Below, in pieces: positions 1-64,000 of a DNA stretch of 64,000 nucleotides. Origin of the DNA: Bacteroidales bacterium (GTDB lineage: Bacteria; Bacteroidota; Bacteroidia; Bacteroidales; TTA-H9); the NCBI GenBank assembly GCA_030656615.1, contig JAUSOY010000084.1, forward strand, positions 1-64,000, in the 5' to 3' direction. Both the position numbers and the translations under genes were made by a program. The notes beneath the pieces are model-generated. The model was not told where the DNA came from, searched no databases, and saw only the letters and a list, made by a program, of their open reading frames with translations. Numbering within the stretch: the stretch's first letter is position 1; each line of letters opens with the position of its first letter.

Positions 1-158
1 TATTAACAAATTTGGGCAAGATATAAACACCTGATCGCTGCGTAAGCGTTATCGAATATTTTTTCGAAGTAAAAAATTCTTCACGCATTGAAAAAAATTA
101 TCAGAAATCATGAAATGAAGGACTTTATGGACAGACACTAAGTAATAGCGAAATTACT

Positions 159-839
159 CTATGGGAATTTGGGATATAGAAAATTAATTCTGCTTTTGAA
201 AGATTTTAAACTCCATAATCTATCAGGTATAATATAATCCCACCGGCTATAAGTATCGCTTAATGTGTCTACAGCAATTTTTAAGGGGTAAATTTCAACT
301 GGAAAGTATTGTTGTGGCATATCATCCCTGCATAAATAATAATCTATTTCTGCCGTAGAACAATTAAATATATCAATTGATCCCTTGATAGTAACCTGAC
401 AAAAAGCAACTAAGGGATGAGGTTCCCAGGGAAGTAATGTTGTCTTCATCTCTAAAGACTCCAAATACATAGTAATAGAATCTGGATTCATCTGCCAATC
501 AATACCCGTAAAATCGTTCTCCATATGATTTTTCTGCAGGAAAAGAGATTTCTCCTCATCAATTATTTTAATTCCGGATATTTTAAGTTCTTTTAGTACT
601 TCAGCAGTTGCGTTCATTTCCAAAGAAAACAAAATACTATCCATTGATTTATTAATGGCTATAGGCCTAATAATAATATTATTCCTGGGAATATTTTCAA
701 ACACTGGGTCAATGTTGAAATTCTCTACACAAATATTGACTGACTCAATTATCAGTCCAGAACATAACAGTTTATTTTCTTGCGATTTGGACACAAGGCT
801 CATTATTAACATTGACCCAATAAAAAAAATTCGCTTCAT
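159..839 (-). CDS. Secreted hypothetical protein; candidate immunity partner of the toxin tip
   Basis: I do not recognise the family. The 226-aa product starts with a basic, hydrophobic N-terminus (MKRIFFIGSMLIMSLVSKSQ) that looks like a Sec signal peptide, so it should act outside the cytoplasm. The rest is a mixed alpha/beta sequence with several cysteines and no catalytic motif I can name. It lies 21 bp downstream of the Rhs-type toxin tip on the same strand, where an immunity gene is normally found. Immunity to a periplasm-acting toxin would fit an exported protein. That role is inferred from position only. Confidence 0.6.
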   Translation of the reverse strand: MKRIFFIGSMLIMSLVSKSQENKLLCSGLIIESVNICVENFNIDPVFENIPRNNIIIRPIAINKSMDSILFSLEMNATAEVLKELKISGIKIIDEEKSLFLQKNHMENDFTGIDWQMNPDSITMYLESLEMKTTLLPWEPHPLVAFCQVTIKGSIDIFNCSTAEIDYYLCRDDMPQQYFPVEIYPLKIAVDTLSDTYSRWDYIIPDRLWSLKSFKSRINFLYPKFP

Positions 840-860
840 TTTTCCTGTAGTAATAATTTC

Positions 861-1484
861 CTATTTAATATCATGCATAATTCGTAACCTATGATAATCA
901 ATACCATAAGAAATTGGAAATTGGTATAAAAAACACTTAAAATTATCAGTATTCATATAAAATACTGGTAATCCATTGAATTTTTCAGAAGTCCTAAAAT
1001 CGTCAGCACTGCCCGTTGGAAAAAGCCCTTCGTTAGTATAAGAGGTATGAAAATGGGTTATTACAAGCTGTGTTAATTCTTTATCTAAATAAAAAGTCTT
1101 TCCGTTTCCTGTGTATAGGTTAAAAATTGCTCTGGTTGAGGTTGCTATGTATTCTGACTCATCCATCATGTAATAGTAATATTCGCTATTATTAACATCC
1201 TTTGCAACGAAGAAAGGGATTTCTTTCAAGCCACATGGTTGACATTTTGTTCTGGATTTTGCCATAGCAAAAACATCTTTTCCCTTTTTGAATCGTTTGC
1301 CAAGCAAATCACCATGTAAAACATGATTCAGCAAAAACACATACGCCCCGGTAACGGCGCCGTTCATGAACTTGCCGCCTATGGCCTCGGTAGTGCCGTC
1401 AATGGTAGCAGATATAGATGTTGTGCTATTGTCAAACTGTCTTGCATTTACCAGATTAGATGAGCTTCCGCATTGCATTTTCAC
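861..1484 (-). CDS. Rhs-type polymorphic toxin C-terminal fragment with JAMM-like motif
   Basis: This 207-aa product looks like the detached C-terminal tip of an Rhs/YD-repeat polymorphic toxin. Residues about 35-55 contain GGKFMNGAVTGAYVFLLNH, which resembles the conserved end of the Rhs core just before the variable toxin. The C-terminal part has THFHTS followed 10 residues later by SADDF. This HxH...SxxD arrangement is the metal-binding signature of JAMM/JAB metallopeptidases, as seen in DUF4329/JAB-like toxins. The large YD-repeat body is absent, so this is either a stand-alone reserve cassette or a remnant. A -7 element 12 bp before the ATG suggests it may still be transcribed. The start codon is uncertain. 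Confidence 0.6.
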   Translation of the reverse strand: MKMQCGSSSNLVNARQFDNSTTSISATIDGTTEAIGGKFMNGAVTGAYVFLLNHVLHGDLLGKRFKKGKDVFAMAKSRTKCQPCGLKEIPFFVAKDVNNSEYYYYMMDESEYIATSTRAIFNLYTGNGKTFYLDKELTQLVITHFHTSYTNEGLFPTGSADDFRTSEKFNGLPVFYMNTDNFKCFLYQFPISYGIDYHRLRIMHDIK

Positions 1485-1496
1485 GGGTTTTTATTT

Positions 1497-1504
1497 CAAA
1501 TATA
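1497..1504 (-). promoter_or_regulatory. -7 promoter element for toxin tip
   Basis: TATATTTG on the minus strand matches the Bacteroidota -7 consensus TAnnTTTG and ends 12 bp before the start codon of the toxin fragment. No convincing -33 TTTG is found at the usual spacing. Confidence 0.3.
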
Positions 1505-1545
1505 CGTGATTTTGTATTTCAATTCTTCCAAATCCATTTTTTCTA

Positions 1546-1624
1546 AAAGGGGGGCAGGGGGGATTTGACGCTGTATTATTGATAAACAGCCAATCCCCCT
1601 TTATCCCCCTTTTCCAAAGGGGGA
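1546..1624. repeat. Imperfect inverted repeat of G-run/C-run arms
   Basis: The left arm (about 1546-1566) is an A-tract followed by two G-runs. The right arm (about 1592-1613) has two C-runs followed by a T-tract, and its reverse complement matches the left arm imperfectly. The right arm is followed by a second local palindrome, CCCCCTTTTCCAAAGGGGG, ending near 1623. The arms flank about 26 bp of unrelated sequence. The element sits between the toxin remnant and the core genome and looks like a dispersed palindromic repeat or a non-autonomous mobile-element end. Confidence 0.5.
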
Positions 1625-1695
1625 CATGATGCAAAAAATACCACACTACTGAAACAATTTCCGGTAATTTTGCAATTCATTTATCGGTCGTTCAA

Positions 1696-3681
1696 ATGTT
1701 ATTTATCCAGCGCATCCTGCAATACTTTATCAAAATTCCACTTTGGCTTAAATATTTAGGTGCACTGATAATTTTGCTGATTATCTGTGCTTTTCTACTA
1801 CGAGGGTCCGTATTGCGTCATCAATTAGAAAAGTATTCTTTGGCTTTCGAAAAGGCTTATCCCGTAGATATCAGTATAGGTAAGGCATCTTTTACAGGTA
1901 TTAACGGAATTGAATTAAAAGATTTTCTAATCATTCCTCGCCATTCCGACACCCTGTTAAGCATTGCTTATCTTAAAGTTAGAATCAGCCTGAGGGATTT
2001 ATTATTCTTACGTCTTCGACCATCCCAACTCGAAGCAAAAAATCTGACAATCAGCCTTTATCGAAACGATAGTATCACAAACTACATGTTTCTTCTGGAA
2101 GATAAATCATCCAAAAAAGAACCTATAAATCACATCATCGAACCCGATTATGCCCGACAGGCAGAGCATCTTTTTAACTTTCTGTTCGGAAAATTGCCCT
2201 CGGAAAGCCACTTTACAAATCTGATGCTAAGAGCAAATCTTAACGGAAATTCCTTTGCTGCCTTTTCAGAAGACTATATTTTGTCGGGCAATTCATTTGA
2301 AAATGAGGTTTTTATTCAAAACAATGATACCATTCGTAAGCTGATACTGAAAGGAAGCCTGGACCGTAGCCAGCAAAAAGGAAGTTTTACGATTTATCCG
2401 GATGACAGCACAAGCTTCAACCTCCCGTATTTCGATTGGAAATATTCCGCTTTCGCGGGTTTTGACACCTTGCGTTTTAGTATTCATGTCAAAAAAGCTT
2501 CGGACGATAATACGTTGGTGCTTGGCGAGGCTTCCGTGTCGGGACTTCATATTCAGCAATCCGCTTTAAGCGAAAAAGAGATCAACATTGCCAGTCTTTC
2601 CGGAAAATATCATTTCACCATAGGCAGGCATTTTATCGCCCTCGATTCTGTAAGCCACCTCAAAATCAATGAATTCGATATCCATCCGTACGCCCGCATC
2701 CAGCTCTATCCCGAAAAAATAATCAATCTTAGCATCAATAAGTCCTGGTTTGATGCGAATGAACTTTTCAGATCCTTGCCAAAAGGATTGTTTCGGAATT
2801 TACACGGAATGGAAACAGAGGGAGAACTCAATTATCATTTTCTGTTTTCGCTGGAACTTAATAATCCTGACAGTCTGATTTTTGAAAGCCGATTAAAAGG
2901 CAGACAATTCAAGATAAAAAAATACGGAAATACCCATTTCGGATTTATTAATGAAGACTTTACCTATACTGCCTGGGAAAAAGGCGTGGCGGTAAAAACA
3001 TTTGAGGTGGGGCCGGGTAATCCATCATTTCGCCGGCTTGAGCAAATTTCGCCTTATCTCCGCTCGGCTATCATCACTTCAGAAGACGGAGGGTTTTTTC
3101 TTCACCGGGGTTTCCTGCCTGATGCGTTCCGCGAATCCCTCATCACGAATATTAAAGAAAAGCGATTTGTAAGAGGAGGAAGTACCATCAGCATGCAATT
3201 GGTGAAAAACGTTTATCTGAATCGTAACAAAACCATTACCCGAAAACTGGAAGAAGCACTGATAGTCTGGATAATAGAAAACAACCGTATTGTCACCAAA
3301 GAAAGGATGTTTGAAGTTTATCTGAACATTATTGAGATGGGGCCGGGGATTTACGGCGTTTCAGACGCGGCCCGCTTTTACTTTGACAAAGATGTTTCTA
3401 AGCTAAGCCTTTCGGAAAGTGTTTTTATGGCTAGTATTGTCCCCAGACCCAAATGGTTTAAATATTCTTTTGATAAAAATGGGCGGCTTCGCGATTTTCT
3501 TTATCCCTATTATGAGCTGATGGGAACCAAAATGCTGGCGAAAGGTTTTATTAGCGAACAGGATAAACAAAACCTTATTCCCGACATTCGGTTAAAAGGA
3601 CCAGCACGATTGAGCCTTATGCAAAACGATAGTCTTGAATTGGATTCTTTACAAATATTGCTTCCCGAATTAAGGTTGTAA
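1696..3681 (+). CDS. Peptidoglycan glycosyltransferase (GT51) with AsmA-like N-terminal domain
   Basis: This 661-aa inner-membrane enzyme should polymerise lipid II glycan chains in the periplasm. A transmembrane helix lies at about residues 16-35. Residues about 45-130 resemble the AsmA/TamB repeat fold (NGIELKDFLIIP, DTLLSIAYLKV). The glycosyltransferase-51 domain is at the C-terminus, about 450-600: the catalytic-Glu motif TSEDGGFFLHRG near 460, RGGSTISMQLVKN near 493, and EVYLNIIEMG...GIYG near 540. There is no transpeptidase domain, so it is monofunctional, but it is far longer than classic MtgA (about 240 aa). It is followed by convergent tilS. The AsmA call is by pattern only. Confidence 0.85.
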   Translation: MLFIQRILQYFIKIPLWLKYLGALIILLIICAFLLRGSVLRHQLEKYSLAFEKAYPVDISIGKASFTGINGIELKDFLIIPRHSDTLLSIAYLKVRISLRDLLFLRLRPSQLEAKNLTISLYRNDSITNYMFLLEDKSSKKEPINHIIEPDYARQAEHLFNFLFGKLPSESHFTNLMLRANLNGNSFAAFSEDYILSGNSFENEVFIQNNDTIRKLILKGSLDRSQQKGSFTIYPDDSTSFNLPYFDWKYSAFAGFDTLRFSIHVKKASDDNTLVLGEASVSGLHIQQSALSEKEINIASLSGKYHFTIGRHFIALDSVSHLKINEFDIHPYARIQLYPEKIINLSINKSWFDANELFRSLPKGLFRNLHGMETEGELNYHFLFSLELNNPDSLIFESRLKGRQFKIKKYGNTHFGFINEDFTYTAWEKGVAVKTFEVGPGNPSFRRLEQISPYLRSAIITSEDGGFFLHRGFLPDAFRESLITNIKEKRFVRGGSTISMQLVKNVYLNRNKTITRKLEEALIVWIIENNRIVTKERMFEVYLNIIEMGPGIYGVSDAARFYFDKDVSKLSLSESVFMASIVPRPKWFKYSFDKNGRLRDFLYPYYELMGTKMLAKGFISEQDKQNLIPDIRLKGPARLSLMQNDSLELDSLQILLPELRL

Positions 3682-3751
3682 TAATGTTTTGGAAATTTTA
3701 TACTTCAGTTAATTATCAGGCACTTATACCACTGTTCAATTCAAGCTATTT

Positions 3752-5107
3752 TCAATCATCCTTCAGGATCACCTGATAGATATGCTTTGTATGTGTAGTG
3801 ATTTTATAACGATTGTCGATACGATATCCAACTACCCATATTATCTCTCCGCCTGAACATAAAAGCCAGGTGTTTTCCTTGTCGCGGGCATTAAATTTCA
3901 GACTGGTATAAAAATCGCTGATTTTCTTTTTCCCACGCATTCCAAAGGGTATAAAATAATCTCCCTCCCTCCATCTTCTGATGGTGAGAGGAAAATCAAG
4001 CTTTTGCGCATCCAGAAAAGCAATAGAGTTATCGGCGATAAATTCTCCTGGATTTGTCTTTTGAATCCATTGAAAACTGCAATGCACAGGCCGGTGTATT
4101 TCCTGTTGCTCTTTCGAAATCACATAGACATCCTCTTTAATTTGCTCTTTCGGCCGAATCAGAAATGAGTCACGCTGACGAATCAATTCATGCGATGCAG
4201 AATAAAAAACCTTACCTGACTGGGTATTCATGCTGTGCAATATATCCGACAACTGTGAAGCATTGAAACCAAATTCGCGGATAATTTCGAAGAGCCAGTA
4301 AGAAACTGAGCCGGTATTTTTTAAGGCTTGAAAATTAATCGTAATACCGTTTTCTTCCTCACACACACACTCTATTCTGATGCGTTCAGATAAGGCAGCT
4401 ATCGCTTCTGAGGCTTCAGATAAGTGCTTTATCGAAAGCAACATACTCTCCGAAGCATTTTCAGTTAAACCGTTCAATGCAGGAATGATATGATGCCTGA
4501 TACGATTTCTGAGATAATCGTCTTTCGCATTGGAACTATCGTTGCAATAGGCTATTTTGTTTTCAGCGGCAAACCTTTCAATCGCCTCACGTCTGGCAAA
4601 TAAAAGAGGGCGTACGATGCGGCCGTTCTTAACAGGAATACCGATTAAGCCTTTAATACCACTGCCTCTCAAAAAATTGACAAAAAATGTTTCTAAAGAA
4701 TCATCCTGATGGTGCGCTGTGGCGATGAAATGAAAACCATGATTGATTAAAATTTCCTCAAAAAAATCATATCGCGCTGTTCGGGCGGCCATCTGAATCG
4801 AAATACCCGATTGAATGACCATTTGCTTTGTATCCACTCTTTTTATAAAAAAAGGAATCGTATTTTTTTTGGCAAATTGTCTGACAAAATCCTCCTCCAG
4901 GTCAGATTCCTTTCCTCTCAATCCGAAATTACAATGTGCAATACCGCAAGAAAAACCGGCTTCAAGAAAAGTAGATGCCATAACCATACTATCGGCACCC
5001 CCGCTAACAGCAAGCAATATTCTGTCGTGCTTATTAAAACAAAAATTCTTTTCAACAAATTGAGAAAACTGTCGAAAAAATTGTCTGCTAAAATCCGTTT
5101 TTATCAT
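3752..5107 (-). CDS. tilS: tRNA(Ile)-lysidine synthase
   Basis: TilS modifies C34 of the tRNA-Ile with anticodon CAU to lysidine, using ATP and lysine, so that it reads AUA. The PP-loop motif SGGADS is at about residues 34-39. The 451-aa length fits a full enzyme with the C-terminal substrate-binding domains, including the late WREGDYFIPFGM segment. It is the last gene of the likely obg-PAP2-tilS transcription unit, 15 bp after the PAP2 gene. Confidence 0.95.
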   Translation of the reverse strand: MIKTDFSRQFFRQFSQFVEKNFCFNKHDRILLAVSGGADSMVMASTFLEAGFSCGIAHCNFGLRGKESDLEEDFVRQFAKKNTIPFFIKRVDTKQMVIQSGISIQMAARTARYDFFEEILINHGFHFIATAHHQDDSLETFFVNFLRGSGIKGLIGIPVKNGRIVRPLLFARREAIERFAAENKIAYCNDSSNAKDDYLRNRIRHHIIPALNGLTENASESMLLSIKHLSEASEAIAALSERIRIECVCEEENGITINFQALKNTGSVSYWLFEIIREFGFNASQLSDILHSMNTQSGKVFYSASHELIRQRDSFLIRPKEQIKEDVYVISKEQQEIHRPVHCSFQWIQKTNPGEFIADNSIAFLDAQKLDFPLTIRRWREGDYFIPFGMRGKKKISDFYTSLKFNARDKENTWLLCSGGEIIWVVGYRIDNRYKITTHTKHIYQVILKDD

Positions 5108-5122
5108 AACACCAATCGTTTG

Positions 5123-5704
5123 CTATTTCATCAAAAAGTCAAACCTCTGACAAGATCGTAAAACAAAACAGAATAGTTTATAACAAATGAAGGCAATAAA
5201 TGCGCCTGCCAACCATCCTGCCAGAATATCGGAAGGAAAATGGACCCCAAGATATATTCTGGAGTAAGATACCAAAGCGGCCCAAAAAAGCAATGTCATC
5301 CAAATCCATTTTTCCTTTAACAGAAGAGAAACAAAAACAGCCAATGCCATTGAATTGGATGCATGAGCACTATAAAAACCAAACTTCCCTCCCTGATAAC
5401 CATTTACAAAATGAAGCAAACCGCTAAGCGAATCTTCATGACTGGGTCGTAACCTTGCAACCGAGAATTTAAAAATCCCTGCTATCTGATCACTTAGTGT
5501 TATCATCAAAATCAATAAAACGAAAAGGATAAAAAACGACTTTCCCGGGTAGCGTTTGTACAGAAAAAATAATATTACCGAATACAAAGGGATCCACTGC
5601 CATTTTCCACTGACCTGCCACATCATCCAATCAAAAAGTGGACAATGTAAAGCATTGATTGCTATAAGAATGTCTTGATCTATTGATTGTAATTCCGTAA
5701 GCAT
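5123..5704 (-). CDS. PAP2-family membrane phosphatase
   Basis: This is a 193-aa integral membrane phosphatase with several hydrophobic helices. The three PAP2 signature motifs are visible: KFSVARLRP (79-87), YSAHASN (111-117, in place of PSGH) and SRIYLGVHFPSD (148-159), which supplies the catalytic His and Asp. Proteins of this type dephosphorylate undecaprenyl pyrophosphate or lipid phosphates. With a peptidoglycan glycosyltransferase close by, a lipid-carrier recycling role is reasonable, but the substrate cannot be read from sequence. It lies between obg and tilS with gaps of 13 and 15 bp. Confidence 0.88.
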   Translation of the reverse strand: MLTELQSIDQDILIAINALHCPLFDWMMWQVSGKWQWIPLYSVILFFLYKRYPGKSFFILFVLLILMITLSDQIAGIFKFSVARLRPSHEDSLSGLLHFVNGYQGGKFGFYSAHASNSMALAVFVSLLLKEKWIWMTLLFWAALVSYSRIYLGVHFPSDILAGWLAGAFIAFICYKLFCFVLRSCQRFDFLMK

Positions 5705-5717
5705 TCGTTCAGGAGCA

Positions 5718-6710
5718 TTACTTATTGAGTTCCTTCCATATCAAATCCTTCAGTTCAACCAAGCCTGTTTGGGCCACCGAAGAAATAAATACTTTTGGAA
5801 TACTTCTTGGTAAGTCCTTTTTTAGGAGTTTTATTAATTCAGCATCCAGCAAATCGCTTTTTGTGATTGCAAGTATTCTCGATTTATCAAGCAATTCGGG
5901 ATTATACTGTTTTAACTCGTTCAGAAGAATCTTGTATTCATTTTTGATGTCCTTGCTGTCGGCCGGAACCATAAACAAAAGAACAGAATTTCGCTCAATA
6001 TGACGTAAAAAGCGAAGTCCAAGACCTTTTCCCTGCGATGCTCCTTCAATAATTCCTGGGATATCGGCCATAACGAAGGATCGATTATCTCTGTAAGCAA
6101 CCATTCCGAGGTTTGGTACAAGAGTGGTAAAAGGGTAATCCGCTATTTCGGGGCGGGCCGCAGAAACCACACTTAAAAGAGTAGACTTACCGGCATTCGG
6201 AAATCCCACCAAACCAACGTCTGCTAGGAGTTTTAATTCGATAATATACCAACCTTCTATTTTGGGTTCTCCGGGCTGAGCATGTCGTGGGGCCTGATTG
6301 GTAGACGTTTTAAAATGATCATTTCCCAAGCCTCCACGTCCTCCTCGTAATAAAATAACTTCCTGTCCATCTTCGGTAAGTTCGCATAAAGTCTCTCCAG
6401 TTTCAACGCTTTTTACGACCGCACCTAAAGGAACATCCAGTATTCTGTCCTCGCCATCAGCACCATGACACAAGGCACCGCTACCACCTTCTCCGTGCGT
6501 TGCCTTCACATGCTTGGTATACTTCAGATGAAGCAATGTCCATTGTTGTGAATTTGCTTTGAGGATGATATGACCACCCCTGCCTCCGTCACCGCCATCA
6601 GGACCGCCTTTTGGTATGAATTTTTCGCGTCGGAAATGCATCGATCCAGCACCACCGTTTCCGGATTGAAGAAATATTTTAACGTAATCAACAAAATTAT
6701 TCGAGGCCAT
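5718..6710 (-). CDS. obg: Obg-family GTPase
   Basis: This is a ribosome-assembly GTPase of 330 aa. The glycine-rich Obg fold occupies residues about 1-158 ([27 protein letters not shown]). The G domain follows: G1 [10 protein letters not shown]3 DIPG, and G4 TKSD. There is no long C-terminal extension, as is common in Bacteroidota. A -7 element 20 bp upstream and a terminator behind adk show it heads its own unit, obg-PAP2-tilS. Confidence 0.96.
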
Positions 6711-6729
6711 AGTATGTATTTTCAGTTTG

Positions 6730-6737
6730 CAAAGATA
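6730..6737 (-). promoter_or_regulatory. obg: -7 promoter element for obg
   Basis: TATCTTTG on the minus strand matches TAnnTTTG and ends 19 bp before the obg start. It lies between the adk terminator and obg, where a new promoter is needed. Confidence 0.5.
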
Positions 6738-6754
6738 GTCAAGGCTTTAGTAAA

Positions 6755-6779
6755 GAAAAAAGCCGGGTCAGTGCCCGGC
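6755..6779 (-). terminator. Rho-independent terminator after adk
   Basis: Reading the minus strand, GCCGGG pairs with CCCGGC across a short loop (6762-6779) and is followed by a run of T. It ends the hpt-adk unit 15 bp after the adk stop. Confidence 0.8.
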
Positions 6780-6794
6780 CAGAATAATCGACTT

Positions 6795-7964
6795 TTATCG
6801 TATTATCTTAAATGATAAGTTAACCACGTCTTCAAGCCTTTCAGCCACATCAGCTTCCGAGCCAAATCCGTCGACTTTCATGAATTTATTCTGTTTTTTA
6901 TAATACTGTTTTACTAAAGAAGTCTTGGTTTCGTATTCCTCGAGACGGTTCACAATCAATTCAGGGTCTTTATCGTAAGAACGTGCTTTCTCTGTTTTAC
7001 CTCTTGCGGCCAAACGTTTGAAACATTCCAGCGTTGGAACCTTCAGTTCAACCGTCAGTGTAACTTTTGAATTGTTTTTCTTCAATAAACCATCGAGAAT
7101 ATATGCCTGTACAAGCGTTCGTGGAAATCCTTTAAAAATAAAGCCTTTTGCATCGGAATGCGCATTGATTTCCCGCTCGATTAAACGAATAGCAATTTCA
7201 TCCGGAACAATTTCGCCTTTCTCCATGTATGGAGCAACTTTTATTCCTATATCTGTGCCTTCCTTTATCTCTTTACGCAGTAATGAACCAGTGGAAATAT
7301 ATACCAGGCCGAAATTTTGCGCCATAAGCTTGCCTTGTGTTCCTTTGCCCGAGCCCGGAGGACCCAATAAAACCATATTAACATGCTCATGCGTTAATGT
7401 CTGGTCGATTGCCTCACAAAGTCGTTCGAAAATCTCGTCCATATTGCCAATACCATTAATCGGATAGTAAATTTCCTTATCGCGATAAAAATCAATAACC
7501 GGGGTGGTTTTTGTTTCGTACTCTTTAAGACGAACTTCGATAACTTCTAGGTTATCATCGGATCTTCCACTGGTTAAACCCCTTTCTATCATACGCTTAA
7601 CAAGTTCTTCTCGAGGAACTTCCAGGCTAAGCATGCATGATAAATGATCATTCATACGAAGCAGCAATCCTTCAAGAATATAAGCCTGTACATAATTTCT
7701 GGGGAATCCATCAAAAAGAATTCCTCTGGCTTCTGTATCCGTATTAATCCGTTTTTCAATAATCTGAACTATTAAATCATCGGGCACGAGTCCACCCTTT
7801 TCAATTAAATCTTTGGCTTCCAAGCCCATATCAGTGCCTTCAGCAATTTCCTGACGCAGTAGATCACCTGTGGCGATATACGTAAGATTGTATTTTTCGA
7901 TCAGTCTTTTCGACTGTGTTCCTTTTCCCGCACCGGGAGGACCAAACAGAGCAATATTCAACAT
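6795..7964 (-). CDS. adk: Tandem adenylate kinase fusion, second domain degenerate
   Basis: Two complete adenylate-kinase domains are joined head to tail in 389 aa, where a normal Adk is about 190-220 aa. Domain 1 (about 1-188) looks active: P-loop GPPGAGKGT (8-16), ATGDLLR (31-37), FDGFPR (84-89) and GRSDD (133-137). Domain 2 (about 194-389) keeps the P-loop GPPGSGKGT (201-209), but TGD becomes TGS (Asp to Ser227), DGFPR becomes KGFPR (Lys278) and GRSDD becomes ARSYD (327-331). Domain 1 should interconvert ATP+AMP and 2 ADP. Domain 2 may be a pseudokinase, a regulatory half, or have altered specificity. It follows hpt by 53 bp and ends at a strong terminator. No frameshift is needed: it is one open frame. 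Confidence 0.92.
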   Translation of the reverse strand: MLNIALFGPPGAGKGTQSKRLIEKYNLTYIATGDLLRQEIAEGTDMGLEAKDLIEKGGLVPDDLIVQIIEKRINTDTEARGILFDGFPRNYVQAYILEGLLLRMNDHLSCMLSLEVPREELVKRMIERGLTSGRSDDNLEVIEVRLKEYETKTTPVIDFYRDKEIYYPINGIGNMDEIFERLCEAIDQTLTHEHVNMVLLGPPGSGKGTQGKLMAQNFGLVYISTGSLLRKEIKEGTDIGIKVAPYMEKGEIVPDEIAIRLIEREINAHSDAKGFIFKGFPRTLVQAYILDGLLKKNNSKVTLTVELKVPTLECFKRLAARGKTEKARSYDKDPELIVNRLEEYETKTSLVKQYYKKQNKFMKVDGFGSEADVAERLEDVVNLSFKIIR

Positions 7965-8017
7965 ATATTCAATGTTACAAGCTAAACAAAAAATGGTTTG
8001 TATTGATACCTACAGTG

Positions 8018-8554
8018 TTATTTTACAATTTTATAAATATCCGCCAGATTTCTGGCATTTCCGTCATAATCAAGACCATACCCCACAATGAAATCGTTTG
8101 GTATTTCCATTCCAACGTAGTCAATATTATAATCCTTCCGAAACGCTTCCGGCTTAAAAAGTAGGGTGGCTGTAAGAACTTCACTGGCATCCATACTCTT
8201 GATTTTGAGAATAATATTATCAAGGGTGATGCCGGTATCAACAATATCCTCTACAATTACAACGGTCCTTCCGGCAATGCTTTCATCAAGTCCGATAAGT
8301 TCCCGAACATTACTGGTGGTGAGTAAACCAGAATAAGAAGAAAGTTTTACGAAAGAAACATGACAATCATGCTTGTATAATCTGATTAGATCAGCGGCAA
8401 ACATAAAAGCTCCATTAAGGATTACAAGAAACAAGGGGTTTTTTCCTGCCAAATCCTTATTCATTCGTTCTGCCAAGGCCTCAACGGCTTTTTGAATTTG
8501 TGCGGCGGAGATATTCAATTCGAATTCTTTATCATGCACTTTAACGATACTCAT
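8018..8554 (-). CDS. hpt: Hypoxanthine phosphoribosyltransferase
   Basis: This is a purine-salvage enzyme making IMP (and GMP) from hypoxanthine (guanine) and PRPP. The PRPP-binding motif VVIVEDIVDTGIT is at about residues 94-106, and the 178-aa length is usual. It lies directly upstream of adk, so the pair joins salvage to nucleotide phosphorylation, an arrangement common in Bacteroidota. Confidence 0.95.
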   Translation of the reverse strand: MSIVKVHDKEFELNISAAQIQKAVEALAERMNKDLAGKNPLFLVILNGAFMFAADLIRLYKHDCHVSFVKLSSYSGLLTTSNVRELIGLDESIAGRTVVIVEDIVDTGITLDNIILKIKSMDASEVLTATLLFKPEAFRKDYNIDYVGMEIPNDFIVGYGLDYDGNARNLADIYKIVK

Positions 8555-8788
8555 ACGCTTTATGTTTACAAATCAACCCCACAAATTTGTTTTTCAAATC
8601 CTTAGGTTGATTATTAATTTGATTCCGAAACGATTATCAGGCAAAAATAAGCAAAGAATAGGTAGAAACAAGAAATTTTCTTATAATAGATTGATTAATA
8701 ATGGGTTTCCTTATTATCTATTTATATAATTTTTTTCGTTTCCAAATTTGAAACCTAGGCATTTCGGTATGAAATTCCCGTGATTTTG

Positions 8789-8796
8789 TATATTTG
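8789..8796 (+). promoter_or_regulatory. -7 promoter element for tRNA-Pro
   Basis: TATATTTG matches TAnnTTTG and ends 13 bp before the mature 5' end of the tRNA. The -33 element is not clear. Confidence 0.45.
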
Positions 8797-8809
8797 CACG
8801 CTTATATAT

Positions 8810-8882
8810 CGGGATGTAGCGCAGTTGGTAGCGTGCCACGTTCGGGACGTGGAGGCCGCTGGTTCGAGTCCAGTCATCCCGA
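8810..8882 (+). tRNA. tRNA-Pro (CGG)
   Basis: A full cloverleaf can be folded. The acceptor CGGGATG pairs with CATCCCG, the D stem is GCGC/GCGT, and the anticodon stem CCACG/CGTGG encloses TTCGGGA (anticodon CGG, G37). The T arm contains TTCGAGT. The discriminator base is A and CCA is not encoded. C1-G72 is typical of bacterial tRNA-Pro. Confidence 0.95.
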
Positions 8883-8905
8883 CTCAATGGTTTAATAAAC
8901 ACAAG

Positions 8906-8932
8906 AAGGGCATCTTTAAAAGAGAGCCCTTT
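8906..8932 (+). terminator. Hairpin terminator after tRNA-Pro
   Basis: AAGGGC pairs with GCCCTT around an A/T-rich loop, and a T-rich stretch follows. It lies 24 bp beyond the tRNA. Confidence 0.65.
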
Positions 8933-8986
8933 ATTTATTTATAATGAGAATTGAATTATTATTGATTTTTGAAACACATAAACACC

Positions 8987-9013
8987 AAAAAAGCAGGCAA
9001 ATGCCTGCTTTTT
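8987..9013 (-). terminator. Terminator after tRNA-Ala (bidirectional)
   Basis: AAGCAGGCA pairs with TGCCTGCTT, flanked by A and T runs on both sides. It closes the tRNA-Ala unit on the minus strand and could also stop read-through from tRNA-Pro. Confidence 0.8.
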
Positions 9014-9014
9014 G

Positions 9015-9088
9015 TGGAGCGTAAGGGAATCGAACCCTTGACCTTTAGACTGCCAGTCTAACGCTCTAGCCAACTGAGCTAACGCCCC
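9015..9088 (-). tRNA. tRNA-Ala (GGC)
   Basis: The minus strand folds as acceptor GGGGCGT/ACGCTCC, D stem GCTC/GAGC and anticodon stem TTAGA/TCTAA around CTGGCAG (anticodon GGC), with T stem AAGGG/CCCTT. The G3:U70 wobble pair and A73, both alanine identity elements, are present and confirm the assignment. CCA is not encoded. Confidence 0.95.
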
Positions 9089-9188
9089 TTGAATCGGGAT
9101 GGCAAAATTAGATCTTTTTTCATTCCATCATAAAAATTTTATCTATTTTTATCCTATAGCTGCAAATTAGCCATCTGAAACCATTTTT

Positions 9189-9884
9189 ATGCCGAAACTA
9201 ATCCTTGTCCCTGGTCCCATTGGCAACCTCGAAGATATCACATTGAGAGCTATAAGGGTTCTTAAAGAAGCCGATGCCATACTGGCTGAAGATACACGTA
9301 CCGCCGGAAATCTGCTGCGTCATTTGGGAATCAACACCCGACTAATGCCTTACCATTCTTTTAACGAGCATAAATCGCTGCAAAAAATAATCAACGAGTT
9401 AATGCAGGGCCACACTTTTGCGATGCTCAGTGATGCCGGCACACCCGGAATCTCCGATCCTGGCTTTTTACTTGTCAGAGAATGTATTCAACACAATATA
9501 GAAGTAGAATGCTTACCAGGTCCTACTGCTTTTGTTCCAGCGCTCATTAATTCCGGTCTGCCGTGCGATAAATTCTGGTTCGAAGGGTTTCTGCCGCACA
9601 AAAAAGGAAGACAAACCCGCTTCAAGTTTCTTGCCACTCTCCCAGTAACTATGGTTTTATACGAATCGCCTCATCGTCTGGTAAAAACACTGGAACAACT
9701 CAGCGAGATAATGGGCCCCGACCGCAAGGCCTGTGTTTCCAGAGAACTAACCAAGGTTTTTGAGGAAAACATCCGCGGAAGTCTTTCAGAACTCATACTG
9801 TTTTATAGTACAAAAGCGGTTAAGGGCGAAATTGTTATTACCGTAGAGGGTCATAATAAAAAAAATCAATCCGATGAAGAATGA
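9189..9884 (+). CDS. rsmI: 16S rRNA (cytidine1402-2'-O)-methyltransferase
   Basis: RsmI uses SAM to methylate the ribose of C1402 in the decoding centre of 16S rRNA. The N-terminal motif LVPGPIGNLEDITLRAIRVL, then LAEDTRTAGNLLRHL, and SDAGTPGISDPG (around residue 80) are diagnostic of the tetrapyrrole-methylase-fold family. The length of 231 aa is close to normal. Its last 11 bp overlap the start of the FRG-domain gene. Confidence 0.95.
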   Translation: MPKLILVPGPIGNLEDITLRAIRVLKEADAILAEDTRTAGNLLRHLGINTRLMPYHSFNEHKSLQKIINELMQGHTFAMLSDAGTPGISDPGFLLVRECIQHNIEVECLPGPTAFVPALINSGLPCDKFWFEGFLPHKKGRQTRFKFLATLPVTMVLYESPHRLVKTLEQLSEIMGPDRKACVSRELTKVFEENIRGSLSELILFYSTKAVKGEIVITVEGHNKKNQSDEE

Positions 9885-10665
9885 TAAATTCGTTGAGAGT
9901 TTCAATCATCTTCAGGAATTACTGTTTTTCGATTCCTATGATGCTAAACTCGACCGTTACCGATCTTCCCATGTATACCGGGGGTTAGATTGCATTGAAT
10001 ACGATTTAAAAACCAGCCTGATGCGCCTTGGTGGGCCATATCAGAACCTCGAAAGGCATATGCTCCGCAATTTTAAAAAGTATGCGCACCGCAATGCCGT
10101 ACAGGGCGATTCGGTATGGAACTGGCTGGCTGTAGCGCAGCATCATGGCCTTCCTACCCGATTAATGGACTGGACTTATTCGCCATACGTTGCCCTGCAC
10201 TTTGCCACATCGGATATTCGGGATTTTAATAATGATGGCGTTATTTGGTGTATCAACTATGTTAAAAGCAACCAATACCTTCCCGATCCTTTACAAACCA
10301 TAATTCAGGATGAAGGATCAAATGTGTTTACCGCTGCAATGCTCGATGGAGTTTGCGATTCTCTTAAAAAACTTGAGATTTTACAGAAAGAATTATTCGT
10401 TTTATTCTTAGAACCGCCATCATTAGACGACAGAATTGTGAATCAGCATGCACTATTTTCGATGATGTCAACAGCTACGGCTCATATGGATGATTGGTTA
10501 AATCAAAATCCCGATCTTTATTTTCGCATAGTAATACCAGCAAAACTCAAATGGGAAATCAGGGATAAACTCGATCAGGCTAATATTACTGAACGCGTAC
10601 TTTTTCCAGGACTTGATGGCTTAAGTGATTGGTTAAAAAGACAATACAGCTCCAAACAGTCGTAA
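9874..10665 (+). CDS. FRG-domain protein
   Basis: This is a 263-aa soluble protein. The FRG domain is recognised by HVYRGLD near residue 35 (the F/Y-R-G core) and by AQHHGLPTRLMDWT followed by YSPYVALHFA at about 88-112, the most conserved block of the family. No other domain is evident. FRG proteins are of poorly known biochemical function, and several relatives occur in toxin or anti-phage loci. Here the gene overlaps rsmI by 11 bp and precedes a Nudix hydrolase, so it is likely translationally coupled to a housekeeping gene. Confidence 0.85.
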   Translation: MKNDKFVESFNHLQELLFFDSYDAKLDRYRSSHVYRGLDCIEYDLKTSLMRLGGPYQNLERHMLRNFKKYAHRNAVQGDSVWNWLAVAQHHGLPTRLMDWTYSPYVALHFATSDIRDFNNDGVIWCINYVKSNQYLPDPLQTIIQDEGSNVFTAAMLDGVCDSLKKLEILQKELFVLFLEPPSLDDRIVNQHALFSMMSTATAHMDDWLNQNPDLYFRIVIPAKLKWEIRDKLDQANITERVLFPGLDGLSDWLKRQYSSKQS

Positions 10666-10714
10666 TTACCTTCACCATTCTGATATAAACTCTTTCATCA
10701 ACGCTTTTAAAACG

Positions 10715-11149
10715 ATGTCTTTTACATACGATTTTCCCCGGCCCTGTGTTACGGTTGACATTCTATTATTTCACCAAAATGAAATCCTTTTAATTAAAAG
10801 GTTAAAAGAGCCCTTCAAAGATCAATGGGCTTTGCCAGGTGGATTCGTTGATATGGACGAGGATCTTTTAGACGCAGCTCTGCGAGAATTATCTGAAGAA
10901 ACAGGAATTTACCTAACATCCCTTCAACAATTTAAAACATACGGTACACCAAATAGGGATCCGCGCCACAGGACCATTTCAGTGGTATATTCAAGCCGCC
11001 TTTTGAATGAAAAGCCAACGGCCTTAGCCGGCGATGATGCTGCTGAAGCTGAGTGGTTTTCGATTCATCTTTTACCGAATCTGGCTTTTGATCATTCTAA
11101 AATAATCACCGACTGGCTGAATGCCATGAGGCTTGATGCCTATCAATAA
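10715..11149 (+). CDS. Nudix hydrolase
   Basis: This 144-aa protein carries a Nudix box starting at GGFVDMDED and ending in RELSEETGI, matching Gx5Ex7REUxEExGU, at about residues 42-65. The start FPRPCVTVDILLF resembles NUDIX proteins of the ADP-ribose pyrophosphatase/NrtR-like type, but no DNA-binding domain follows. The substrate is therefore unknown. It may share a transcript with the FRG gene (49 bp gap). Confidence 0.88.
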   Translation: MSFTYDFPRPCVTVDILLFHQNEILLIKRLKEPFKDQWALPGGFVDMDEDLLDAALRELSEETGIYLTSLQQFKTYGTPNRDPRHRTISVVYSSRLLNEKPTALAGDDAAEAEWFSIHLLPNLAFDHSKIITDWLNAMRLDAYQ

Positions 11150-11233
11150 AATTTCTGTGGAATTTGTAAAAGATATCATTCTGGAATGTAATTTTACACG
11201 TAAAGAAATAAATGCTCAAACAAAAACATCTAT

Positions 11234-12310
11234 ATGTATTTCAATGATTTACGCTTTTATAAACCTTCTCTGACTCTGATGGTTTTTTTTATGACTCTTG
11301 GAGTCTCCGCCCAGGTTGTCCTAACTTCTGCCCTGGCACCTCCGGTCGGAACAAAATTATTTTTCAGAGAATTGAATTCTCCTGCCGCATTTAATTACCA
11401 ACGTTCGGGAGAAAACCTGATTTGGGACTTTTCGACGTATCCGCTGAGCATTCCCGATTCGGTTATGTATATAGATCCTTCATCCACAGGCTATCAAAGC
11501 ATCTTTCCTGCCGCACAACTTGCTGTACAGCTTGGTGAAAACGAAACTGGTTTCATCCAATATTCTACCTCAGACTACGCTCTGCAAGGTCTTGTGGCTG
11601 ATGTTGGATTTGGACCGCTTGCCATGCCACTTACACCTCCACTTCCTCTTTTCACATTTCCATATACCTATGGAAGCAGCATTAACTCCACTTCTAAAAC
11701 CTTGATAAAAAATACGGGTGCTGCTTTTGGTATTGCGGCAGATTCTGTAAAATATCTGGTCACTATGAATACTGCACGACTGGTAAGAGGATGGGGTAAC
11801 CTCATTCTTCCACATGCATCATACCCGGGTACACTGCTCGAAAGAGCAATCACTACACAAACTGACAGTATGTGGATGAAAATCCCCTTCTTTGGATGGA
11901 TTTCTGTACCGGGATACCCAACCACTACGATTGATTCGACATATAACTGGATTACTGGCGATTTACTTCATCCGTATGCCGAATCGGGTTTTGATGATGC
12001 CGGTCAGCCATATTATGTTTCGATACTCTCGGATCCAAGTACATCGATTACGGAAATCACCCCAAAGCTAAAATCCCTGGTATTCCCTAACCCTGCCAAC
12101 AATGAGATTCATGTGAAACTATCCAATACTATTTCAGTGGATCAGATTATCTTATATGACATCAATGGGAACAAGATGAATGTTTGGAGTTCTGTTCCAA
12201 AATCTGTCTCATTCACGGCTTCGATTAGCCACTTAATGCCTGGCATCTATTTTCTTCAAATCGAACAAAAAGGGTTACCTGTGGAGCGATTACAGTTTAT
12301 TAAACGCTAA
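11234..12310 (+). CDS. Type IX secretion system cargo, function unknown
   Basis: This 358-aa protein has an N-terminal signal peptide ending near GVSAQ (about residue 26) and a C-terminal sorting domain of the T9SS type A class: LVFPNPANNEIHVKL then LYDINGNKMNV and PGIYFLQI, in the last 80 residues. It is therefore predicted to cross the outer membrane by T9SS. The central about 240 residues are beta-rich with many Pro/Thr/Tyr, and no enzyme motif is visible. The same central layout occurs in many Bacteroidota proteins without assigned function. Confidence 0.85.
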   Translation: MYFNDLRFYKPSLTLMVFFMTLGVSAQVVLTSALAPPVGTKLFFRELNSPAAFNYQRSGENLIWDFSTYPLSIPDSVMYIDPSSTGYQSIFPAAQLAVQLGENETGFIQYSTSDYALQGLVADVGFGPLAMPLTPPLPLFTFPYTYGSSINSTSKTLIKNTGAAFGIAADSVKYLVTMNTARLVRGWGNLILPHASYPGTLLERAITTQTDSMWMKIPFFGWISVPGYPTTTIDSTYNWITGDLLHPYAESGFDDAGQPYYVSILSDPSTSITEITPKLKSLVFPNPANNEIHVKLSNTISVDQIILYDINGNKMNVWSSVPKSVSFTASISHLMPGIYFLQIEQKGLPVERLQFIKR

Positions 12311-12582
12311 TACTTAGCGTCTTTTATCAGAATTTGTTTCAAAAAATAACGATTGTAATAATTGCGATAGGCAAAAAATCACACACCAAGGGCTAGTACA
12401 AAATGTAACGCACGAAACCACCAATATTTATTAACATGCACTTTGTATTCTGTAGTATTAATTCCGTCTCTCAAACACAGCACGGAGTAAAGAAGTTCGT
12501 GGCAATAGTTCAAATTTATAACTGATAAAGAACTATTTTGGGTCGATTTAATATACTGAATCAACCGATTGAAGCCCTAAAA
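12311..12582. other. Intergenic stretch without a supportable gene
   Basis: This stretch lies between two convergent genes. It holds a 61-codon minus-strand reading frame (12379-12564) with no signal peptide, no -7 element and no recognisable motif, which I do not call as a gene. The sequence is A/T-rich and ends at a terminator. Confidence 0.5.
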
Positions 12583-12620
12583 GGAAACCCCCACCGGCAA
12601 TATTCCAGTGGGGGTTTTCT
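12583..12620 (-). terminator. Terminator between T9SS cargo and lysS
   Basis: AAACCCCCACCGG pairs with CCAGTGGGGGTTTT around a short loop. The A-run and T-run on both sides make it usable in either direction, and it ends lysS on the minus strand. Confidence 0.8.
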
Positions 12621-12640
12621 ATAAAAAACAATCATATTGT

Positions 12641-14359
12641 TTATTCCTGTCCCAACCAATGTTTAACATCATCCTGCGATGGCATAGGCGTATCAAGCTT
12701 GTTTTTTTTGCGTAAGCCCCCTAACTGGTTAAAAATCTGGCCGGCACTTTTCTTTTGTAGTTCTTCAATTGTATTTATGCCCATTTGGCGAAGAATTGGC
12801 ACCCAAACAACCGGAATACCCAATTCAACAAATTCTTCGTCCTTAGAAATTATTGCTTTTTTCTCGGGGCGCATCTGCGGAAAAAATAAAACTTCCTGAA
12901 TGGAAGGTGAATTTGTCATAACCATCGCCAGGCGGTCAATTCCAATACCTAATCCGGCGGTGGGAGGCATGCCATACTCAAGAGCACGCAGGAAATCTTC
13001 GTCCAAAACCATGGATTCCTCATCTCCGCGTTTTCCGAGTTCAAGTTGCGACATAAATCTTTCGCGCTGATCGATGGGATCATTTAGTTCTGAAAAAGAA
13101 TTGCATATTTCTTTGCCATTACAAATGGCTTCGAAGCGTTCCACCAGTCCTTCTTTACTACGGTGTTTTTTAGCCAAGGGCGACATTTCAACGGGATAAT
13201 CGGTAATAAAGGTAGGCTGTATCAGCAAAGCCTCACACTTTGCCCCAAATATTTCATCAATAATTTTTCCTTTACCCATGGTTTCATCCAATTCGATATG
13301 AACGGATTTAGCCGTATTTCGCAGTGCCACCTCATCCATTTCGCTGATATCGATTCCAGTGAAGTGTTCAATGGCTTCAAACATGGTAAATCTCTTCCAT
13401 GGCCGCTGAAAGTCAATAATATTATCGCCAACCTGAACCTTGGTGGTTCCATGAATATCCATCGCAACTTTTTCGACCATTTCTTCTACAAGATTCATCA
13501 TCCATTCATAATCCTTATAGGCAACGTATAACTCTACCTGCGTAAATTCGGGATTATGAAAACGACTCATTCCTTCGTTCCGAAAATCTTTCGAAAATTC
13601 ATAAACGCCATCAAAACCACCGACAATCAGACGTTTGAGATATAATTCATTCGCAATCCGGAGGTAAAGCGTCATATCGAGCGTGTTATGATGCGTTTTG
13701 AAGGGCCGCGCCGCCGCTCCACCATATAAAGGCTGCAAAATGGGTGTTTCTACTTCCAGATAACCACGAACGTTCAAATATTCGCGCATAGAATTTACCA
13801 TGCGGGTACGTTTTATAAAGATATCCCTGACCTGAGGATTGACGATCAGATCAACATAGCGTTGACGATAGCGCATTTCAGGGTCGGTGAAGGCATCGTA
13901 GGTTTTATCATCTTTTTCTTTAACAATTGGAAGGGGTCTCAGCGATTTACAGAGTAGACGATATTCACGAACGTGAATCGTAATTTCGCCCATTTGTGTA
14001 ATGAATACAAAACCCTTGACGCCAATGATATCGCCTATATCCAAAAAGCGCTTAAAAACAGTATTATACATGGTTTTATCTTCGCCCGGACAGATGTCAT
14101 CACGTTTAAAATACAATTGTATCCGGCCTACCGAATCCTGCAATTCGATAAATGCCGCGGCACCCATTATACGCCGCCCCATAATTCGGCCGGCGATAGA
14201 AATGTCCTGATATAAGGTTTTGTCCTCAGGAAAATGCTGATGAATATCTGACGTTTTAACGTTTACTTCATATTCTTCAGCGGGATAAGGCTCAATGCCT
14301 AATTTTTTAAGTTCTGTCAGGGTTTCGCGCCTGATTAGCTCCTGTTCACTTAACTGCAT
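12641..14359 (-). CDS. lysS: Lysyl-tRNA synthetase, class II
   Basis: LysRS charges tRNA-Lys. An OB-fold anticodon-binding domain is at about residues 55-165, followed by the class II core: motif 2 [15 protein letters not shown] and motif 3 [12 protein letters not shown]. The 572-aa length exceeds E. coli LysRS (about 505) because of a C-terminal tail of about 65 residues beyond motif 3. That tail has a helix-hairpin-like segment ([13 protein letters not shown]) and is a normal feature in this phylum. A -7 element lies 22 bp before the start. Confidence 0.96.
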
Positions 14360-14381
14360 AATACATTTGTTTTTCGGGCTG

Positions 14382-14389
14382 CAAAGATA
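14382..14389 (-). promoter_or_regulatory. lysS: -7 promoter element for lysS
   Basis: TATCTTTG on the minus strand fits TAnnTTTG, 22 bp upstream of the lysS ATG. A -33 box is not convincing. Confidence 0.45.
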
Positions 14390-14525
14390 CAGATTATCAA
14401 AATTTAATGACTCATCGATTTTTTAGAATCCATAACTCACCAAATATTTATGGTGTTTTTCGGATTATCAAACATTGTCAGGCAACTTTAGCACATTTAC
14501 GGTGTCTTATATATTGAGGATTTTG

Positions 14526-14533
14526 TATATTTG
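14526..14533 (+). promoter_or_regulatory. -7 promoter element for small membrane protein
   Basis: TATATTTG fits TAnnTTTG and lies 52 bp upstream of the 45-aa gene. It faces away from the lysS promoter in the same divergent intergenic region. Confidence 0.45.
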
Positions 14534-14585
14534 ATGAAATCTGAAAGGGTATTTCAAATCAAAAGCACATCAATTAAGCACTCAT

Positions 14586-14723
14586 ATGACAAAAATTCAA
14601 AAAAAATCCCAGCCTCGTCTATCGGACAAAAAACAAGACGGACAAGTAAAAGAGTCCATTTACTGGATTTATTTTTTTATATTCCTCGCCGTAAGTATGA
14701 TTCTTGTATTCCTGTTGCGGTAA
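14586..14723 (+). CDS. Small single-pass membrane protein (45 aa)
   Basis: This is a short frame, ATG to TAA, of 45 residues. The first half is polar and basic (MTKIQKKSQPRLSDKKQ). The second half is one hydrophobic helix (IYWIYFFIFLAVSMILVFLL) ending in Arg just before the stop. That layout, cytoplasmic basic head then a transmembrane anchor, is typical of genuine small membrane proteins and unlikely for a random frame. It has a -7 element upstream and ends 8 bp before the convergent U32 gene. I cannot assign a family or function. Confidence 0.55.
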   Translation: MTKIQKKSQPRLSDKKQDGQVKESIYWIYFFIFLAVSMILVFLLR

Positions 14724-14731
14724 AACTATTC

Positions 14732-15976
14732 CTATTCTTCAGCACTTATTAGTTTGTACACTTTATCGGATCTTCTTACAATTTCAGGGACAACAATAGC
14801 ACACACATCACCTTTATTTGCGATAGGAACAGACTCTATTTCTAGCCTGATTTCTTTAATTGTGGTTTGAACTACACCACTGGTGGGTCCACTGATGCTT
14901 ACCATATCACCTGGAGACAGACTACCTGTTTCAATTTTTATTTCGGCCACCGAAATTTTTGAAAAATAATTGGTGATCTTACCAATGAATACTTTTCGAA
15001 TCGTTGATTCTGATCCATGTTTACGGCTCCACTCTCCCATTTTTTTACCGAGATAATATCCATCCCAGAATCCACGGTTATAAACCCCTGATAATCGCTT
15101 TTTCCAACTTTCCGTTTTCTCGGGTGTATAATTATTTTCTAAAATGGCCTCCACCGCCTCATGATAAACGGCAGTGACCGTTTTAACATATTCCGGAGCT
15201 CTACCTCTACCTTCGATTTTTAAAACACTTACTCCTGCTTTGATTATTTTATCTAAAAAGTCAATTGTGCATAAGTCCTTGGGCGACATTATGTATTGAT
15301 TATCAATCGATAACTCAATTTCTCCACTGTCATCAAAAACCCTGTATGGCCGACGACACACCTGAAGACAAGCACCTCGATTGGCCGATGAATTATGGTT
15401 ATCAAGACTGAGGTAGCACTTTCCAGAAACCGCCATGCAAAAAGCCCCGTGAATGAACAATTCAAGTTTTACCAGACTTCCTGAAGGCCCGCATATGTTT
15501 TGCCCGATAATTCCCTGATGAATAGCAGCCACCTGATCGAGTGATAATTCCCGGGCAAGAACCATAACATCGGCATAACGCGAATAAAAACGAACGGCCT
15601 CAAGATTTGTAATGTTACACTGGGTAGAAATATGCACCTCAACGCCTTTTAACCTTGCGTACTCCATCACGGAGATATCGGAGGCTATTATAGCGCTAAC
15701 GTTGCAATCGGCTGCTAAATCAACCAGTTCATGCATTTCGGTTAGCTCCTGATCAAAAATCACGGTGTTGATGGTAATATATGTTTTAACTCCATTTTGA
15801 AGGCACAGATCTGCGATTTCCCTCAAATCGTCATGGGTAAAATTTTGCGAAGAATTGGATCGCATATTCAGTTTACCTATGCCAAAATATATACTACCGG
15901 CACCTCCCTGAATAGCAGCCATCAGTGATTCACGCGATCCGGCCGGAGCCATAATTTCTATCGGATTAATATTCAT
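14732..15976 (-). CDS. Peptidase U32 family protein (TrhP/RlhA-like)
   Basis: This 414-aa protein carries the U32 signature ELFIHGAFCMAVSGKCYLS (about 170-190) and further cysteines in GACLQVCRRP that would bind an Fe-S cluster with those of the signature. U32 proteins YegQ/TrhP and RlhA hydroxylate tRNA U34 or 23S rRNA C2501 using prephenate-derived chemistry. The C-terminal beta-barrel-like domain (about 330-400) is also typical. Which RNA is the target cannot be read from sequence. It is divergent from the knot-type gene. Confidence 0.88.
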   Translation of the reverse strand: MNINPIEIMAPAGSRESLMAAIQGGAGSIYFGIGKLNMRSNSSQNFTHDDLREIADLCLQNGVKTYITINTVIFDQELTEMHELVDLAADCNVSAIIASDISVMEYARLKGVEVHISTQCNITNLEAVRFYSRYADVMVLARELSLDQVAAIHQGIIGQNICGPSGSLVKLELFIHGAFCMAVSGKCYLSLDNHNSSANRGACLQVCRRPYRVFDDSGEIELSIDNQYIMSPKDLCTIDFLDKIIKAGVSVLKIEGRGRAPEYVKTVTAVYHEAVEAILENNYTPEKTESWKKRLSGVYNRGFWDGYYLGKKMGEWSRKHGSESTIRKVFIGKITNYFSKISVAEIKIETGSLSPGDMVSISGPTSGVVQTTIKEIRLEIESVPIANKGDVCAIVVPEIVRRSDKVYKLISAEE

Positions 15977-15994
15977 TGTCAGTTAATAATGCGG

Positions 15995-16002
15995 CAAAGG
16001 TA
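15995..16002 (-). promoter_or_regulatory. -7 promoter element for U32 gene
   Basis: TACCTTTG on the minus strand fits TAnnTTTG, 18 bp before the start codon. Confidence 0.45.
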
Positions 16003-16040
16003 ATCAGGCACTATTAAAACATCAAGCCTTAGGCTTTTAC

Positions 16041-16048
16041 TATCTTTG
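16041..16048 (+). promoter_or_regulatory. -7 promoter element for knot-type gene
   Basis: TATCTTTG fits TAnnTTTG, 20 bp before the ATG. It is divergent from the U32 promoter, with only 38 bp between the two -7 boxes. Confidence 0.5.
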
Positions 16049-16068
16049 CAATATCCAACACCAACCTT

Positions 16069-16410
16069 ATGAAACCCTTTATTATTTCATTCGTATTTCT
16101 TTTGTGCTGTACACCTCTAATCGCTCAAAAAATATACAAGGTAAAATACGAATCTCAGGCCGATTTAAAGATATATGCTGTTGATTATGAGTCGCAATGT
16201 GATTTGAAAGTTTATTTTGTTGATTATGAATCAAAAGCAAACAAGGATGGACTTTGGTATCCGGTTCAATACGAATCGCAAGCTGACGTAAAGGTGTTTT
16301 ATGTAGATTATGAGTCACAAGCCGATCTCAAAATATTTTATGTGGATTATGAATCGCAGGCAGGATGGAGAAATAAACAAAAACAACATTTAATAAAATT
16401 TATTCATTAG
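16069..16410 (+). CDS. Secreted repeat protein of the 7(1) septoil-knot (DUF6150) type
   Basis: This 113-aa protein has a signal peptide ending at PLIAQ (residue 20). The mature part is almost nothing but a repeat of about 13 residues, YESQADLKIFYVD, present six times in variant form (first at residue 27, last at 94). A longer unit in the middle carries an insertion (KANKDGLWYP), and the C-terminus is basic (GWRNKQKQHL). This pattern matches the family named for its predicted and experimentally studied 7(1) knotted fold. The biological role is unknown. Its stop is 1 bp before the mtnA start, so the two are probably co-transcribed from the promoter at 16041. Confidence 0.75.
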   Translation: MKPFIISFVFLLCCTPLIAQKIYKVKYESQADLKIYAVDYESQCDLKVYFVDYESKANKDGLWYPVQYESQADVKVFYVDYESQADLKIFYVDYESQAGWRNKQKQHLIKFIH

Positions 16411-16411
16411 T

Positions 16412-17452
16412 ATGAGGGTTAGTGGCAAACATTATCAAACCTTATGGTATGAGAATGGTTTTATAAATTTTATCGACCAAAATTCTTTACCATTTCTCTT
16501 CAGAATTCGTAAAACAGATGATTACCGCATATTGTGTCAGGCAATTATTGATATGGATATTCGAGGAGCAGGAGCAATTGGTGTTGCCGCAGGATGGGCA
16601 ATGGCTCTTGCTATACGTGAAGCCGACAAACAATCCAATCCGGATCTGATTTCAATAGCATATCAGGAAATACGATCAACACGCCCTACGGCCCAGGATT
16701 TATTTCACGCCTGTGATTTTGTATTTCAACACCGAAATCACCCGGTTGATGCTATTGATGCGGCTCAAATACTTCACTCGAACAACATCCAGGAGGCCAT
16801 TAAAATTGGTGAATTTGGTGAAGAATTAATCCATCAGAATTCACGAATTCTCACACATTGCAACGCTGGGTGGCTGGCCTTTGCCGACTGGGGAAGTGCT
16901 CTGGCTCCCGTTTATAAAGCCGCCAGAAATAATAAATCACCTTTCGTATATGTAGACGAAACAAGGCCCCGTATGCAAGGCGCACGGCTTACCGCTTGGG
17001 AACTTTTAAACGAAAACATCGAATTCAGAATTATTGCCGACAATGCAGCAGCCCATCTGATGATGAACGGTGCAATCGATATCATTATTACCGGTGCCGA
17101 CCGCATTGCACGCAATGGAGATATTGCCAATAAAATTGGCACCCTGCAGAAAGCATTGGCAGCCAACTATTTTGGAATTCCATTTTATGTGGCTGCGCCC
17201 AAATCAACCTTCGACAAATTCTGCGAAAGCGGGAAAGATATCCCTATTGAAAATCGTAATGAAGACGAAGTCTTATATATTCAGGGACAAGATCAGGATT
17301 CTACTTTAAGAAAAATTCGAATTGCTGCCCCCGGAGCTCACGCATTAAATCCGGCATTTGATGTATGTCCTGCAAGTCTTATTAGTGGAATTATCACCAG
17401 TAAGGGAATAATAAAAGCAAATACTACAGAAATATTATCATTATTGGAATAG
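16412..17452 (+). CDS. mtnA: Methylthioribose-1-phosphate isomerase
   Basis: MtnA isomerises 5-methylthioribose-1-phosphate to the ribulose form in methionine salvage. The eIF-2B-like fold is full length (346 aa). Visible are RGAGAIGVAAGWAMAL, the catalytic Cys in LTHCNAG, DETRPRMQGARLTAWE, and the catalytic Asp in ITGADRIARNGD. No other methionine-salvage gene is in the window. Its only close neighbour is the knot-type gene upstream. Confidence 0.93.
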   Translation: MRVSGKHYQTLWYENGFINFIDQNSLPFLFRIRKTDDYRILCQAIIDMDIRGAGAIGVAAGWAMALAIREADKQSNPDLISIAYQEIRSTRPTAQDLFHACDFVFQHRNHPVDAIDAAQILHSNNIQEAIKIGEFGEELIHQNSRILTHCNAGWLAFADWGSALAPVYKAARNNKSPFVYVDETRPRMQGARLTAWELLNENIEFRIIADNAAAHLMMNGAIDIIITGADRIARNGDIANKIGTLQKALAANYFGIPFYVAAPKSTFDKFCESGKDIPIENRNEDEVLYIQGQDQDSTLRKIRIAAPGAHALNPAFDVCPASLISGIITSKGIIKANTTEILSLLE

Positions 17453-17483
17453 GTTTCTTAATTTTGGAAGAAATACTTAATCT

Positions 17484-18608
17484 ATGGAGCTGACTGTAGC
17501 TGCTAAAATATTAATTGTAGACGACAACGAACGGAATCTTCAGATTCTGGAAGCCATGTTGAGGAGGATTCAGGCCAAGGTTTATCCGGCAATGACTGGA
17601 AATGACGCAATAAAAATCGCGCAAAGCATAAAACCGGATTTGATATTACTCGATATCATGATGCCCGAAATGGATGGATTTGAGGTTTGTAAAAAAATTA
17701 AAAAAATTAAAGCCATTCAGGATATTCCGATTATTTTCATCAGTGCCCTCGACTCGTATAATAATAAAATTAATGGATTTCAATCAGGAGGCATCGACTA
17801 TATTACAAAGCCTTTTAACGTTGAAGAAGTACTGGCAAGAGTAAAGGCCCACTTACTGATTCGTTCACAACAGCAGGAACTTGAAGAAACAAATAGTAGA
17901 CTACGGGAGGCATTGGGAACAAAAGACCGGCTATTTTCCATTATCGCCCATGATCTTCAGGGCCCGCTTTCCAATCTTCAAAATGTATTAACGCTGCTAA
18001 CACAAATGGATCTCACAGAGGCGCAGCATAACGATTTCCTCAACGAAGCCCTCGATACGGCTGGTAATACACAGACTTTGCTGAGGAATCTTCTTTTCTG
18101 GGCAAAAAGTCAACGAGATGAAATAGATTTTAAACCTCATAATATTTTTATTGCCATCATTGTTGATGATAACATTAAACTTCTGAATAGCCTGGCCAGG
18201 GAAAAGAATATTAGTATTAGCAGCTGTATACCTCCCGATTTGGTCTGCTTTGCTGATGAAAACATGCTAAGCATTATTATCAGGAACATTATTTCAAACG
18301 CGATAAAGTTTTCAAACCACAAATGTAAAATTCGGGTTGATTTTACAAATACCGAATCCGAGCTTGTTATTCATATTATCGATCAGGGAGTGGGGATTCC
18401 TTCAAATAAAGTTTCTGAGCTTTTTAACGCCGCCACGCACTTTTCCACTCATGGTACAAGTTACGAGAAGGGAACCGGATTAGGATTGCTTATTTGCCGC
18501 GAATTCATCGAAAAACACCGTGGAAGGATCTGGGTCGAGAGTAAGGATGGAGAAGGATCAACCTTTTCATTCTCTATTCCGCATTATATTACAGATTTTA
18601 CGCATTAA
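17484..18608 (+). CDS. Response regulator-histidine kinase hybrid
   Basis: This 374-aa soluble signalling protein starts with a receiver domain (about 7-125): acidic pocket DDNER, phospho-acceptor Asp in LLDIMMPEMDG, and Lys in ITKPF. A coiled linker leads to a HisKA domain with the His in IIAHDLQGPLSN (about 155), then HATPase_c with NIISNAIKFS, DQGVGI and GTGLGL. It has no transmembrane segment or sensor domain, so it likely takes its input through its own receiver from another kinase. No partner is adjacent. A terminator follows at once. Confidence 0.92.
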   Translation: MELTVAAKILIVDDNERNLQILEAMLRRIQAKVYPAMTGNDAIKIAQSIKPDLILLDIMMPEMDGFEVCKKIKKIKAIQDIPIIFISALDSYNNKINGFQSGGIDYITKPFNVEEVLARVKAHLLIRSQQQELEETNSRLREALGTKDRLFSIIAHDLQGPLSNLQNVLTLLTQMDLTEAQHNDFLNEALDTAGNTQTLLRNLLFWAKSQRDEIDFKPHNIFIAIIVDDNIKLLNSLAREKNISISSCIPPDLVCFADENMLSIIIRNIISNAIKFSNHKCKIRVDFTNTESELVIHIIDQGVGIPSNKVSELFNAATHFSTHGTSYEKGTGLGLLICREFIEKHRGRIWVESKDGEGSTFSFSIPHYITDFTH

Positions 18609-18640
18609 AAAGGGGGCAGGAAAATTCCTGCCCCCTTTAA
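18606..18640 (+). terminator. Bidirectional terminator between hybrid kinase and TonB receptor
   Basis: AAAGGGGGCAGG pairs with CCTGCCCCCTTT around AAAATT, with A and T runs outside. It serves the two convergent genes. Confidence 0.85.
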
Positions 18641-18657
18641 TTTTATTTTAAATTTCA

Positions 18658-20970
18658 CTAGAAATAATAATTTACACCAGCGCTATACATGAAGGGTAAC
18701 TGATCAACCCTTTGAAAGCGAACCCTGTCAAAATAGAAAATGTTCTTTTGATCGTAAACATTCGTAGCGCCCACATTTAGTTCTACTCGTGAATAACGCC
18801 CCAATTCAATTTTATGTTTTAAATTGATATCCAAACGATGGTAATTAGGCAGTCGTCCACTGCTTTGTTCGGCGTACAAAATTCCCAAATCACCATTAAT
18901 GTTGGCAGGATCAGTATAAATTCCATTACTGAAGTTGATTTTTTCATAATACCCCTGTGATAATGTGAAGGGGAATCCGGAACCAAAATTCCAGCGTGCG
19001 CTTAATTCCCAATTATATGCACTTCCAAAGGTATAGGTTCCTAGAAGATTGATGTTGTGCCTACGGTCGAAATGAGGATTATAAGTAATCGTTCCATCAT
19101 AACGGTCGACGTATGACAAGGAATAAACGGCCCAAAAATAGAATCGATCCCTGTCATATTTCAACATAAAGTCAATACCCTTGGCAGAACCTGTTTCAAT
19201 AATAAAATCCTTCTTGAGTTCGTCTGGTTTACTACTGTATTCAGGAGTGTCTTCAAAAATCTTATTACGATTAAGATTGGTTAACTGACTGAAATCCTTA
19301 TAATAACCTTCGACATTCAGGCTTAGATTTCTTAATAAATCAAACTCGACACCCACAATTAAATGTCCTGCCTTTTGAAGTTTATGCGATAAGAGTTCAC
19401 CATCAAATTTCTTAGGCAAATTATCCGGGCCTGACAAAAATCCATAAAACAGATTGACAACATCACGGTCACTGGAGGCACTGATCAAGTTTTGTGAATA
19501 TAATCCGGTGGCCAGCTTAAAACGCATCCAATCTGTCGCGTTATATTTTATGGCCAGGCGAGGTTCCGGTGAGAAATTTCCCAAAGAGGCATACCATTGT
19601 ATCCTAAAACTGGGTTCAAAAAGGAATTTTTCGTGGATATATTTATACTTAAGGTAACCGGCAATTTCTGTAGTGTTTTCCTTTTGCTGGATAATGCGGT
19701 TTAAGGCATTGAAGAAATAATAATCCGTTTTAAATCCCTGAAGTTCAAAACCATATTTGAACTCGTTTTTTCCCATGAAATAGGAGAAATTCAAACCAGC
19801 GTTAAATCCCGCAATTTGTGAAGTCCGGTCATTTTTATTTGCTTCGGCCAACGTGATTTTATAGTTGGTATACGAGAAATTTCCTTCCATTAAAACCGGT
19901 GATTGACCGGGGATAATTACAAAATTTGAACCTCCGCCATAATTTTGCCAATTAAAATCGGAAAGCGCGTTATAATTTTTAACCTGATCAGTAAAATTAA
20001 AACCGAAGAGATTTATCTTACTGCCATTATTGGTGGCCATTGAAACTTTTCCGTATAAATCAAGAAAATTAAAGGGTAATCCATCCTCATTCACATACTT
20101 ATATAAAATTTTTGATGATTTTTCGAGATATGAACTCTTCGCTGATAATACAAATGAAGAACCACTACCATCTTCGTCCTGTTTGCTTAATGGTCCTTCG
20201 AGAAGAATTTTTCCACCAAAAGTATTGGCTTCCACATTCCCAGCAAGTCGTTTGCGATTTCCATCGCGGGTCGTAAGGTCCATGACCGATGAAATTCTTC
20301 CGCCATGTTCTGCCCCAAAACCACCGGTATAAACATCTACGTTTCTCAAAATGTCTGTGTCAAATACACTGAACAAACCAATGCTATGGAAAGGATTGTA
20401 AATCATCATTCCATCCAGCAATACTTTGTTTTGAATGGGGCTACCTCCGCGAATGTATAGCTGACCGCCTTGGTCGCCTGTAAAAACAACTCCGGGTAAT
20501 ACCTGTAAATACTGAGCCAAATCAGCTTGTCCACCAACAGCAGGAAGTGATTTGATTTGTTTGGGTGTGATTTTTACCACCGACGTCCTTGTTTCTGTCC
20601 GGGCTTCTTCCCTATCAGCGGTAACATTAACGGTTGCAAGGGTATAGGCTGCTTTTGCTAAAAACAATTGTTTTGAAATTATCTCGCCTTTTTTTAAAAC
20701 AACCGGCATTTGAAGTGTATCATACCCCAACGAGGTTACCATAAGCGTATAAGAGCCGACCGGAATATTGGTAATGGTATAAAATCCATTTACATCTGTA
20801 GCCGCTCCATGTGTGGTTTTATGAAGATATACATTCGTAAAAATAACCGGTTCACCTGTTTCTTTTTCATAAACAAAACCACGGATAATCGCATTTTGAG
20901 AAAAAAGGAAGAGTGGAAAAAATAAAAAAAGCAGAATAATGGATATCCGCTTGATATACAATAGATTCAT
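18658..20970 (-). CDS. TonB-dependent receptor with carboxypeptidase-regulatory-like domain
   Basis: This is an outer-membrane transporter of 770 aa. It has a signal peptide ending at LFSQ (about 25), a CarboxypepD_reg-like beta-sandwich (about 28-110, NGFYTITNIPVGSYTL), the plug (QLYIRGGSPIQNKVLLDGM near 165), and a beta-barrel closing with aromatic-rich strands and a terminal F. There is no SusD partner nearby, so glycan uptake is not indicated. The substrate is unknown. The RprXY-like regulators immediately upstream on the same strand may control it. Confidence 0.93.
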   Translation of the reverse strand: MNLLYIKRISIILLFLFFPLFLFSQNAIIRGFVYEKETGEPVIFTNVYLHKTTHGAATDVNGFYTITNIPVGSYTLMVTSLGYDTLQMPVVLKKGEIISKQLFLAKAAYTLATVNVTADREEARTETRTSVVKITPKQIKSLPAVGGQADLAQYLQVLPGVVFTGDQGGQLYIRGGSPIQNKVLLDGMMIYNPFHSIGLFSVFDTDILRNVDVYTGGFGAEHGGRISSVMDLTTRDGNRKRLAGNVEANTFGGKILLEGPLSKQDEDGSGSSFVLSAKSSYLEKSSKILYKYVNEDGLPFNFLDLYGKVSMATNNGSKINLFGFNFTDQVKNYNALSDFNWQNYGGGSNFVIIPGQSPVLMEGNFSYTNYKITLAEANKNDRTSQIAGFNAGLNFSYFMGKNEFKYGFELQGFKTDYYFFNALNRIIQQKENTTEIAGYLKYKYIHEKFLFEPSFRIQWYASLGNFSPEPRLAIKYNATDWMRFKLATGLYSQNLISASSDRDVVNLFYGFLSGPDNLPKKFDGELLSHKLQKAGHLIVGVEFDLLRNLSLNVEGYYKDFSQLTNLNRNKIFEDTPEYSSKPDELKKDFIIETGSAKGIDFMLKYDRDRFYFWAVYSLSYVDRYDGTITYNPHFDRRHNINLLGTYTFGSAYNWELSARWNFGSGFPFTLSQGYYEKINFSNGIYTDPANINGDLGILYAEQSSGRLPNYHRLDINLKHKIELGRYSRVELNVGATNVYDQKNIFYFDRVRFQRVDQLPFMYSAGVNYYF

Positions 20971-20993
20971 CTGGTTTATTTGTTTGGTTATGG

Positions 20994-21001
20994 CAAAGAT
21001 A
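20994..21001 (-). promoter_or_regulatory. -7 promoter element for TonB receptor
   Basis: TATCTTTG on the minus strand fits TAnnTTTG, 23 bp upstream of the receptor start. A possible -33 TTTG lies 24 bp further up, longer than the ideal spacing. Confidence 0.45.
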
Positions 21002-21035
21002 GATTTTTGTACAATACCTGATGGTCAAAAAGGGC

Positions 21036-21749
21036 TCATTTTTTTGATTTTTGCTCGAAAATAAAGCCCACGCCATGCACATTTGTAATCTGAATATTAC
21101 TTACACTTCTTAGGTATTTCCTGAGTTTCGTGATAAAAACATCCATACTTCTGCCAATAAAATAATCTTCGCTTCCCCATACGGCCATCAAAATGGCCTC
21201 TCTTGACAGTAATTCATCGGGATGTTCACATAAAAATTTAAGAAGCTCTGATTCCTTTTTTGTTAAACTTATCGTCTCGCCTTCCGCTCTGATTTCCATC
21301 CGTGAGTGATCAAAAATCGCGGCGTCGATGTGGAATTCCGCTGTACTACCTACCCTATTGCCTGCATTTCCAATAGAACAGCGTTTAAGAATGGCCTTAA
21401 TTCTAAGGCTTAGCTCTTCTGAGCTGAAGGGTTTGGTTATGTAATCATCACATCCGATCTTAAATCCTTTAACCCGATCGGCATCAAGAGCCCGTGCAGT
21501 AAGAAAAATCACCGGAACTGCCTGATTTTCTTTTCGAATGGCTATTGCCAGAGTAAATCCGTCGATTTTCGGCATCATAACATCCAGAATGCACAAATCG
21601 ATCGAATGTGCTCTGAAAGCCTCCAGCCCTTCTTTTCCATCCTTGCAATAAATTGTTCTGTATCCCTGTAAATCAAGGTAATCGACTAACAGAATTCCAA
21701 GGTTAGGATCGTCTTCTACAAGTAGGATATTTAGTAGTTCCTTTTTCAT
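21036..21749 (-). CDS. OmpR-family response regulator, RprY-like
   Basis: This 237-aa DNA-binding regulator has a receiver domain with EDD, the phospho-acceptor Asp in CILDVMMPKIDG and Lys in ITKPFSSEEL, followed by a winged-helix domain (ISLTKKESELLKFL, VFITKLRKYLR). Length and order match RprY of Bacteroides. It lies 22 bp after the sensor kinase gene and upstream of the TonB receptor. Confidence 0.93.
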   Translation of the reverse strand: MKKELLNILLVEDDPNLGILLVDYLDLQGYRTIYCKDGKEGLEAFRAHSIDLCILDVMMPKIDGFTLAIAIRKENQAVPVIFLTARALDADRVKGFKIGCDDYITKPFSSEELSLRIKAILKRCSIGNAGNRVGSTAEFHIDAAIFDHSRMEIRAEGETISLTKKESELLKFLCEHPDELLSREAILMAVWGSEDYFIGRSMDVFITKLRKYLRSVSNIQITNVHGVGFIFEQKSKK

Positions 21750-21771
21750 AAATGTGATTTACAATTACCTT

Positions 21772-23040
21772 TCATTTAACCAGAGGAAACCAAAGGTCAA
21801 AAGTACTTCCTTTTCCCAATTCGCTTTTAAGTAATATTTTTCCGTGTTGTGCTTCAGCCATCGCCTTTACATAGAATAATCCCAAGCCAAAACCCTTTAC
21901 ATTATGCAGATCTCCGGTCGGAACCCTATAAAACTTTTTAAAAATATCCAATTGCTTATCCCTGCCTATACCTATGCCGTTATCCTGAATGGAAATTATT
22001 AACCAATTATCCATTGATTGGGTAGAAATTAAAATCTCGGGCTTTTTCAATGAATATTTAACAGCATTATCCAGAAGATTAGTCAGCATATTTACAAAAT
22101 GGTGCTGATCGGCTAGAATAATGGTGCTTTTTGCGTTAAGTGCACTTTGAATTCCAACATCCGAATGTTGAACTAATCTGAAGGTTTCTACAATGCCTTC
22201 CAAGGTTTCATGGGCATCCATTTTAGAAATATCGAGCGTATACTCTTCATTATCGAGGACAGAAATCTGTAATATTTGATCAACCTGGTTTTTCAATCGT
22301 TGGTTTTCATCAAAAATAAGCCCTGCATATTTAATTATCCGATCTTTATCTGCTAATATGCTTGGTTTGATTAGCATTTCACTGGCTAAAGATATTGCCG
22401 CAATTGGCGTCTTAAACTCATGGGTCATATTGTTTACAAAATCTGTTTTCATTTCAGATAATTTCTTGTGTTTCAAGAATGAAATGATGATTTTATAAAA
22501 TGCAAAGGTCATTGCCAGAAGAAAAAACACAGACAGTAAAAGCCAGATTGATAACTGTGATAAGATGAGTTTATCACGATTAGGAAAGCAAACGGCCAAT
22601 AAAAGCCGTTCACTTTTATGGATGCAGGACAAAGAAATCTTTAAGGGCGATTCAAGGATATACGTATTGGAAATCCCTTCAGGAGATGCATAGAGTACTT
22701 TTTGACTCTGATCGTAAATTCCGTAGACCAGATGTCCCAAACTGGTAATCTGACGGAATTCCTCGCGAATAAGTGAATCCATAACCCGCTGATTAAGAAC
22801 GATGGATTTCTGATTTCCCATCATACAGGTGGTATCGCAAACAAAAACATATGTTTTTGAAATATTTTGCATCTCAAACAGTTGGTTTACCACTGTTTTT
22901 AAACCCGCCAATAAACGGTTGTTTAATTGTTCTTCTTTCAACTGCCAGGCATTTCTGACCCAATATACCTGCGTAATGATAATACCACAAAGAGTCATTG
23001 CAGAGAAAAAAACCAATAATCGAAATTTGTGTTTTTGCAT
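21772..23040 (-). CDS. Sensor histidine kinase, RprX-like
   Basis: This 422-aa inner-membrane kinase has two transmembrane helices (about 7-27 and 165-190) flanking a periplasmic sensor. The HisKA His is in NMTHEFKTPIAAIS, and the ATPase boxes are NLLDNAVKYS, DNGIGIG and GFGLGLFYVK. It pairs with the response regulator 22 bp downstream. The sensed signal is unknown. Confidence 0.93.
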   Translation of the reverse strand: MQKHKFRLLVFFSAMTLCGIIITQVYWVRNAWQLKEEQLNNRLLAGLKTVVNQLFEMQNISKTYVFVCDTTCMMGNQKSIVLNQRVMDSLIREEFRQITSLGHLVYGIYDQSQKVLYASPEGISNTYILESPLKISLSCIHKSERLLLAVCFPNRDKLILSQLSIWLLLSVFFLLAMTFAFYKIIISFLKHKKLSEMKTDFVNNMTHEFKTPIAAISLASEMLIKPSILADKDRIIKYAGLIFDENQRLKNQVDQILQISVLDNEEYTLDISKMDAHETLEGIVETFRLVQHSDVGIQSALNAKSTIILADQHHFVNMLTNLLDNAVKYSLKKPEILISTQSMDNWLIISIQDNGIGIGRDKQLDIFKKFYRVPTGDLHNVKGFGLGLFYVKAMAEAQHGKILLKSELGKGSTFDLWFPLVK

Positions 23041-23060
23041 GAAAACATCTGATTTGTTGG

Positions 23061-23068
23061 CAAATTTA
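23061..23068 (-). promoter_or_regulatory. -7 promoter element for sensor kinase
   Basis: TAAATTTG on the minus strand fits TAnnTTTG, 20 bp upstream of the kinase start. Confidence 0.45.
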
Positions 23069-23154
23069 TACGTTAGACCACTTAAAACAGCATATTAACA
23101 AAACTTTAACAAGCATTAACAGGCGATTAACAGCCACATGAAAATTCAAGATGT

Positions 23155-23162
23155 TATATTTG
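23155..23162 (+). promoter_or_regulatory. -7 promoter element for small CC-rich protein
   Basis: TATATTTG fits TAnnTTTG, 26 bp before the ATG at 23189. Its position also argues that an upstream in-frame ATG at 23138 is not used. Confidence 0.5.
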
Positions 23163-23188
23163 CAGTCAAACCCAATAAACATTATATA

Positions 23189-23497
23189 ATGAAAAAGATT
23201 GTTTTATTAATCGGCTTATTCGCCTTTATTTCTTCAGGTATTTTTGCAAGCGTAAGTGCTGTAACTACTTCTTCTGATAATCAAATTGTTTTTGTTAAAC
23301 ATGACGATCCTCCCAAGAAGGTAGAAAAAACAGACGGTGATAAAAAAGCCTGCTGCCCTAAAAAAGATGCCACTACTAAAGATGCCACTACTAAAGATGG
23401 CGAAAAAGCAAAAGATTGCACTCAGAAAAAAAGCTGCTGCGCTACTAAAAAAGCAGGTGCTTGCGGTGAAAAGAAAACCGAAGGCGATAAAAAATAA
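23189..23497 (+). CDS. Small secreted Lys/Cys-rich protein
   Basis: This 102-aa product starts at the second in-frame ATG, because a clear signal peptide (MKKIVLLIGLFAFISSGIFA) begins there and a promoter element lies between the two ATGs. The mature part is highly charged and low-complexity, with cysteine pairs in KACCPKK and KSCCATKK and a single ACGEK. A 15-bp direct repeat encodes DATTK twice. The Cys pairs suggest metal or thiol chemistry in the periplasm. I know no named family. It is divergent from the RprXY-like pair and ends at its own terminator. Confidence 0.75.
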   Translation: MKKIVLLIGLFAFISSGIFASVSAVTTSSDNQIVFVKHDDPPKKVEKTDGDKKACCPKKDATTKDATTKDGEKAKDCTQKKSCCATKKAGACGEKKTEGDKK

Positions 23498-23501
23498 ATT
23501 T

Positions 23502-23528
23502 AAAAACCCGGTTCTTCCGGGTTTTTTT
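23502..23528 (+). terminator. Terminator after small CC-rich protein
   Basis: AAAACCCGG pairs with CCGGGTTTT around TTCTT, followed by T residues. Confidence 0.85.
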
Positions 23529-23579
23529 ATGTCAATTATTCCGGGGTGGATTTGGTTTTGTACTTTCGTAAAAAAAACC

Positions 23580-23993
23580 ATGTCCACCTCTTCTGTTATC
23601 TATACCGGTAATCTTCGTACTGAATGCACACATTCCAAATCCGGAGAAATTATTGTAACGGATGCCCCTCCTGATAATCAAGGTTTGGGAATGTATTTTA
23701 GCCCTACCGATATGGCAGCCACATCGCTTGCTTCATGTATGTTAACGATTATTGGCATTTCGGCACGCACGCATAATTTTTCCATTGATTCAACACATGC
23801 CGAAGTCACAAAAATCATGTATTCAGAGCCCCGAAGAATTGGTGAAATTCATATCATTTTTCGATTTCCTGATATTGAATATTCACCCAAACAAAAAACC
23901 ATTATACGTCGTTCAGCAGAAAGCTGCCCTGTAATGATGAGCTTACACCCAGACATTATCAAAAAAATAGAATTCAGATTTTATGGAGAATAA
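23580..23993 (+). CDS. OsmC-family peroxidase-like protein
   Basis: This 137-aa protein is predicted to reduce organic hydroperoxides with paired cysteines: one in SLASCMLTIIG (about 55) and one in SAESCPVMMSL (about 120), the standard OsmC/Ohr spacing. I chose the ATG at 23580. The frame is open further upstream, but that part overlaps the preceding terminator and gene. It overlaps the following thioesterase gene by 11 bp. Confidence 0.88.
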   Translation: MSTSSVIYTGNLRTECTHSKSGEIIVTDAPPDNQGLGMYFSPTDMAATSLASCMLTIIGISARTHNFSIDSTHAEVTKIMYSEPRRIGEIHIIFRFPDIEYSPKQKTIIRRSAESCPVMMSLHPDIIKKIEFRFYGE

Positions 23994-24366
23994 AATTCCG
24001 GTTAATATCATCGGTCTGCTAAAAGAGCAGGTAACTTATGAGCGTACCGCAGCATTTTTTGGTTCCGGACTTGTAGAAGTATACGCCACACCTGCAATGA
24101 TATCCTTTATGGAGAAAACCTGCTTGCAAAGTGTGCTGCCTTATTTATCGGAAGGATATAATACTGTTGGAACCGAAGTTCATGTGAAACATCTTAAAGC
24201 CACTTCTGTGGGTCAATGGGTTGAGTGTAAATCGCAATTAATTTCTTCTTTGGGGCGAAAACTTGAATTTGAAGTGGAAGTGTTTGACGACGAAGGACTT
24301 GTTGGAAAAGGAACTCACAAACGATATATAATCGATGTAAGACAGTTTATGGAAAACCGGAAATGA
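23983..24366 (+). CDS. Hotdog-fold thioesterase, FlK-like
   Basis: This 127-aa hotdog protein resembles the fluoroacetyl-CoA thioesterase-like family: FGSGLVEVYATPAMISFME (about 26-44), then a Thr/Glu/His active-site region (VGTEVHVKHLKATSVG) and a C-terminal GKGTHKRYII strand. It presumably hydrolyses a small acyl-CoA; the substrate is unknown. It is translationally coupled to the OsmC gene and convergent with dtd, 3 bp away. Confidence 0.85.
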   Translation: MENKIPVNIIGLLKEQVTYERTAAFFGSGLVEVYATPAMISFMEKTCLQSVLPYLSEGYNTVGTEVHVKHLKATSVGQWVECKSQLISSLGRKLEFEVEVFDDEGLVGKGTHKRYIIDVRQFMENRK

Positions 24367-24369
24367 TGA

Positions 24370-24822
24370 TTATTCTTTTGCTTTTGAATCAATGATTATC
24401 GTAACAGGGCCGTCATTCACAAGTCCAACATTCATCATTGCACCAAAAACCCCGGTTTTAACCACACAGCCCGATTCTATCTCAATTTGCTTTACAAAAA
24501 GTTCGTAAAGAGGAATGGCCGTTTCGGGACGGGCAGCCTTAATGTATGATGGCCTGTTTCCCTTTTTTGTAGAGGCATGAAGCGTAAACTGACTAACAAC
24601 CAAAATCTGTGCAAAAACTTCACTCACCGCCCGATTCATTACCCCCTGATCATCATCAAAAATCCGAATTTTTGAAACCTTGGCAACCAGCCATTCCACA
24701 TCCTCAGAACTATCCAGAGTTTCTATTCCCAAAAAAATCAATAATCCGGCACCTATCTCTGCAATGCGCTGATTATCAATCTCAACATACGCATTTTTAA
24801 CCCTTTGTATCAGTAGTCGCAT
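24370..24822 (-). CDS. dtd: D-aminoacyl-tRNA deacylase
   Basis: DTD removes D-amino acids and mis-charged glycine from tRNA. The two active-site motifs are present: VSQFTLHAS (about 77-85) and NDGPVTIIID near the C-terminus (138-144). The length of 150 aa is normal. Its ATG lies 2 bp after the stop of the upstream TPR gene, so both are probably on one transcript. Confidence 0.96.
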   Translation of the reverse strand: MRLLIQRVKNAYVEIDNQRIAEIGAGLLIFLGIETLDSSEDVEWLVAKVSKIRIFDDDQGVMNRAVSEVFAQILVVSQFTLHASTKKGNRPSYIKAARPETAIPLYELFVKQIEIESGCVVKTGVFGAMMNVGLVNDGPVTIIIDSKAKE

Positions 24823-24824
24823 AA

Positions 24825-26336
24825 CTATTGGGTTATTCGGTTCCTAATTCTTTTCAGATTAAACTCTGCTTTATAACGCAGGCTTTTTCTGTACTCCGTA
24901 AAATTCAGATCAAGACAATTCTGATACCATTTTTCAGCTTCCGGATAATTCCCTGCCTCTTCATATAACTTACCAATCTGAATACATGAATTGGCGGCAA
25001 AATAATATGGATACTCTTTTCCTTTTGTATAAGTATATTTGAATTGATCTATTGCAACTTCCCTTCTCGCTGTTTCTTCATATATCCGACCCAACCGATA
25101 GGAATATTCTATGGAGCTTTTGGCATCCATACAACATTCATCCTGTCGGGTTGAAAGCATTACTTTCAAGGCTAGTTTATAATATCCCCCATCGGATAAT
25201 AATCGGGCTTTTAGTAATAAAACATTGGGTGCTACACCTGTTTTTAATTCCTTTTCTGCGGTCTGGTCAGGTTCACTTTTAGAATCGGGATAAGAAGCAA
25301 TCCGATTCAGCGTTTGCCGATACATCGTTTCACTGCCAGTTAGCAAATAATACCACGCCATTTTCTGTATCGTTGATTTTATATAAAAATTGCCTTTATA
25401 CGACCTGAGATATTGGTTATAATATATTAAACAGCTATCGCTCAGCTTGTTCAGGTATGCCGTGCCCAGCATATAATCGAGATAATAAATCGGAATTTGG
25501 CCTTTACGATATGAGCGGATTATTTTGATAGCATCATCGTTCCTGCCTGTAAATAACAATAGCCTGGCCATCGAATACGCCTGCAGTGGTTCAAGATTTC
25601 TTCCATCCGATTTTTTGCTTTTAAGATAGAAATCAACAAAATCCGTCGTTTTATCTTTTTCCGTATTAAGCATTACAGTCAGAAACGACAGGAAAAACAA
25701 GGATTCTTGTTCCAGGAAATTGAATTCCGGCTTAGAAATGCTATATTGGTATGCCATTCTGAGCTCATCAAGACCAACGTCAACACTTCCCTTATATCCC
25801 AGTATTTTACGAATCCATTGCAACTCTTCCGGAATTGCTCCTATCAGTGTATGAATAACTCCCAGGCCGACCAGATTTGGTGGAAAATCGGGATAAAGCT
25901 TCTGATTTTCAATGAAGAGATTATGCGCCCTTCGCATGTCAGCAACTGCTGATAAATGCTCACTGAATTTGCCTTCGCAAAAAGCCCATTGTAAATACAC
26001 ATCGGCCAAACAATACCTGTAATATGGCGATTGTTTATCTCCATTCTCAAGGCGTTCGATACGCGCTTTTTTGTTTTCCTTCAATGCTTCATACGCCTTT
26101 TTATCATCCGAATTCAGCAAAATCAGAAAGTCTATATTATTATCCAGCCAATATGGGATATTATTATCCGGATCGGAAGATTTTGCCAATGCAATTATCT
26201 TTCGCGCTTCATCAAACTGAAAGGCTGTAATTTTTTCATAGGCCGATCTCGACGTGGGATCAAATGAAAAATTCGGCTGCCCTTCGGCTAGCAAAACCAA
26301 GATTAATAATTCAATTACCAAAAAAAGGCGCTTCAT
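24825..26336 (-). CDS. Secreted tetratricopeptide-repeat protein
   Basis: This 503-aa protein has an N-terminal signal peptide (MKRLFLVIELLILVLLAEG) and helical repeats through most of its length. The clearest are near the C-terminus, such as YSYRLGRIYEETARREVAI and CIQIGKLYEEAGNYPEAEKW. It is probably a periplasmic or outer-membrane scaffold. No enzyme motif is seen. A -7 element TATATTTG lies 13 bp upstream, at 26350-26357. It is followed by dtd. Confidence 0.85.
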   Translation of the reverse strand: MKRLFLVIELLILVLLAEGQPNFSFDPTSRSAYEKITAFQFDEARKIIALAKSSDPDNNIPYWLDNNIDFLILLNSDDKKAYEALKENKKARIERLENGDKQSPYYRYCLADVYLQWAFCEGKFSEHLSAVADMRRAHNLFIENQKLYPDFPPNLVGLGVIHTLIGAIPEELQWIRKILGYKGSVDVGLDELRMAYQYSISKPEFNFLEQESLFFLSFLTVMLNTEKDKTTDFVDFYLKSKKSDGRNLEPLQAYSMARLLLFTGRNDDAIKIIRSYRKGQIPIYYLDYMLGTAYLNKLSDSCLIYYNQYLRSYKGNFYIKSTIQKMAWYYLLTGSETMYRQTLNRIASYPDSKSEPDQTAEKELKTGVAPNVLLLKARLLSDGGYYKLALKVMLSTRQDECCMDAKSSIEYSYRLGRIYEETARREVAIDQFKYTYTKGKEYPYYFAANSCIQIGKLYEEAGNYPEAEKWYQNCLDLNFTEYRKSLRYKAEFNLKRIRNRITQ

Positions 26337-26349
26337 AAATGGAGTTTGT

Positions 26350-26357
26350 CAAATATA
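26350..26357 (-). promoter_or_regulatory. -7 promoter element for TPR gene/dtd
   Basis: TATATTTG on the minus strand fits TAnnTTTG, 13 bp before the TPR start codon and downstream of the terminator of the preceding unit. Confidence 0.45.
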
Positions 26358-26387
26358 GGAATTGGAATTGATACTTCGGTCAGTCAC

Positions 26388-26414
26388 AAAAAAAAGCCGA
26401 CAAATTGCCGGCTT
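26388..26414 (-). terminator. Terminator after zinc-ribbon gene
   Basis: On the minus strand AAGCCG pairs with CGGCTT across a 9-nt loop, and a T-run follows. It closes the NIF3/zinc-ribbon unit. Confidence 0.75.
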
Positions 26415-26441
26415 ATAAAAAATCGTCTTTCGTTCAGTAAT

Positions 26442-27254
26442 TTATGCTTTAGTTGTCTTTGCTTTAACGATATCAACGATGGATTGATCCACCAAAATTC
26501 GTCCACAATACTCACATACAATGATTTTTTTGTGCATACGAATGTCTAACTGATGCTGAGGCGGAATTTTATTAAAACAACCTCCGCAGGCGTCGCGCTC
26601 GATTTGAACAACCGCTAAACCGTTACGTGCATTTTTACGAATTCGTGAATAAGCCGTTAATAAGCGTTCTTCAACCAACTTTTTACTTTCTATAGAGCTA
26701 TCAATAAGGGTGTTTTCCTCTTTTTGAGTTTCAGAAACGATATCATCCAGTTCTGCTTTTTTAATTTCAATCTCGCTTCTTTTATCCGTGAGATCGATTT
26801 GAGCCTGGTTAATGCTTTCTTTAATCGTGGTAAGTTCGTGCGTGAATTCTTTAATGCGTTTTTCGGCTAATTGAATTTCGAGACCCTGGAATTCAATTTC
26901 TTTGGATAGACTATCGTATTCGCGATTATTCCGCACATTCATCTGTTGCTCTTCATACTTTTTTATCAGAGCTTCGCAATCCTTAATCGCAGCCTTTTTA
27001 TCGGCAATTTTCTTTTCAAGATTTGCAGTTTCCTGAATATAGTTATCGGTCCGGGTTTGCAAACCCACAATTTCATCTTCCAGATCCTGAACTTCGAGAG
27101 GAAGTTCCCCGCGAATGATGCGGATTTTGTCGATATGACTATCAACCTGCTGGATGGTGTATAAAGCTACCAACTTGCGTTCCACCGATATTTCGGGGGT
27201 CTCTTCATGCTCGGTAGTGTTCTGTAGGGCTTCTTTATTTTCTTTTTCTTTCAT
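26442..27254 (-). CDS. Coiled-coil protein with C4 zinc ribbon (CT398/CdsZ-like)
   Basis: This 270-aa cytoplasmic protein is a long antiparallel coiled coil (about 25-200, rich in E/K/I heptads) followed by a zinc ribbon whose two Cys pairs are in CGGCFNKIPPQ and CEYCGRI. This layout matches the CT398-type family found next to NIF3 genes in many bacteria. The function is not settled. It follows the NIF3 gene by 23 bp and ends at a terminator. Confidence 0.88.
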   Translation of the reverse strand: MKEKENKEALQNTTEHEETPEISVERKLVALYTIQQVDSHIDKIRIIRGELPLEVQDLEDEIVGLQTRTDNYIQETANLEKKIADKKAAIKDCEALIKKYEEQQMNVRNNREYDSLSKEIEFQGLEIQLAEKRIKEFTHELTTIKESINQAQIDLTDKRSEIEIKKAELDDIVSETQKEENTLIDSSIESKKLVEERLLTAYSRIRKNARNGLAVVQIERDACGGCFNKIPPQHQLDIRMHKKIIVCEYCGRILVDQSIVDIVKAKTTKA

Positions 27255-27277
27255 GGACGGGGAGTGTTATTCAGTAT

Positions 27278-28390
27278 TCAGACGCCGATTGGTGAAAAAA
27301 CACAAACCGGATTTATATAACATTCTGATTTATCGGCCGCAAAATTATAAAAATTTTGGTTCAGTATATCAATAATGAGGTTATTGAAAACGATTTCACT
27401 TTCATAATGCCCAATATCAATGCATAATATTCTACCAGATGCCGTTTGAAAGTCGTGGTATTTAAGGTCTCCGGTTATGTATGCATCTGCGCCTGCACGA
27501 ATAGCGTCCTCAATTAAAAAAGCTCCAGAACCACTGCATATGGCGATTTTTTGTAAATCGTTACCGGTTCCGGCTGCATATTTTAGTGCTTTCAAATCGA
27601 AAACCCGGGCAATCTGATTCAAAAACAATTCGGGACTTATTTTTTTTCCAAGTTCTCCAAGAAGCCCAGCCCCTGCCATAGAATATTTATTATCAAGCGG
27701 ATAAATGTCATATGCTACTTCTTCATAAGGATGATTATCGTTTAGCACTTTTACAATGGCTGATTGAAGATGTGACGGGAAAATTACTTCGATTTTTATC
27801 TCTTGTTCGGTATGAATTTCACCAAGGTTGCCTACAAAAGGATTACTGCCTTTACCAGCTCTGAAAGTACCTAGACCAGCAGTATTATAACTACAAAAAT
27901 CATACTTTCCAATTTCACCGGCACCCGTATTAAATAGCGCGCTTCTTAAGGTGTCGGCGTGAGCCTCGGGCACAAAGACTGCTAGTTTCTTTAAAAAGCC
28001 ATTAAATGGCTTTAAAATACTATTCTGCTCAACCTGAAGCATACTGGCAAGCATACCATTAATCCCTTCCGGGTGATTATCAACATTCGTGTGCAGGCAA
28101 AGAATGGAAATATCATTCTGAATACAAAATATCAGTGCTTTTTCTTGTTCTGTATTTGTAGTGAAGCTTTTAACAGCCTTAAAAACAAGAGGATGATGCG
28201 AAATAATTAGATTACAACCTTTAATTTTTGCCTCTTTTGCAACTTCAAGATTTATATCAATGGTTACTAGTGCTTTTGTAACCTTCTGATTTAAATCACC
28301 GTATAGCAATCCACTATTATCATAGTTTTCCTGAAAAGCAGTTGGAAATTTTGAGTCAAAATAGGAAACAAGTTCTTTCAGTAATGGCAT
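27278..28390 (-). CDS. NIF3-like dinuclear metal-centre protein
   Basis: This 370-aa NIF3/YbgI-family protein has an N-terminal lobe with the metal-binding ISHHPLVFK motif (about 64-72). A PII/CutA-like insertion (about 130-235, PYEEVAYDIYPL) makes it the longer family form. The C-terminal lobe supplies GDLKYHDF and DIGHYESE. It is often labelled GTP cyclohydrolase type 2, but the in vivo reaction is uncertain. It forms a unit with the zinc-ribbon gene and has a -7 TAATTTTG at 28404-28411. Confidence 0.92.
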   Translation of the reverse strand: MPLLKELVSYFDSKFPTAFQENYDNSGLLYGDLNQKVTKALVTIDINLEVAKEAKIKGCNLIISHHPLVFKAVKSFTTNTEQEKALIFCIQNDISILCLHTNVDNHPEGINGMLASMLQVEQNSILKPFNGFLKKLAVFVPEAHADTLRSALFNTGAGEIGKYDFCSYNTAGLGTFRAGKGSNPFVGNLGEIHTEQEIKIEVIFPSHLQSAIVKVLNDNHPYEEVAYDIYPLDNKYSMAGAGLLGELGKKISPELFLNQIARVFDLKALKYAAGTGNDLQKIAICSGSGAFLIEDAIRAGADAYITGDLKYHDFQTASGRILCIDIGHYESEIVFNNLIIDILNQNFYNFAADKSECYINPVCVFSPIGV

Positions 28391-28403
28391 AGGATTTTTT
28401 TGT

Positions 28404-28411
28404 CAAAATTA
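28404..28411 (-). promoter_or_regulatory. -7 promoter element for NIF3 gene
   Basis: TAATTTTG on the minus strand fits TAnnTTTG, 13 bp before the NIF3 start and divergent from lpxK. Confidence 0.45.
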
Positions 28412-28455
28412 ATACGATATTCCGCTTTTAAAATACTTTGTATAACTTTACTAGC

Positions 28456-29529
28456 ATGATTCGCTCTGTTTTACTCTATCCCTTCGGATTATTCTATGGC
28501 CTCATTATGGCTATACGAAATCTGCTTTACGATTTTCGGATAATAAAGTCGCATGAATTTGACTTTCCGGTTATTAGCGTTGGTAATTTAACAATGGGAG
28601 GCACTGGTAAAACGCCTCATGTTGAGTACCTTATCCGCAAACTCTCTAAATCTCATCATATTGCCATCATCAGCAGAGGTTATGGTAGGAAAACCAGAGG
28701 GTTTATCCTTGCGGATAATAATTCGAGCTGTGGAGAAATTGGTGATGAACCCCTGCAATATGTTCGAAAATTTAAAAATATTACCGTGGCGGTCGATGAA
28801 AACCGTGTTAAAGGAATTCGAAAATTAAAATCCCTAAAACCAGAGATCGATATTATTATTTGTGATGATGCTTTCCAACATCGACGACTCAAAGCGGGAT
28901 TATCCATTCTGCTTACCGATTTTCATTTGCCTTTTAACAAGAATTATGTTTTCCCGGCAGGAAATTTACGCGAATTTCGAAGTGGGTACAAACGAAGTGA
29001 TATTATCATTGTAACTAAAACAGAGCGGGTGATGCCAATTTTACTTAGGAAAATTGTTATTCAGGAAATTAGCCCCCTCCCCCATCAACAACTGTTTTTT
29101 TCACATGTAACTTATGGTCAGTTAATTCCAATTACCGAAGAGGCTAATAACTTTAGAATAGTTTCAAACCTTAACGTTGTTTTATTTACTGGTATTTCAA
29201 ATCCATATCCCCTGGAACGACATCTAACAGAAGGTGGAAATAAAATTGAACATATTCAATTCCGGGATCATCATTCGTATTCAGTGTCCGATATGCATCG
29301 AATTGTAAATCTCTATAAAACAATGTTGGGAGGCAATAAGGTTATTATCACTACTGAAAAAGATGCAATGCGATTACTAAAAACTAAATTAATCGAAATT
29401 CTTAACGATTTACCGGTGTATTATTTACCTATCGAAATAAAACTTCACCGTCCATATGAAGAACATCTGGGTCAAGCGCTCAACAACCTGATTGAACAAC
29501 ATAAAAAGCAGCTAAATCTGTTTGATTAA
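28456..29529 (+). CDS. lpxK: Tetraacyldisaccharide 4'-kinase
   Basis: LpxK phosphorylates the lipid A disaccharide at the 4' position at the inner membrane. An N-terminal membrane helix (LLYPFGLFYGLIMAIRNL) precedes the P-loop region VGNLTMGGTGKTPHVEYL (about 42-59). DDAFQHRRL carries conserved acidic and histidine residues. I start at ATG 28456 rather than the in-frame TTG at 28438, giving 357 aa. It shows that the outer leaflet carries lipid A. Confidence 0.93.
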   Translation: MIRSVLLYPFGLFYGLIMAIRNLLYDFRIIKSHEFDFPVISVGNLTMGGTGKTPHVEYLIRKLSKSHHIAIISRGYGRKTRGFILADNNSSCGEIGDEPLQYVRKFKNITVAVDENRVKGIRKLKSLKPEIDIIICDDAFQHRRLKAGLSILLTDFHLPFNKNYVFPAGNLREFRSGYKRSDIIIVTKTERVMPILLRKIVIQEISPLPHQQLFFSHVTYGQLIPITEEANNFRIVSNLNVVLFTGISNPYPLERHLTEGGNKIEHIQFRDHHSYSVSDMHRIVNLYKTMLGGNKVIITTEKDAMRLLKTKLIEILNDLPVYYLPIEIKLHRPYEEHLGQALNNLIEQHKKQLNLFD

Positions 29530-29559
29530 AACGGAATTGCTTTTTATGTTGTTTCAAAA

Positions 29560-30789
29560 CTATTTACTTAGCCATAATTCCGGATTGAGCAGTGTTTTAC
29601 CTTTCCAAATCTGCAATTGTACTTCGGCTTCCGAATTTTGATTTGTTTCAATAACTCCCAGGCTTTGCTTGATCCTTACATTATCCCCGACTTTTACCAG
29701 CACTTCACGAATATTTGAATAGACTGAAAGATAATCCCCATGTCTTATAATAATCACATGATTATATCCGGACACCTTCATAACCCGGGTTACTTTTCCC
29801 TCAAAAATTGAACGAGCGAAGCTTTCCTTATACGTCAGAATATTAATTCCATTATTCTGTGTTTTTATGTTTTTAAGAACCGGATGAGGGTGCTCTCCAA
29901 ATCCTTCGGAAATAACTCCTCTTTCAACTGGCCAGGGAAGTTTTCCGGAATTTTTAGCAAAATCATCACTTAGAGCCTGTTCCTCAGGGGTCATGCTAAA
30001 GGTGTATTTTTCTGATTTGGCTGGCTTTTCACTACCCGATTCTTTTCTTTCGCGCTCGGCCCGGGCAATTTCCTCGGCAATAATTCTTTCGATCGTACGC
30101 TGAAGTTCAGCAGCCTGCTTCTTTTTAACCGTAAGATTTTTCTGAATTTCTGACTCTTTTTTCGATAGTTCCTTTAATGTTTTAGAACGTTCGGTCCGGC
30201 TTGAACTCAATTTGGTTTTTTCGGATTCCAGGCCTGATTTCAAATTAACCTTTTGACTTTTCAAATTGCTGATTTCCAACTTCTGCTTTTGAAGTTCAAT
30301 GGTTTGATGCCGCAAAACATCCGCCTGCTTTTTCCTGTACATGCTTAATTCACGCAAATGTTTGAGCCGCCGGTAGGCCTGGAGAGCATTTCCTGATGAT
30401 AAAATAAATGCCGCCTTATCTACCGGACGATTTCCCTTTTGGTAAAGAACAATCAGTGCAGCATATTCCTTTTTAATCTCCTTGATAATTGCCTGTAAAT
30501 CGCGGATACTGTAGTTCTTTTTAACTATTTCGTTGTCGAGTAGTCCAATTTCTGTGTTTATCTGTGTAATATGCTGTACCTGAGCCTTAATAGACTTATC
30601 GAGCAAACGGATCTTATTCATCGTTGCCGATTTCTGGTGTTTCGTTTCATTCATGAGCTTATTCATCTCCTGAATCTCAGACTCAATTTGTCGTTTATTC
30701 GCTTCCAACTGAGTCCTTTCCTGCGCGTGAACAGAAATCTGAAAAAATATTAAGATACAGAATATCAAAATTGGCCTGCTTTGAAACAT
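29560..30789 (-). CDS. EnvC-like murein hydrolase activator, degenerate LytM/M23 domain
   Basis: This 409-aa periplasmic protein has a signal peptide ending at SVHAQ, a long coiled coil (about 25-255) and a C-terminal M23/LytM fold (about 300-405). The zinc ligands of active M23 enzymes are missing: the HxxxD site reads NNGINILTY, and the usual YAH/HxH region reads VYSNI. EnvC-type proteins are inactive in the same way and switch on amidases during division. It is the last gene of the dut-TPR-DUF4292-EnvC unit. Confidence 0.87.
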   Translation of the reverse strand: MFQSRPILIFCILIFFQISVHAQERTQLEANKRQIESEIQEMNKLMNETKHQKSATMNKIRLLDKSIKAQVQHITQINTEIGLLDNEIVKKNYSIRDLQAIIKEIKKEYAALIVLYQKGNRPVDKAAFILSSGNALQAYRRLKHLRELSMYRKKQADVLRHQTIELQKQKLEISNLKSQKVNLKSGLESEKTKLSSSRTERSKTLKELSKKESEIQKNLTVKKKQAAELQRTIERIIAEEIARAERERKESGSEKPAKSEKYTFSMTPEEQALSDDFAKNSGKLPWPVERGVISEGFGEHPHPVLKNIKTQNNGINILTYKESFARSIFEGKVTRVMKVSGYNHVIIIRHGDYLSVYSNIREVLVKVGDNVRIKQSLGVIETNQNSEAEVQLQIWKGKTLLNPELWLSK

Positions 30790-30800
30790 TGGATGAGGTA

Positions 30801-31625
30801 TTATTGAAAAATTCTGGAATAATTATCAGGTATGGTAAAAGGAAATGAAAGTGAATCATTGATGCTTATTCTCTTCATATCCAGTTTGATTTCCGATTTC
30901 TCTGGCCTTGTAATATTGATTTTAACCGTTGTTGGTAAGTAGGAATCGTTAAAAAGCTTAAAATCAGAATATTTGATTCTCATTTTCGAGTCATTATCAG
31001 AAATTTCGTGAATCAACATTTCTTCAATTTTAAACGATGATGAATTTAGCCAAATATCCTGAAAAATCACCCTATCCACATCATCACTATTTCGAACAAA
31101 TCGCCTCATTTTACGTCGATTAGCAGTTGAAAGATGATACTGATCCGCTTCAACACTCAACTTAAAATTATCGGTAAAATATTGTTCGAAGTCATTTCCC
31201 AGCAGAAGGCTCTGAATTATTTCTAAATCCAGGTTTACTTTGAAATAATTTCTCAAGAAATCCATACCTGTTGCCAGATATGTCCTATTAAATTTATCCA
31301 TAATAAAAACGGAATCACGGGTAATTAATAAGCGGGTCGATTCGATTCCTAATAAAGGCGATATGGAGGCCCAGATAAGACTATCTTTTTGAATCCGAAT
31401 CATTAGTGTAACGTCCATTTCTGTTCCACCGCTTTCAAATTGCACTGCAACTTTGGCAGAAACTGTTTCACATCGAAATCGATGTTCATTCATTCCTGCC
31501 AAAACATAACCAATTTGGGCATTTTGCAAAGGAATGATTGCTGCTTTTCGTCTTGAAGAACAAGCAGAGCCCAATAGAAGCATACCTATTACAACAATAA
31601 ATAATACATTCTCTTTTTTATTCAT
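30801..31625 (-). CDS. DUF4292 lipoprotein
   Basis: This is an outer-membrane or periplasmic lipoprotein with lipobox LLLGSAC at about residue 22. The ATG at 31625 gives the best signal peptide and overlaps the upstream stop in an ATGAATAA junction; an in-frame ATG at 31643 is less likely. The mature part is a half-barrel-like beta sequence (VSAKVAVQFESGGTEMDVT, KDSLIWASISPLLGIE) typical of DUF4292, structurally close to LolB-type folds. The partner is unknown. It is coupled to the TPR gene. Confidence 0.88.
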   Translation of the reverse strand: MNKKENVLFIVVIGMLLLGSACSSRRKAAIIPLQNAQIGYVLAGMNEHRFRCETVSAKVAVQFESGGTEMDVTLMIRIQKDSLIWASISPLLGIESTRLLITRDSVFIMDKFNRTYLATGMDFLRNYFKVNLDLEIIQSLLLGNDFEQYFTDNFKLSVEADQYHLSTANRRKMRRFVRNSDDVDRVIFQDIWLNSSSFKIEEMLIHEISDNDSKMRIKYSDFKLFNDSYLPTTVKINITRPEKSEIKLDMKRISINDSLSFPFTIPDNYSRIFQ

Positions 31626-33324
31626 GCAATTCGCCGGTTTCAATCTTGATTTTTAAAAATTCAGAGCTTTCTTCCATAGAAGACGCCTTTTTCCACTGTT
31701 CTAGTGCTTTTTGTGCTTTTCCAAGTTTAAAGTAAATATCTCCGAGATGCTCAATCATCACACCGCTTGGCTTAACAGAATAATTCATTGCCTTTTTCTG
31801 GTAATCGAGCGCTTCGCTATAAAGCTGCAGTTTGTATAACACCCACGCATACGTATCCAGAAAAGTTGCATTTTTTGGTTCATAAATAATTGTTTTCAAT
31901 GACATTTTGCGGGCATCTTCCAATCTTCTGTTATCGATAGCCAGCCAGTAGGCATAGTTGTTTAGAACATGTACGTCATCCGGTTTAATTTCCAAAGCCT
32001 TGTTAAAACTTTCGAACGCCTCTTCTTTTCTTTTTTGTTCCCAAAATATTTCGCCCATTATGGAGTGAATAACAAACTCCAACTCAGGGAAATTGCCAAG
32101 GGTGTTTAAGGCCTTTTGATACGAATCAATGGCCTTATTATAATCCTTCTTCCTGAAATATGCAGCCCCCTTATGATAATACGGAATTGCTGACATTGGA
32201 TATATTTTTAAAACCTTATCAGCGACGTCAAGCAGTTTATCATCCTTTGCCGCCATCGTTAATGCCCACATATAACGATCAAGAACCCGATAATTCAAAC
32301 TATCAACCTGTAAAGCAGTTTCTAGAACTGGTAATATGTCCTCATACAATCCTTGTTTGTAAAGTATCTCGCTGTAATTCAGAGCTATACGACTGTCTGT
32401 GGGAAATTGTGATAGCATGTCCTTAGTAATAATTGATTGTATTGGACTCGTAGCATCGTGTCCAGCCTCTGTAAGTTTATCGGCAAATATTTGATAAACA
32501 GATATTTTGGTTGATTGATCCAGTGATTGGTTCTGTAGTCCTTGCAGGATAAATTTTTCGGCATCCGCCATTCGATTTTTGAGAATATAAAACTCCGCAA
32601 AAGAAAAAGGTATCGACCAGGAAAGGGCATACATTTTATCCATGTTTTTATCTGCCAGTCGTCTGGCAGATTTTTCGTTGCCCGATTTTAAATATAAATC
32701 AATGAGTTTTGCATCCACATTAGGATTTGATTCCTTGTTCGAAGAAAAGGTTTCGAGCACAGAAGCTGCTTTTCTAGGGTTTCCGGAAACTTCGTAAAGA
32801 GAAGCAATTTTTAAAACCAGTCCCACATCTTTTGGATTATATTTACTAAGATCTTCCAGAACAGTTATCGATTTACTCAACTCATCGGTTTGCCGGTAAA
32901 CATCTGCCAGTTTGTAATAATAATCAGCATTTTGGGGCTTTAATTCTATTAATCTTCTGAGTAAACTTATTTGAAAACTATACAACTTGAGGGAGACACA
33001 TGCATCCAAAACTGATTCCATATAATACTGATTGTCCGGATCTTGAAGAACAACCGTATTAAACTGTTTCACGGCTTCATCGTATAACCCTGCCTGCATG
33101 TATATATTACCCAAATCGAAGTGCGCCTGTGTATTTGTGTTATCAAGTTCTACTAATTCCTCGTAGAGTGGTCTGGCTTTTTCATAATCTTCCAATAGTT
33201 TAAATTTTAAGGCATCAATATACAAGGCCGATGCTTTTTGCTTTGTTGATATCGCAGAAGTATCAACCTGTGCGCTTAAACCGGATACTATGAGAAGAAA
33301 TATTAATATGATTGAGTGTTTCAT
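31618..33324 (-). CDS. Periplasmic TPR-repeat protein
   Basis: This 568-aa protein has a signal peptide (MKHSIILIFLLIVSGLSAQ) and about a dozen TPR units, for example AHFDLGNIYMQAGLYDEAV and VLNNYAYWLAIDNRRLEDA. No catalytic motif is seen. In this phylum it sits between dut and a DUF4292 lipoprotein, so it is probably an envelope assembly scaffold. It overlaps the next gene by 8 bp. Confidence 0.88.
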   Translation of the reverse strand: MKHSIILIFLLIVSGLSAQVDTSAISTKQKASALYIDALKFKLLEDYEKARPLYEELVELDNTNTQAHFDLGNIYMQAGLYDEAVKQFNTVVLQDPDNQYYMESVLDACVSLKLYSFQISLLRRLIELKPQNADYYYKLADVYRQTDELSKSITVLEDLSKYNPKDVGLVLKIASLYEVSGNPRKAASVLETFSSNKESNPNVDAKLIDLYLKSGNEKSARRLADKNMDKMYALSWSIPFSFAEFYILKNRMADAEKFILQGLQNQSLDQSTKISVYQIFADKLTEAGHDATSPIQSIITKDMLSQFPTDSRIALNYSEILYKQGLYEDILPVLETALQVDSLNYRVLDRYMWALTMAAKDDKLLDVADKVLKIYPMSAIPYYHKGAAYFRKKDYNKAIDSYQKALNTLGNFPELEFVIHSIMGEIFWEQKRKEEAFESFNKALEIKPDDVHVLNNYAYWLAIDNRRLEDARKMSLKTIIYEPKNATFLDTYAWVLYKLQLYSEALDYQKKAMNYSVKPSGVMIEHLGDIYFKLGKAQKALEQWKKASSMEESSEFLKIKIETGELHE

Positions 33325-33361
33325 GCGATTAATTTACAATTAATTGAAATAGTCTAAAATC

Positions 33362-33808
33362 TTACACACCACTATGGCCAAACCCACCACTGCCACGATC
33401 GGTTTCTCCAAGCTCCTGCGAAATTTGCCATTCAATTCTTTCGAATTTTGAAAAGACCATCTGAGCAATTCTATCACCGTTTCTGACTTCAAATTCTTTA
33501 TCAGACAAATTAATAAGTATTACCTTAATCTCTCCTCTATAATCAGCGTCTACCGTTCCCGGACTATTCAGAACACTGATGCCATCCTTAATTGCCAGAC
33601 CACTGCGAGGCCTGACCTGCGCCTCAAAACCTTGCGGAATTTCGATAAACAAACCCGTAGGAATCAAGGCTCTTTGTGAGGGTAAAATAATAAGCGGGGT
33701 TTTTAGATCAGCCATTAGATCCATACCTGCCGCTAAAAGCGTTTTATATTCGGGAAGCTCATTTTGCGAGTGATTAACAACTTTAACTATCATGGGTTTT
33801 TTGTACAA
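33362..33808 (-). CDS. dut: dUTP diphosphatase
   Basis: Dut hydrolyses dUTP to dUMP, preventing uracil misincorporation and feeding dTMP synthesis. The five trimeric dUTPase motifs are visible: [42 protein letters not shown] and the C-terminal GSGGFGHSG arm. It is full length at 148 aa. Confidence 0.97.
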
Positions 33809-33858
33809 AAATATAAAAAGTCCGGGTCCTCTATCGAACTAAAAAGTCAAGCGGACGA

Positions 33859-36800
33859 TTATCCTTTCAAAAAAGCCGGAAACCTAAGCGTAAATGTCGT
33901 TCCTTCATTTAGTACGCTATGAAAATCTATCTTGCCATCCATTTCCTCCACAATCTCTTTTGTCATAACCAAACCAAGTCCGGTACCACTTGCCTTTGTA
34001 GTAAAATAGGGTGAGAACACTTTCTTGGACGTTTCTGAATCAATCCCGCAACCATTGTCCTGAATAGTAATAACCACCTCACTTTTAATTATTTGAATGC
34101 CAATTATAATGCTTCCCTGCCTGTTTACAGGAATGGATTGAACTGAATTTTTAAGGATATTATTGATGGCTCTTGTTAGCTGAACCTTATCTGCCCATAT
34201 AAAATAGTCGACACCCGTTTCAGCAGAAAGCTGTAAATCCCCTTTAAAATCACTCAATACCATCATGGCAACCCGAGCAATTTCCAAAACATCTGTTTTT
34301 CCCTTATTAGCGTGCGCCAATTTAGCATGGGTCGAAAACTCCGACACAATCGTATCGAGTACATGAATCTGATCCTGCAAATTTTTTGAGAACCGCCTTA
34401 AACGCGCATCCCAATCCGGATCCTTATCGTCCCAGGCTTTTATAAGATGCTGAACGCCCAATTTAATCGGTGTAAGAGGATTTTTAATTTCATGCGCCAA
34501 TTGTCTTGCAATATCCCTCCAGGCTTTTTCGCGTTCCGCTTTCGTTATTAAATCCCGACTTTTCTCAAGTTCCTCGACCATGATATTATATTGCGCAATC
34601 AATAATCCTATTTCATCGTTTCTTTGAATCGGGATTTTTTCGTTCTGCTTTTCAAGTTTGATTTTAGAGAGAAAATAGGAAATGGTTTTAAGTGGCTTAG
34701 AAATTTGACGAGCAAGAAATAAAACAAGGTAAAAGGATAAAATTAATAAAATAACATATATTACAATAAATGATGCATAAAATCCTGAAAGACTTTGATT
34801 TAATTGCTTTCCTGTATCGAAAAAAGGCACATTAATAATTGCAATTACCTGATTCGAAAAATCAAGAAACGGATAATAGGCCGATAAATATTCTTGATTC
34901 CCAATCTTTTCTGAATGAAGAAAAAATGACGCTGATTCATGTTTGACAGCCCTAAATGCGGTTGAATTAATTCGGGTAGGAAGAAGACCTTTTTCGAAAA
35001 TCTGAGGTTTAGAACTGCCAAGTAATACGCCTTCAGCATTAAAAACATTAATATCAGAGGAAAAAATATCGGATAACTTGATAAGTGTAGAATTAAGATT
35101 TTCAGAATTATAAAAAAGCGTATTACGCTGATTTCTAAACTTATATTGAAATTCAGATAGTATGGAATGTGATTTTTCCGATATCGCTTCCTTGTTCTTA
35201 TTATAATTATAGCGAATTATTATCAAGGAGAATAACACTCCTAAAACCAAAAAAGATATCGCTAAAATAATAAATATAATGCGCTGTACTTTGGTTTGAA
35301 AGTAATCCGTATGCGCTACCAGAGCATACTTCTTGGGGAATAATGAGAATAATACGATGCTTATAAACAGTGCATGTAAAATGACAAAAACAAAAGAGTA
35401 AGAAAAAACATTCAAAAAACGAAAAAAGTTCGTTCTATCCGTTCCAATAATCATCACCTCAGCTGCCGAAATTCTAAATACAAAACTTCGGTGCCCTTTC
35501 TTATCAATAATCGTATCCTTCAGGTCTTCCTTGAGAAATTGCTCGGAAAATGTTGGAAATGAATTTTCGCCAAAATAAGATATCAGCCTTCCGGATTTAT
35601 ACCGGGCCATTGATAATGAACTTATATCCAGGACCTGCAACAGACTTTTTTCTGCCAGAAGCTCCGGGTAACTACCTTCGCGTGTAATAAATCGTGGTAT
35701 GAATTCCAGAATAAGACTAAGGTGCTGAGGTTGGGGTGTGCGAATAATACCAATAAAACTATTAAAATTCTGTCCGTAATCAACATAATGCAGGTCACCT
35801 GATGGAGTTTCCCTACCATAGCTTTCTATTATCAGTTGGAAATACTGTAGACAATTTGCATTTACAAAATCCGGTTTTACACTTAAAACATCCAGCGAAT
35901 CACAAACAACAAGCTGAATATCATATTTATCCCAATATCCGCTACTAAAATAGCGGGAATAAAGAAACTTTTGAATCGTCTCGTCTGGTAAGGGCTTATC
36001 ATCTTTATTCAAAAAAAACTTAGGGGGCAAATCGTTAATGCTATCCTTCAGATTATCAAACATATAAATAAGCTGAGGTTCAAATTCTTGTAAAAACAAA
36101 GATTTTGCCGCCACTTTCAATTTTTCATCGTCTTTGTAATTGCTTGCCGCAATAAAATTGAAGGCAAACAAAACAGAACATAAGACAAATACACTGACTA
36201 CACTCTGAAGGCGGAATTCGCTTCGCCTGAAAAATAATAATACGGCGACCACTAAAATGGCGAAAGAGGCCTCTAATATGCCATCCTCCCAACCATGAAA
36301 GTAAGAAATAATGATAGCAAACAGGCCAGAAACGATACCAAAAAAAATCCAGGAAAAAGTACTTAATCGAAGCAATGGGGGAAACAATCGCGTAATTAGC
36401 CACAGGGCTGTAAGGTAGTAAATCAATAATGCCGTAATAAACACATATAATGCGGAATTCCAATTCGAGAAATTTGCAATATCAAGATTCAATCGTGTAT
36501 TAATTACGACTTCCCGACTAATTTCACCAAGAATAAATACCAAAAAAAAGGCTAAAGCAATAGAGAAGAAGCTGAAAAGCTTTTGCCGTCCGGGATTATT
36601 TAACAAATTTGAAATAAACTTCTTTCGCACAAAGCTCACCAAAAAGGTCAGAAATACAGCTGTAATAAAAAAATGAGCAAGGGAATTTCCCAATATATTA
36701 CTGGCAAAAAATTCAGAAGAATAATAAATGGAATCACGAGCTGGTAATGTTTCGAGTAACATTCCTGAAAAAAGCCAAAGGCCAATAGTTCCAAATATTA

Positions 36801-37515
36801 ATGCCAGATTTGACAACAATACGCCTTTTCTAAACCGAATAAATTTGTATAGTGCTGACAGAGCAATAAAACCCAGAAAACAGATTACTAATTGCAAAAA
36901 AAGCATAAGCAATCCCGACTCCTTAAACTCCCACAATTTTAAACTAAACCAAAAACGGCCGTCCCTTCGCAAAACATTGTATGAGCCGGGCTCTTTTGAA
37001 AACCGCGCTCTTCCGGCTATTTTCTTAAAAGGAGACTTAAGTTGACTTGCAAAAAATGGATTACTCAGTTGATATTGGTTTTCAATTGGCACGGCCAGAA
37101 TGACCTGCCGATTGCCGTTCGATACAACACTACCTAAACATACTGCATTAGCCGTATTCAGAATCTCCGTTGAATTCGTGTTTGCAGGAAGCCTATCAAA
37201 AATCACAATATCAGACCAATACAATAAATGTGAATCAATATAGACGTTCAGAATTACATCAGACCCGGCATAAGCCATGTAAAGACTATCGCAAAATAAA
37301 AAATCTGGATTGTTTTCTGAAAAGATATCCTTTGAAATACAATTATTTAGCTTTTCAAGCCCCTCACTCTTGTCATGCACAAGTGCTTCGAATCGTTTAT
37401 ATCCATTCAATCCATCCTTACGTGATATTAAGACTAGGGTACTGATTACAAGAATCAGTACCAAAAGAAAGAGGTAGGTGTACGATTTGCGTAGCTTAGG
37501 ATAATTCTGTGTCAT
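33859..37515 (-). CDS. Large NtrY-like membrane sensor histidine kinase
   Basis: This 1218-aa inner-membrane kinase begins with a transmembrane helix, a periplasmic segment and then a block of six to eight helices (about 205-480). A second extracytoplasmic region, another membrane pair and a HAMP segment (LARQISKPLKTISYFL) follow. The kinase core has H-box HEIKNPLTPIKLGVQHL, N-box NNILKNSVQSI, DNGCGI and GTGLGL. No response regulator gene is adjacent. Its start overlaps the methyltransferase end by 20 bp. Confidence 0.92.
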   Translation of the reverse strand: MTQNYPKLRKSYTYLFLLVLILVISTLVLISRKDGLNGYKRFEALVHDKSEGLEKLNNCISKDIFSENNPDFLFCDSLYMAYAGSDVILNVYIDSHLLYWSDIVIFDRLPANTNSTEILNTANAVCLGSVVSNGNRQVILAVPIENQYQLSNPFFASQLKSPFKKIAGRARFSKEPGSYNVLRRDGRFWFSLKLWEFKESGLLMLFLQLVICFLGFIALSALYKFIRFRKGVLLSNLALIFGTIGLWLFSGMLLETLPARDSIYYSSEFFASNILGNSLAHFFITAVFLTFLVSFVRKKFISNLLNNPGRQKLFSFFSIALAFFLVFILGEISREVVINTRLNLDIANFSNWNSALYVFITALLIYYLTALWLITRLFPPLLRLSTFSWIFFGIVSGLFAIIISYFHGWEDGILEASFAILVVAVLLFFRRSEFRLQSVVSVFVLCSVLFAFNFIAASNYKDDEKLKVAAKSLFLQEFEPQLIYMFDNLKDSINDLPPKFFLNKDDKPLPDETIQKFLYSRYFSSGYWDKYDIQLVVCDSLDVLSVKPDFVNANCLQYFQLIIESYGRETPSGDLHYVDYGQNFNSFIGIIRTPQPQHLSLILEFIPRFITREGSYPELLAEKSLLQVLDISSLSMARYKSGRLISYFGENSFPTFSEQFLKEDLKDTIIDKKGHRSFVFRISAAEVMIIGTDRTNFFRFLNVFSYSFVFVILHALFISIVLFSLFPKKYALVAHTDYFQTKVQRIIFIILAISFLVLGVLFSLIIIRYNYNKNKEAISEKSHSILSEFQYKFRNQRNTLFYNSENLNSTLIKLSDIFSSDINVFNAEGVLLGSSKPQIFEKGLLPTRINSTAFRAVKHESASFFLHSEKIGNQEYLSAYYPFLDFSNQVIAIINVPFFDTGKQLNQSLSGFYASFIVIYVILLILSFYLVLFLARQISKPLKTISYFLSKIKLEKQNEKIPIQRNDEIGLLIAQYNIMVEELEKSRDLITKAEREKAWRDIARQLAHEIKNPLTPIKLGVQHLIKAWDDKDPDWDARLRRFSKNLQDQIHVLDTIVSEFSTHAKLAHANKGKTDVLEIARVAMMVLSDFKGDLQLSAETGVDYFIWADKVQLTRAINNILKNSVQSIPVNRQGSIIIGIQIIKSEVVITIQDNGCGIDSETSKKVFSPYFTTKASGTGLGLVMTKEIVEEMDGKIDFHSVLNEGTTFTLRFPAFLKG

Positions 37516-38380
37516 TTGGATGCTTTCGGAATACGAAAACCATGGAAGACGCTTTGTCTCTATTAATCAATCCAAAGATAAGGCTACTGAGTCCATAAAT
37601 CAAAGCCCTCGCCATTCCTAATATCCCGCTTTTTTGATATTTTTCACTTAAAAGGGCTATATAAAAAGAGTCAAACAGAAGACGGCCTCTATAATCAAGC
37701 ACAAAACCATTATTATTAAACAAGCGATTTAAAATTGCTGGTGAAAAATGATGAAGGTGTCTTGGGACATCCAATGCTGCCCATGACTTACTATATAGAT
37801 AGGAATCTGTAGACTGAATATTTGGGACGGCGATGAGTATACGGCCTTCCGGGCGTAAATTTCTTTTAAGCATTTCAACCGTAGAATTTAAATCAGGGAT
37901 ATGTTCTAAAACGTGCCAAAGACTAATAATATCGTACTTCCTCACAGCTTTTTGTATGTCATTCAATTCAACCATCGTAATGCCACGCTTACTTGTTAGC
38001 AGTCCTGCTTTACTATTTGGCTCATAGCCTGACACATAAAAGCCTTGGCTTTTGCAAAAATCAAGAAACTCCCCGGTACCACATCCATAATCCAGTATTT
38101 CTAATCCGGAACCAAGCCTCCTAAGTTGGTCAAATTTTAACCTGAGATTTATTGTGCGGACAAATCGATATGCTTTTTCAATAAAACTACCACTGCTAAC
38201 CTCGTGCGGGTGGTACGATTCAGAATTGTAATAGGGATCCAGATCAACTGGTAAAGGAAATGTGGATTTGTGCCCACAAATTTCGCATTCAATAATATCG
38301 AAACACTCCTGACTCACCGAATAATCAATTGTAGATAGATACGGTTTAAATTTTTGCTGGTAACAGATTGGGCAATTCAT
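37496..38380 (-). CDS. SAM-dependent methyltransferase with N-terminal zinc finger
   Basis: This 294-aa protein has an N-terminal CxxC...CxxC pair (MNCPICYQQ; IECEICGHK), then a class I methyltransferase: ILDYGCGTGEFL (about 95) for SAM and YDIISLWHVLEHI (about 150). Family relatives are often sugar or lipid methylases, but the substrate cannot be told. A parS-like site lies 5 bp upstream of its start. Confidence 0.9.
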   Translation of the reverse strand: MNCPICYQQKFKPYLSTIDYSVSQECFDIIECEICGHKSTFPLPVDLDPYYNSESYHPHEVSSGSFIEKAYRFVRTINLRLKFDQLRRLGSGLEILDYGCGTGEFLDFCKSQGFYVSGYEPNSKAGLLTSKRGITMVELNDIQKAVRKYDIISLWHVLEHIPDLNSTVEMLKRNLRPEGRILIAVPNIQSTDSYLYSKSWAALDVPRHLHHFSPAILNRLFNNNGFVLDYRGRLLFDSFYIALLSEKYQKSGILGMARALIYGLSSLIFGLINRDKASSMVFVFRKHPNDTELS

Positions 38381-38385
38381 AGGTC

Positions 38386-38401
38386 TATTTCACGTGAAAC
38401 A
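38386..38401. other. parS: parS-like site 1 (ParB-binding)
   Basis: TATTTCACGTGAAACA differs at one base from the parS consensus TGTTNCACGTGAAACA. It sits in the 22-bp gap between mnmG and the methyltransferase gene. ParB/Spo0J binds such sites near the replication origin. Confidence 0.75.
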
Positions 38402-38402
38402 A

Positions 38403-40310
38403 TTAGTGATTATCCATATAAACAATTAATACTGAGATATCTGAAGGTGAAACACCGTCAATTCTACTCGCCTGACCAATTGTTAATGGCCTATACTTTT
38501 GGAGCTTTTCACGAGCCTCCAATGATAGTGATTGTAGTGCTTTATATTCAAAATTTATTGGGATCTTTAAATCTTCAAAGCGATTTATCCTTCCGGCAAC
38601 TTCCAGTTCTTTTGCAATATACGAATTATACTTTATCAAGATCTCTACCTCATCTATCACTTCGGAACTCGACGCTCTAAATATCGCACGATCTGGCTCT
38701 GCTAATTGAAATTCTAAAAAAGGAATTATACTTCTTAAGCCAACTTGTGGCCGCAACAAAAGACTCTCAAACGATATTTGCTTTTCGAGTGCAACACTTC
38801 CAATATCAGTCAAGTGTTGATTAACTTTTGCCTCTGGTAAAATAATCAGGTTCTTTACAATTCCTGTTAGCTCAGCTATACGCTTATATTTGTTCTCAAA
38901 CAGGTTCATCCTCTCTTTTGAAGCTAAGCCAATTGAAAACGCACGTGGAGTTAGTCGGTAATCAGCGTTATCCTGTCTCAATAATGTTCGGAATTCCGCT
39001 CTTGACGTGAACATCCGATATGGTTCCTCAATATTTTTGGTTACTAAATCATCGATAAGCACGCCAATATATGCTTCTGAACGTTTCAATTGAAAGGCCG
39101 GAAGTTTATATGATTTCATATGCGCGTTAATCCCGGCAATTAATCCCTGCGCTGCGGCTTCTTCATAACCCGTAGTTCCGTTAACCTGTCCAGCAAAAAA
39201 TAAATTTTCGACTATTTTCGACTGGAGACATGTGTCCAATTGTTCCGGATGAAAAAAATCATATTCAATGGCGTATCCGGGTCTAAAGAACTTTACATTT
39301 TCGAGACCTTCGATTTGTCTTAATGCCGAAATTTGAATTTCATCCGGGAGTGAAGAGGAAAATCCACTGATATAATATTCTATGGTAGTACGTCCATCGG
39401 GTTCCAAAAATAGCTGATGTGATTCTTTTGAACTAAAACGATATAGCTTATCCTCAATGGAAGGACAATACCGGGGGCCTCGGCCAGAAATGGTACCACT
39501 GAACATTGGCGAAAATTCAAATCCCTTTTCCAGTATTTTATGAGTAGCACTATTAGTATACGCCAAATAACAAGGCCGTTGAACAAATTCCTTTGGGATT
39601 TCCAGAAATGAAAAACCTCCAGGAGGATCATCTCCTGGTTGAATGGCAAGTTTTGAGAAATCAATAGAACGTCCATCGATACGTGGTGAAGTTCCGGTTT
39701 TTAGTCTTCCGGATTTAATTCCGAGAGAAGCAAGATGTTGTGTAAGAGGGTTTGAAGCTCTATCCCCCATTCGTCCGCCTTCAAATTTCTTTGTGCCAAT
39801 ATGAATTCGGCCATTTAAAAAAGTGCCTGCGGTAAGTATCACCGTCTGTGAATATATTGAATATCCCATTTCAGTAATAATACCTTTTAGCTTCCCTTCT
39901 TCAATAATAAGATCAACCACCTGGTCCTGGAGAAAGTCAAGATTTTGAATGCTCTCCAAAACTTCACGCCAGTACATACTAAACAACATTCGATCGTTCT
40001 GGGCTCTTGGACTCCACATGGCCGGTCCCTTTGACATATTCAGCATCCGGAATTGTATCATGGATTTATCAGAGACGATTCCTGTAAATCCACCTAATGC
40101 ATCTATCTCACGAACAATCTGACCCTTTGCAATGCCACCAATACTTGGATTGCATGACATTTGTGCAAGTTGAGCGAGATTCATAGTAATAAGGAGCACC
40201 CTTGACCCAAGATTGGCGGCGGCGGCGGCGGCTTCGCAACCAGCATGCCCTCCACCAATCACAATACAATCGTAGTCCTGAAAAAGCTTAGAATGTTCCA
40301 CGTGAAACAA
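38403..40310 (-). CDS. mnmG: tRNA uridine-5-carboxymethylaminomethyl modification enzyme, large subunit
   Basis: MnmG (GidA), with MnmE, adds the carboxymethylaminomethyl group at U34 of certain tRNAs, using FAD, NADH and folate. The FAD motif VIGGGHAGCEAA is at about residues 17-28, and the insert motif LKTGTSPRIDGRSIDFSKL near 205. The full length is 635 aa. There is no ATG: the frame begins with TTG at 40310, followed by FHVEH, which is encoded by the parS site. MnmE is not in the window. Confidence 0.96.
   Translation of the reverse strand: MFHVEHSKLFQDYDCIVIGGGHAGCEAAAAAANLGSRVLLITMNLAQLAQMSCNPSIGGIAKGQIVREIDALGGFTGIVSDKSMIQFRMLNMSKGPAMWSPRAQNDRMLFSMYWREVLESIQNLDFLQDQVVDLIIEEGKLKGIITEMGYSIYSQTVILTAGTFLNGRIHIGTKKFEGGRMGDRASNPLTQHLASLGIKSGRLKTGTSPRIDGRSIDFSKLAIQPGDDPPGGFSFLEIPKEFVQRPCYLAYTNSATHKILEKGFEFSPMFSGTISGRGPRYCPSIEDKLYRFSSKESHQLFLEPDGRTTIEYYISGFSSSLPDEIQISALRQIEGLENVKFFRPGYAIEYDFFHPEQLDTCLQSKIVENLFFAGQVNGTTGYEEAAAQGLIAGINAHMKSYKLPAFQLKRSEAYIGVLIDDLVTKNIEEPYRMFTSRAEFRTLLRQDNADYRLTPRAFSIGLASKERMNLFENKYKRIAELTGIVKNLIILPEAKVNQHLTDIGSVALEKQISFESLLLRPQVGLRSIIPFLEFQLAEPDRAIFRASSSEVIDEVEILIKYNSYIAKELEVAGRINRFEDLKIPINFEYKALQSLSLEAREKLQKYRPLTIGQASRIDGVSPSDISVLIVYMDNH
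40294..40309. other. parS: parS-like site 2 (ParB-binding), overlapping mnmG start
   Basis: TGTTCCACGTGAAACA is an exact match to the parS consensus TGTTNCACGTGAAACA. It overlaps codons 1-6 of mnmG and lies 1.9 kb from site 1. Confidence 0.88.
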
Positions 40311-40312
40311 AA

Positions 40313-40744
40313 TTAGAGCCCAAGACTGGCTGCACGTGATAAATAAAAATCTTCCTTAGCTCTGATGCGTTCTATATCCTCTGCTTCATGATCATTATAT
40401 CCACATAAATGGAGGATTCCGTGCAATATTACACGCAGGACTTCCTTGCCCATAGCAATATTCAATCCCTCAGCGTTTTCGCGAATTCTTTCGACAGAAA
40501 TAAATAATTCTCCGCTAATATTCTGATTTTCAGTAGTATTGAATGTGATTATATCTGTGTAATAATCATGCTGAAGATACTCCTTGTTTAATTTGAGTAA
40601 ATACTCATCGGAGCAAAATATAATATTTATGTCTCCCATAACAATTTGTTCATGGAAACATAACTCTTGTAGTAATGTACGTATCTTGCCTTTATGTTTG
40701 GGCTTGAAAGAAATATCCTCTTCGAAAAAATAAATCTTAGACAT
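40313..40744 (-). CDS. ybeY: Endoribonuclease YbeY, rRNA maturation factor
   Basis: YbeY is a single-strand endoribonuclease for 16S rRNA 3'-end maturation and quality control. The metal-binding motif HGILHLCGYNDHEAED gives the His triad of the family. I start at ATG 40744 (143 aa), which overlaps the upstream stop in ATGTCTAA; an upstream in-frame ATG would overlap the preceding gene by 53 bp. Two bases separate it from mnmG. Confidence 0.95.
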   Translation of the reverse strand: MSKIYFFEEDISFKPKHKGKIRTLLQELCFHEQIVMGDINIIFCSDEYLLKLNKEYLQHDYYTDIITFNTTENQNISGELFISVERIRENAEGLNIAMGKEVLRVILHGILHLCGYNDHEAEDIERIRAKEDFYLSRAASLGL

Positions 40745-41201
40745 TTTTGCTGACATTTTGGTCAGCAAAGTTACGCTTAAATGCGTCAATAAGTTTAATA
40801 CGCTGACTAACCTCTTCGGGGTGTATCGAATTCATTCCAAACCATACGGAGATTTGTGCTTCAACAGGATGAATAAGCGAGCCATCCGTAACATATTCCA
40901 GGAAGTGAAAAGTGGCATTCCGAAGTATTACAAGAAAACTTTGTGGGGTCGCTTCATTCTTTCCAAAATCAGCCACAAAATCAATGTACAAATTTCTTTG
41001 CCGAATTTGGTCATTAATATATAAACCTTTTAAAGAAGGATATTCAGCCGTAAGGTTTTTAAAAAAGCTAACTACCTCATCTACAGAAATGAGAATACAG
41101 CCGAAGTATGATTGATTCAGATAATATTTATCTGAAATTTCTTCAACTATCGCTTCAACTGCTGCGTTTTCTGTTAAATCAATCCAACGGCTAGATTTCA
41201 T
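40737..41201 (-). CDS. Degenerate GHKL-ATPase-like protein between DUF4175 and ybeY
   Basis: This 154-aa protein is unrecognised by strong motif. Related Bacteroidota carry a small anti-sigma-type GHKL ATP-binding protein at this locus, and YFGCILISVDEVVSFF aligns in pattern with its IxxSVxEAVNNA helix. Here the Asn/His residues that would bind Mg-ATP are absent, and no G-box is seen. It may be a non-binding remnant that still has a structural role. It is coupled to ybeY by an 8-bp overlap and follows the DUF4175-like gene by 6 bp. Confidence 0.6.
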   Translation of the reverse strand: MKSSRWIDLTENAAVEAIVEEISDKYYLNQSYFGCILISVDEVVSFFKNLTAEYPSLKGLYINDQIRQRNLYIDFVADFGKNEATPQSFLVILRNATFHFLEYVTDGSLIHPVEAQISVWFGMNSIHPEEVSQRIKLIDAFKRNFADQNVSKNV

Positions 41202-41207
41202 AAAGTA

Positions 41208-44200
41208 TTAATTTACAATAACTTTAGTAGAATAAAACGGCTGAAGTCTAATGCTTTGCCTTTGCAATTGTTCGGCATCAAACTTAAACTTGTTTTTATC
41301 TTTATACAAGTTTTTTTCATTTTTGTTACCACTTTTTTGATTTTTCCCTTCCTTCGACAAACGCTGGTCGGATAACTCTTCCTTTTGCCGAACGGCTTTT
41401 TCAAAATCAAGCAGTCTGGTTTCTATACGATGCGATTGCTCCAATAGTTTCGCCTGATCAACTTTTCTTGATAAAATATTTTTTTCCAATTCCGACATTT
41501 CTTTGGCCAGGTCATCACCCATCTTATTGAGGGGTTTACTTCCCCCTTCATTTTGCAATGCCTGTAGCATAGCCTGAAGTGCCTGACGAATTGCATATTG
41601 TTGATTCATCAGCTCAAAAACCGCTTTATTACCCATCGATTGCTGCCCAGACTTGCCTTCCTTCATTTTTTCAGACAATTTACCCTGTTCTTCAGACATC
41701 TTCTTCCCTTCCGAGCCACTCTTCGGCTTTTTTTTCTTTTTGCAACTCCCGCCGCTCATCGAACAGCTATTGTCATCCTGCTGGAGCTGATCAAGTATAT
41801 CCATTAATATAAGACTCAGTTCATTCATCGAATATACAGCAGATTGAATGGTAATCCTTGGGTTAGCAATGGTGGTTAACTGCTGCAGTACGTCCTTAAT
41901 TACTCTTGATTTACGCTGAACATAAAACAGAACCATGGCCTCATCCTTAAACATAGCATCAATTGAATCAGATAGCTTGTTAAACCCTTGAGAAACATCT
42001 TTTAGTGTTCTATATTTATCAAGAGCGCTATTAGGGCCTGATGTATTAAACGGATTTACAAGTTCCGTAGAGGTTTTGCTAAGATCGGTAAGATCGTAAA
42101 TGAACTTTTTTAAATTCTCTTCGGAAATCGATGTTTGCTCCTTTTCGTCTTCACTCTTACCGAACATCTCCTTCATTTTCTCAAGATTCTCTGAATTTTT
42201 CTGGAGATTTTTCTGCTGTTCCCCTGTTTTTTTTCCTTTAGACTCAGAAAAATTATCTTTGACCTCCTTGCTAAGTTCTTCAGCCTTTTTTGAAAGACTA
42301 TCCAGCTTTCCGGTTTTCTGAAGCGCTGTAATACCTTTTTGCAATTCTTCTGTCAGCTTTTTCAAATCCTCAAGCTTTAGACTACCAATTCCCTCTTTTG
42401 AACCAAGCAAAGAATCGTTACGTTGCTTCAAATCGTCGGTTTTATTAAACAAGGCTTCCTTCAATTGCTTTAATAATTCTTTTTGGAGCAAACTCTCTGC
42501 CATTTTTAAATCCGACTTCGTTTGTTCATTTTTAAGTTCCATACTCTTTAAAAACTCCAGTAAGTCCTTTGTTGTTTTAAGTTCCTGGGGCGTCTCGTTA
42601 TTCAATTTCGATAAATCCTCCAATAAATCTCTCAACACTTCTCTTTCGGGCTCCGTAGGTGCTTTTGTAAGGTCCTCATTAAGCATTTTAAGGCCGTCCT
42701 GAAGAATTTTTGATACTTCCTGAAGCATCTTCTCGTAACTTTCCCGAGCACGGCTAATGTCATCCTTTTTAGCCCAATCCGCGTTTTGGGATCCGGGTGC
42801 CGATTCGCGAATTAATTCAAGTTGTTTTTTGAAAGCTTCACTCTTCTCACCCAAAGAAGAAAACATGCTGTCATTTTGAATTATGGAAGGTGCCAAATCA
42901 AACAATCGAACATATGGATTATCAAACTCCTGACTTCGTGTAATATTTGAAACAGGACTGCAATTATCCGCTAAAACAAAGACAAACCGGTAAGGCCATT
43001 CGCTAAACATCTCCCTTGGAAGCTCATAACTAAAGAAAAGCGGATTACCTTCTACCGGTAATTGAATTTTCTTAATAATGTTATCACCAGGATACATAAA
43101 CTCAATCCATAACGACCGCAGTCCATAATCATCAGAACCTTGAATACCGTATGAATAATCATTGGAATCGAGATCGTAAGCCTCAGAAACACCAAGGGCC
43201 GGAGGTAAATCAGAATTAACAAATATTGGAATCTTCAAAGTATCGAGCCCAAATGAACTCAGCTTTGGATAGAAAAACACAATATCCGACTGAAGTGCCG
43301 TAAATGAAATTCGTGTTATTGTTGTCTCAAACAACAATTTTATATCCGAGCTTGCCTCGGCTAATAATGGCGTTATTCCATTATGAGCCACTTCTATACT
43401 AACTCTTGAACCCCTGATAACATTTAAATCCCTAGCTCCCAAGAAATGTTCTTCCTCTTTTAACGTATACTTTGGGGGCGTGACAGTGATAGCTACAGAG
43501 GTGATTTCGGCGTATTGAATAAATTCAAAAGAAAAACCATCGGATAAATACCCAGGGTAACTAATACAAAAATGACTATCAGAAGCATCGGGAACAAGGG
43601 TGCAAGAATATACCTCTCGTTGCTGGTTCGGAAGCATTCTTATTTGCTGGCCTTTATAATTCAAAACAAGATAATCGGAACGAAAATCCATCTCCAATTT
43701 GACAATGAGTTGGAATGTTTCACCACTACGCACTTTTAAATCCGGGTTAAGAATATAAAGTCGTAACAGCTGATTTTTTGTAAATATCCTGTTGAAATGT
43801 AGTAAACGGCCTGAGGAACCGCTCAAACGATTCATCCCCGGAAGAAATAATAGAATTGAAGCGGCTGTAGAAACATAAAAGAACATTGGAATAAACCGTT
43901 TCAGAGGCAATCGGAGCCTTTCAATAAGCTTCGCCTCCAAAATACTGTTTTCCTTTTGATTTACGGCCTCCTGAGCCAAGAAAGAATCCTTAAGCATTCG
44001 AAGTTGGAAATAAGAAAAGAAAACATCTGACGTATATAATCCGGAATTTCGAATCTTGTCTAAAATAACCAAGCTTCCTTTATCGTCTGAAATCTTTCGG
44101 ATTGTATAAAGTGCTTTAAATGAAAAATAAAGCAAATAAACGATTGCAGAGCCGCTAAAAACCGCAAAAAAGCTCTGACGGAAAAACACTGGAAAATAGA

Positions 44201-44339
44201 CATACGATTCTATCCATGCCATGGATATCCATAATAAAGCTGCAAACCCTAATAATAATAACAGCCTGGCAAAAAAATCAAGCCAAATAAATCTCTTAAA
44301 TTTTCGAAGAATATCGAAATGTACAGAAATGCGGGGCAT
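41208..44339 (-). CDS. Large membrane coiled-coil protein, DUF4175-like
   Basis: This 1043-aa protein has N-terminal transmembrane helices (about 24-44, 58-78 and 152-172), then a beta-rich extracytoplasmic region (about 200-480), then a very long, Lys/Glu-rich helical region (about 490-1000). The tail is polar and basic. Family members in Bacteroidota are labelled DUF4175 and precede ybeY/mnmG. An envelope structural or anchoring role is a guess. It heads the long minus-strand series. Confidence 0.65.
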   Translation of the reverse strand: MPRISVHFDILRKFKRFIWLDFFARLLLLLGFAALLWISMAWIESYVYFPVFFRQSFFAVFSGSAIVYLLYFSFKALYTIRKISDDKGSLVILDKIRNSGLYTSDVFFSYFQLRMLKDSFLAQEAVNQKENSILEAKLIERLRLPLKRFIPMFFYVSTAASILLFLPGMNRLSGSSGRLLHFNRIFTKNQLLRLYILNPDLKVRSGETFQLIVKLEMDFRSDYLVLNYKGQQIRMLPNQQREVYSCTLVPDASDSHFCISYPGYLSDGFSFEFIQYAEITSVAITVTPPKYTLKEEEHFLGARDLNVIRGSRVSIEVAHNGITPLLAEASSDIKLLFETTITRISFTALQSDIVFFYPKLSSFGLDTLKIPIFVNSDLPPALGVSEAYDLDSNDYSYGIQGSDDYGLRSLWIEFMYPGDNIIKKIQLPVEGNPLFFSYELPREMFSEWPYRFVFVLADNCSPVSNITRSQEFDNPYVRLFDLAPSIIQNDSMFSSLGEKSEAFKKQLELIRESAPGSQNADWAKKDDISRARESYEKMLQEVSKILQDGLKMLNEDLTKAPTEPEREVLRDLLEDLSKLNNETPQELKTTKDLLEFLKSMELKNEQTKSDLKMAESLLQKELLKQLKEALFNKTDDLKQRNDSLLGSKEGIGSLKLEDLKKLTEELQKGITALQKTGKLDSLSKKAEELSKEVKDNFSESKGKKTGEQQKNLQKNSENLEKMKEMFGKSEDEKEQTSISEENLKKFIYDLTDLSKTSTELVNPFNTSGPNSALDKYRTLKDVSQGFNKLSDSIDAMFKDEAMVLFYVQRKSRVIKDVLQQLTTIANPRITIQSAVYSMNELSLILMDILDQLQQDDNSCSMSGGSCKKKKKPKSGSEGKKMSEEQGKLSEKMKEGKSGQQSMGNKAVFELMNQQYAIRQALQAMLQALQNEGGSKPLNKMGDDLAKEMSELEKNILSRKVDQAKLLEQSHRIETRLLDFEKAVRQKEELSDQRLSKEGKNQKSGNKNEKNLYKDKNKFKFDAEQLQRQSIRLQPFYSTKVIVN

Positions 44340-44563
44340 CGTTGAGCGAATATTATTAACTTGCTAAATAAAAATAAAACGCCTAAGAATCAGTCATTCT
44401 TAAACCATTTCAGATCCAATATGTCTACTGAATGCGATTTAAGTGCTATGAATATTAATAATTCTATTTGGAATCCTCCTGCAAAGTTAACAACTTCGTC
44501 TTTGCATAAGCGAATCTGTTCATGTGAACCTCAGGAGAAACCCGTTTAAAAAAGGAAAATTCG
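44340..44563. other. Divergent intergenic region at strand-polarity switch
   Basis: This stretch separates the leftward block from the rightward block. It contains a 62-codon plus-strand frame at 44361-44549 without motif or signal, which I reject as a gene. I see no DnaA-box cluster or tandem repeats in it. Confidence 0.45.
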
Positions 44564-44571
44564 TACTTTTG
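44564..44571 (+). promoter_or_regulatory. -7 promoter element for acyltransferase/ileS unit
   Basis: TACTTTTG fits TAnnTTTG, 40 bp before the ATG at 44612. Clear -33 sequences are absent. Confidence 0.4.
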
Positions 44572-44611
44572 CTGATCAAATGAATTTGATTGAATCAATG
44601 GATTGCCAAAG

Positions 44612-46390
44612 ATGCTAATACGACCGGAAGATATAAATAACACCTCACCGTTATTGAAACGCCTTAATAGTCAGTGGCTTGCAAAATCAATTATGTGGCT
44701 TTTAGGCATTAATCGGCTCAACCGTGCGTATTCTACTCTCATGAATTCGGATGGGCAAAGCCTTGATGAATTACTTCAAATTTTGGATCTACAATATGAG
44801 GTTACCGAATCAGACTTAAAACGTATTCCGCTGAAAGGCGCATTTCTAACTGTTTCTAACCATCCATTTGGTGGTGCTGACGGAATCATATTAGCGCACT
44901 TAATTAGTGGTGTTCGTCCTGATTTTAAAATACTTGCAAACTTTCTTCTTTCGCGAATTGCCCCCCTTGCGAAATATTTTATACCACTGAACCCATTTGA
45001 AGAGTATAAAAACAGCGGAATGAATCTTACCGGACTCCGGGGAGCATTTACACATCTGCATGATGGTGGCCCTATAGGTCTCTTTCCTGCCGGAGAAGTA
45101 TCAAGCATTAAAACCAGATCTTTTCGAATACAAGACAAGGCATGGCAGGATACGATAATCCGCTTTGTTAAAAAAACAGCTGTTCCCGTACTACCAATTT
45201 ACTTTGATGGATTCAATTCCAAACGCTTTTACTTTTTCGGACTGATACATCCACGCCTTAGAACCATTTTGATTCCGAGAGAGCTGTTCACAAAAAGTGG
45301 CCGTAAAATAAAGATCAGAATAGGAAATCCAATTCCTCCGTCTACAATTTCTGAAATGGAATCCATTAAAGATATCCGGTTATTTCTTCGTAATGCAACC
45401 TATAACCTTCGTTTGATTTACAAAGAGAAAGAAATATTTGCCCCACTTCCTCCTCATTTTGAGGAAGAGATTATTCCGCCCATATCCGAAATAATTTTAA
45501 AAAAGGAAGTAGAGTCATTAAATGAACATTTACTGTTCTCTGTAAAGGATTATGATGTGTTTTGCACCCAGAAAATCAATATTCCGAATATAATGGCCGA
45601 AATTGGCCGTTTGCGCGAAACCACCTATCGCGATGTAGGAGAAGGTACCAGTAAAAAAACTGATTTGGATCGCTTTGATGAATATTTTCATCAGTTATTT
45701 ATCTGGGACAACATCAATTATAAAATTGTTGGGGCGTATCGAATAGGACTGGGCCGAGAAATAATTGCCCAGCACGGACTGGAAGGCTTTTATATTAACA
45801 GCCTTTTTTATATTGATAAATCGATGGAGCCCATAATGACAAACGCATTGGAATTGGGGCGCTCATTTATTGTAAAAGAGTACCAGCGTAAAGCAATGCC
45901 ATTATTTATGCTCTGGAAAGGTCTGTTTGCTTTATTACTAAAACATGATTACCGATATCTGATAGGCCCGGTAAGCATCAGTGGTAAATTTTCGAACGTT
46001 TCTAAAGCTCTGGTCTCTGAATTTCTCAAGGCATTCTACTTCAATCAAGAAGTAGCCCCTTTGATAAAAAACCGGGTTAAAACCCAAATAAAACTTGATA
46101 AGGAAATAGATAAGGAATCTTTTCTGAAAGCCACTAATGGCGATTTTGCGAAACTCGATAAGTATATTCAAAGCATAGACCCATCATATACTACCCCCGT
46201 TTTAGTAAAGCAATACGTGAGTATGCTTAATACCCGGGCTATTGGCTTTAATGTAGATCCCGAATTTAACAATTGTCTGGATGCGCTTATGATGATAAAC
46301 ATCACAGAAGCCCCAAAACAGTTTGTTGAGTCTCTTTCAAAAGACATGAAGGATACCAAATTAGACAAATTATTAGAAGAATTACAGTAA
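44612..46390 (+). CDS. Bifunctional O-/N-acyltransferase (OlsF-like) for amino-acid lipids
   Basis: This 592-aa fusion (from ATG 44612; an in-frame TTG lies 9 bp upstream) starts with a lysophospholipid acyltransferase domain: TVSNHPFGGADG (about 88) and FPAGEVSSIKTRS (about 155). It ends in a GNAT-like N-acyltransferase (about 325-490: IMAEIGRLRETTYRDVGEG, YKIVGAYRIGLG) as in OlsB/GlsB. Such OlsF-type enzymes make ornithine, glycine or related aminolipids: the GNAT domain N-acylates the amino acid and the other domain O-acylates the hydroxy-fatty acid. Which amino acid is used cannot be told. ileS follows after 11 bp. Confidence 0.85.
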   Translation: MLIRPEDINNTSPLLKRLNSQWLAKSIMWLLGINRLNRAYSTLMNSDGQSLDELLQILDLQYEVTESDLKRIPLKGAFLTVSNHPFGGADGIILAHLISGVRPDFKILANFLLSRIAPLAKYFIPLNPFEEYKNSGMNLTGLRGAFTHLHDGGPIGLFPAGEVSSIKTRSFRIQDKAWQDTIIRFVKKTAVPVLPIYFDGFNSKRFYFFGLIHPRLRTILIPRELFTKSGRKIKIRIGNPIPPSTISEMESIKDIRLFLRNATYNLRLIYKEKEIFAPLPPHFEEEIIPPISEIILKKEVESLNEHLLFSVKDYDVFCTQKINIPNIMAEIGRLRETTYRDVGEGTSKKTDLDRFDEYFHQLFIWDNINYKIVGAYRIGLGREIIAQHGLEGFYINSLFYIDKSMEPIMTNALELGRSFIVKEYQRKAMPLFMLWKGLFALLLKHDYRYLIGPVSISGKFSNVSKALVSEFLKAFYFNQEVAPLIKNRVKTQIKLDKEIDKESFLKATNGDFAKLDKYIQSIDPSYTTPVLVKQYVSMLNTRAIGFNVDPEFNNCLDALMMINITEAPKQFVESLSKDMKDTKLDKLLEELQ

Positions 46391-46401
46391 ATTACACTCT
46401 T

Positions 46402-49400
46402 ATGGGAAAGAAATACCGGGAGTACAGGTCGCTCGACCTAACACTATCGGCAAAAGAAACCAATGACTTTTGGGTTTCTGAAAACATTTTTGAGAAAAGC
46501 CTTGAGCAAAGAATAAACCATAAACCCTTCGTTTTTTACGAGGGCCCACCATCAGCCAATGGAACACCCGGAATTCATCATGTAATGGCCCGGGCTATTA
46601 AAGATATTTTCTGCCGTTACAAAACACTCAAAGGCTACTATGTTTCGCGAAAAGCTGGTTGGGATACCCATGGCCTTCCTGTAGAAATTGGCGTTGAAAA
46701 AAAACTTGGTATCACGAAAGAAGACATTGGAAGTAAAATTTCAGTTGAAGATTATAATCTGGAGTGCCGCACAGAGGTTATGAAATACAAGGATCTCTGG
46801 GATGAGCTAACCATTCAAATGGGTTATTGGGTAGATCTTAGCGATCCGTATATAACATTCGATAATAGATATATAGAATCCGTTTGGAATTTATTGTCAG
46901 TACTTTATGAAAAAGGCTTGATATACAAGGGCTATACGATTCAACCCTTTTCGCCTGCTGCCGGCACCGGACTTTCGACCCACGAATTGAACCAGCCTGG
47001 TTGTTACCGGATGGTCAAAGACAACTCCCTGGTGACCCAATTTAAGATTATACAAAATAAAAATTCTGAAAAACTTTTTGATAATCAGGAGATTCCAGTG
47101 TATTTTTTAGCCTGGACTACCACCCCCTGGACCCTTCCTTCTAACACAGGTCTCGCTGTTGGCCCAAAAATCTCGTACAGCCTTATCGAAACACTGAATC
47201 CGTATACAGGAACTCTTCAGAAAGTTGTTCTCGCCACTGAGCTTATCGGACGATATTTTGATGAAAAAAATCAGAATATTGATTTTGCTACTTGGGAAGT
47301 CGGTAAAAAAGAACTCCCATGGAAAAATCTGGCCACATTCAAAGGGAAAGAACTTCTCGAGATCCGTTATGAACAACTCCTCCCATATGCTCAACCTTCG
47401 GAAGGCGATCCTTTCCGCATAGTTTCCGGCGACTTCGTTACAACCGAAGACGGAACCGGCGTCGTTCATATAGCACCCAGTTTCGGCGCTGACGATTTTA
47501 AAATTGGCAAACAATATAATCTCGGTTCTCTCACTCTCGTGGATAGAACGGGGAAATTTACACCCGAAATGGGTGAATTCGCCGGAAGATTTGTTAAAAC
47601 AGACTTTGATCCTGAATTTGCAGGTGGAAAAGTTGAAAACGTAGATATATCAATTATTACAAAGCTAAAAAAGGAAAACCTAGCCTTTAAAAGCGAAAAA
47701 TACGAGCACTCCTACCCTCACTGTTGGCGTACCGATAAACCCATTCTCTATTACCCACTGGATTCATGGTTCATCAAAACAACAGCGTATAAAGACCGGC
47801 TGCTAGAGTTGAATAAAACGATACAGTGGAAACCGGAGTCAACCGGAACCGGACGATTTGGTAATTGGTTAGAAAATCTGGTCGACTGGAACCTCTCAAG
47901 GAGCCGGTACTGGGGAACACCACTTCCGATTTGGAGAACATCAGACGGCAGCGAGGAAATTTGTATTGGCTCCGTAGAACAATTGAGAGCGGAAGTATCA
48001 AAAGCTGTTTCTGCGGGAATAATGTCCTCAAATCCGTTAGAATCTTACACGAACGGTGATAATTCGGCAGATAATTATCAATCGTTTGACCTTCATAAAC
48101 CATTTGTTGATAAAATTATTTTGGTGTCCTCCACCGGACAACCCATGCAGCGCGAGGCAGACCTTATCGATGTTTGGTTTGATTCAGGAGCAATGCCCTA
48201 TGCTCAGTTCCACTATCCTTTTGAAAGAAAGAACGATCTGGATCAAATTTTCCCGGCCGATTTTATTGCAGAAGGCGTGGACCAAACCCGTGGATGGTTC
48301 TTTACGCTCCATGCTATTGCTACAATGGTTTTCGATTCTGTAGCGTTTAAAAACGTTGTTTCCAACGGTCTGGTCCTCGACAAATCGGGAAATAAAATGT
48401 CGAAGCGCTTGGGAAATGCCATCGATCCTTTCGAAACGATTGCTAAATACGGAGCCGACGCCACCCGTTGGTACATGATAACCAATGCGCAGCCCTGGGA
48501 TAACCTAAAATTTGATATCAATGGCATTGCCGAAGTGCAGCGTAAATTTTTTGGTACGCTTCATAATGTATATTCTTTCTTCGTGCTTTACGCCAATATT
48601 GATGGTTTTGACTTTTCGGAGGCTGAAATTCCACTAGAACAACGCCCCGAGCTCGATCGATGGATACTCTCAGAACTTCATTCACTAATAAAGAATACTG
48701 ACACGGCCTATAATGAATATGAACCCACAAAAGCCGGCCGGTTTATCGCCCATTTTGTGGATGAACATCTCAGCAATTGGTACGTCAGGCTTAGCCGTCG
48801 CCGTTTCTGGAAAGGCGACTATTCGCAGGATAAAATTTCAGCCTATCAAACATTGTATACCTGCTTAACAACCATTACTCAACTAGCCTCACCCATCGCT
48901 CCATTTTACACAGATACTCTGTTCAGGAGCCTAAATGAGGTGACATCAAAGTCCGATAGTACTTCTGTTCATTTAACCGATTTTCCGATTTTTTCTGAGG
49001 CGATCATTGATAGTGGGCTGGAAGAACGAATGGAACTTGCCCAAAAGATTTCAAGCATGGTTCTTTCGCTTCGTAAACGCTCAAATTTGCGCGTTCGTCA
49101 ACCTCTGAATAAAATACTAATACCAACCGACAATGAGCATTTAAAAAACCAGATTCTGAATGTTCAGCATATTATTATCTCAGAAGTAAATATTAAGGAA
49201 CTTGAATTTATTTCCGAAGAAAAAAGTAATCTGGTTAAAAGCATCAAGCCCGATTTTAAAAAACTTGGACCGCGATTCGGGAAGCAAATGAAAACATTGG
49301 CTGACCGGATTTTAGCTTTTACTCAGGACGAAATTCGTCAATTAGAAGAATATCAAGAGTATAGCTTCGATATGGGTGAGATTTCTGTTCGGATTTCTGC

Positions 49401-49764
49401 CGATGATTGCGAAATCATTACGGAGGATATTCCGGGTTGGGTTGTCAGCAATTCGGGCAATCTTACCGTGGCGCTGGATGTGCACCTGACCGAATCACTT
49501 ATCGAAGAAGGTCACTCAAGAGATTTAGTAAACAAAATTCAAAATCTCAGAAAAGACAGTGAATATGAAGTCACTGACAAAATATTAATCAAGATTTTAC
49601 ATCATACTTTTTTAGATTCTGCAATTATTAACAATTATGCTTATATTTGCTCAGAGACTTTAGCAGAAAAGCTTGACTTAGTGGATGATACAAATATTTC
49701 CGACTTTAATGAAATAGCGATCAATGATCAAATAACTACTAAAATCCTGATTACTAAAGCCTGA
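46402..49764 (+). CDS. ileS: Isoleucyl-tRNA synthetase with GXHH signature
   Basis: This 1120-aa class I synthetase charges and proofreads tRNA-Ile. The HXGH motif at residues 57-60 reads GIHH (NGTPGIHHVMAR), i.e. the GXHH swap known in some IleRS2-type enzymes. The second signature is canonical (GNKMSKRLGN). The editing domain lies between (WTTTPWTLPSN, VTTEDGTGVVHIAP). It carries a long C-terminal domain typical of type 2 IleRS. It belongs to the unit acyltransferase-ileS-dksA-like. Confidence 0.96.
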   Translation: MGKKYREYRSLDLTLSAKETNDFWVSENIFEKSLEQRINHKPFVFYEGPPSANGTPGIHHVMARAIKDIFCRYKTLKGYYVSRKAGWDTHGLPVEIGVEKKLGITKEDIGSKISVEDYNLECRTEVMKYKDLWDELTIQMGYWVDLSDPYITFDNRYIESVWNLLSVLYEKGLIYKGYTIQPFSPAAGTGLSTHELNQPGCYRMVKDNSLVTQFKIIQNKNSEKLFDNQEIPVYFLAWTTTPWTLPSNTGLAVGPKISYSLIETLNPYTGTLQKVVLATELIGRYFDEKNQNIDFATWEVGKKELPWKNLATFKGKELLEIRYEQLLPYAQPSEGDPFRIVSGDFVTTEDGTGVVHIAPSFGADDFKIGKQYNLGSLTLVDRTGKFTPEMGEFAGRFVKTDFDPEFAGGKVENVDISIITKLKKENLAFKSEKYEHSYPHCWRTDKPILYYPLDSWFIKTTAYKDRLLELNKTIQWKPESTGTGRFGNWLENLVDWNLSRSRYWGTPLPIWRTSDGSEEICIGSVEQLRAEVSKAVSAGIMSSNPLESYTNGDNSADNYQSFDLHKPFVDKIILVSSTGQPMQREADLIDVWFDSGAMPYAQFHYPFERKNDLDQIFPADFIAEGVDQTRGWFFTLHAIATMVFDSVAFKNVVSNGLVLDKSGNKMSKRLGNAIDPFETIAKYGADATRWYMITNAQPWDNLKFDINGIAEVQRKFFGTLHNVYSFFVLYANIDGFDFSEAEIPLEQRPELDRWILSELHSLIKNTDTAYNEYEPTKAGRFIAHFVDEHLSNWYVRLSRRRFWKGDYSQDKISAYQTLYTCLTTITQLASPIAPFYTDTLFRSLNEVTSKSDSTSVHLTDFPIFSEAIIDSGLEERMELAQKISSMVLSLRKRSNLRVRQPLNKILIPTDNEHLKNQILNVQHIIISEVNIKELEFISEEKSNLVKSIKPDFKKLGPRFGKQMKTLADRILAFTQDEIRQLEEYQEYSFDMGEISVRISADDCEIITEDIPGWVVSNSGNLTVALDVHLTESLIEEGHSRDLVNKIQNLRKDSEYEVTDKILIKILHHTFLDSAIINNYAYICSETLAEKLDLVDDTNISDFNEIAINDQITTKILITKA

Positions 49765-49781
49765 CCATTAATATAGATAGA

Positions 49782-49790
49782 AAGGAGGAG
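49782..49790 (+). promoter_or_regulatory. Strong Shine-Dalgarno before dksA-like gene
   Basis: AAGGAGGAG contains the full AGGAGG core (49783-49788) 4 nt before the ATG. Other starts in this window lack such a sequence. Confidence 0.8.
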
Positions 49791-49792
49791 CT

Positions 49793-50194
49793 ATGGCAGA
49801 CGCCGGTGCAAGAGAAAAATTAAGGTATTCGGATGAGGAATTAAAGGAATTCCGCGCTATTATTCTTGATAAGCTTGAAAAAGCTAAAAATGATTTAGTG
49901 CTCCTGACCGAAGCATATACAAACGCTGATGAGAATGGTACTAACGATACCTCCCCAACTTTCAAGGTGTTGGAAGAGGGTCATCAGGTTATGTCGAAAG
50001 AAGAAAATGGAAAGCTTGCTGCCCGCCAGCATAAATTCATTACTTCCCTCGAAAATGCGTTGATTCGTATCGAAAATAAGACTTATGGCATATGTAGGGA
50101 AACAGGAAAACTGATTCCTAAAGAACGGCTTCGTAGCGTTCCACATGCCACCTTAAGTATCGATGCAAAAATGAATCAAGCCCCTAAAAAGTAA
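49793..50194 (+). CDS. DksA/TraR-family protein
   Basis: This 133-aa protein has an N-terminal helical hairpin (EELKEFRAIILDKLEKAKND) and a C-terminal zinc-finger-like segment, GICRETGKLIPKERLR. The finger is degenerate: only one Cys is visible, where classical DksA has a C4 site. The NENGTNDTSPTF segment holds acidic residues near the hairpin tip. DksA proteins bind RNA polymerase and tune stringent-response transcription. It lies 28 bp after ileS and before a terminator, with a strong SD. Confidence 0.9.
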   Translation: MADAGAREKLRYSDEELKEFRAIILDKLEKAKNDLVLLTEAYTNADENGTNDTSPTFKVLEEGHQVMSKEENGKLAARQHKFITSLENALIRIENKTYGICRETGKLIPKERLRSVPHATLSIDAKMNQAPKK

Positions 50195-50216
50195 AAAATT
50201 CCATGAAAAACTTTTT

Positions 50217-50250
50217 GCCTAATCATTGGAGACCATGATTAGGCTTTTTT
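50217..50250 (+). terminator. Terminator after ileS/dksA-like
   Basis: GCCTAATCAT pairs with ATGATTAGGC around TGGAGACC, followed by seven T. Transcription into lspA would need read-through or a new promoter. Confidence 0.85.
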
Positions 50251-50257
50251 TATACTT

Positions 50258-50875
50258 ATGACACGAAATAAATCAATAATATTAGCCAGTACCATAGTAC
50301 TAACTATTTTAATACTCGATCAAATCATAAAAATCTGGGTGAAAACGAGTATGTTTATCGGACAGGATACACGTGTATTTGGTGATTGGTTTATGCTGCA
50401 TTTTACCGAAAACGAGGGAATGGCTTTCGGTATGAAGTTCGGTGGAAAAACAGGAAAATTTTTACTTACAAGTTTCCGCTTATTAGCCGTTGGGGCATTG
50501 GGCTGGTACATTCATAAAAATGCTACTAAAAATCCGCCAGTCATTTTTGTTGTTTGCCTTAGTTTGATTCTTGCAGGCGCTGCCGGAAATACCGTTGACA
50601 GCCTGTTCTATGGTCTAATCTTCTCTGACAGCACACCCTGGATGCTTGCCACTTCTTTTCCTGAAGGTGGTGGCTATGCCCCATTATTTTTCGGAAAAGT
50701 AGTAGATATGTTTTATGCACCCATTATTCATACAACACTTCCATCCTGGATTCCTTTCAAAGGAGGCGATGAATTTATCTTCTTCCGGCCGGTTTTTAAC
50801 CTTGCCGATTCAGCAATTTCGGTGGGAGTTGTAATAATGCTGTTATTTTATCGCAAATTCTGGAAAGACTTATAA
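50258..50875 (+). CDS. lspA: Lipoprotein signal peptidase
   Basis: This aspartyl signal peptidase II of 205 aa removes signal peptides from diacylated lipoproteins at the inner membrane. It has four transmembrane helices. Conserved blocks are ILDQIIKIWVKTSM, FTENEGMAFGM, GAAGNTVDSL and the two catalytic Asp regions VVDMFY and FNLADSAISVG. It contains a longer loop (about 110-160) than E. coli LspA, as is usual in this phylum. Confidence 0.95.
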   Translation: MTRNKSIILASTIVLTILILDQIIKIWVKTSMFIGQDTRVFGDWFMLHFTENEGMAFGMKFGGKTGKFLLTSFRLLAVGALGWYIHKNATKNPPVIFVVCLSLILAGAAGNTVDSLFYGLIFSDSTPWMLATSFPEGGGYAPLFFGKVVDMFYAPIIHTTLPSWIPFKGGDEFIFFRPVFNLADSAISVGVVIMLLFYRKFWKDL

Positions 50876-50944
50876 ACAAAGCTTCCTGGCTATTGTTATT
50901 TTCTGGATTATACATCCTTTAGATACCGTGCAAAAAAAAATACA

Positions 50945-50952
50945 TAAATTTG
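50945..50952 (+). promoter_or_regulatory. atpD: -7 promoter element for atpDC
   Basis: TAAATTTG fits TAnnTTTG, 30 bp before the atpD start. Confidence 0.4.
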
Positions 50953-50964
50953 CCACCGGCTTAA

Positions 50965-52491
<1,527 letters not shown>

Positions 52492-52498
52492 TTAAGGC

Positions 52499-52738
52499 AT
52501 GGAAGTCGAAATTATCACACCAGAAACCACGGTATTTAGCAGTAAAGATATCGTTTTAGTCCAACTACCGGGTACCGATGGTTCCTTCGAAATTCTCCAA
52601 AACCATGCTCCAATAATCGCTTCTCTTAAAAAGGGTAAGATAAAAATAATCGATCAAGCTAAAACCACTCAATTTATCGAAATTAATGGTGGTGTGGTTG
52701 AGGTTCTGGCTAATAAGGTGCTGATTCTGGCCGAATAA
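52499..52738 (+). CDS. atpC: F1-ATP synthase epsilon subunit, short form
   Basis: At 79 aa it covers only the N-terminal beta-sandwich of epsilon (VEIITPETTVFSSKDI, GTDGSFEILQNHAP, VVEVLANKVLIL). The C-terminal helical hairpin that inhibits ATPase in E. coli is absent, as in other Bacteroidota. It lies 7 bp after atpD. Confidence 0.93.
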   Translation: MEVEIITPETTVFSSKDIVLVQLPGTDGSFEILQNHAPIIASLKKGKIKIIDQAKTTQFIEINGGVVEVLANKVLILAE

Positions 52739-52767
52739 AGTCTCAGCCCAAAACAAACGAACATACT

Positions 52768-53604
52768 ATGGGCAATACTTCTGAAATAATAAATATTGAG
52801 ATTCAACTTTTTCTCGAAGCTATTTTTCAAAAGTATGGTCACGATTTTCGGGCTTATTCTTCAGCCCACACCCGCCGTCGATTGCTTCACCGAATGAAGT
52901 CTGAAGGTTATGAAAGCCTTTCACAGATGCAGCATCAGTTACTGTATACAGAAGATCTTATTCAACCCATTCTTTCCGATTTTTCGATCAACGTAACCGA
53001 GATGTTTCGTGACCCGGGCTTTTATAAGGCCTTGCGTTCAGAGGTTTTTCCCTTACTAAAAACATATCCATTTATAAAAATATGGCATGCCGGATGCTCA
53101 ACCGGGGAAGAAGTATATTCCATGGCCATTTTACTGGAAGAAGAAGGACTTTATGACCGCAGCGTGATTTATGCTACGGATTTCAATCAGGCTGCGATAA
53201 GCAAGGCCCGGGAAGGAATATATCCCATTAGCCGTGTTAAAAATTATGCCCATGGTTATATCCTTTCAGGTGGCCTGAACACTTTTTCTGATTTTTACGA
53301 AGCTGGCTATGATTCAATAATACTTAAAAAGAGCCTGAGACGAAATATGGTATTTTCCGACCACAATTTGGTGACGGATAATGTTTTTGCTGAGGTAAAT
53401 CTGATCCTTTGCCGGAATGTACTTATTTATTTTACACGAAGTCTTCAGGAAAGAGTCGTTAAATTATTTTTCGATAGTTTACCACGAAACGGAATATTAT
53501 GTCTTGGAAACCGCGAAAATTTACAATTCTCAAAACTCAGTTCTCATTTTAATATTGAAAATAAAGACGAAAAAATTTATCGGAAAATTTCTGAAATAGC
53601 ATGA
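52768..53604 (+). CDS. cheR: CheR-type protein-glutamate methyltransferase
   Basis: This 278-aa SAM-dependent methyltransferase has an N-terminal helical CheR domain (YSSAHTRRRLLHRMKSEG), then the catalytic part INVTEMFRDPGFY, HAGCSTGEEVYSMAIL and NLILCRNVLIYF. It would methylate glutamates of signalling proteins. No chemoreceptor, cheA or flagellar gene is in the window. It overlaps cheB by 4 bp (ATGA). Confidence 0.9.
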   Translation: MGNTSEIINIEIQLFLEAIFQKYGHDFRAYSSAHTRRRLLHRMKSEGYESLSQMQHQLLYTEDLIQPILSDFSINVTEMFRDPGFYKALRSEVFPLLKTYPFIKIWHAGCSTGEEVYSMAILLEEEGLYDRSVIYATDFNQAAISKAREGIYPISRVKNYAHGYILSGGLNTFSDFYEAGYDSIILKKSLRRNMVFSDHNLVTDNVFAEVNLILCRNVLIYFTRSLQERVVKLFFDSLPRNGILCLGNRENLQFSKLSSHFNIENKDEKIYRKISEIA

Positions 53605-54176
53605 GGCCAGAATTATCATACCAAGCCGTTGTTATTGGCGCTTCTGCCGGAGGTTTGGACGCTTTATCCTTGATTCTTTCCAAATTGCCAGTAACCTTTA
53701 ATAAACCCATTATTATTGTTCAGCACATTAGTTCCAGCTCTGATGGTTATATGACACAACACCTTAATAATCTTTGCCATATTACGGTTAAAGAAGCAGA
53801 AGACAAAGAAAACATATTACCAGGAACCGCTTACATTGCTCCGGCCAATTATCACATCCTTATCGACGACAATTACCAATTATGTCTTTCAGTTGATGAA
53901 AAAGTCAATCATAGTCGCCCTTCCATTGATGTTTTATTTGAATCAGCAGCATACGTATATAAGGAATTACTTTGCGCTGTTGTTCTGACAGGAGCAAGTG
54001 CTGATGGCGCAAATGGATGCCAAAAAATTGAGGATTACGGAGGAATGGTTTTGGTTCAGGATCCAAAAACAGCCAGCTCACGAGCAATGCCCGAAGCAGC
54101 TATCAAACGAACAAAAAATGCAAAAGTTTTGACGCTGGAAGAAATTGCCCATTTCCTTATAAAAAATGCCAGATAA
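53601..54176 (+). CDS. cheB: CheB-type methylesterase, stand-alone catalytic domain
   Basis: This 191-aa product is only the esterase domain; the receiver domain of classical CheB is missing. The catalytic triad is visible: Ser in IGASAGGLDAL, His in IVQHISSSS and Asp in GASADGANG. It should reverse the CheR reaction. Being unregulated by phosphorylation, it probably responds through a partner kinase encoded elsewhere. A terminator follows. Confidence 0.9.
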   Translation: MRPELSYQAVVIGASAGGLDALSLILSKLPVTFNKPIIIVQHISSSSDGYMTQHLNNLCHITVKEAEDKENILPGTAYIAPANYHILIDDNYQLCLSVDEKVNHSRPSIDVLFESAAYVYKELLCAVVLTGASADGANGCQKIEDYGGMVLVQDPKTASSRAMPEAAIKRTKNAKVLTLEEIAHFLIKNAR

Positions 54177-54225
54177 GCGCATAACACATCTCTAAAAAAA
54201 TAATATGTTTTATCCGGGAAAATAA

Positions 54226-54251
54226 AAAAACCCGCTAATTGCGGGTTTTTA
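54226..54251. terminator. Bidirectional terminator between cheB and tRNA-Phe
   Basis: AAACCCGC pairs with GCGGGTTT around TAATT, with A and T runs outside. It serves cheB (plus) and tRNA-Phe (minus). Confidence 0.8.
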
Positions 54252-54260
54252 ATCTAAGGG

Positions 54261-54333
<73 letters not shown>

Positions 54334-54396
54334 ATCGATTGAGGGCGCAAATATAAGACTTTTTTTGTAATCAAAACAAGCAAGCCCAAAATGATT

Positions 54397-54404
54397 TAAT
54401 TTTG
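54397..54404 (+). promoter_or_regulatory. coaX: -7 promoter element for coaX
   Basis: TAATTTTG fits TAnnTTTG, 12 bp before the ATG at 54417. It overlaps the upstream in-frame TTG (54402), which makes that TTG an unlikely start. Confidence 0.4.
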
Positions 54405-54416
54405 TCAAAAAAGCCC

Positions 54417-55148
54417 ATGCACCGTCTGTGTATTGATATCGGTAACAGCTTTATTAAAGCTGTAGAATTTCATGACAATATCATGAGAAATCTTTTTATT
54501 TTCTCCTCTGAAGAAACGGAAAAGTGCATTAATACAATTATAAATAAGGATATACGTCCTCAAACAATTATTATATCCACCGTTGCAACAACATCCAATG
54601 CTGTTTTTAAGTCAGCTTTTCCCCAGTCACGTCTTATCGATTTTTCGCATAAAACACCTTTACCCATTCAATTAGAATATCAAACGCCCACGACACTCGG
54701 CCTGGACAGAATCGCATCGGCCGTCGCGGGCCAAAATCGTTTTCCTCAAAAACCAGTTCTGGTAATTGGTCTGGGAACCTGCATTATATACGATTTAGTC
54801 GTTAACAATACATACCTCGGCGGCAGTATCTCTCCAGGATTAAATATGCGATTTAAAGCTTTACACGAATTCACATTCCGCTTACCTTTAATAAAAGGAG
54901 ACGCATTTTTTTCACTGCCTGGAAAATCAACACAAGATTCCATTAAAAGTGGCGTTATGTTTGGTATCTCGTCTGAAATCGATGGATTTATAGACGCTTA
55001 CAAACAAAATTATCCTGAACTTCAGGTGATATTATCAGGTGGTGACCTGAATTATTTTGATAACACACTAAAAAATAGCATTTTTGCAAGCCCAAATATT
55101 GTTATTGAGGGCCTTAACATAATAGCCACGTTTAATGAACTTCTATAA
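54417..55148 (+). CDS. coaX: Type III pantothenate kinase
   Basis: CoaX phosphorylates pantothenate, the first step of CoA synthesis. It has the ASKHA fold: CIDIGNSFIKAVEF near the N-terminus, GLDRIASAVAG (about 102) with the catalytic Asp, VIGLGTCIIYD, and LGGSISPGLNMRF. I use ATG 54417 (243 aa). It overlaps the next gene by 14 bp and heads an envelope-biogenesis series. Confidence 0.92.
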   Translation: MHRLCIDIGNSFIKAVEFHDNIMRNLFIFSSEETEKCINTIINKDIRPQTIIISTVATTSNAVFKSAFPQSRLIDFSHKTPLPIQLEYQTPTTLGLDRIASAVAGQNRFPQKPVLVIGLGTCIIYDLVVNNTYLGGSISPGLNMRFKALHEFTFRLPLIKGDAFFSLPGKSTQDSIKSGVMFGISSEIDGFIDAYKQNYPELQVILSGGDLNYFDNTLKNSIFASPNIVIEGLNIIATFNELL

Positions 55149-56424
55149 AAACGCCTTTGTCGCCATTCTTATCCTTTTTCAGACAGGATTTTATACACAA
55201 ATCATAGCTCAATCGAGCACCAGCTCTCCATATTCTCATTATGGAATTGGTGACCTTTCTGTTATTTCAAATTCAAGAACCCGGGCCATGGGAAGTATTG
55301 GATTCGCCATGCGTAGTTACTATAATATCTTTCCTCAAAACCCCGCATCATACAGTTCTTTTGATACACTTTCGTTTGTATTTGATGGTGGTATGCAGGC
55401 GAATTTCAGCACACTTCAAACCGGCCTTATTACAGCCGATGCAAGTAATGCTGGCTTAAGCTATCTGTATTTTGGTTTTCCGGTAACACCATGGCTACGA
55501 ACCAGTTTCGGTGCCATGCCCTATAGCTCAATAGGGTATAAGGTGTATGATGAAATTACCGACCCTTTTCTTGGACGTATTCGCAATGTGTATGAAGGAG
55601 ATGGCGGTGTAAATTTGTTCTATCTGGGAAACGCTTTCCGAATTTCGAAAAATTTTTCCGCCGGTTTTAATGCATATTACTTATCAGGCAAACTCCAGAA
55701 AAGTCGAATTTTAAGTTATCCTGATTCAACGTATATCCTCAACACCAGAGTTAAAGATATAACCTATATCGGAGATCTAAACTTCTCGGCTGGTTTACAA
55801 TATTATACAAATGTCGGCAAAAACACACAGCTTACTTTAGGATTGGTTTACGGACATTCGAAGAGTCTGAACGCCAAAAAAGAAACGCTGGTAGAAACAC
55901 TTTTGGGTGGTATTGGTGGTGGTTATGAGGCTTATAAAGATACCATTTCGTATGAAACAGGAATAAAAGGAAACGTAAAATTACCCTTAACACTAGGTGG
56001 TGGATTTTCAATCGAAAAAGCAGACAATTGGCTTATCGGTGCTGACTTTGAATATGGATTCTGGGAAGATTTTCTAATCTTCTCAAAAGCAGACTCACTT
56101 AAAAATTCGTATCGTATTAGCGCTGGTTTTGAATTTACACCAAACAATACAAGCATTTCAAAATACTGGCAAAAAATAAAATACAGGGGCGGATTTAAGT
56201 TCAACAAAACCTATTTGGACCTGAAAAACAATCAGATAAACGACTTTGGTATAACTTTTGGTGTAGGACTACCATTAAAGCGTCTTGCAACAACCATAAA
56301 TATGGGTGCTGAAATCGGAAGTCGCGGAACATTGGAAAATGATTTAATAAAAGACTCCTATTTCAGACTCTTCTTAGGAATATCCATTACTGAAAGGTGG
56401 TTCATCAAGCGGAAATATGATTAA
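55135..56424 (+). CDS. Outer-membrane beta-barrel protein
   Basis: This 429-aa protein has an N-terminal signal peptide (ending near IIAQS) and an all-beta sequence of alternating hydrophobic strands typical of a barrel, with recurring R/T/Y-rich strands (TRAMGSIGFAM, WLRTSFGAMPY). It is the FadL-like type of unassigned porin found downstream of coaX in this phylum. The role is unknown. It overlaps the next frame by 8 bp at its stop. Confidence 0.85.
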   Translation: MNFYKNAFVAILILFQTGFYTQIIAQSSTSSPYSHYGIGDLSVISNSRTRAMGSIGFAMRSYYNIFPQNPASYSSFDTLSFVFDGGMQANFSTLQTGLITADASNAGLSYLYFGFPVTPWLRTSFGAMPYSSIGYKVYDEITDPFLGRIRNVYEGDGGVNLFYLGNAFRISKNFSAGFNAYYLSGKLQKSRILSYPDSTYILNTRVKDITYIGDLNFSAGLQYYTNVGKNTQLTLGLVYGHSKSLNAKKETLVETLLGGIGGGYEAYKDTISYETGIKGNVKLPLTLGGGFSIEKADNWLIGADFEYGFWEDFLIFSKADSLKNSYRISAGFEFTPNNTSISKYWQKIKYRGGFKFNKTYLDLKNNQINDFGITFGVGLPLKRLATTINMGAEIGSRGTLENDLIKDSYFRLFLGISITERWFIKRKYD

Positions 56425-56449
56425 AAACTATAAAATCAAGACAAATTAT

Positions 56450-57991
56450 ATGAAAACTCGACAAATTTTCACCTGGGTTGCCATTCTGGCAGTTTTAGTG
56501 CCATCGATGACCTTCGCTCAAAACAGCGAAGCACGATTTGGAACTGATAGCGCCACCTGTGTGATTAACCTCTCGCTATACCGCGAATTCGCTAAACAGA
56601 AAAACTATAAAGATGCTTACAAGCCCTGGAAATGGGTTTATCATAATTGCCCAAGAGCCATGCAATCTATCTATCTGGATGGCTTGCGTATTATGGATTC
56701 CAGATTACAACACGAAAAAAACGTGGAAAAACGAAATCATACCATTGATACCATCCTTATGATTTATGATGGACGAATCAAGTATTTCCCGGTTAATACT
56801 TCCACAGGCAAGTCTCAGGAAGGTTATCTGTTAGGACGTAAAGGAATGGATGCTTTCTTGTACAGACAAGACAAACCAGAAGAAGCCTTCAATATTTTGA
56901 AAAGTGCTGTTGAAATCGACGGAAAAGAAACGCCCATCGATGTCATGCAATTTTACTTTAATTCAGTGGTTGCCATGGTACAAAAAGGCAGCGTTGATAA
57001 AAGTGCCATCGTTGATGTTTACGATCAATTAAGTGAAATGCTCGAAAACAGTATCAATGCCGAAACGGACTCTACCGTTCTGAATGAATTGTATTTCGCA
57101 AGAAATAACGTGGAAAACCTTTTTGAGCCTTTTGCAACCTGCGAAGACCTTGTCTCTATCTATAGACCTAAATTTGATGCAAGTCCAAATGATTTATCTC
57201 TTTTGAAAAAAATAACTAAAATTTTTAGTAAAAAGACACTTAAAAAAAGTACACCTATTAAGGTAACAAAGGGGATGTCGCCTAAAGAAGCTGTTTCAAT
57301 CATGGGCAACCCAAAATCTGTTTCTAATAATTCTAATAATGAAACTGTTTATTTTTATGAAGGTAGCGAATTGTTTTTCAAAAATGGACTACTTGATTTC
57401 TGGCGTGAAGATGCAAAAGCGTCACTTCAGGATTGTACAAATGATGAATTGTTTTACTTAGCTACTGAAAACCTTCACAAACTTGAGCCATCGGCCAATT
57501 CGGCGTATTTAATGGCAATTAAAAATATGAAGGAAGAAAATTACCCGCAAGCCATTGATTACCTAAAAGAAGCCTTAAGCTTATATGATACGAAGGATAA
57601 AAAGGCCCGGGCTCATTACCTCTTAGGTAGTATTTATCTGAATCAACGAAATTATTCAGCCGCCAAAGCTGCCGCCTTAAAAGTGCTGGAACTGAAGCCC
57701 AATGATGGTAGCGCACTAATTCTCATTGGTGATGCATACGCTGTTGGAGCAGCCAGTTGTGGTGATAATGAACTGACAAAAAAAGCAGCTTATTGGGCAT
57801 CTGTTGATAAATATATACAAGCGAAAAGAGTTGACCCCAGCGTTTTGGAAATTGCTGAAAAACGGATTTCATCGTATTCGCAATATTACCCTACTACCGA
57901 AACTATCTTTTTCCATGGTTTAAAGGAAGGTGATTCATATCGTGTAGAATGTTGGATAAACGAAACTACAACCATCCGTGCCGCAAAATAA
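56450..57991 (+). CDS. Periplasmic TPR protein with embedded BamE/SmpA-like motif
   Basis: The signal peptide starts at MKTRQIFTWVAI, so I use ATG 56450 (513 aa), although an in-frame ATG at 56417 (overlapping the previous stop) is possible. TPR-like helices occur, mainly at the C-terminus (ARAHYLLGSIYLNQRNYSAA). At about 278-325 a different segment, SPKEAVSIMGNPKSVSNN then YFYEGSELFFKNGLL, resembles the BamE/SmpA fold of outer-membrane assembly lipoproteins. Its placement between an OMP and lptC suits an envelope assembly role. Confidence 0.85.
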   Translation: MKTRQIFTWVAILAVLVPSMTFAQNSEARFGTDSATCVINLSLYREFAKQKNYKDAYKPWKWVYHNCPRAMQSIYLDGLRIMDSRLQHEKNVEKRNHTIDTILMIYDGRIKYFPVNTSTGKSQEGYLLGRKGMDAFLYRQDKPEEAFNILKSAVEIDGKETPIDVMQFYFNSVVAMVQKGSVDKSAIVDVYDQLSEMLENSINAETDSTVLNELYFARNNVENLFEPFATCEDLVSIYRPKFDASPNDLSLLKKITKIFSKKTLKKSTPIKVTKGMSPKEAVSIMGNPKSVSNNSNNETVYFYEGSELFFKNGLLDFWREDAKASLQDCTNDELFYLATENLHKLEPSANSAYLMAIKNMKEENYPQAIDYLKEALSLYDTKDKKARAHYLLGSIYLNQRNYSAAKAAALKVLELKPNDGSALILIGDAYAVGAASCGDNELTKKAAYWASVDKYIQAKRVDPSVLEIAEKRISSYSQYYPTTETIFFHGLKEGDSYRVECWINETTTIRAAK

Positions 57992-58562
57992 GCGAAGCGT
58001 GAAAAGATTTATTAATATCGTATTTCTAAGCATTGCCATGACTTTTGTTATGGCAATGCTTTTTTCATGTGAAAACGACATGAAAACTATCCAAAGGCTT
58101 AGTATTTCCGATACTATGCCCGACGAAATAATATACGATGTTGAAATGGCTTATTCCGATTCAGGAAACATGCGCGTTATTCTGCGCAGTCCGGTAATGT
58201 ATACTTTCAGCACTCAGGAGGGAAAAACCATTTTTCCGGAAGGCTTTATTGTTTCTTTTTACGGCGCTGATAAAAGCCTGCGTTCGTACATTAAAGCCAA
58301 ATATGGCATACAATACTTTAAGGAACGAAAAGTTGAAGCCAAAAATAATGTTGTAGTAGAAAATATTGCACGGGGCGAAAAACTCGAAACCGAACATCTC
58401 ATCTGGGATCAAAAACGTCAAAAAATTCATACCGAGGCGTTTGTAAAAATAATCACCCCAGATAAAATTCTTTTTGGAAAAGGATTAGAAGCTGACGAAT
58501 CATTCAAAAAACGGATAATTAAAAAAATATCCGGTGAATTTCTGATCGAACCCGACGAATAA
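57978..58562 (+). CDS. lptC: LPS export protein LptC
   Basis: LptC is the bitopic periplasmic partner of the LptBFG transporter that lifts LPS. The 194-aa product has an N-terminal hydrophobic segment ending at MLFSC, so it may be lipidated, and a beta-jellyroll with strands such as EMAYSDSGNMRVILRSPV and RKVEAKNNVVVEN. It overlaps the TPR gene by 14 bp. A GTG start at 57999 is an alternative. Confidence 0.88.
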   Translation: MPQNKRSVKRFINIVFLSIAMTFVMAMLFSCENDMKTIQRLSISDTMPDEIIYDVEMAYSDSGNMRVILRSPVMYTFSTQEGKTIFPEGFIVSFYGADKSLRSYIKAKYGIQYFKERKVEAKNNVVVENIARGEKLETEHLIWDQKRQKIHTEAFVKIITPDKILFGKGLEADESFKKRIIKKISGEFLIEPDE

Positions 58563-58591
58563 TATCTATATTAACCGATAATTTTAGTCTT

Positions 58592-59845
58592 TTGGAAGCC
58601 TGGATAATAATAATCGTAACCCTCTTTTTTTCAGCCCTGTTTTCAGGCGCTGAAATCGCATTTTTAACTTCCAACAAATTACGTATTGAAGTTGGGAAAA
58701 AAAGGGGAGGATCTGCCGCTCAAATACTTGCAGGCTTTTCTCAAAATCCGGCTAAACTTTTAAGCACTATACTACTGGGGAATAATATCGCTCTTGTTAT
58801 GTATAGTATGACAAGTGCTCCCATTATTGCTGAATACATCGATCCTGCTCATCGTTTAAGCGAAATGCCTCTATTGCTAATACAAACCCTTCTATCCACA
58901 TTCGTTATTCTAATTCTGGCAGAATTCCTTCCTAAAACAATTTTTAGAATTAATCCGGATAAAACAATGTTGTGGCTGGCAATGCCACTATACATCATTT
59001 ATGTTATTATATTACCCCTGGTGGCCTTATTCAATCATTTATCCCGATTCATTCTAAAAGTGGCTCTTGGGATTGATATGAGCGAGAAAGAATATGCTTT
59101 TGGTCCCGTGGATCTTGATCATTTCATACACGGACTTTCTCATGAGAAAACCGAAGAAGATCTTGATCAGGAAATTAAAATGTTCAAAAATGTGATCGAT
59201 TTCCGGGGTTCCCGCTTACGCGATTGCATGGTACATCGGGCAGAAATCGTAGCGGTAGATATCCTTCAAAGTATTGAAGAACTCACCCAAATTTTTGTTG
59301 CTACCGGTCATTCAAAAATACCCGTTTATTCTGGTAATATTGATAATATTACCGGATATATTCATTCCTGGGATTTGTTTGCCCAGCCTAAGAGTATCGG
59401 AAAAATTGTCAGGCCATTGGATTATGCCCCAGAAACAGCTTTGGCCTCCGAAGCCTTTCAAAAATTGATTAAAAATCATCGAAGCATCTTGGTAGTAATC
59501 GACGAATTTGGCGGAACCTCCGGTATTGTTACACTCGAAGATTTATTGGAAGAAATTATCGGAGAAATTGATGATGAATATGATAGCCGCAAATTACTTG
59601 AAAAAAAAATCGGCCCGAAAGAATACCTTTTTGATGCCCGTCATACTGTAGAATACATTAATCAGACATATAAGCTGGAACTTCCGGAATCAGACAACTA
59701 CAACACATTGGCAGGTATGATTCTGGAACAATTGGAAAATATCCCTGGTCAGGACGAAACCGTTGAATACAATAATTTTACAATTAGCATTCATAAGGCG
59801 AATGCAAAGCGTATAATGGAAGTAAAAATCAATTTAACTAATTGA
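58592..59845 (+). CDS. CNNM/CorC-type membrane protein with CBS pair
   Basis: This 417-aa protein has an N-terminal CNNM (DUF21) transmembrane domain (about 1-190, FSGAEIAFLTSNKLRIE), a CBS pair (about 205-335, ending ILVVIDEFGGTSGIVTLEDLLEE) and a C-terminal CorC_HlyC domain (about 345-415). The family is linked to Mg2+ or other divalent cation export. The start is TTG at 58592: no ATG is available before the conserved first helix. Confidence 0.9.
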   Translation: MEAWIIIIVTLFFSALFSGAEIAFLTSNKLRIEVGKKRGGSAAQILAGFSQNPAKLLSTILLGNNIALVMYSMTSAPIIAEYIDPAHRLSEMPLLLIQTLLSTFVILILAEFLPKTIFRINPDKTMLWLAMPLYIIYVIILPLVALFNHLSRFILKVALGIDMSEKEYAFGPVDLDHFIHGLSHEKTEEDLDQEIKMFKNVIDFRGSRLRDCMVHRAEIVAVDILQSIEELTQIFVATGHSKIPVYSGNIDNITGYIHSWDLFAQPKSIGKIVRPLDYAPETALASEAFQKLIKNHRSILVVIDEFGGTSGIVTLEDLLEEIIGEIDDEYDSRKLLEKKIGPKEYLFDARHTVEYINQTYKLELPESDNYNTLAGMILEQLENIPGQDETVEYNNFTISIHKANAKRIMEVKINLTN

Positions 59846-59958
59846 TTTTTAATCGTTTCACCCGTATCAACCTTCTATAATAAACAACTTTATTAACGTA
59901 ACTATTTATAAAAACGGTGAATTACAGTTGTATGCTGCATAATTGAGGCTGGGAAAAA

Positions 59959-59989
59959 TTTCTCAGGTTTAATCTTTATTGTACATTTG
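59959..59989 (+). promoter_or_regulatory. Promoter of ppiD-like gene
   Basis: TTTC (59959-59962), 19 bp spacer, then TACATTTG (59982-59989) closely fits the Bacteroidota TTTG-N19-TAnnTTTG promoter. It ends 23 bp before the start codon and is the best-formed promoter in the window. Confidence 0.6.
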
Positions 59990-60012
59990 CACCTCTTAAT
60001 AATGAAAAATAT

Positions 60013-62121
60013 ATGGCTATTTTAGGTAACATCAGAAAACGCTCCGGACTCGCCGTGATTTTCGTTGGCGTTGCTATTTTCGCATTTGTATTAGGTGATA
60101 TTGGTAAAAGCACCTTGCGTAATGATGTCAACGTAGGGGAAGTTGCCGGTGAAACAATCACTTACAAAGACTTCGAGAAGAAGGTAGAAGAAAATGTTGT
60201 TTTTGCGAAACAAAGTGCAAAAAAAGACAACCTTAGCTCGGAAGAAATATTTTCCGTGAGACAAAACACGTGGACACAGGTTTTAAATGAATTAATAATG
60301 GCCAAACAATACGAAGAACTTGGCCTTAGTATTTCTGAAGATGAGATGACAGACCTTGTTCAGGGCAATAACCCTCATCGTTTCATTGTACAGAATTTTA
60401 CAGATCCTCAAACAGGAACCTTTAACCGCGAAACCTTATTAAACTTTTTACAGACGCTTGATCAGCGTGAACCAGATGTAAAAGCTCAGGTTGAAAACCT
60501 TTTTAAATATATTAAAGACGATCGTCTACAACAGAAATATAACAGTCTTGTATCGAAGGCATACTATATGCCCAAGGCGCTTCTTCAGAAAGACGACCAG
60601 CTTAAAAACGTGAAAGTTACTTTCCGCGCCGTTGCCCAGAATTTTAACATGATTAGCGACAGTCTCGCTAAAATCACGGATAAAGATTACGAAGCATATT
60701 ATGCCAAAAATAAACCAGCCTTTGAGCAGAGCGAATCACGCGATATCGATTATGTTGTGTTTGACGTTCTTCCCTCTACCGAAGATCGCAGCAGGCTTCT
60801 GAAGGAAATGGGTGAATTGTATACTGAATTTGGTTCGGCAAACGATGTACCCAGCTTTGTTAATTTCAGTTCAGACGACCGGTACGATAGTAGCTTTAAG
60901 AAAAAAGGCAGTCTGCCCATCTCTCTCGATTCCATCATGTTTAACTCACCCATTGGTACCGTAACAGGTCCAGTTGTTGAAAATGAAATGATTTATATTG
61001 CCCGCTTGATGGATATTCAAACCCGCCCGGATTCTCTAAAAGCTTCTCATATCCTCATTTCGTATGACGGTGCCTTTAATGCTGAATCAAAACTTACCAA
61101 AGATCAAGCAAAGAAAATTGCTGATAGCATCTATACTGCATTACGTGGCGATAAGAAAAAATTTGAAGACCTCGCAGCCAAATACTCAAAAGACCCTTCG
61201 GTAGGCACCAATAAAGGAGATTTGGGATGGTTTGCCGATGGCAATATGGTTTATCCTTTTAATAAAGCAGTTCTACTGGCAAATACCGGAGATATTACCC
61301 GCGCCGAAAGCCAATTTGGGTTTCATATCATAAACGTTACCGGAAAAACAAAAGCAATTCAGAAAATCAGAGTAGCTATTGTTAACAGAGCCATTACCCC
61401 AAGTACAAAAACACTTCAATCGGTATATTCTATTGCCAGCACATTCGCCGGAAGCAACCGTACCATTGAATCCTTCAATAAAGCTGTTGTTGACCAGGGG
61501 CTGAATAAAAGAACCAAAGAATATATGGGTCCGCTGGATCAAGGTTTACCAGGAATGGAAACCAGTCGGGAACTTGTTCGTTGGGCATATAATCCCGAGG
61601 CTAAGGTGGGAGATATCAGCGACGCTAAAGAATTCGAGAATAAGTTTGTAGTAGCTGCTCTTACTAAAATCCGCACAAAGGGCATTCCAAAACTCGAAGA
61701 AATTAAATCAACCATAGAAGCGGCCGTTAAAAAAGAGAAAAAACTTGATCTGATTGCTGAAAAAATTACAGCCCTTAAGGCCAGTAACCTTTCAGAATTG
61801 GCTCATAGCCTTAATGCCCGTGTTGATACCTTACGCGACATAACTTTCTACTCATACAACCTTCCCGGTTTTGGGCGCGAACCCAATGCTATTGGTTCTG
61901 TTTTTGCCTTAAACCGCAACGAAATATCTAAGCCCCTCAAAGGCACAAATTATGTGTTTGTTGTACAGGTAGATAATTTTTCTGACGCTCCGGCAAAATC
62001 AGATTATTCGATGGAACGTATGCAGATGGAAAACAACTTCCAGGCCAGGGCAACCAGTACCTTATCAAGAGCGCTCGAAAAACTTGCAAATGTTGAAGAT
62101 AACCGTGTAAGTTTTTACTAG
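60013..62121 (+). CDS. Membrane-anchored peptidyl-prolyl isomerase, PpiD/SurA-like
   Basis: This 702-aa periplasmic chaperone is anchored by one helix (about 14-33), with N-terminal SurA-like helices and a parvulin domain at about 340-445 (KASHILISYDGAF, FEDLAAKYSKDPSVGTNKGD, GFHIINVTG). It resembles PpiD, helping outer-membrane protein folding. It follows the CNNM gene by 167 bp with its own promoter. Confidence 0.92.
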   Translation: MAILGNIRKRSGLAVIFVGVAIFAFVLGDIGKSTLRNDVNVGEVAGETITYKDFEKKVEENVVFAKQSAKKDNLSSEEIFSVRQNTWTQVLNELIMAKQYEELGLSISEDEMTDLVQGNNPHRFIVQNFTDPQTGTFNRETLLNFLQTLDQREPDVKAQVENLFKYIKDDRLQQKYNSLVSKAYYMPKALLQKDDQLKNVKVTFRAVAQNFNMISDSLAKITDKDYEAYYAKNKPAFEQSESRDIDYVVFDVLPSTEDRSRLLKEMGELYTEFGSANDVPSFVNFSSDDRYDSSFKKKGSLPISLDSIMFNSPIGTVTGPVVENEMIYIARLMDIQTRPDSLKASHILISYDGAFNAESKLTKDQAKKIADSIYTALRGDKKKFEDLAAKYSKDPSVGTNKGDLGWFADGNMVYPFNKAVLLANTGDITRAESQFGFHIINVTGKTKAIQKIRVAIVNRAITPSTKTLQSVYSIASTFAGSNRTIESFNKAVVDQGLNKRTKEYMGPLDQGLPGMETSRELVRWAYNPEAKVGDISDAKEFENKFVVAALTKIRTKGIPKLEEIKSTIEAAVKKEKKLDLIAEKITALKASNLSELAHSLNARVDTLRDITFYSYNLPGFGREPNAIGSVFALNRNEISKPLKGTNYVFVVQVDNFSDAPAKSDYSMERMQMENNFQARATSTLSRALEKLANVEDNRVSFY

Positions 62122-62140
62122 GCCCCCCCATTTACAATAT

Positions 62141-62175
62141 TAAAAACCGGTTCCTTATAAAGGGCCGGTTTTTTC
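62141..62175 (+). terminator. Terminator after PpiD-like gene
   Basis: AAAACCGG pairs with CCGGTTTT around a 13-nt loop, followed by T-rich sequence. Confidence 0.8.
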
Positions 62176-62512
62176 TTTTTATAAAAGAATTTCGTCCTAA
62201 AAAGCATAACCGATTAAACGATTAACGACCATATTCTTTTATACCGGATATTAGAATTCTTTGTGAAAAAATTTCTTCACGATTTTTATTGAACGAAGAC
62301 TCCAATGGATTAACCTTGTTGGTAAATCTTCTGAAAAGCTTGATTAAAAAATAATTCTTTATAGACTAACACAGACAAACCCATTCTTAATACGATATTT
62401 ATAAGAGTATTTTCAGTGGCCGTACCATCGGAAAAAACATTACAGAATAAAAATCGTTGCTAAATTTATTGATTGTGCGTAGGTTTGATAAAAGAAATAA
62501 TGCCCAGAAATA
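62176..62512. other. Non-coding stretch upstream of dnaG
   Basis: About 340 bp of A/T-rich sequence without a supportable gene. It includes GTGAAAAAATTTCTTCAC at about 62262-62279, a weak hairpin. It may hold the dnaG promoter or an RNA, but I cannot support either. Confidence 0.4.
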
Positions 62513-64000
62513 TTGATTAGTACCGACATCATAGAACTGATTTTCAGCACTGCCCGAATCGAAGAGGTCATAGGGGAGGTGGTAAATCTAAAAAAAAGAG
62601 GCAGCAACTACCTTGGTAACTGCCCTTTTCATAACGAAAAAACACCATCGTTCTCCGTATCGCCTTCAAAAAACATCTACAAATGTTTCGGTTGTGGTGT
62701 CGGGGGAAACGTAGTACAGTTCGTTATGGCCCACGATCATTTATCGTATCCTGAGGCCCTTCGACAATTAGCGAAAAAATACAACATCGAAATTGTTGAA
62801 AAACACGATCCGGAATACGACGAAAAAGAAGCAGAAAAAGAAAGTCTTTACAGTGTTACTGATTTGGCCAAAAAATTCTTCACTGATGAACTTTGGAATT
62901 CGGAAGAAGGCAAGGATATCGGTTTGTCATATTTCGAAGAACGCTTATTCAGTAAAGCCATCATAAAACAGTTTGAACTTGGATATTCACCGGTACAAAA
63001 AGATGCCTTTACGCAACATGCCATAAAAAAAGGATACAAAACCGTATATCTCGAAAAATCCGGATTAAGTATATCAAAAGAATATGGAGCTGTAGACCGC
63101 TTCAGAAATCGGGTAATTTTTCCAATACATAACGTTTCAGGGAGGATCGTGGGCTTCGGTGGCAGAATACTGAATCAGGAAAAAAACCTTCCCAAATATC
63201 TTAATTCACCCGAATCAGATATCTATCATAAAAGCAATATTCTTTACGGTCTGTTTTTTGCCCGTAAAGAAATTATTGTTCAGGATAACTGTTATCTGGT
63301 AGAAGGTTATACCGATGTTATTTCTCTTCATCAGGCTGGAGTCAGTAATGTTGTTTCGTCGTCGGGTACTTCTCTTACCGTAGAACAAATACGCCTGATA
63401 CGCCGGTATACAAAAAACATAACAATTCTTTACGACGGAGACGCAGCAGGCATCAAAGCATCTTTCCGCGGAATTGATTTAGTACTTCAGGAAGGAATGA
63501 ACGTTCGTATCGTACTTTTCCCCGACGGTGAAGATCCCGATAGTTTCGCAAGAAGCAAACCCGCAGAAGAAATCCGTTCTTTTATCAAAGACCAATCTTC
63601 TGATTTTATTAAGTTTAAAACCAATCTTTTAAGTAAGGAAGCAGAGGGTGATCCAGTAAAGCGCGCAGGTCTCATCAAAGAAATTGTGGCTTCAATTGCC
63701 CTGATTCCTGATGTAATTATCCGCTCAGAGTATATTCGCGAATGTTCATCACTTCTCGACATTAAAGAACAAACGCTGATTTTTGAACTCAATCGGGTAC
63801 TTCGTAAAAACACTCCAAAACAGCATCGGGAAGAATTGGACGCTGCAATTACTGATGAAATTCCTTTCGAAATTCAGCCCATAGAAAATATCCAAAGTAT
63901 AAAGTCACAAGAGTTTAATATAATTCGGGTTTTGCTTTTGTATGGTAATCAAGAATTTACTTATTCCTGGACCGACGAAAATAATAAACCCAAAGACGCT
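62513..64000 (+). CDS. dnaG: DNA primase, 3'-truncated by window end
   Basis: Primase makes RNA primers for replication. About 496 codons are inside the window and the frame runs off the end. The start is TTG at 62513, followed by ISTDIIELIF and KKRGSNYLGNCPFH. The CHC2 zinc finger (CPFHNEKTPSFSVSPSK, then CFGCGVGGN) and the Toprim motifs VEGYTDVISLHQAG and LYDGDAAGIKA are present. The C-terminal helicase-binding part is missing from the window. Confidence 0.93.
   Translation, partial: MISTDIIELIFSTARIEEVIGEVVNLKKRGSNYLGNCPFHNEKTPSFSVSPSKNIYKCFGCGVGGNVVQFVMAHDHLSYPEALRQLAKKYNIEIVEKHDPEYDEKEAEKESLYSVTDLAKKFFTDELWNSEEGKDIGLSYFEERLFSKAIIKQFELGYSPVQKDAFTQHAIKKGYKTVYLEKSGLSISKEYGAVDRFRNRVIFPIHNVSGRIVGFGGRILNQEKNLPKYLNSPESDIYHKSNILYGLFFARKEIIVQDNCYLVEGYTDVISLHQAGVSNVVSSSGTSLTVEQIRLIRRYTKNITILYDGDAAGIKASFRGIDLVLQEGMNVRIVLFPDGEDPDSFARSKPAEEIRSFIKDQSSDFIKFKTNLLSKEAEGDPVKRAGLIKEIVASIALIPDVIIRSEYIRECSSLLDIKEQTLIFELNRVLRKNTPKQHREELDAAITDEIPFEIQPIENIQSIKSQEFNIIRVLLLYGNQEFTYSWTDENNKPKDA

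Follow-up and report, generated by a model that had tools for sequence, protein, structure and literature searches.

Adenylate kinase (Adk) is a standard model for enzyme motion that serves catalysis, and in bacteria it is usually treated as a self-sufficient enzyme of a single domain. Among the described systems, the protein studied here is closest to the bacterial short-lid adenylate kinase (PF00406; NCBIfam NF001381), with which both of its halves share the fold and the family score. The salt bridges D33-R156 and R36-D158 between the lid and the AMP domain are described as evolutionarily conserved in an excerpt of one study (PMC4619321), and another reports R36-D158 from only one of its simulations (PMC3702565, excerpt). 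The Walker-B residue of the Aquifex enzyme is Asp81, with Arg85 four residues later, which fits the motif DGFPR (PMC9599734, excerpt). More than one Adk domain per chain also occurs in the eukaryotic AK8, AK9 and AK5. Human AK4, which differs from the second half of our protein in being a separate single-domain protein, is described in part of PMC2680645 as enzymatically inactive yet nucleotide-binding. In Zobellia galactanivorans, according to an excerpt of PMC7326950, the same two functions that are neighbours at our locus are fused as HGPRT/adenylate kinase; there hpt is joined to one active Adk, whereas in the window hpt is an ORF of its own and the Adk is fused to an apparently dead copy. 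A frame of the Zobellia kind was also seen at L061:2589-3740 (G040), where 384 aa match hpt and Adk (194-380), in a genome that has a tandem adk as well. Outside the Adk family, the JH1 kinase and the JH2 pseudokinase of JAK are a live and a dead domain that arose by duplication, the dead one being allosteric (PMC10211241, excerpt); they have a protein kinase fold, belong to animal signalling and are not kin to Adk. No description of a bacterial tandem Adk family was found in the open-access (PMC) literature among the matches listed.

The window, i.e., the whole stretch of 64,000 nucleotides from a Bacteroidales bacterium that was analysed, contains an adk gene on the minus strand, which runs from the ATG at 7964 to the stop codon at 6797-6795; a reading of 6795-7964 on the plus strand was rejected, its translation being full of stops. 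The gene, its two halves and its neighbours are as follows:

6795..7964, minus strand: tandem adenylate kinase ORF of 389 aa with two PF00406 matches
7386..7964, minus strand: half a, residues 1-193, a predicted live adenylate kinase with the catalytic residues kept
6798..7385, minus strand: half b, residues 194-389, a putative pseudokinase with Ser227, Lys278 and Tyr330
8018..8554, minus strand: hypoxanthine phosphoribosyltransferase (hpt), a separate gene upstream of the tandem adk, 53 bp gap
5718..6710, minus strand: GTPase Obg (obg), downstream of the tandem adk, 84 bp gap

The earlier note had seen two complete Adk domains in this frame, and the Pfam model PF00406 (ADK) indeed covers each half nearly in full, from position 1 to 150 of the 151 of the model (E 9.1e-49 and 9.8e-43), scoring 166.6 bits for half a and 147 bits for half b against a curated cut-off of 26.8. 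In the genome of the window, which is 96.84% complete, these two domains are the only PF00406 matches. The tandem differs from the short-lid enzymes in having two halves per chain, in a half b without the Walker-B and lid Asp, and in a helix with Tyr, Ile and Gly that is present in both halves.

Right after the adk stop and before obg, a terminator-like hairpin with a T run lies at window positions 6780-6761 (minus strand), and because of it hpt-adk-obg is called a cluster here and not an operon; terminator-like sites were found 6 times in the region against 3.2 expected. The same neighbourhood recurs in 33 of 74 tandems, which adjoin hpt and/or obg, and single adk genes occupy the same place. 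The other 41 tandems have neither gene in the stretch examined around them, and no neighbour family is common to more than 4 of their loci, many of the stretches reaching only 1.5 kb to each side of the tandem and some stopping at contig ends. At L019 (=L060), L020 (=L059) and L160 the gene order is hpt, tandem adk, single adk, obg, which is perhaps an intermediate in the replacement of the single gene by the tandem.

The catalytic residues were mapped by alignment to E. coli Adk, whose reference sequence was checked against 1ake. The positions that distinguish the halves are:

7710..7712, minus strand: Asp85 of half a, the Walker-B Asp (E. coli D84) in the alignment
7131..7133, minus strand: Lys278 of half b, at the Walker-B Asp site (E. 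coli D84)
6975..6977, minus strand: Tyr330 of half b, at the lid Asp site (E. coli D158)
7284..7286, minus strand: Ser227 of half b, at the TGD Asp site (E. coli D33)

Half a of the window retains D34, R37, D85, R89, R124, R128, R134, D136, D137 and R145, so that the P-loop Lys, the Walker-B Asp, the arginines and the lid Asp pair are all present and the catalytic set of the short-lid enzymes is matched. Half b shows the motifs TGS (Ser227), KGFPR (Lys278) and ARSYD (Tyr330-Asp331), which the alignment confirms as they had been read in the earlier note, with Arg328 and Asp331 of GRxDD still kept. It has thus Lys278 and Tyr330 in place of the Walker-B Asp and the lid Asp of GRxDD, and it retains the equivalents of E. 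coli K13, R36, R88, R119, R123, R156, D159 and R167, which leaves the P-loop and the full set of six phosphate-site arginines intact.

These residues were then counted in 78 a halves, 79 b halves and 65 single Adks, which come from fetched best-scoring loci and not from a random sample, and which cover only some of the tandems listed in the order-wide survey. L155 contributes only a b half (contig end), and the incomplete L049 is excluded from A1 and included in the fetched halves. The very divergent Adk-like L064_s (Asp at 85, Ile at 136) was excluded from the residue counts, the 222-row tree and the entropy comparison, while L153_s and L154_s are counted among the 65 singles and were dropped from the singles of the entropy comparison (n=63). 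At the D84 site, Asp is found in all 78 a halves and all 65 singles, and the b halves have Lys (77 of 79), Asn (1) or Asp (1). The D158 site holds Asp in 78/78 a halves, which all possess both Asp of the lid pair, and in 64/65 singles (Glu in one), as opposed to Tyr in 78/79 b halves and Cys in the last. At the D33 site, the a halves have Asp (69/78), Glu (7) or Asn (2), and only 2 of the 79 b halves have Asp. Since the Lys and the Tyr of the window's half b recur in 77 and 78 of the 79 b halves, they are not due to chance. With the Walker-B Asp absent from 78/79 and the lid Asp from 79/79 b halves, half b is very probably catalytically inactive, in line with the pseudokinase that had been proposed for it. 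The residues lost in half b act on the phosphates and the lid and not on the base, and the further proposal that this domain acts on a different nucleotide found no support. That half b is still a catalyst, in which Lys278 replaces the placement of Mg2+ or which uses another substrate, is very unlikely. Its intact P-loop and six phosphate-site arginines would suit such a role, and catalytic residues can migrate in pseudoenzymes (PMC10211241, excerpt); however, the loss of the Walker-B Asp in all b halves except one is joined by the loss of both bridge acids in at least 77/79 and, in about a third of them, of the P-loop Lys (28/79) or R37 (30/79), and five Arg-to-Lys changes in an Adk each brought a large loss of rate, as reported in an excerpt of PMC11835391. 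The b half of L160:3488-4666 (G815) has kept the Walker-B Asp and has lost R89 and R134, with FPI for FPR and Cys for the lid Asp; it was either inactivated by another route or represents an early state.

Other positions are more constant within half b. In half-a numbering, D62, Q93, R124, R128, D137, Tyr95, Ile96 and Gly99 are common to all 79 b halves, and R145 is retained in 78 of them. The P-loop, the retention of which the earlier note had taken as a sign of selection, is intact in the window, but as its Lys is replaced by Arg in 28/79 b halves it is not the most conserved feature of the family. Of the 79 b halves, 45, including that of the window, have kept the whole trio of P-loop Lys, R37 and R134, and 8 are mixed for the three residues. 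In the remaining 26/79 (for example L051-L058, L023, L096-L102 and others), all three are absent, with Arg for the P-loop Lys, and the Lys, the Tyr and the helix motif remain; neither hpt nor obg occurs beside any of them in the stretches examined. P-loop nucleotide binding can therefore not be the shared function of half b. These 26 speak for a purely structural or scaffolding half b, which would stabilise half a or bind another protein without nucleotide sensing and with little kinetic effect. We consider this unlikely, because the 45 b halves that retain the P-loop Lys, R37 and R134 are hard to explain without nucleotide binding, and the neighbours of the 41 tandems away from hpt and obg, with no family in more than 4 loci, do not point to a partner. 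For a half b with an intact P-loop and arginines, such as that of the window, it is conceivable, though not our expectation, that it binds nucleotide and acts as a sensor. In its full form, which we put forward only tentatively, half b would bind adenine nucleotide without turnover and a pseudo-symmetric contact of the two helices after Walker-B would relay its state to the lid of half a, so that the sole Adk of the cell would sense the energy charge.

In the phylogeny of the two halves against single Adks, as suggested in the earlier note, half b forms a single clade in all three trees, with a support of 99 (49 tandems and 40 singles), 99 (222 rows) and 100/99 (90 rows). Half a is a single clade in the first of them (94) and forms one clade together with two loss lineages in the 90-row tree (87/85, bootstrap not settled), whereas in the 222-row quick tree it is not one clade and half b arises from within the a halves, the branches concerned being weakly supported. 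The 90-row tree contains 30 of 78 tandems and 30 singles, six long-branch singles having been omitted by choice, and the trees contained no eukaryotic sequences. The simplest account of the tandem's origin is that one gene underwent one internal duplication. The b half that branches first is that of L160, with a support of 91 for the other 78.

The tandem was tallied by eye in the genome tables, with a best E <= 1e-130 as the threshold. Of the 60 nearest genomes, 21 have it, among them 8 of the 9 from the window's family (the ninth being 65% complete). It is also present in 88/393 sampled genomes of the order (>=80% completeness), in 6/395 genomes of the class sample, in 8/395 of the phylum sample, and in 3/100 genomes of the class of G541; the window's own genome is included in the counts for the nearest genomes, the order, the class and the phylum. 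The record titles include Labilibaculum, Ignavibacteriae and Calditrichaeota, and several classes of the phylum are covered. An assembly artefact or an oddity of one genome was rejected, since the tandem recurs across the sampled genomes of order, class and phylum. A mobile origin found no support: tblastn searches returned 216 plasmid and 20 phage records, all below 60% identity, and in the best 8 of each the span comes from one Adk domain used twice. The tandem of L052, a record titled Desulfobulbaceae, shares 97% identity with the one in L051, an Ignavibacteriae record, which may be a case of misbinning. A single Adk at L082:1453-2577 (G336) lies in an open frame of 375 aa with about 170 residues beyond the Adk domain. 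Some genomes have two tandems, or a tandem and a single Adk. In 13 of 20 genomes chosen for checking, the tandem is the only PF00406 ORF, so that the working enzyme there must be half a, unless an unlike enzyme replaces it; in the window genome, too, half a is probably the working adenylate kinase, the tandem being the only Adk ORF found in it.

Selection was assessed from dN/dS in the 22 closest pairs listed. Where the ratio is computable (it is not for b in 6/22 pairs and for a in 9/22), it lies at 0.011-0.126 for half b and at 0.007-0.088 for half a, values that are rough, as most pairs are close to saturation in dS or beyond it. The least saturated pairs agree with the others: L051/L052 (a 0.044, b 0.013), L005/L010 (a 0.057, b 0.049) and L056/L057 (a 0.020, b 0.019). 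Judged by these ratios, half b is under purifying selection, as the earlier note had expected; the near-neutral evolution it had named as a refutation is not what the values of about 0.01-0.13 indicate, and relaxed evolution of half b, with dN/dS far below 1, is disfavoured. Half b nevertheless diverges faster than half a, with a mean identity of 0.51 as opposed to 0.61, half a being the higher in 1148 of 1176 pairs. In addition, the single-domain Adks at L153:1520-2143 (G871) and L154:1953-2615 (G962) each cluster with half a of a tandem from a congener (support 99/89 and 99/84), and these genomes (93% and 91% complete) have no other PF00406 match. Half b was thus apparently lost twice, from which it follows that half a alone suffices in these lineages and that half b is not always needed. 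The faster evolution and the two losses are what would be expected if half b were a passenger decaying after a recent duplication, but the low dN/dS, the near fixation of the b-specific Lys and Tyr across the fetched sequences, and the spread of the tandem over several classes of the phylum and a record labelled Calditrichaeota make a mere passenger hardly credible.

One helix, which follows the Walker-B loop, varies less in either half than in the singles:

7656..7694, minus strand: helix 91-103 of half a (Tyr95, Ile96, Gly99), proposed docking face from the predicted model and conservation
7077..7115, minus strand: helix 284-296 of half b (Tyr288, Ile289, Gly292), proposed docking face from the predicted model and conservation

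The mean entropy of helix 91-103 is 0.65 in half a, 0.54 in half b and 1.53 in the 63 singles, whereas in five other regions (P-loop, AMP domain, Walker-B loop, lid and 145-153) half b is more variable than the singles. All 78 a halves and all 79 b halves have Tyr95, Ile96 and Gly99, whereas positions 95 and 99 of single Adks are mostly charged or polar. Counted from the Walker-B residue, the three lie at +10, +11 and +14. According to an excerpt of PMC9599734, the region of a P-loop NTPase that its partners usually touch extends from about +1 to +12 past the Walker-B Asp, and Gly99 falls just beyond it. The low variability of the helix in the two halves suggests a docking face; against this, shared ancestry alone could explain the same motif in both, and G871, which has no b half, retains it, although G962 has lost it. 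Because the conserved helix is common to the two halves, a contact in cis is proposed, and we slightly favour the view that half b docks on half a through this helix.

In the predicted structures, half b of the window (194-384) matches 5ycb_B with Z 27.7 and rmsd 1.4 over 185 aligned residues, half a matches a solved Adk with Z 25.8 and rmsd 2.2, and both halves of the L051 model likewise match solved Adks. The AlphaFold pTM is 0.57 for the window protein, which leaves the placement of its two domains poorly defined, and 0.76 for the relative L051, the model of which suggests a defined arrangement of the halves. Among the Foldseek matches listed, at most 50 or 60 per search, no solved two-domain structure has the same arrangement, and the nearest two-domain chain is AK8 (9fqr_G8), with an rmsd over the aligned two-domain chain of 17.5 for the window model at its pTM of 0.57 and of 15.6 for the L051 model, values that may reflect a different arrangement in the predictions.

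The best reading of these data, towards which we lean with some confidence, is that of a dead duplicate docked in cis, with a tuning or stabilising effect on the live half a. An adenylate kinase gene would have been duplicated head to tail, and the first half would have stayed the working enzyme. The second would have become a pseudokinase through the replacement of the Walker-B Asp, which helps to place Mg2+, by Lys, and through the loss of one acid from each of the two lid/AMP-domain salt bridges, with the Adk fold kept. Half b would then lie in cis on the live half, with helices 91-103 (a) and 284-296 (b) most likely as a pseudo-symmetric docking face, and the docked half b would tune or stabilise the lid movement and catalysis of half a. 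The duplication, the replacements, the single origin of half b, its purifying selection, the tandem as the sole Adk found in 13 checked genomes and the two apparent losses can be read from the sequences; the inactivity of half b, its docking and any change it makes to half a are inferred. The lower conservation of half b compared with half a, its two apparent losses, the Walker-B Asp kept in the b half of L160, the low pTM of the window model and the R36-D158 bridge reported from only one simulation in PMC3702565 count against this reading. By analogy, the tandem Adk may work like the live-dead pairs JH1-JH2 of JAK, with which it shares, as far as sequence can tell, an inactive duplicate in the same chain that is kept by selection.

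For annotation, the finding is a warning, as the NCBIfam models name the whole 389-aa tandem protein adenylate kinase. For the biology of the family, a sole cellular Adk with an inactive twin kept by selection would be a natural experiment on the control of lid motion, with comparisons built in: relatives without the twin (G871 and G962) and a relative in which the twin was changed by other residues (L160).
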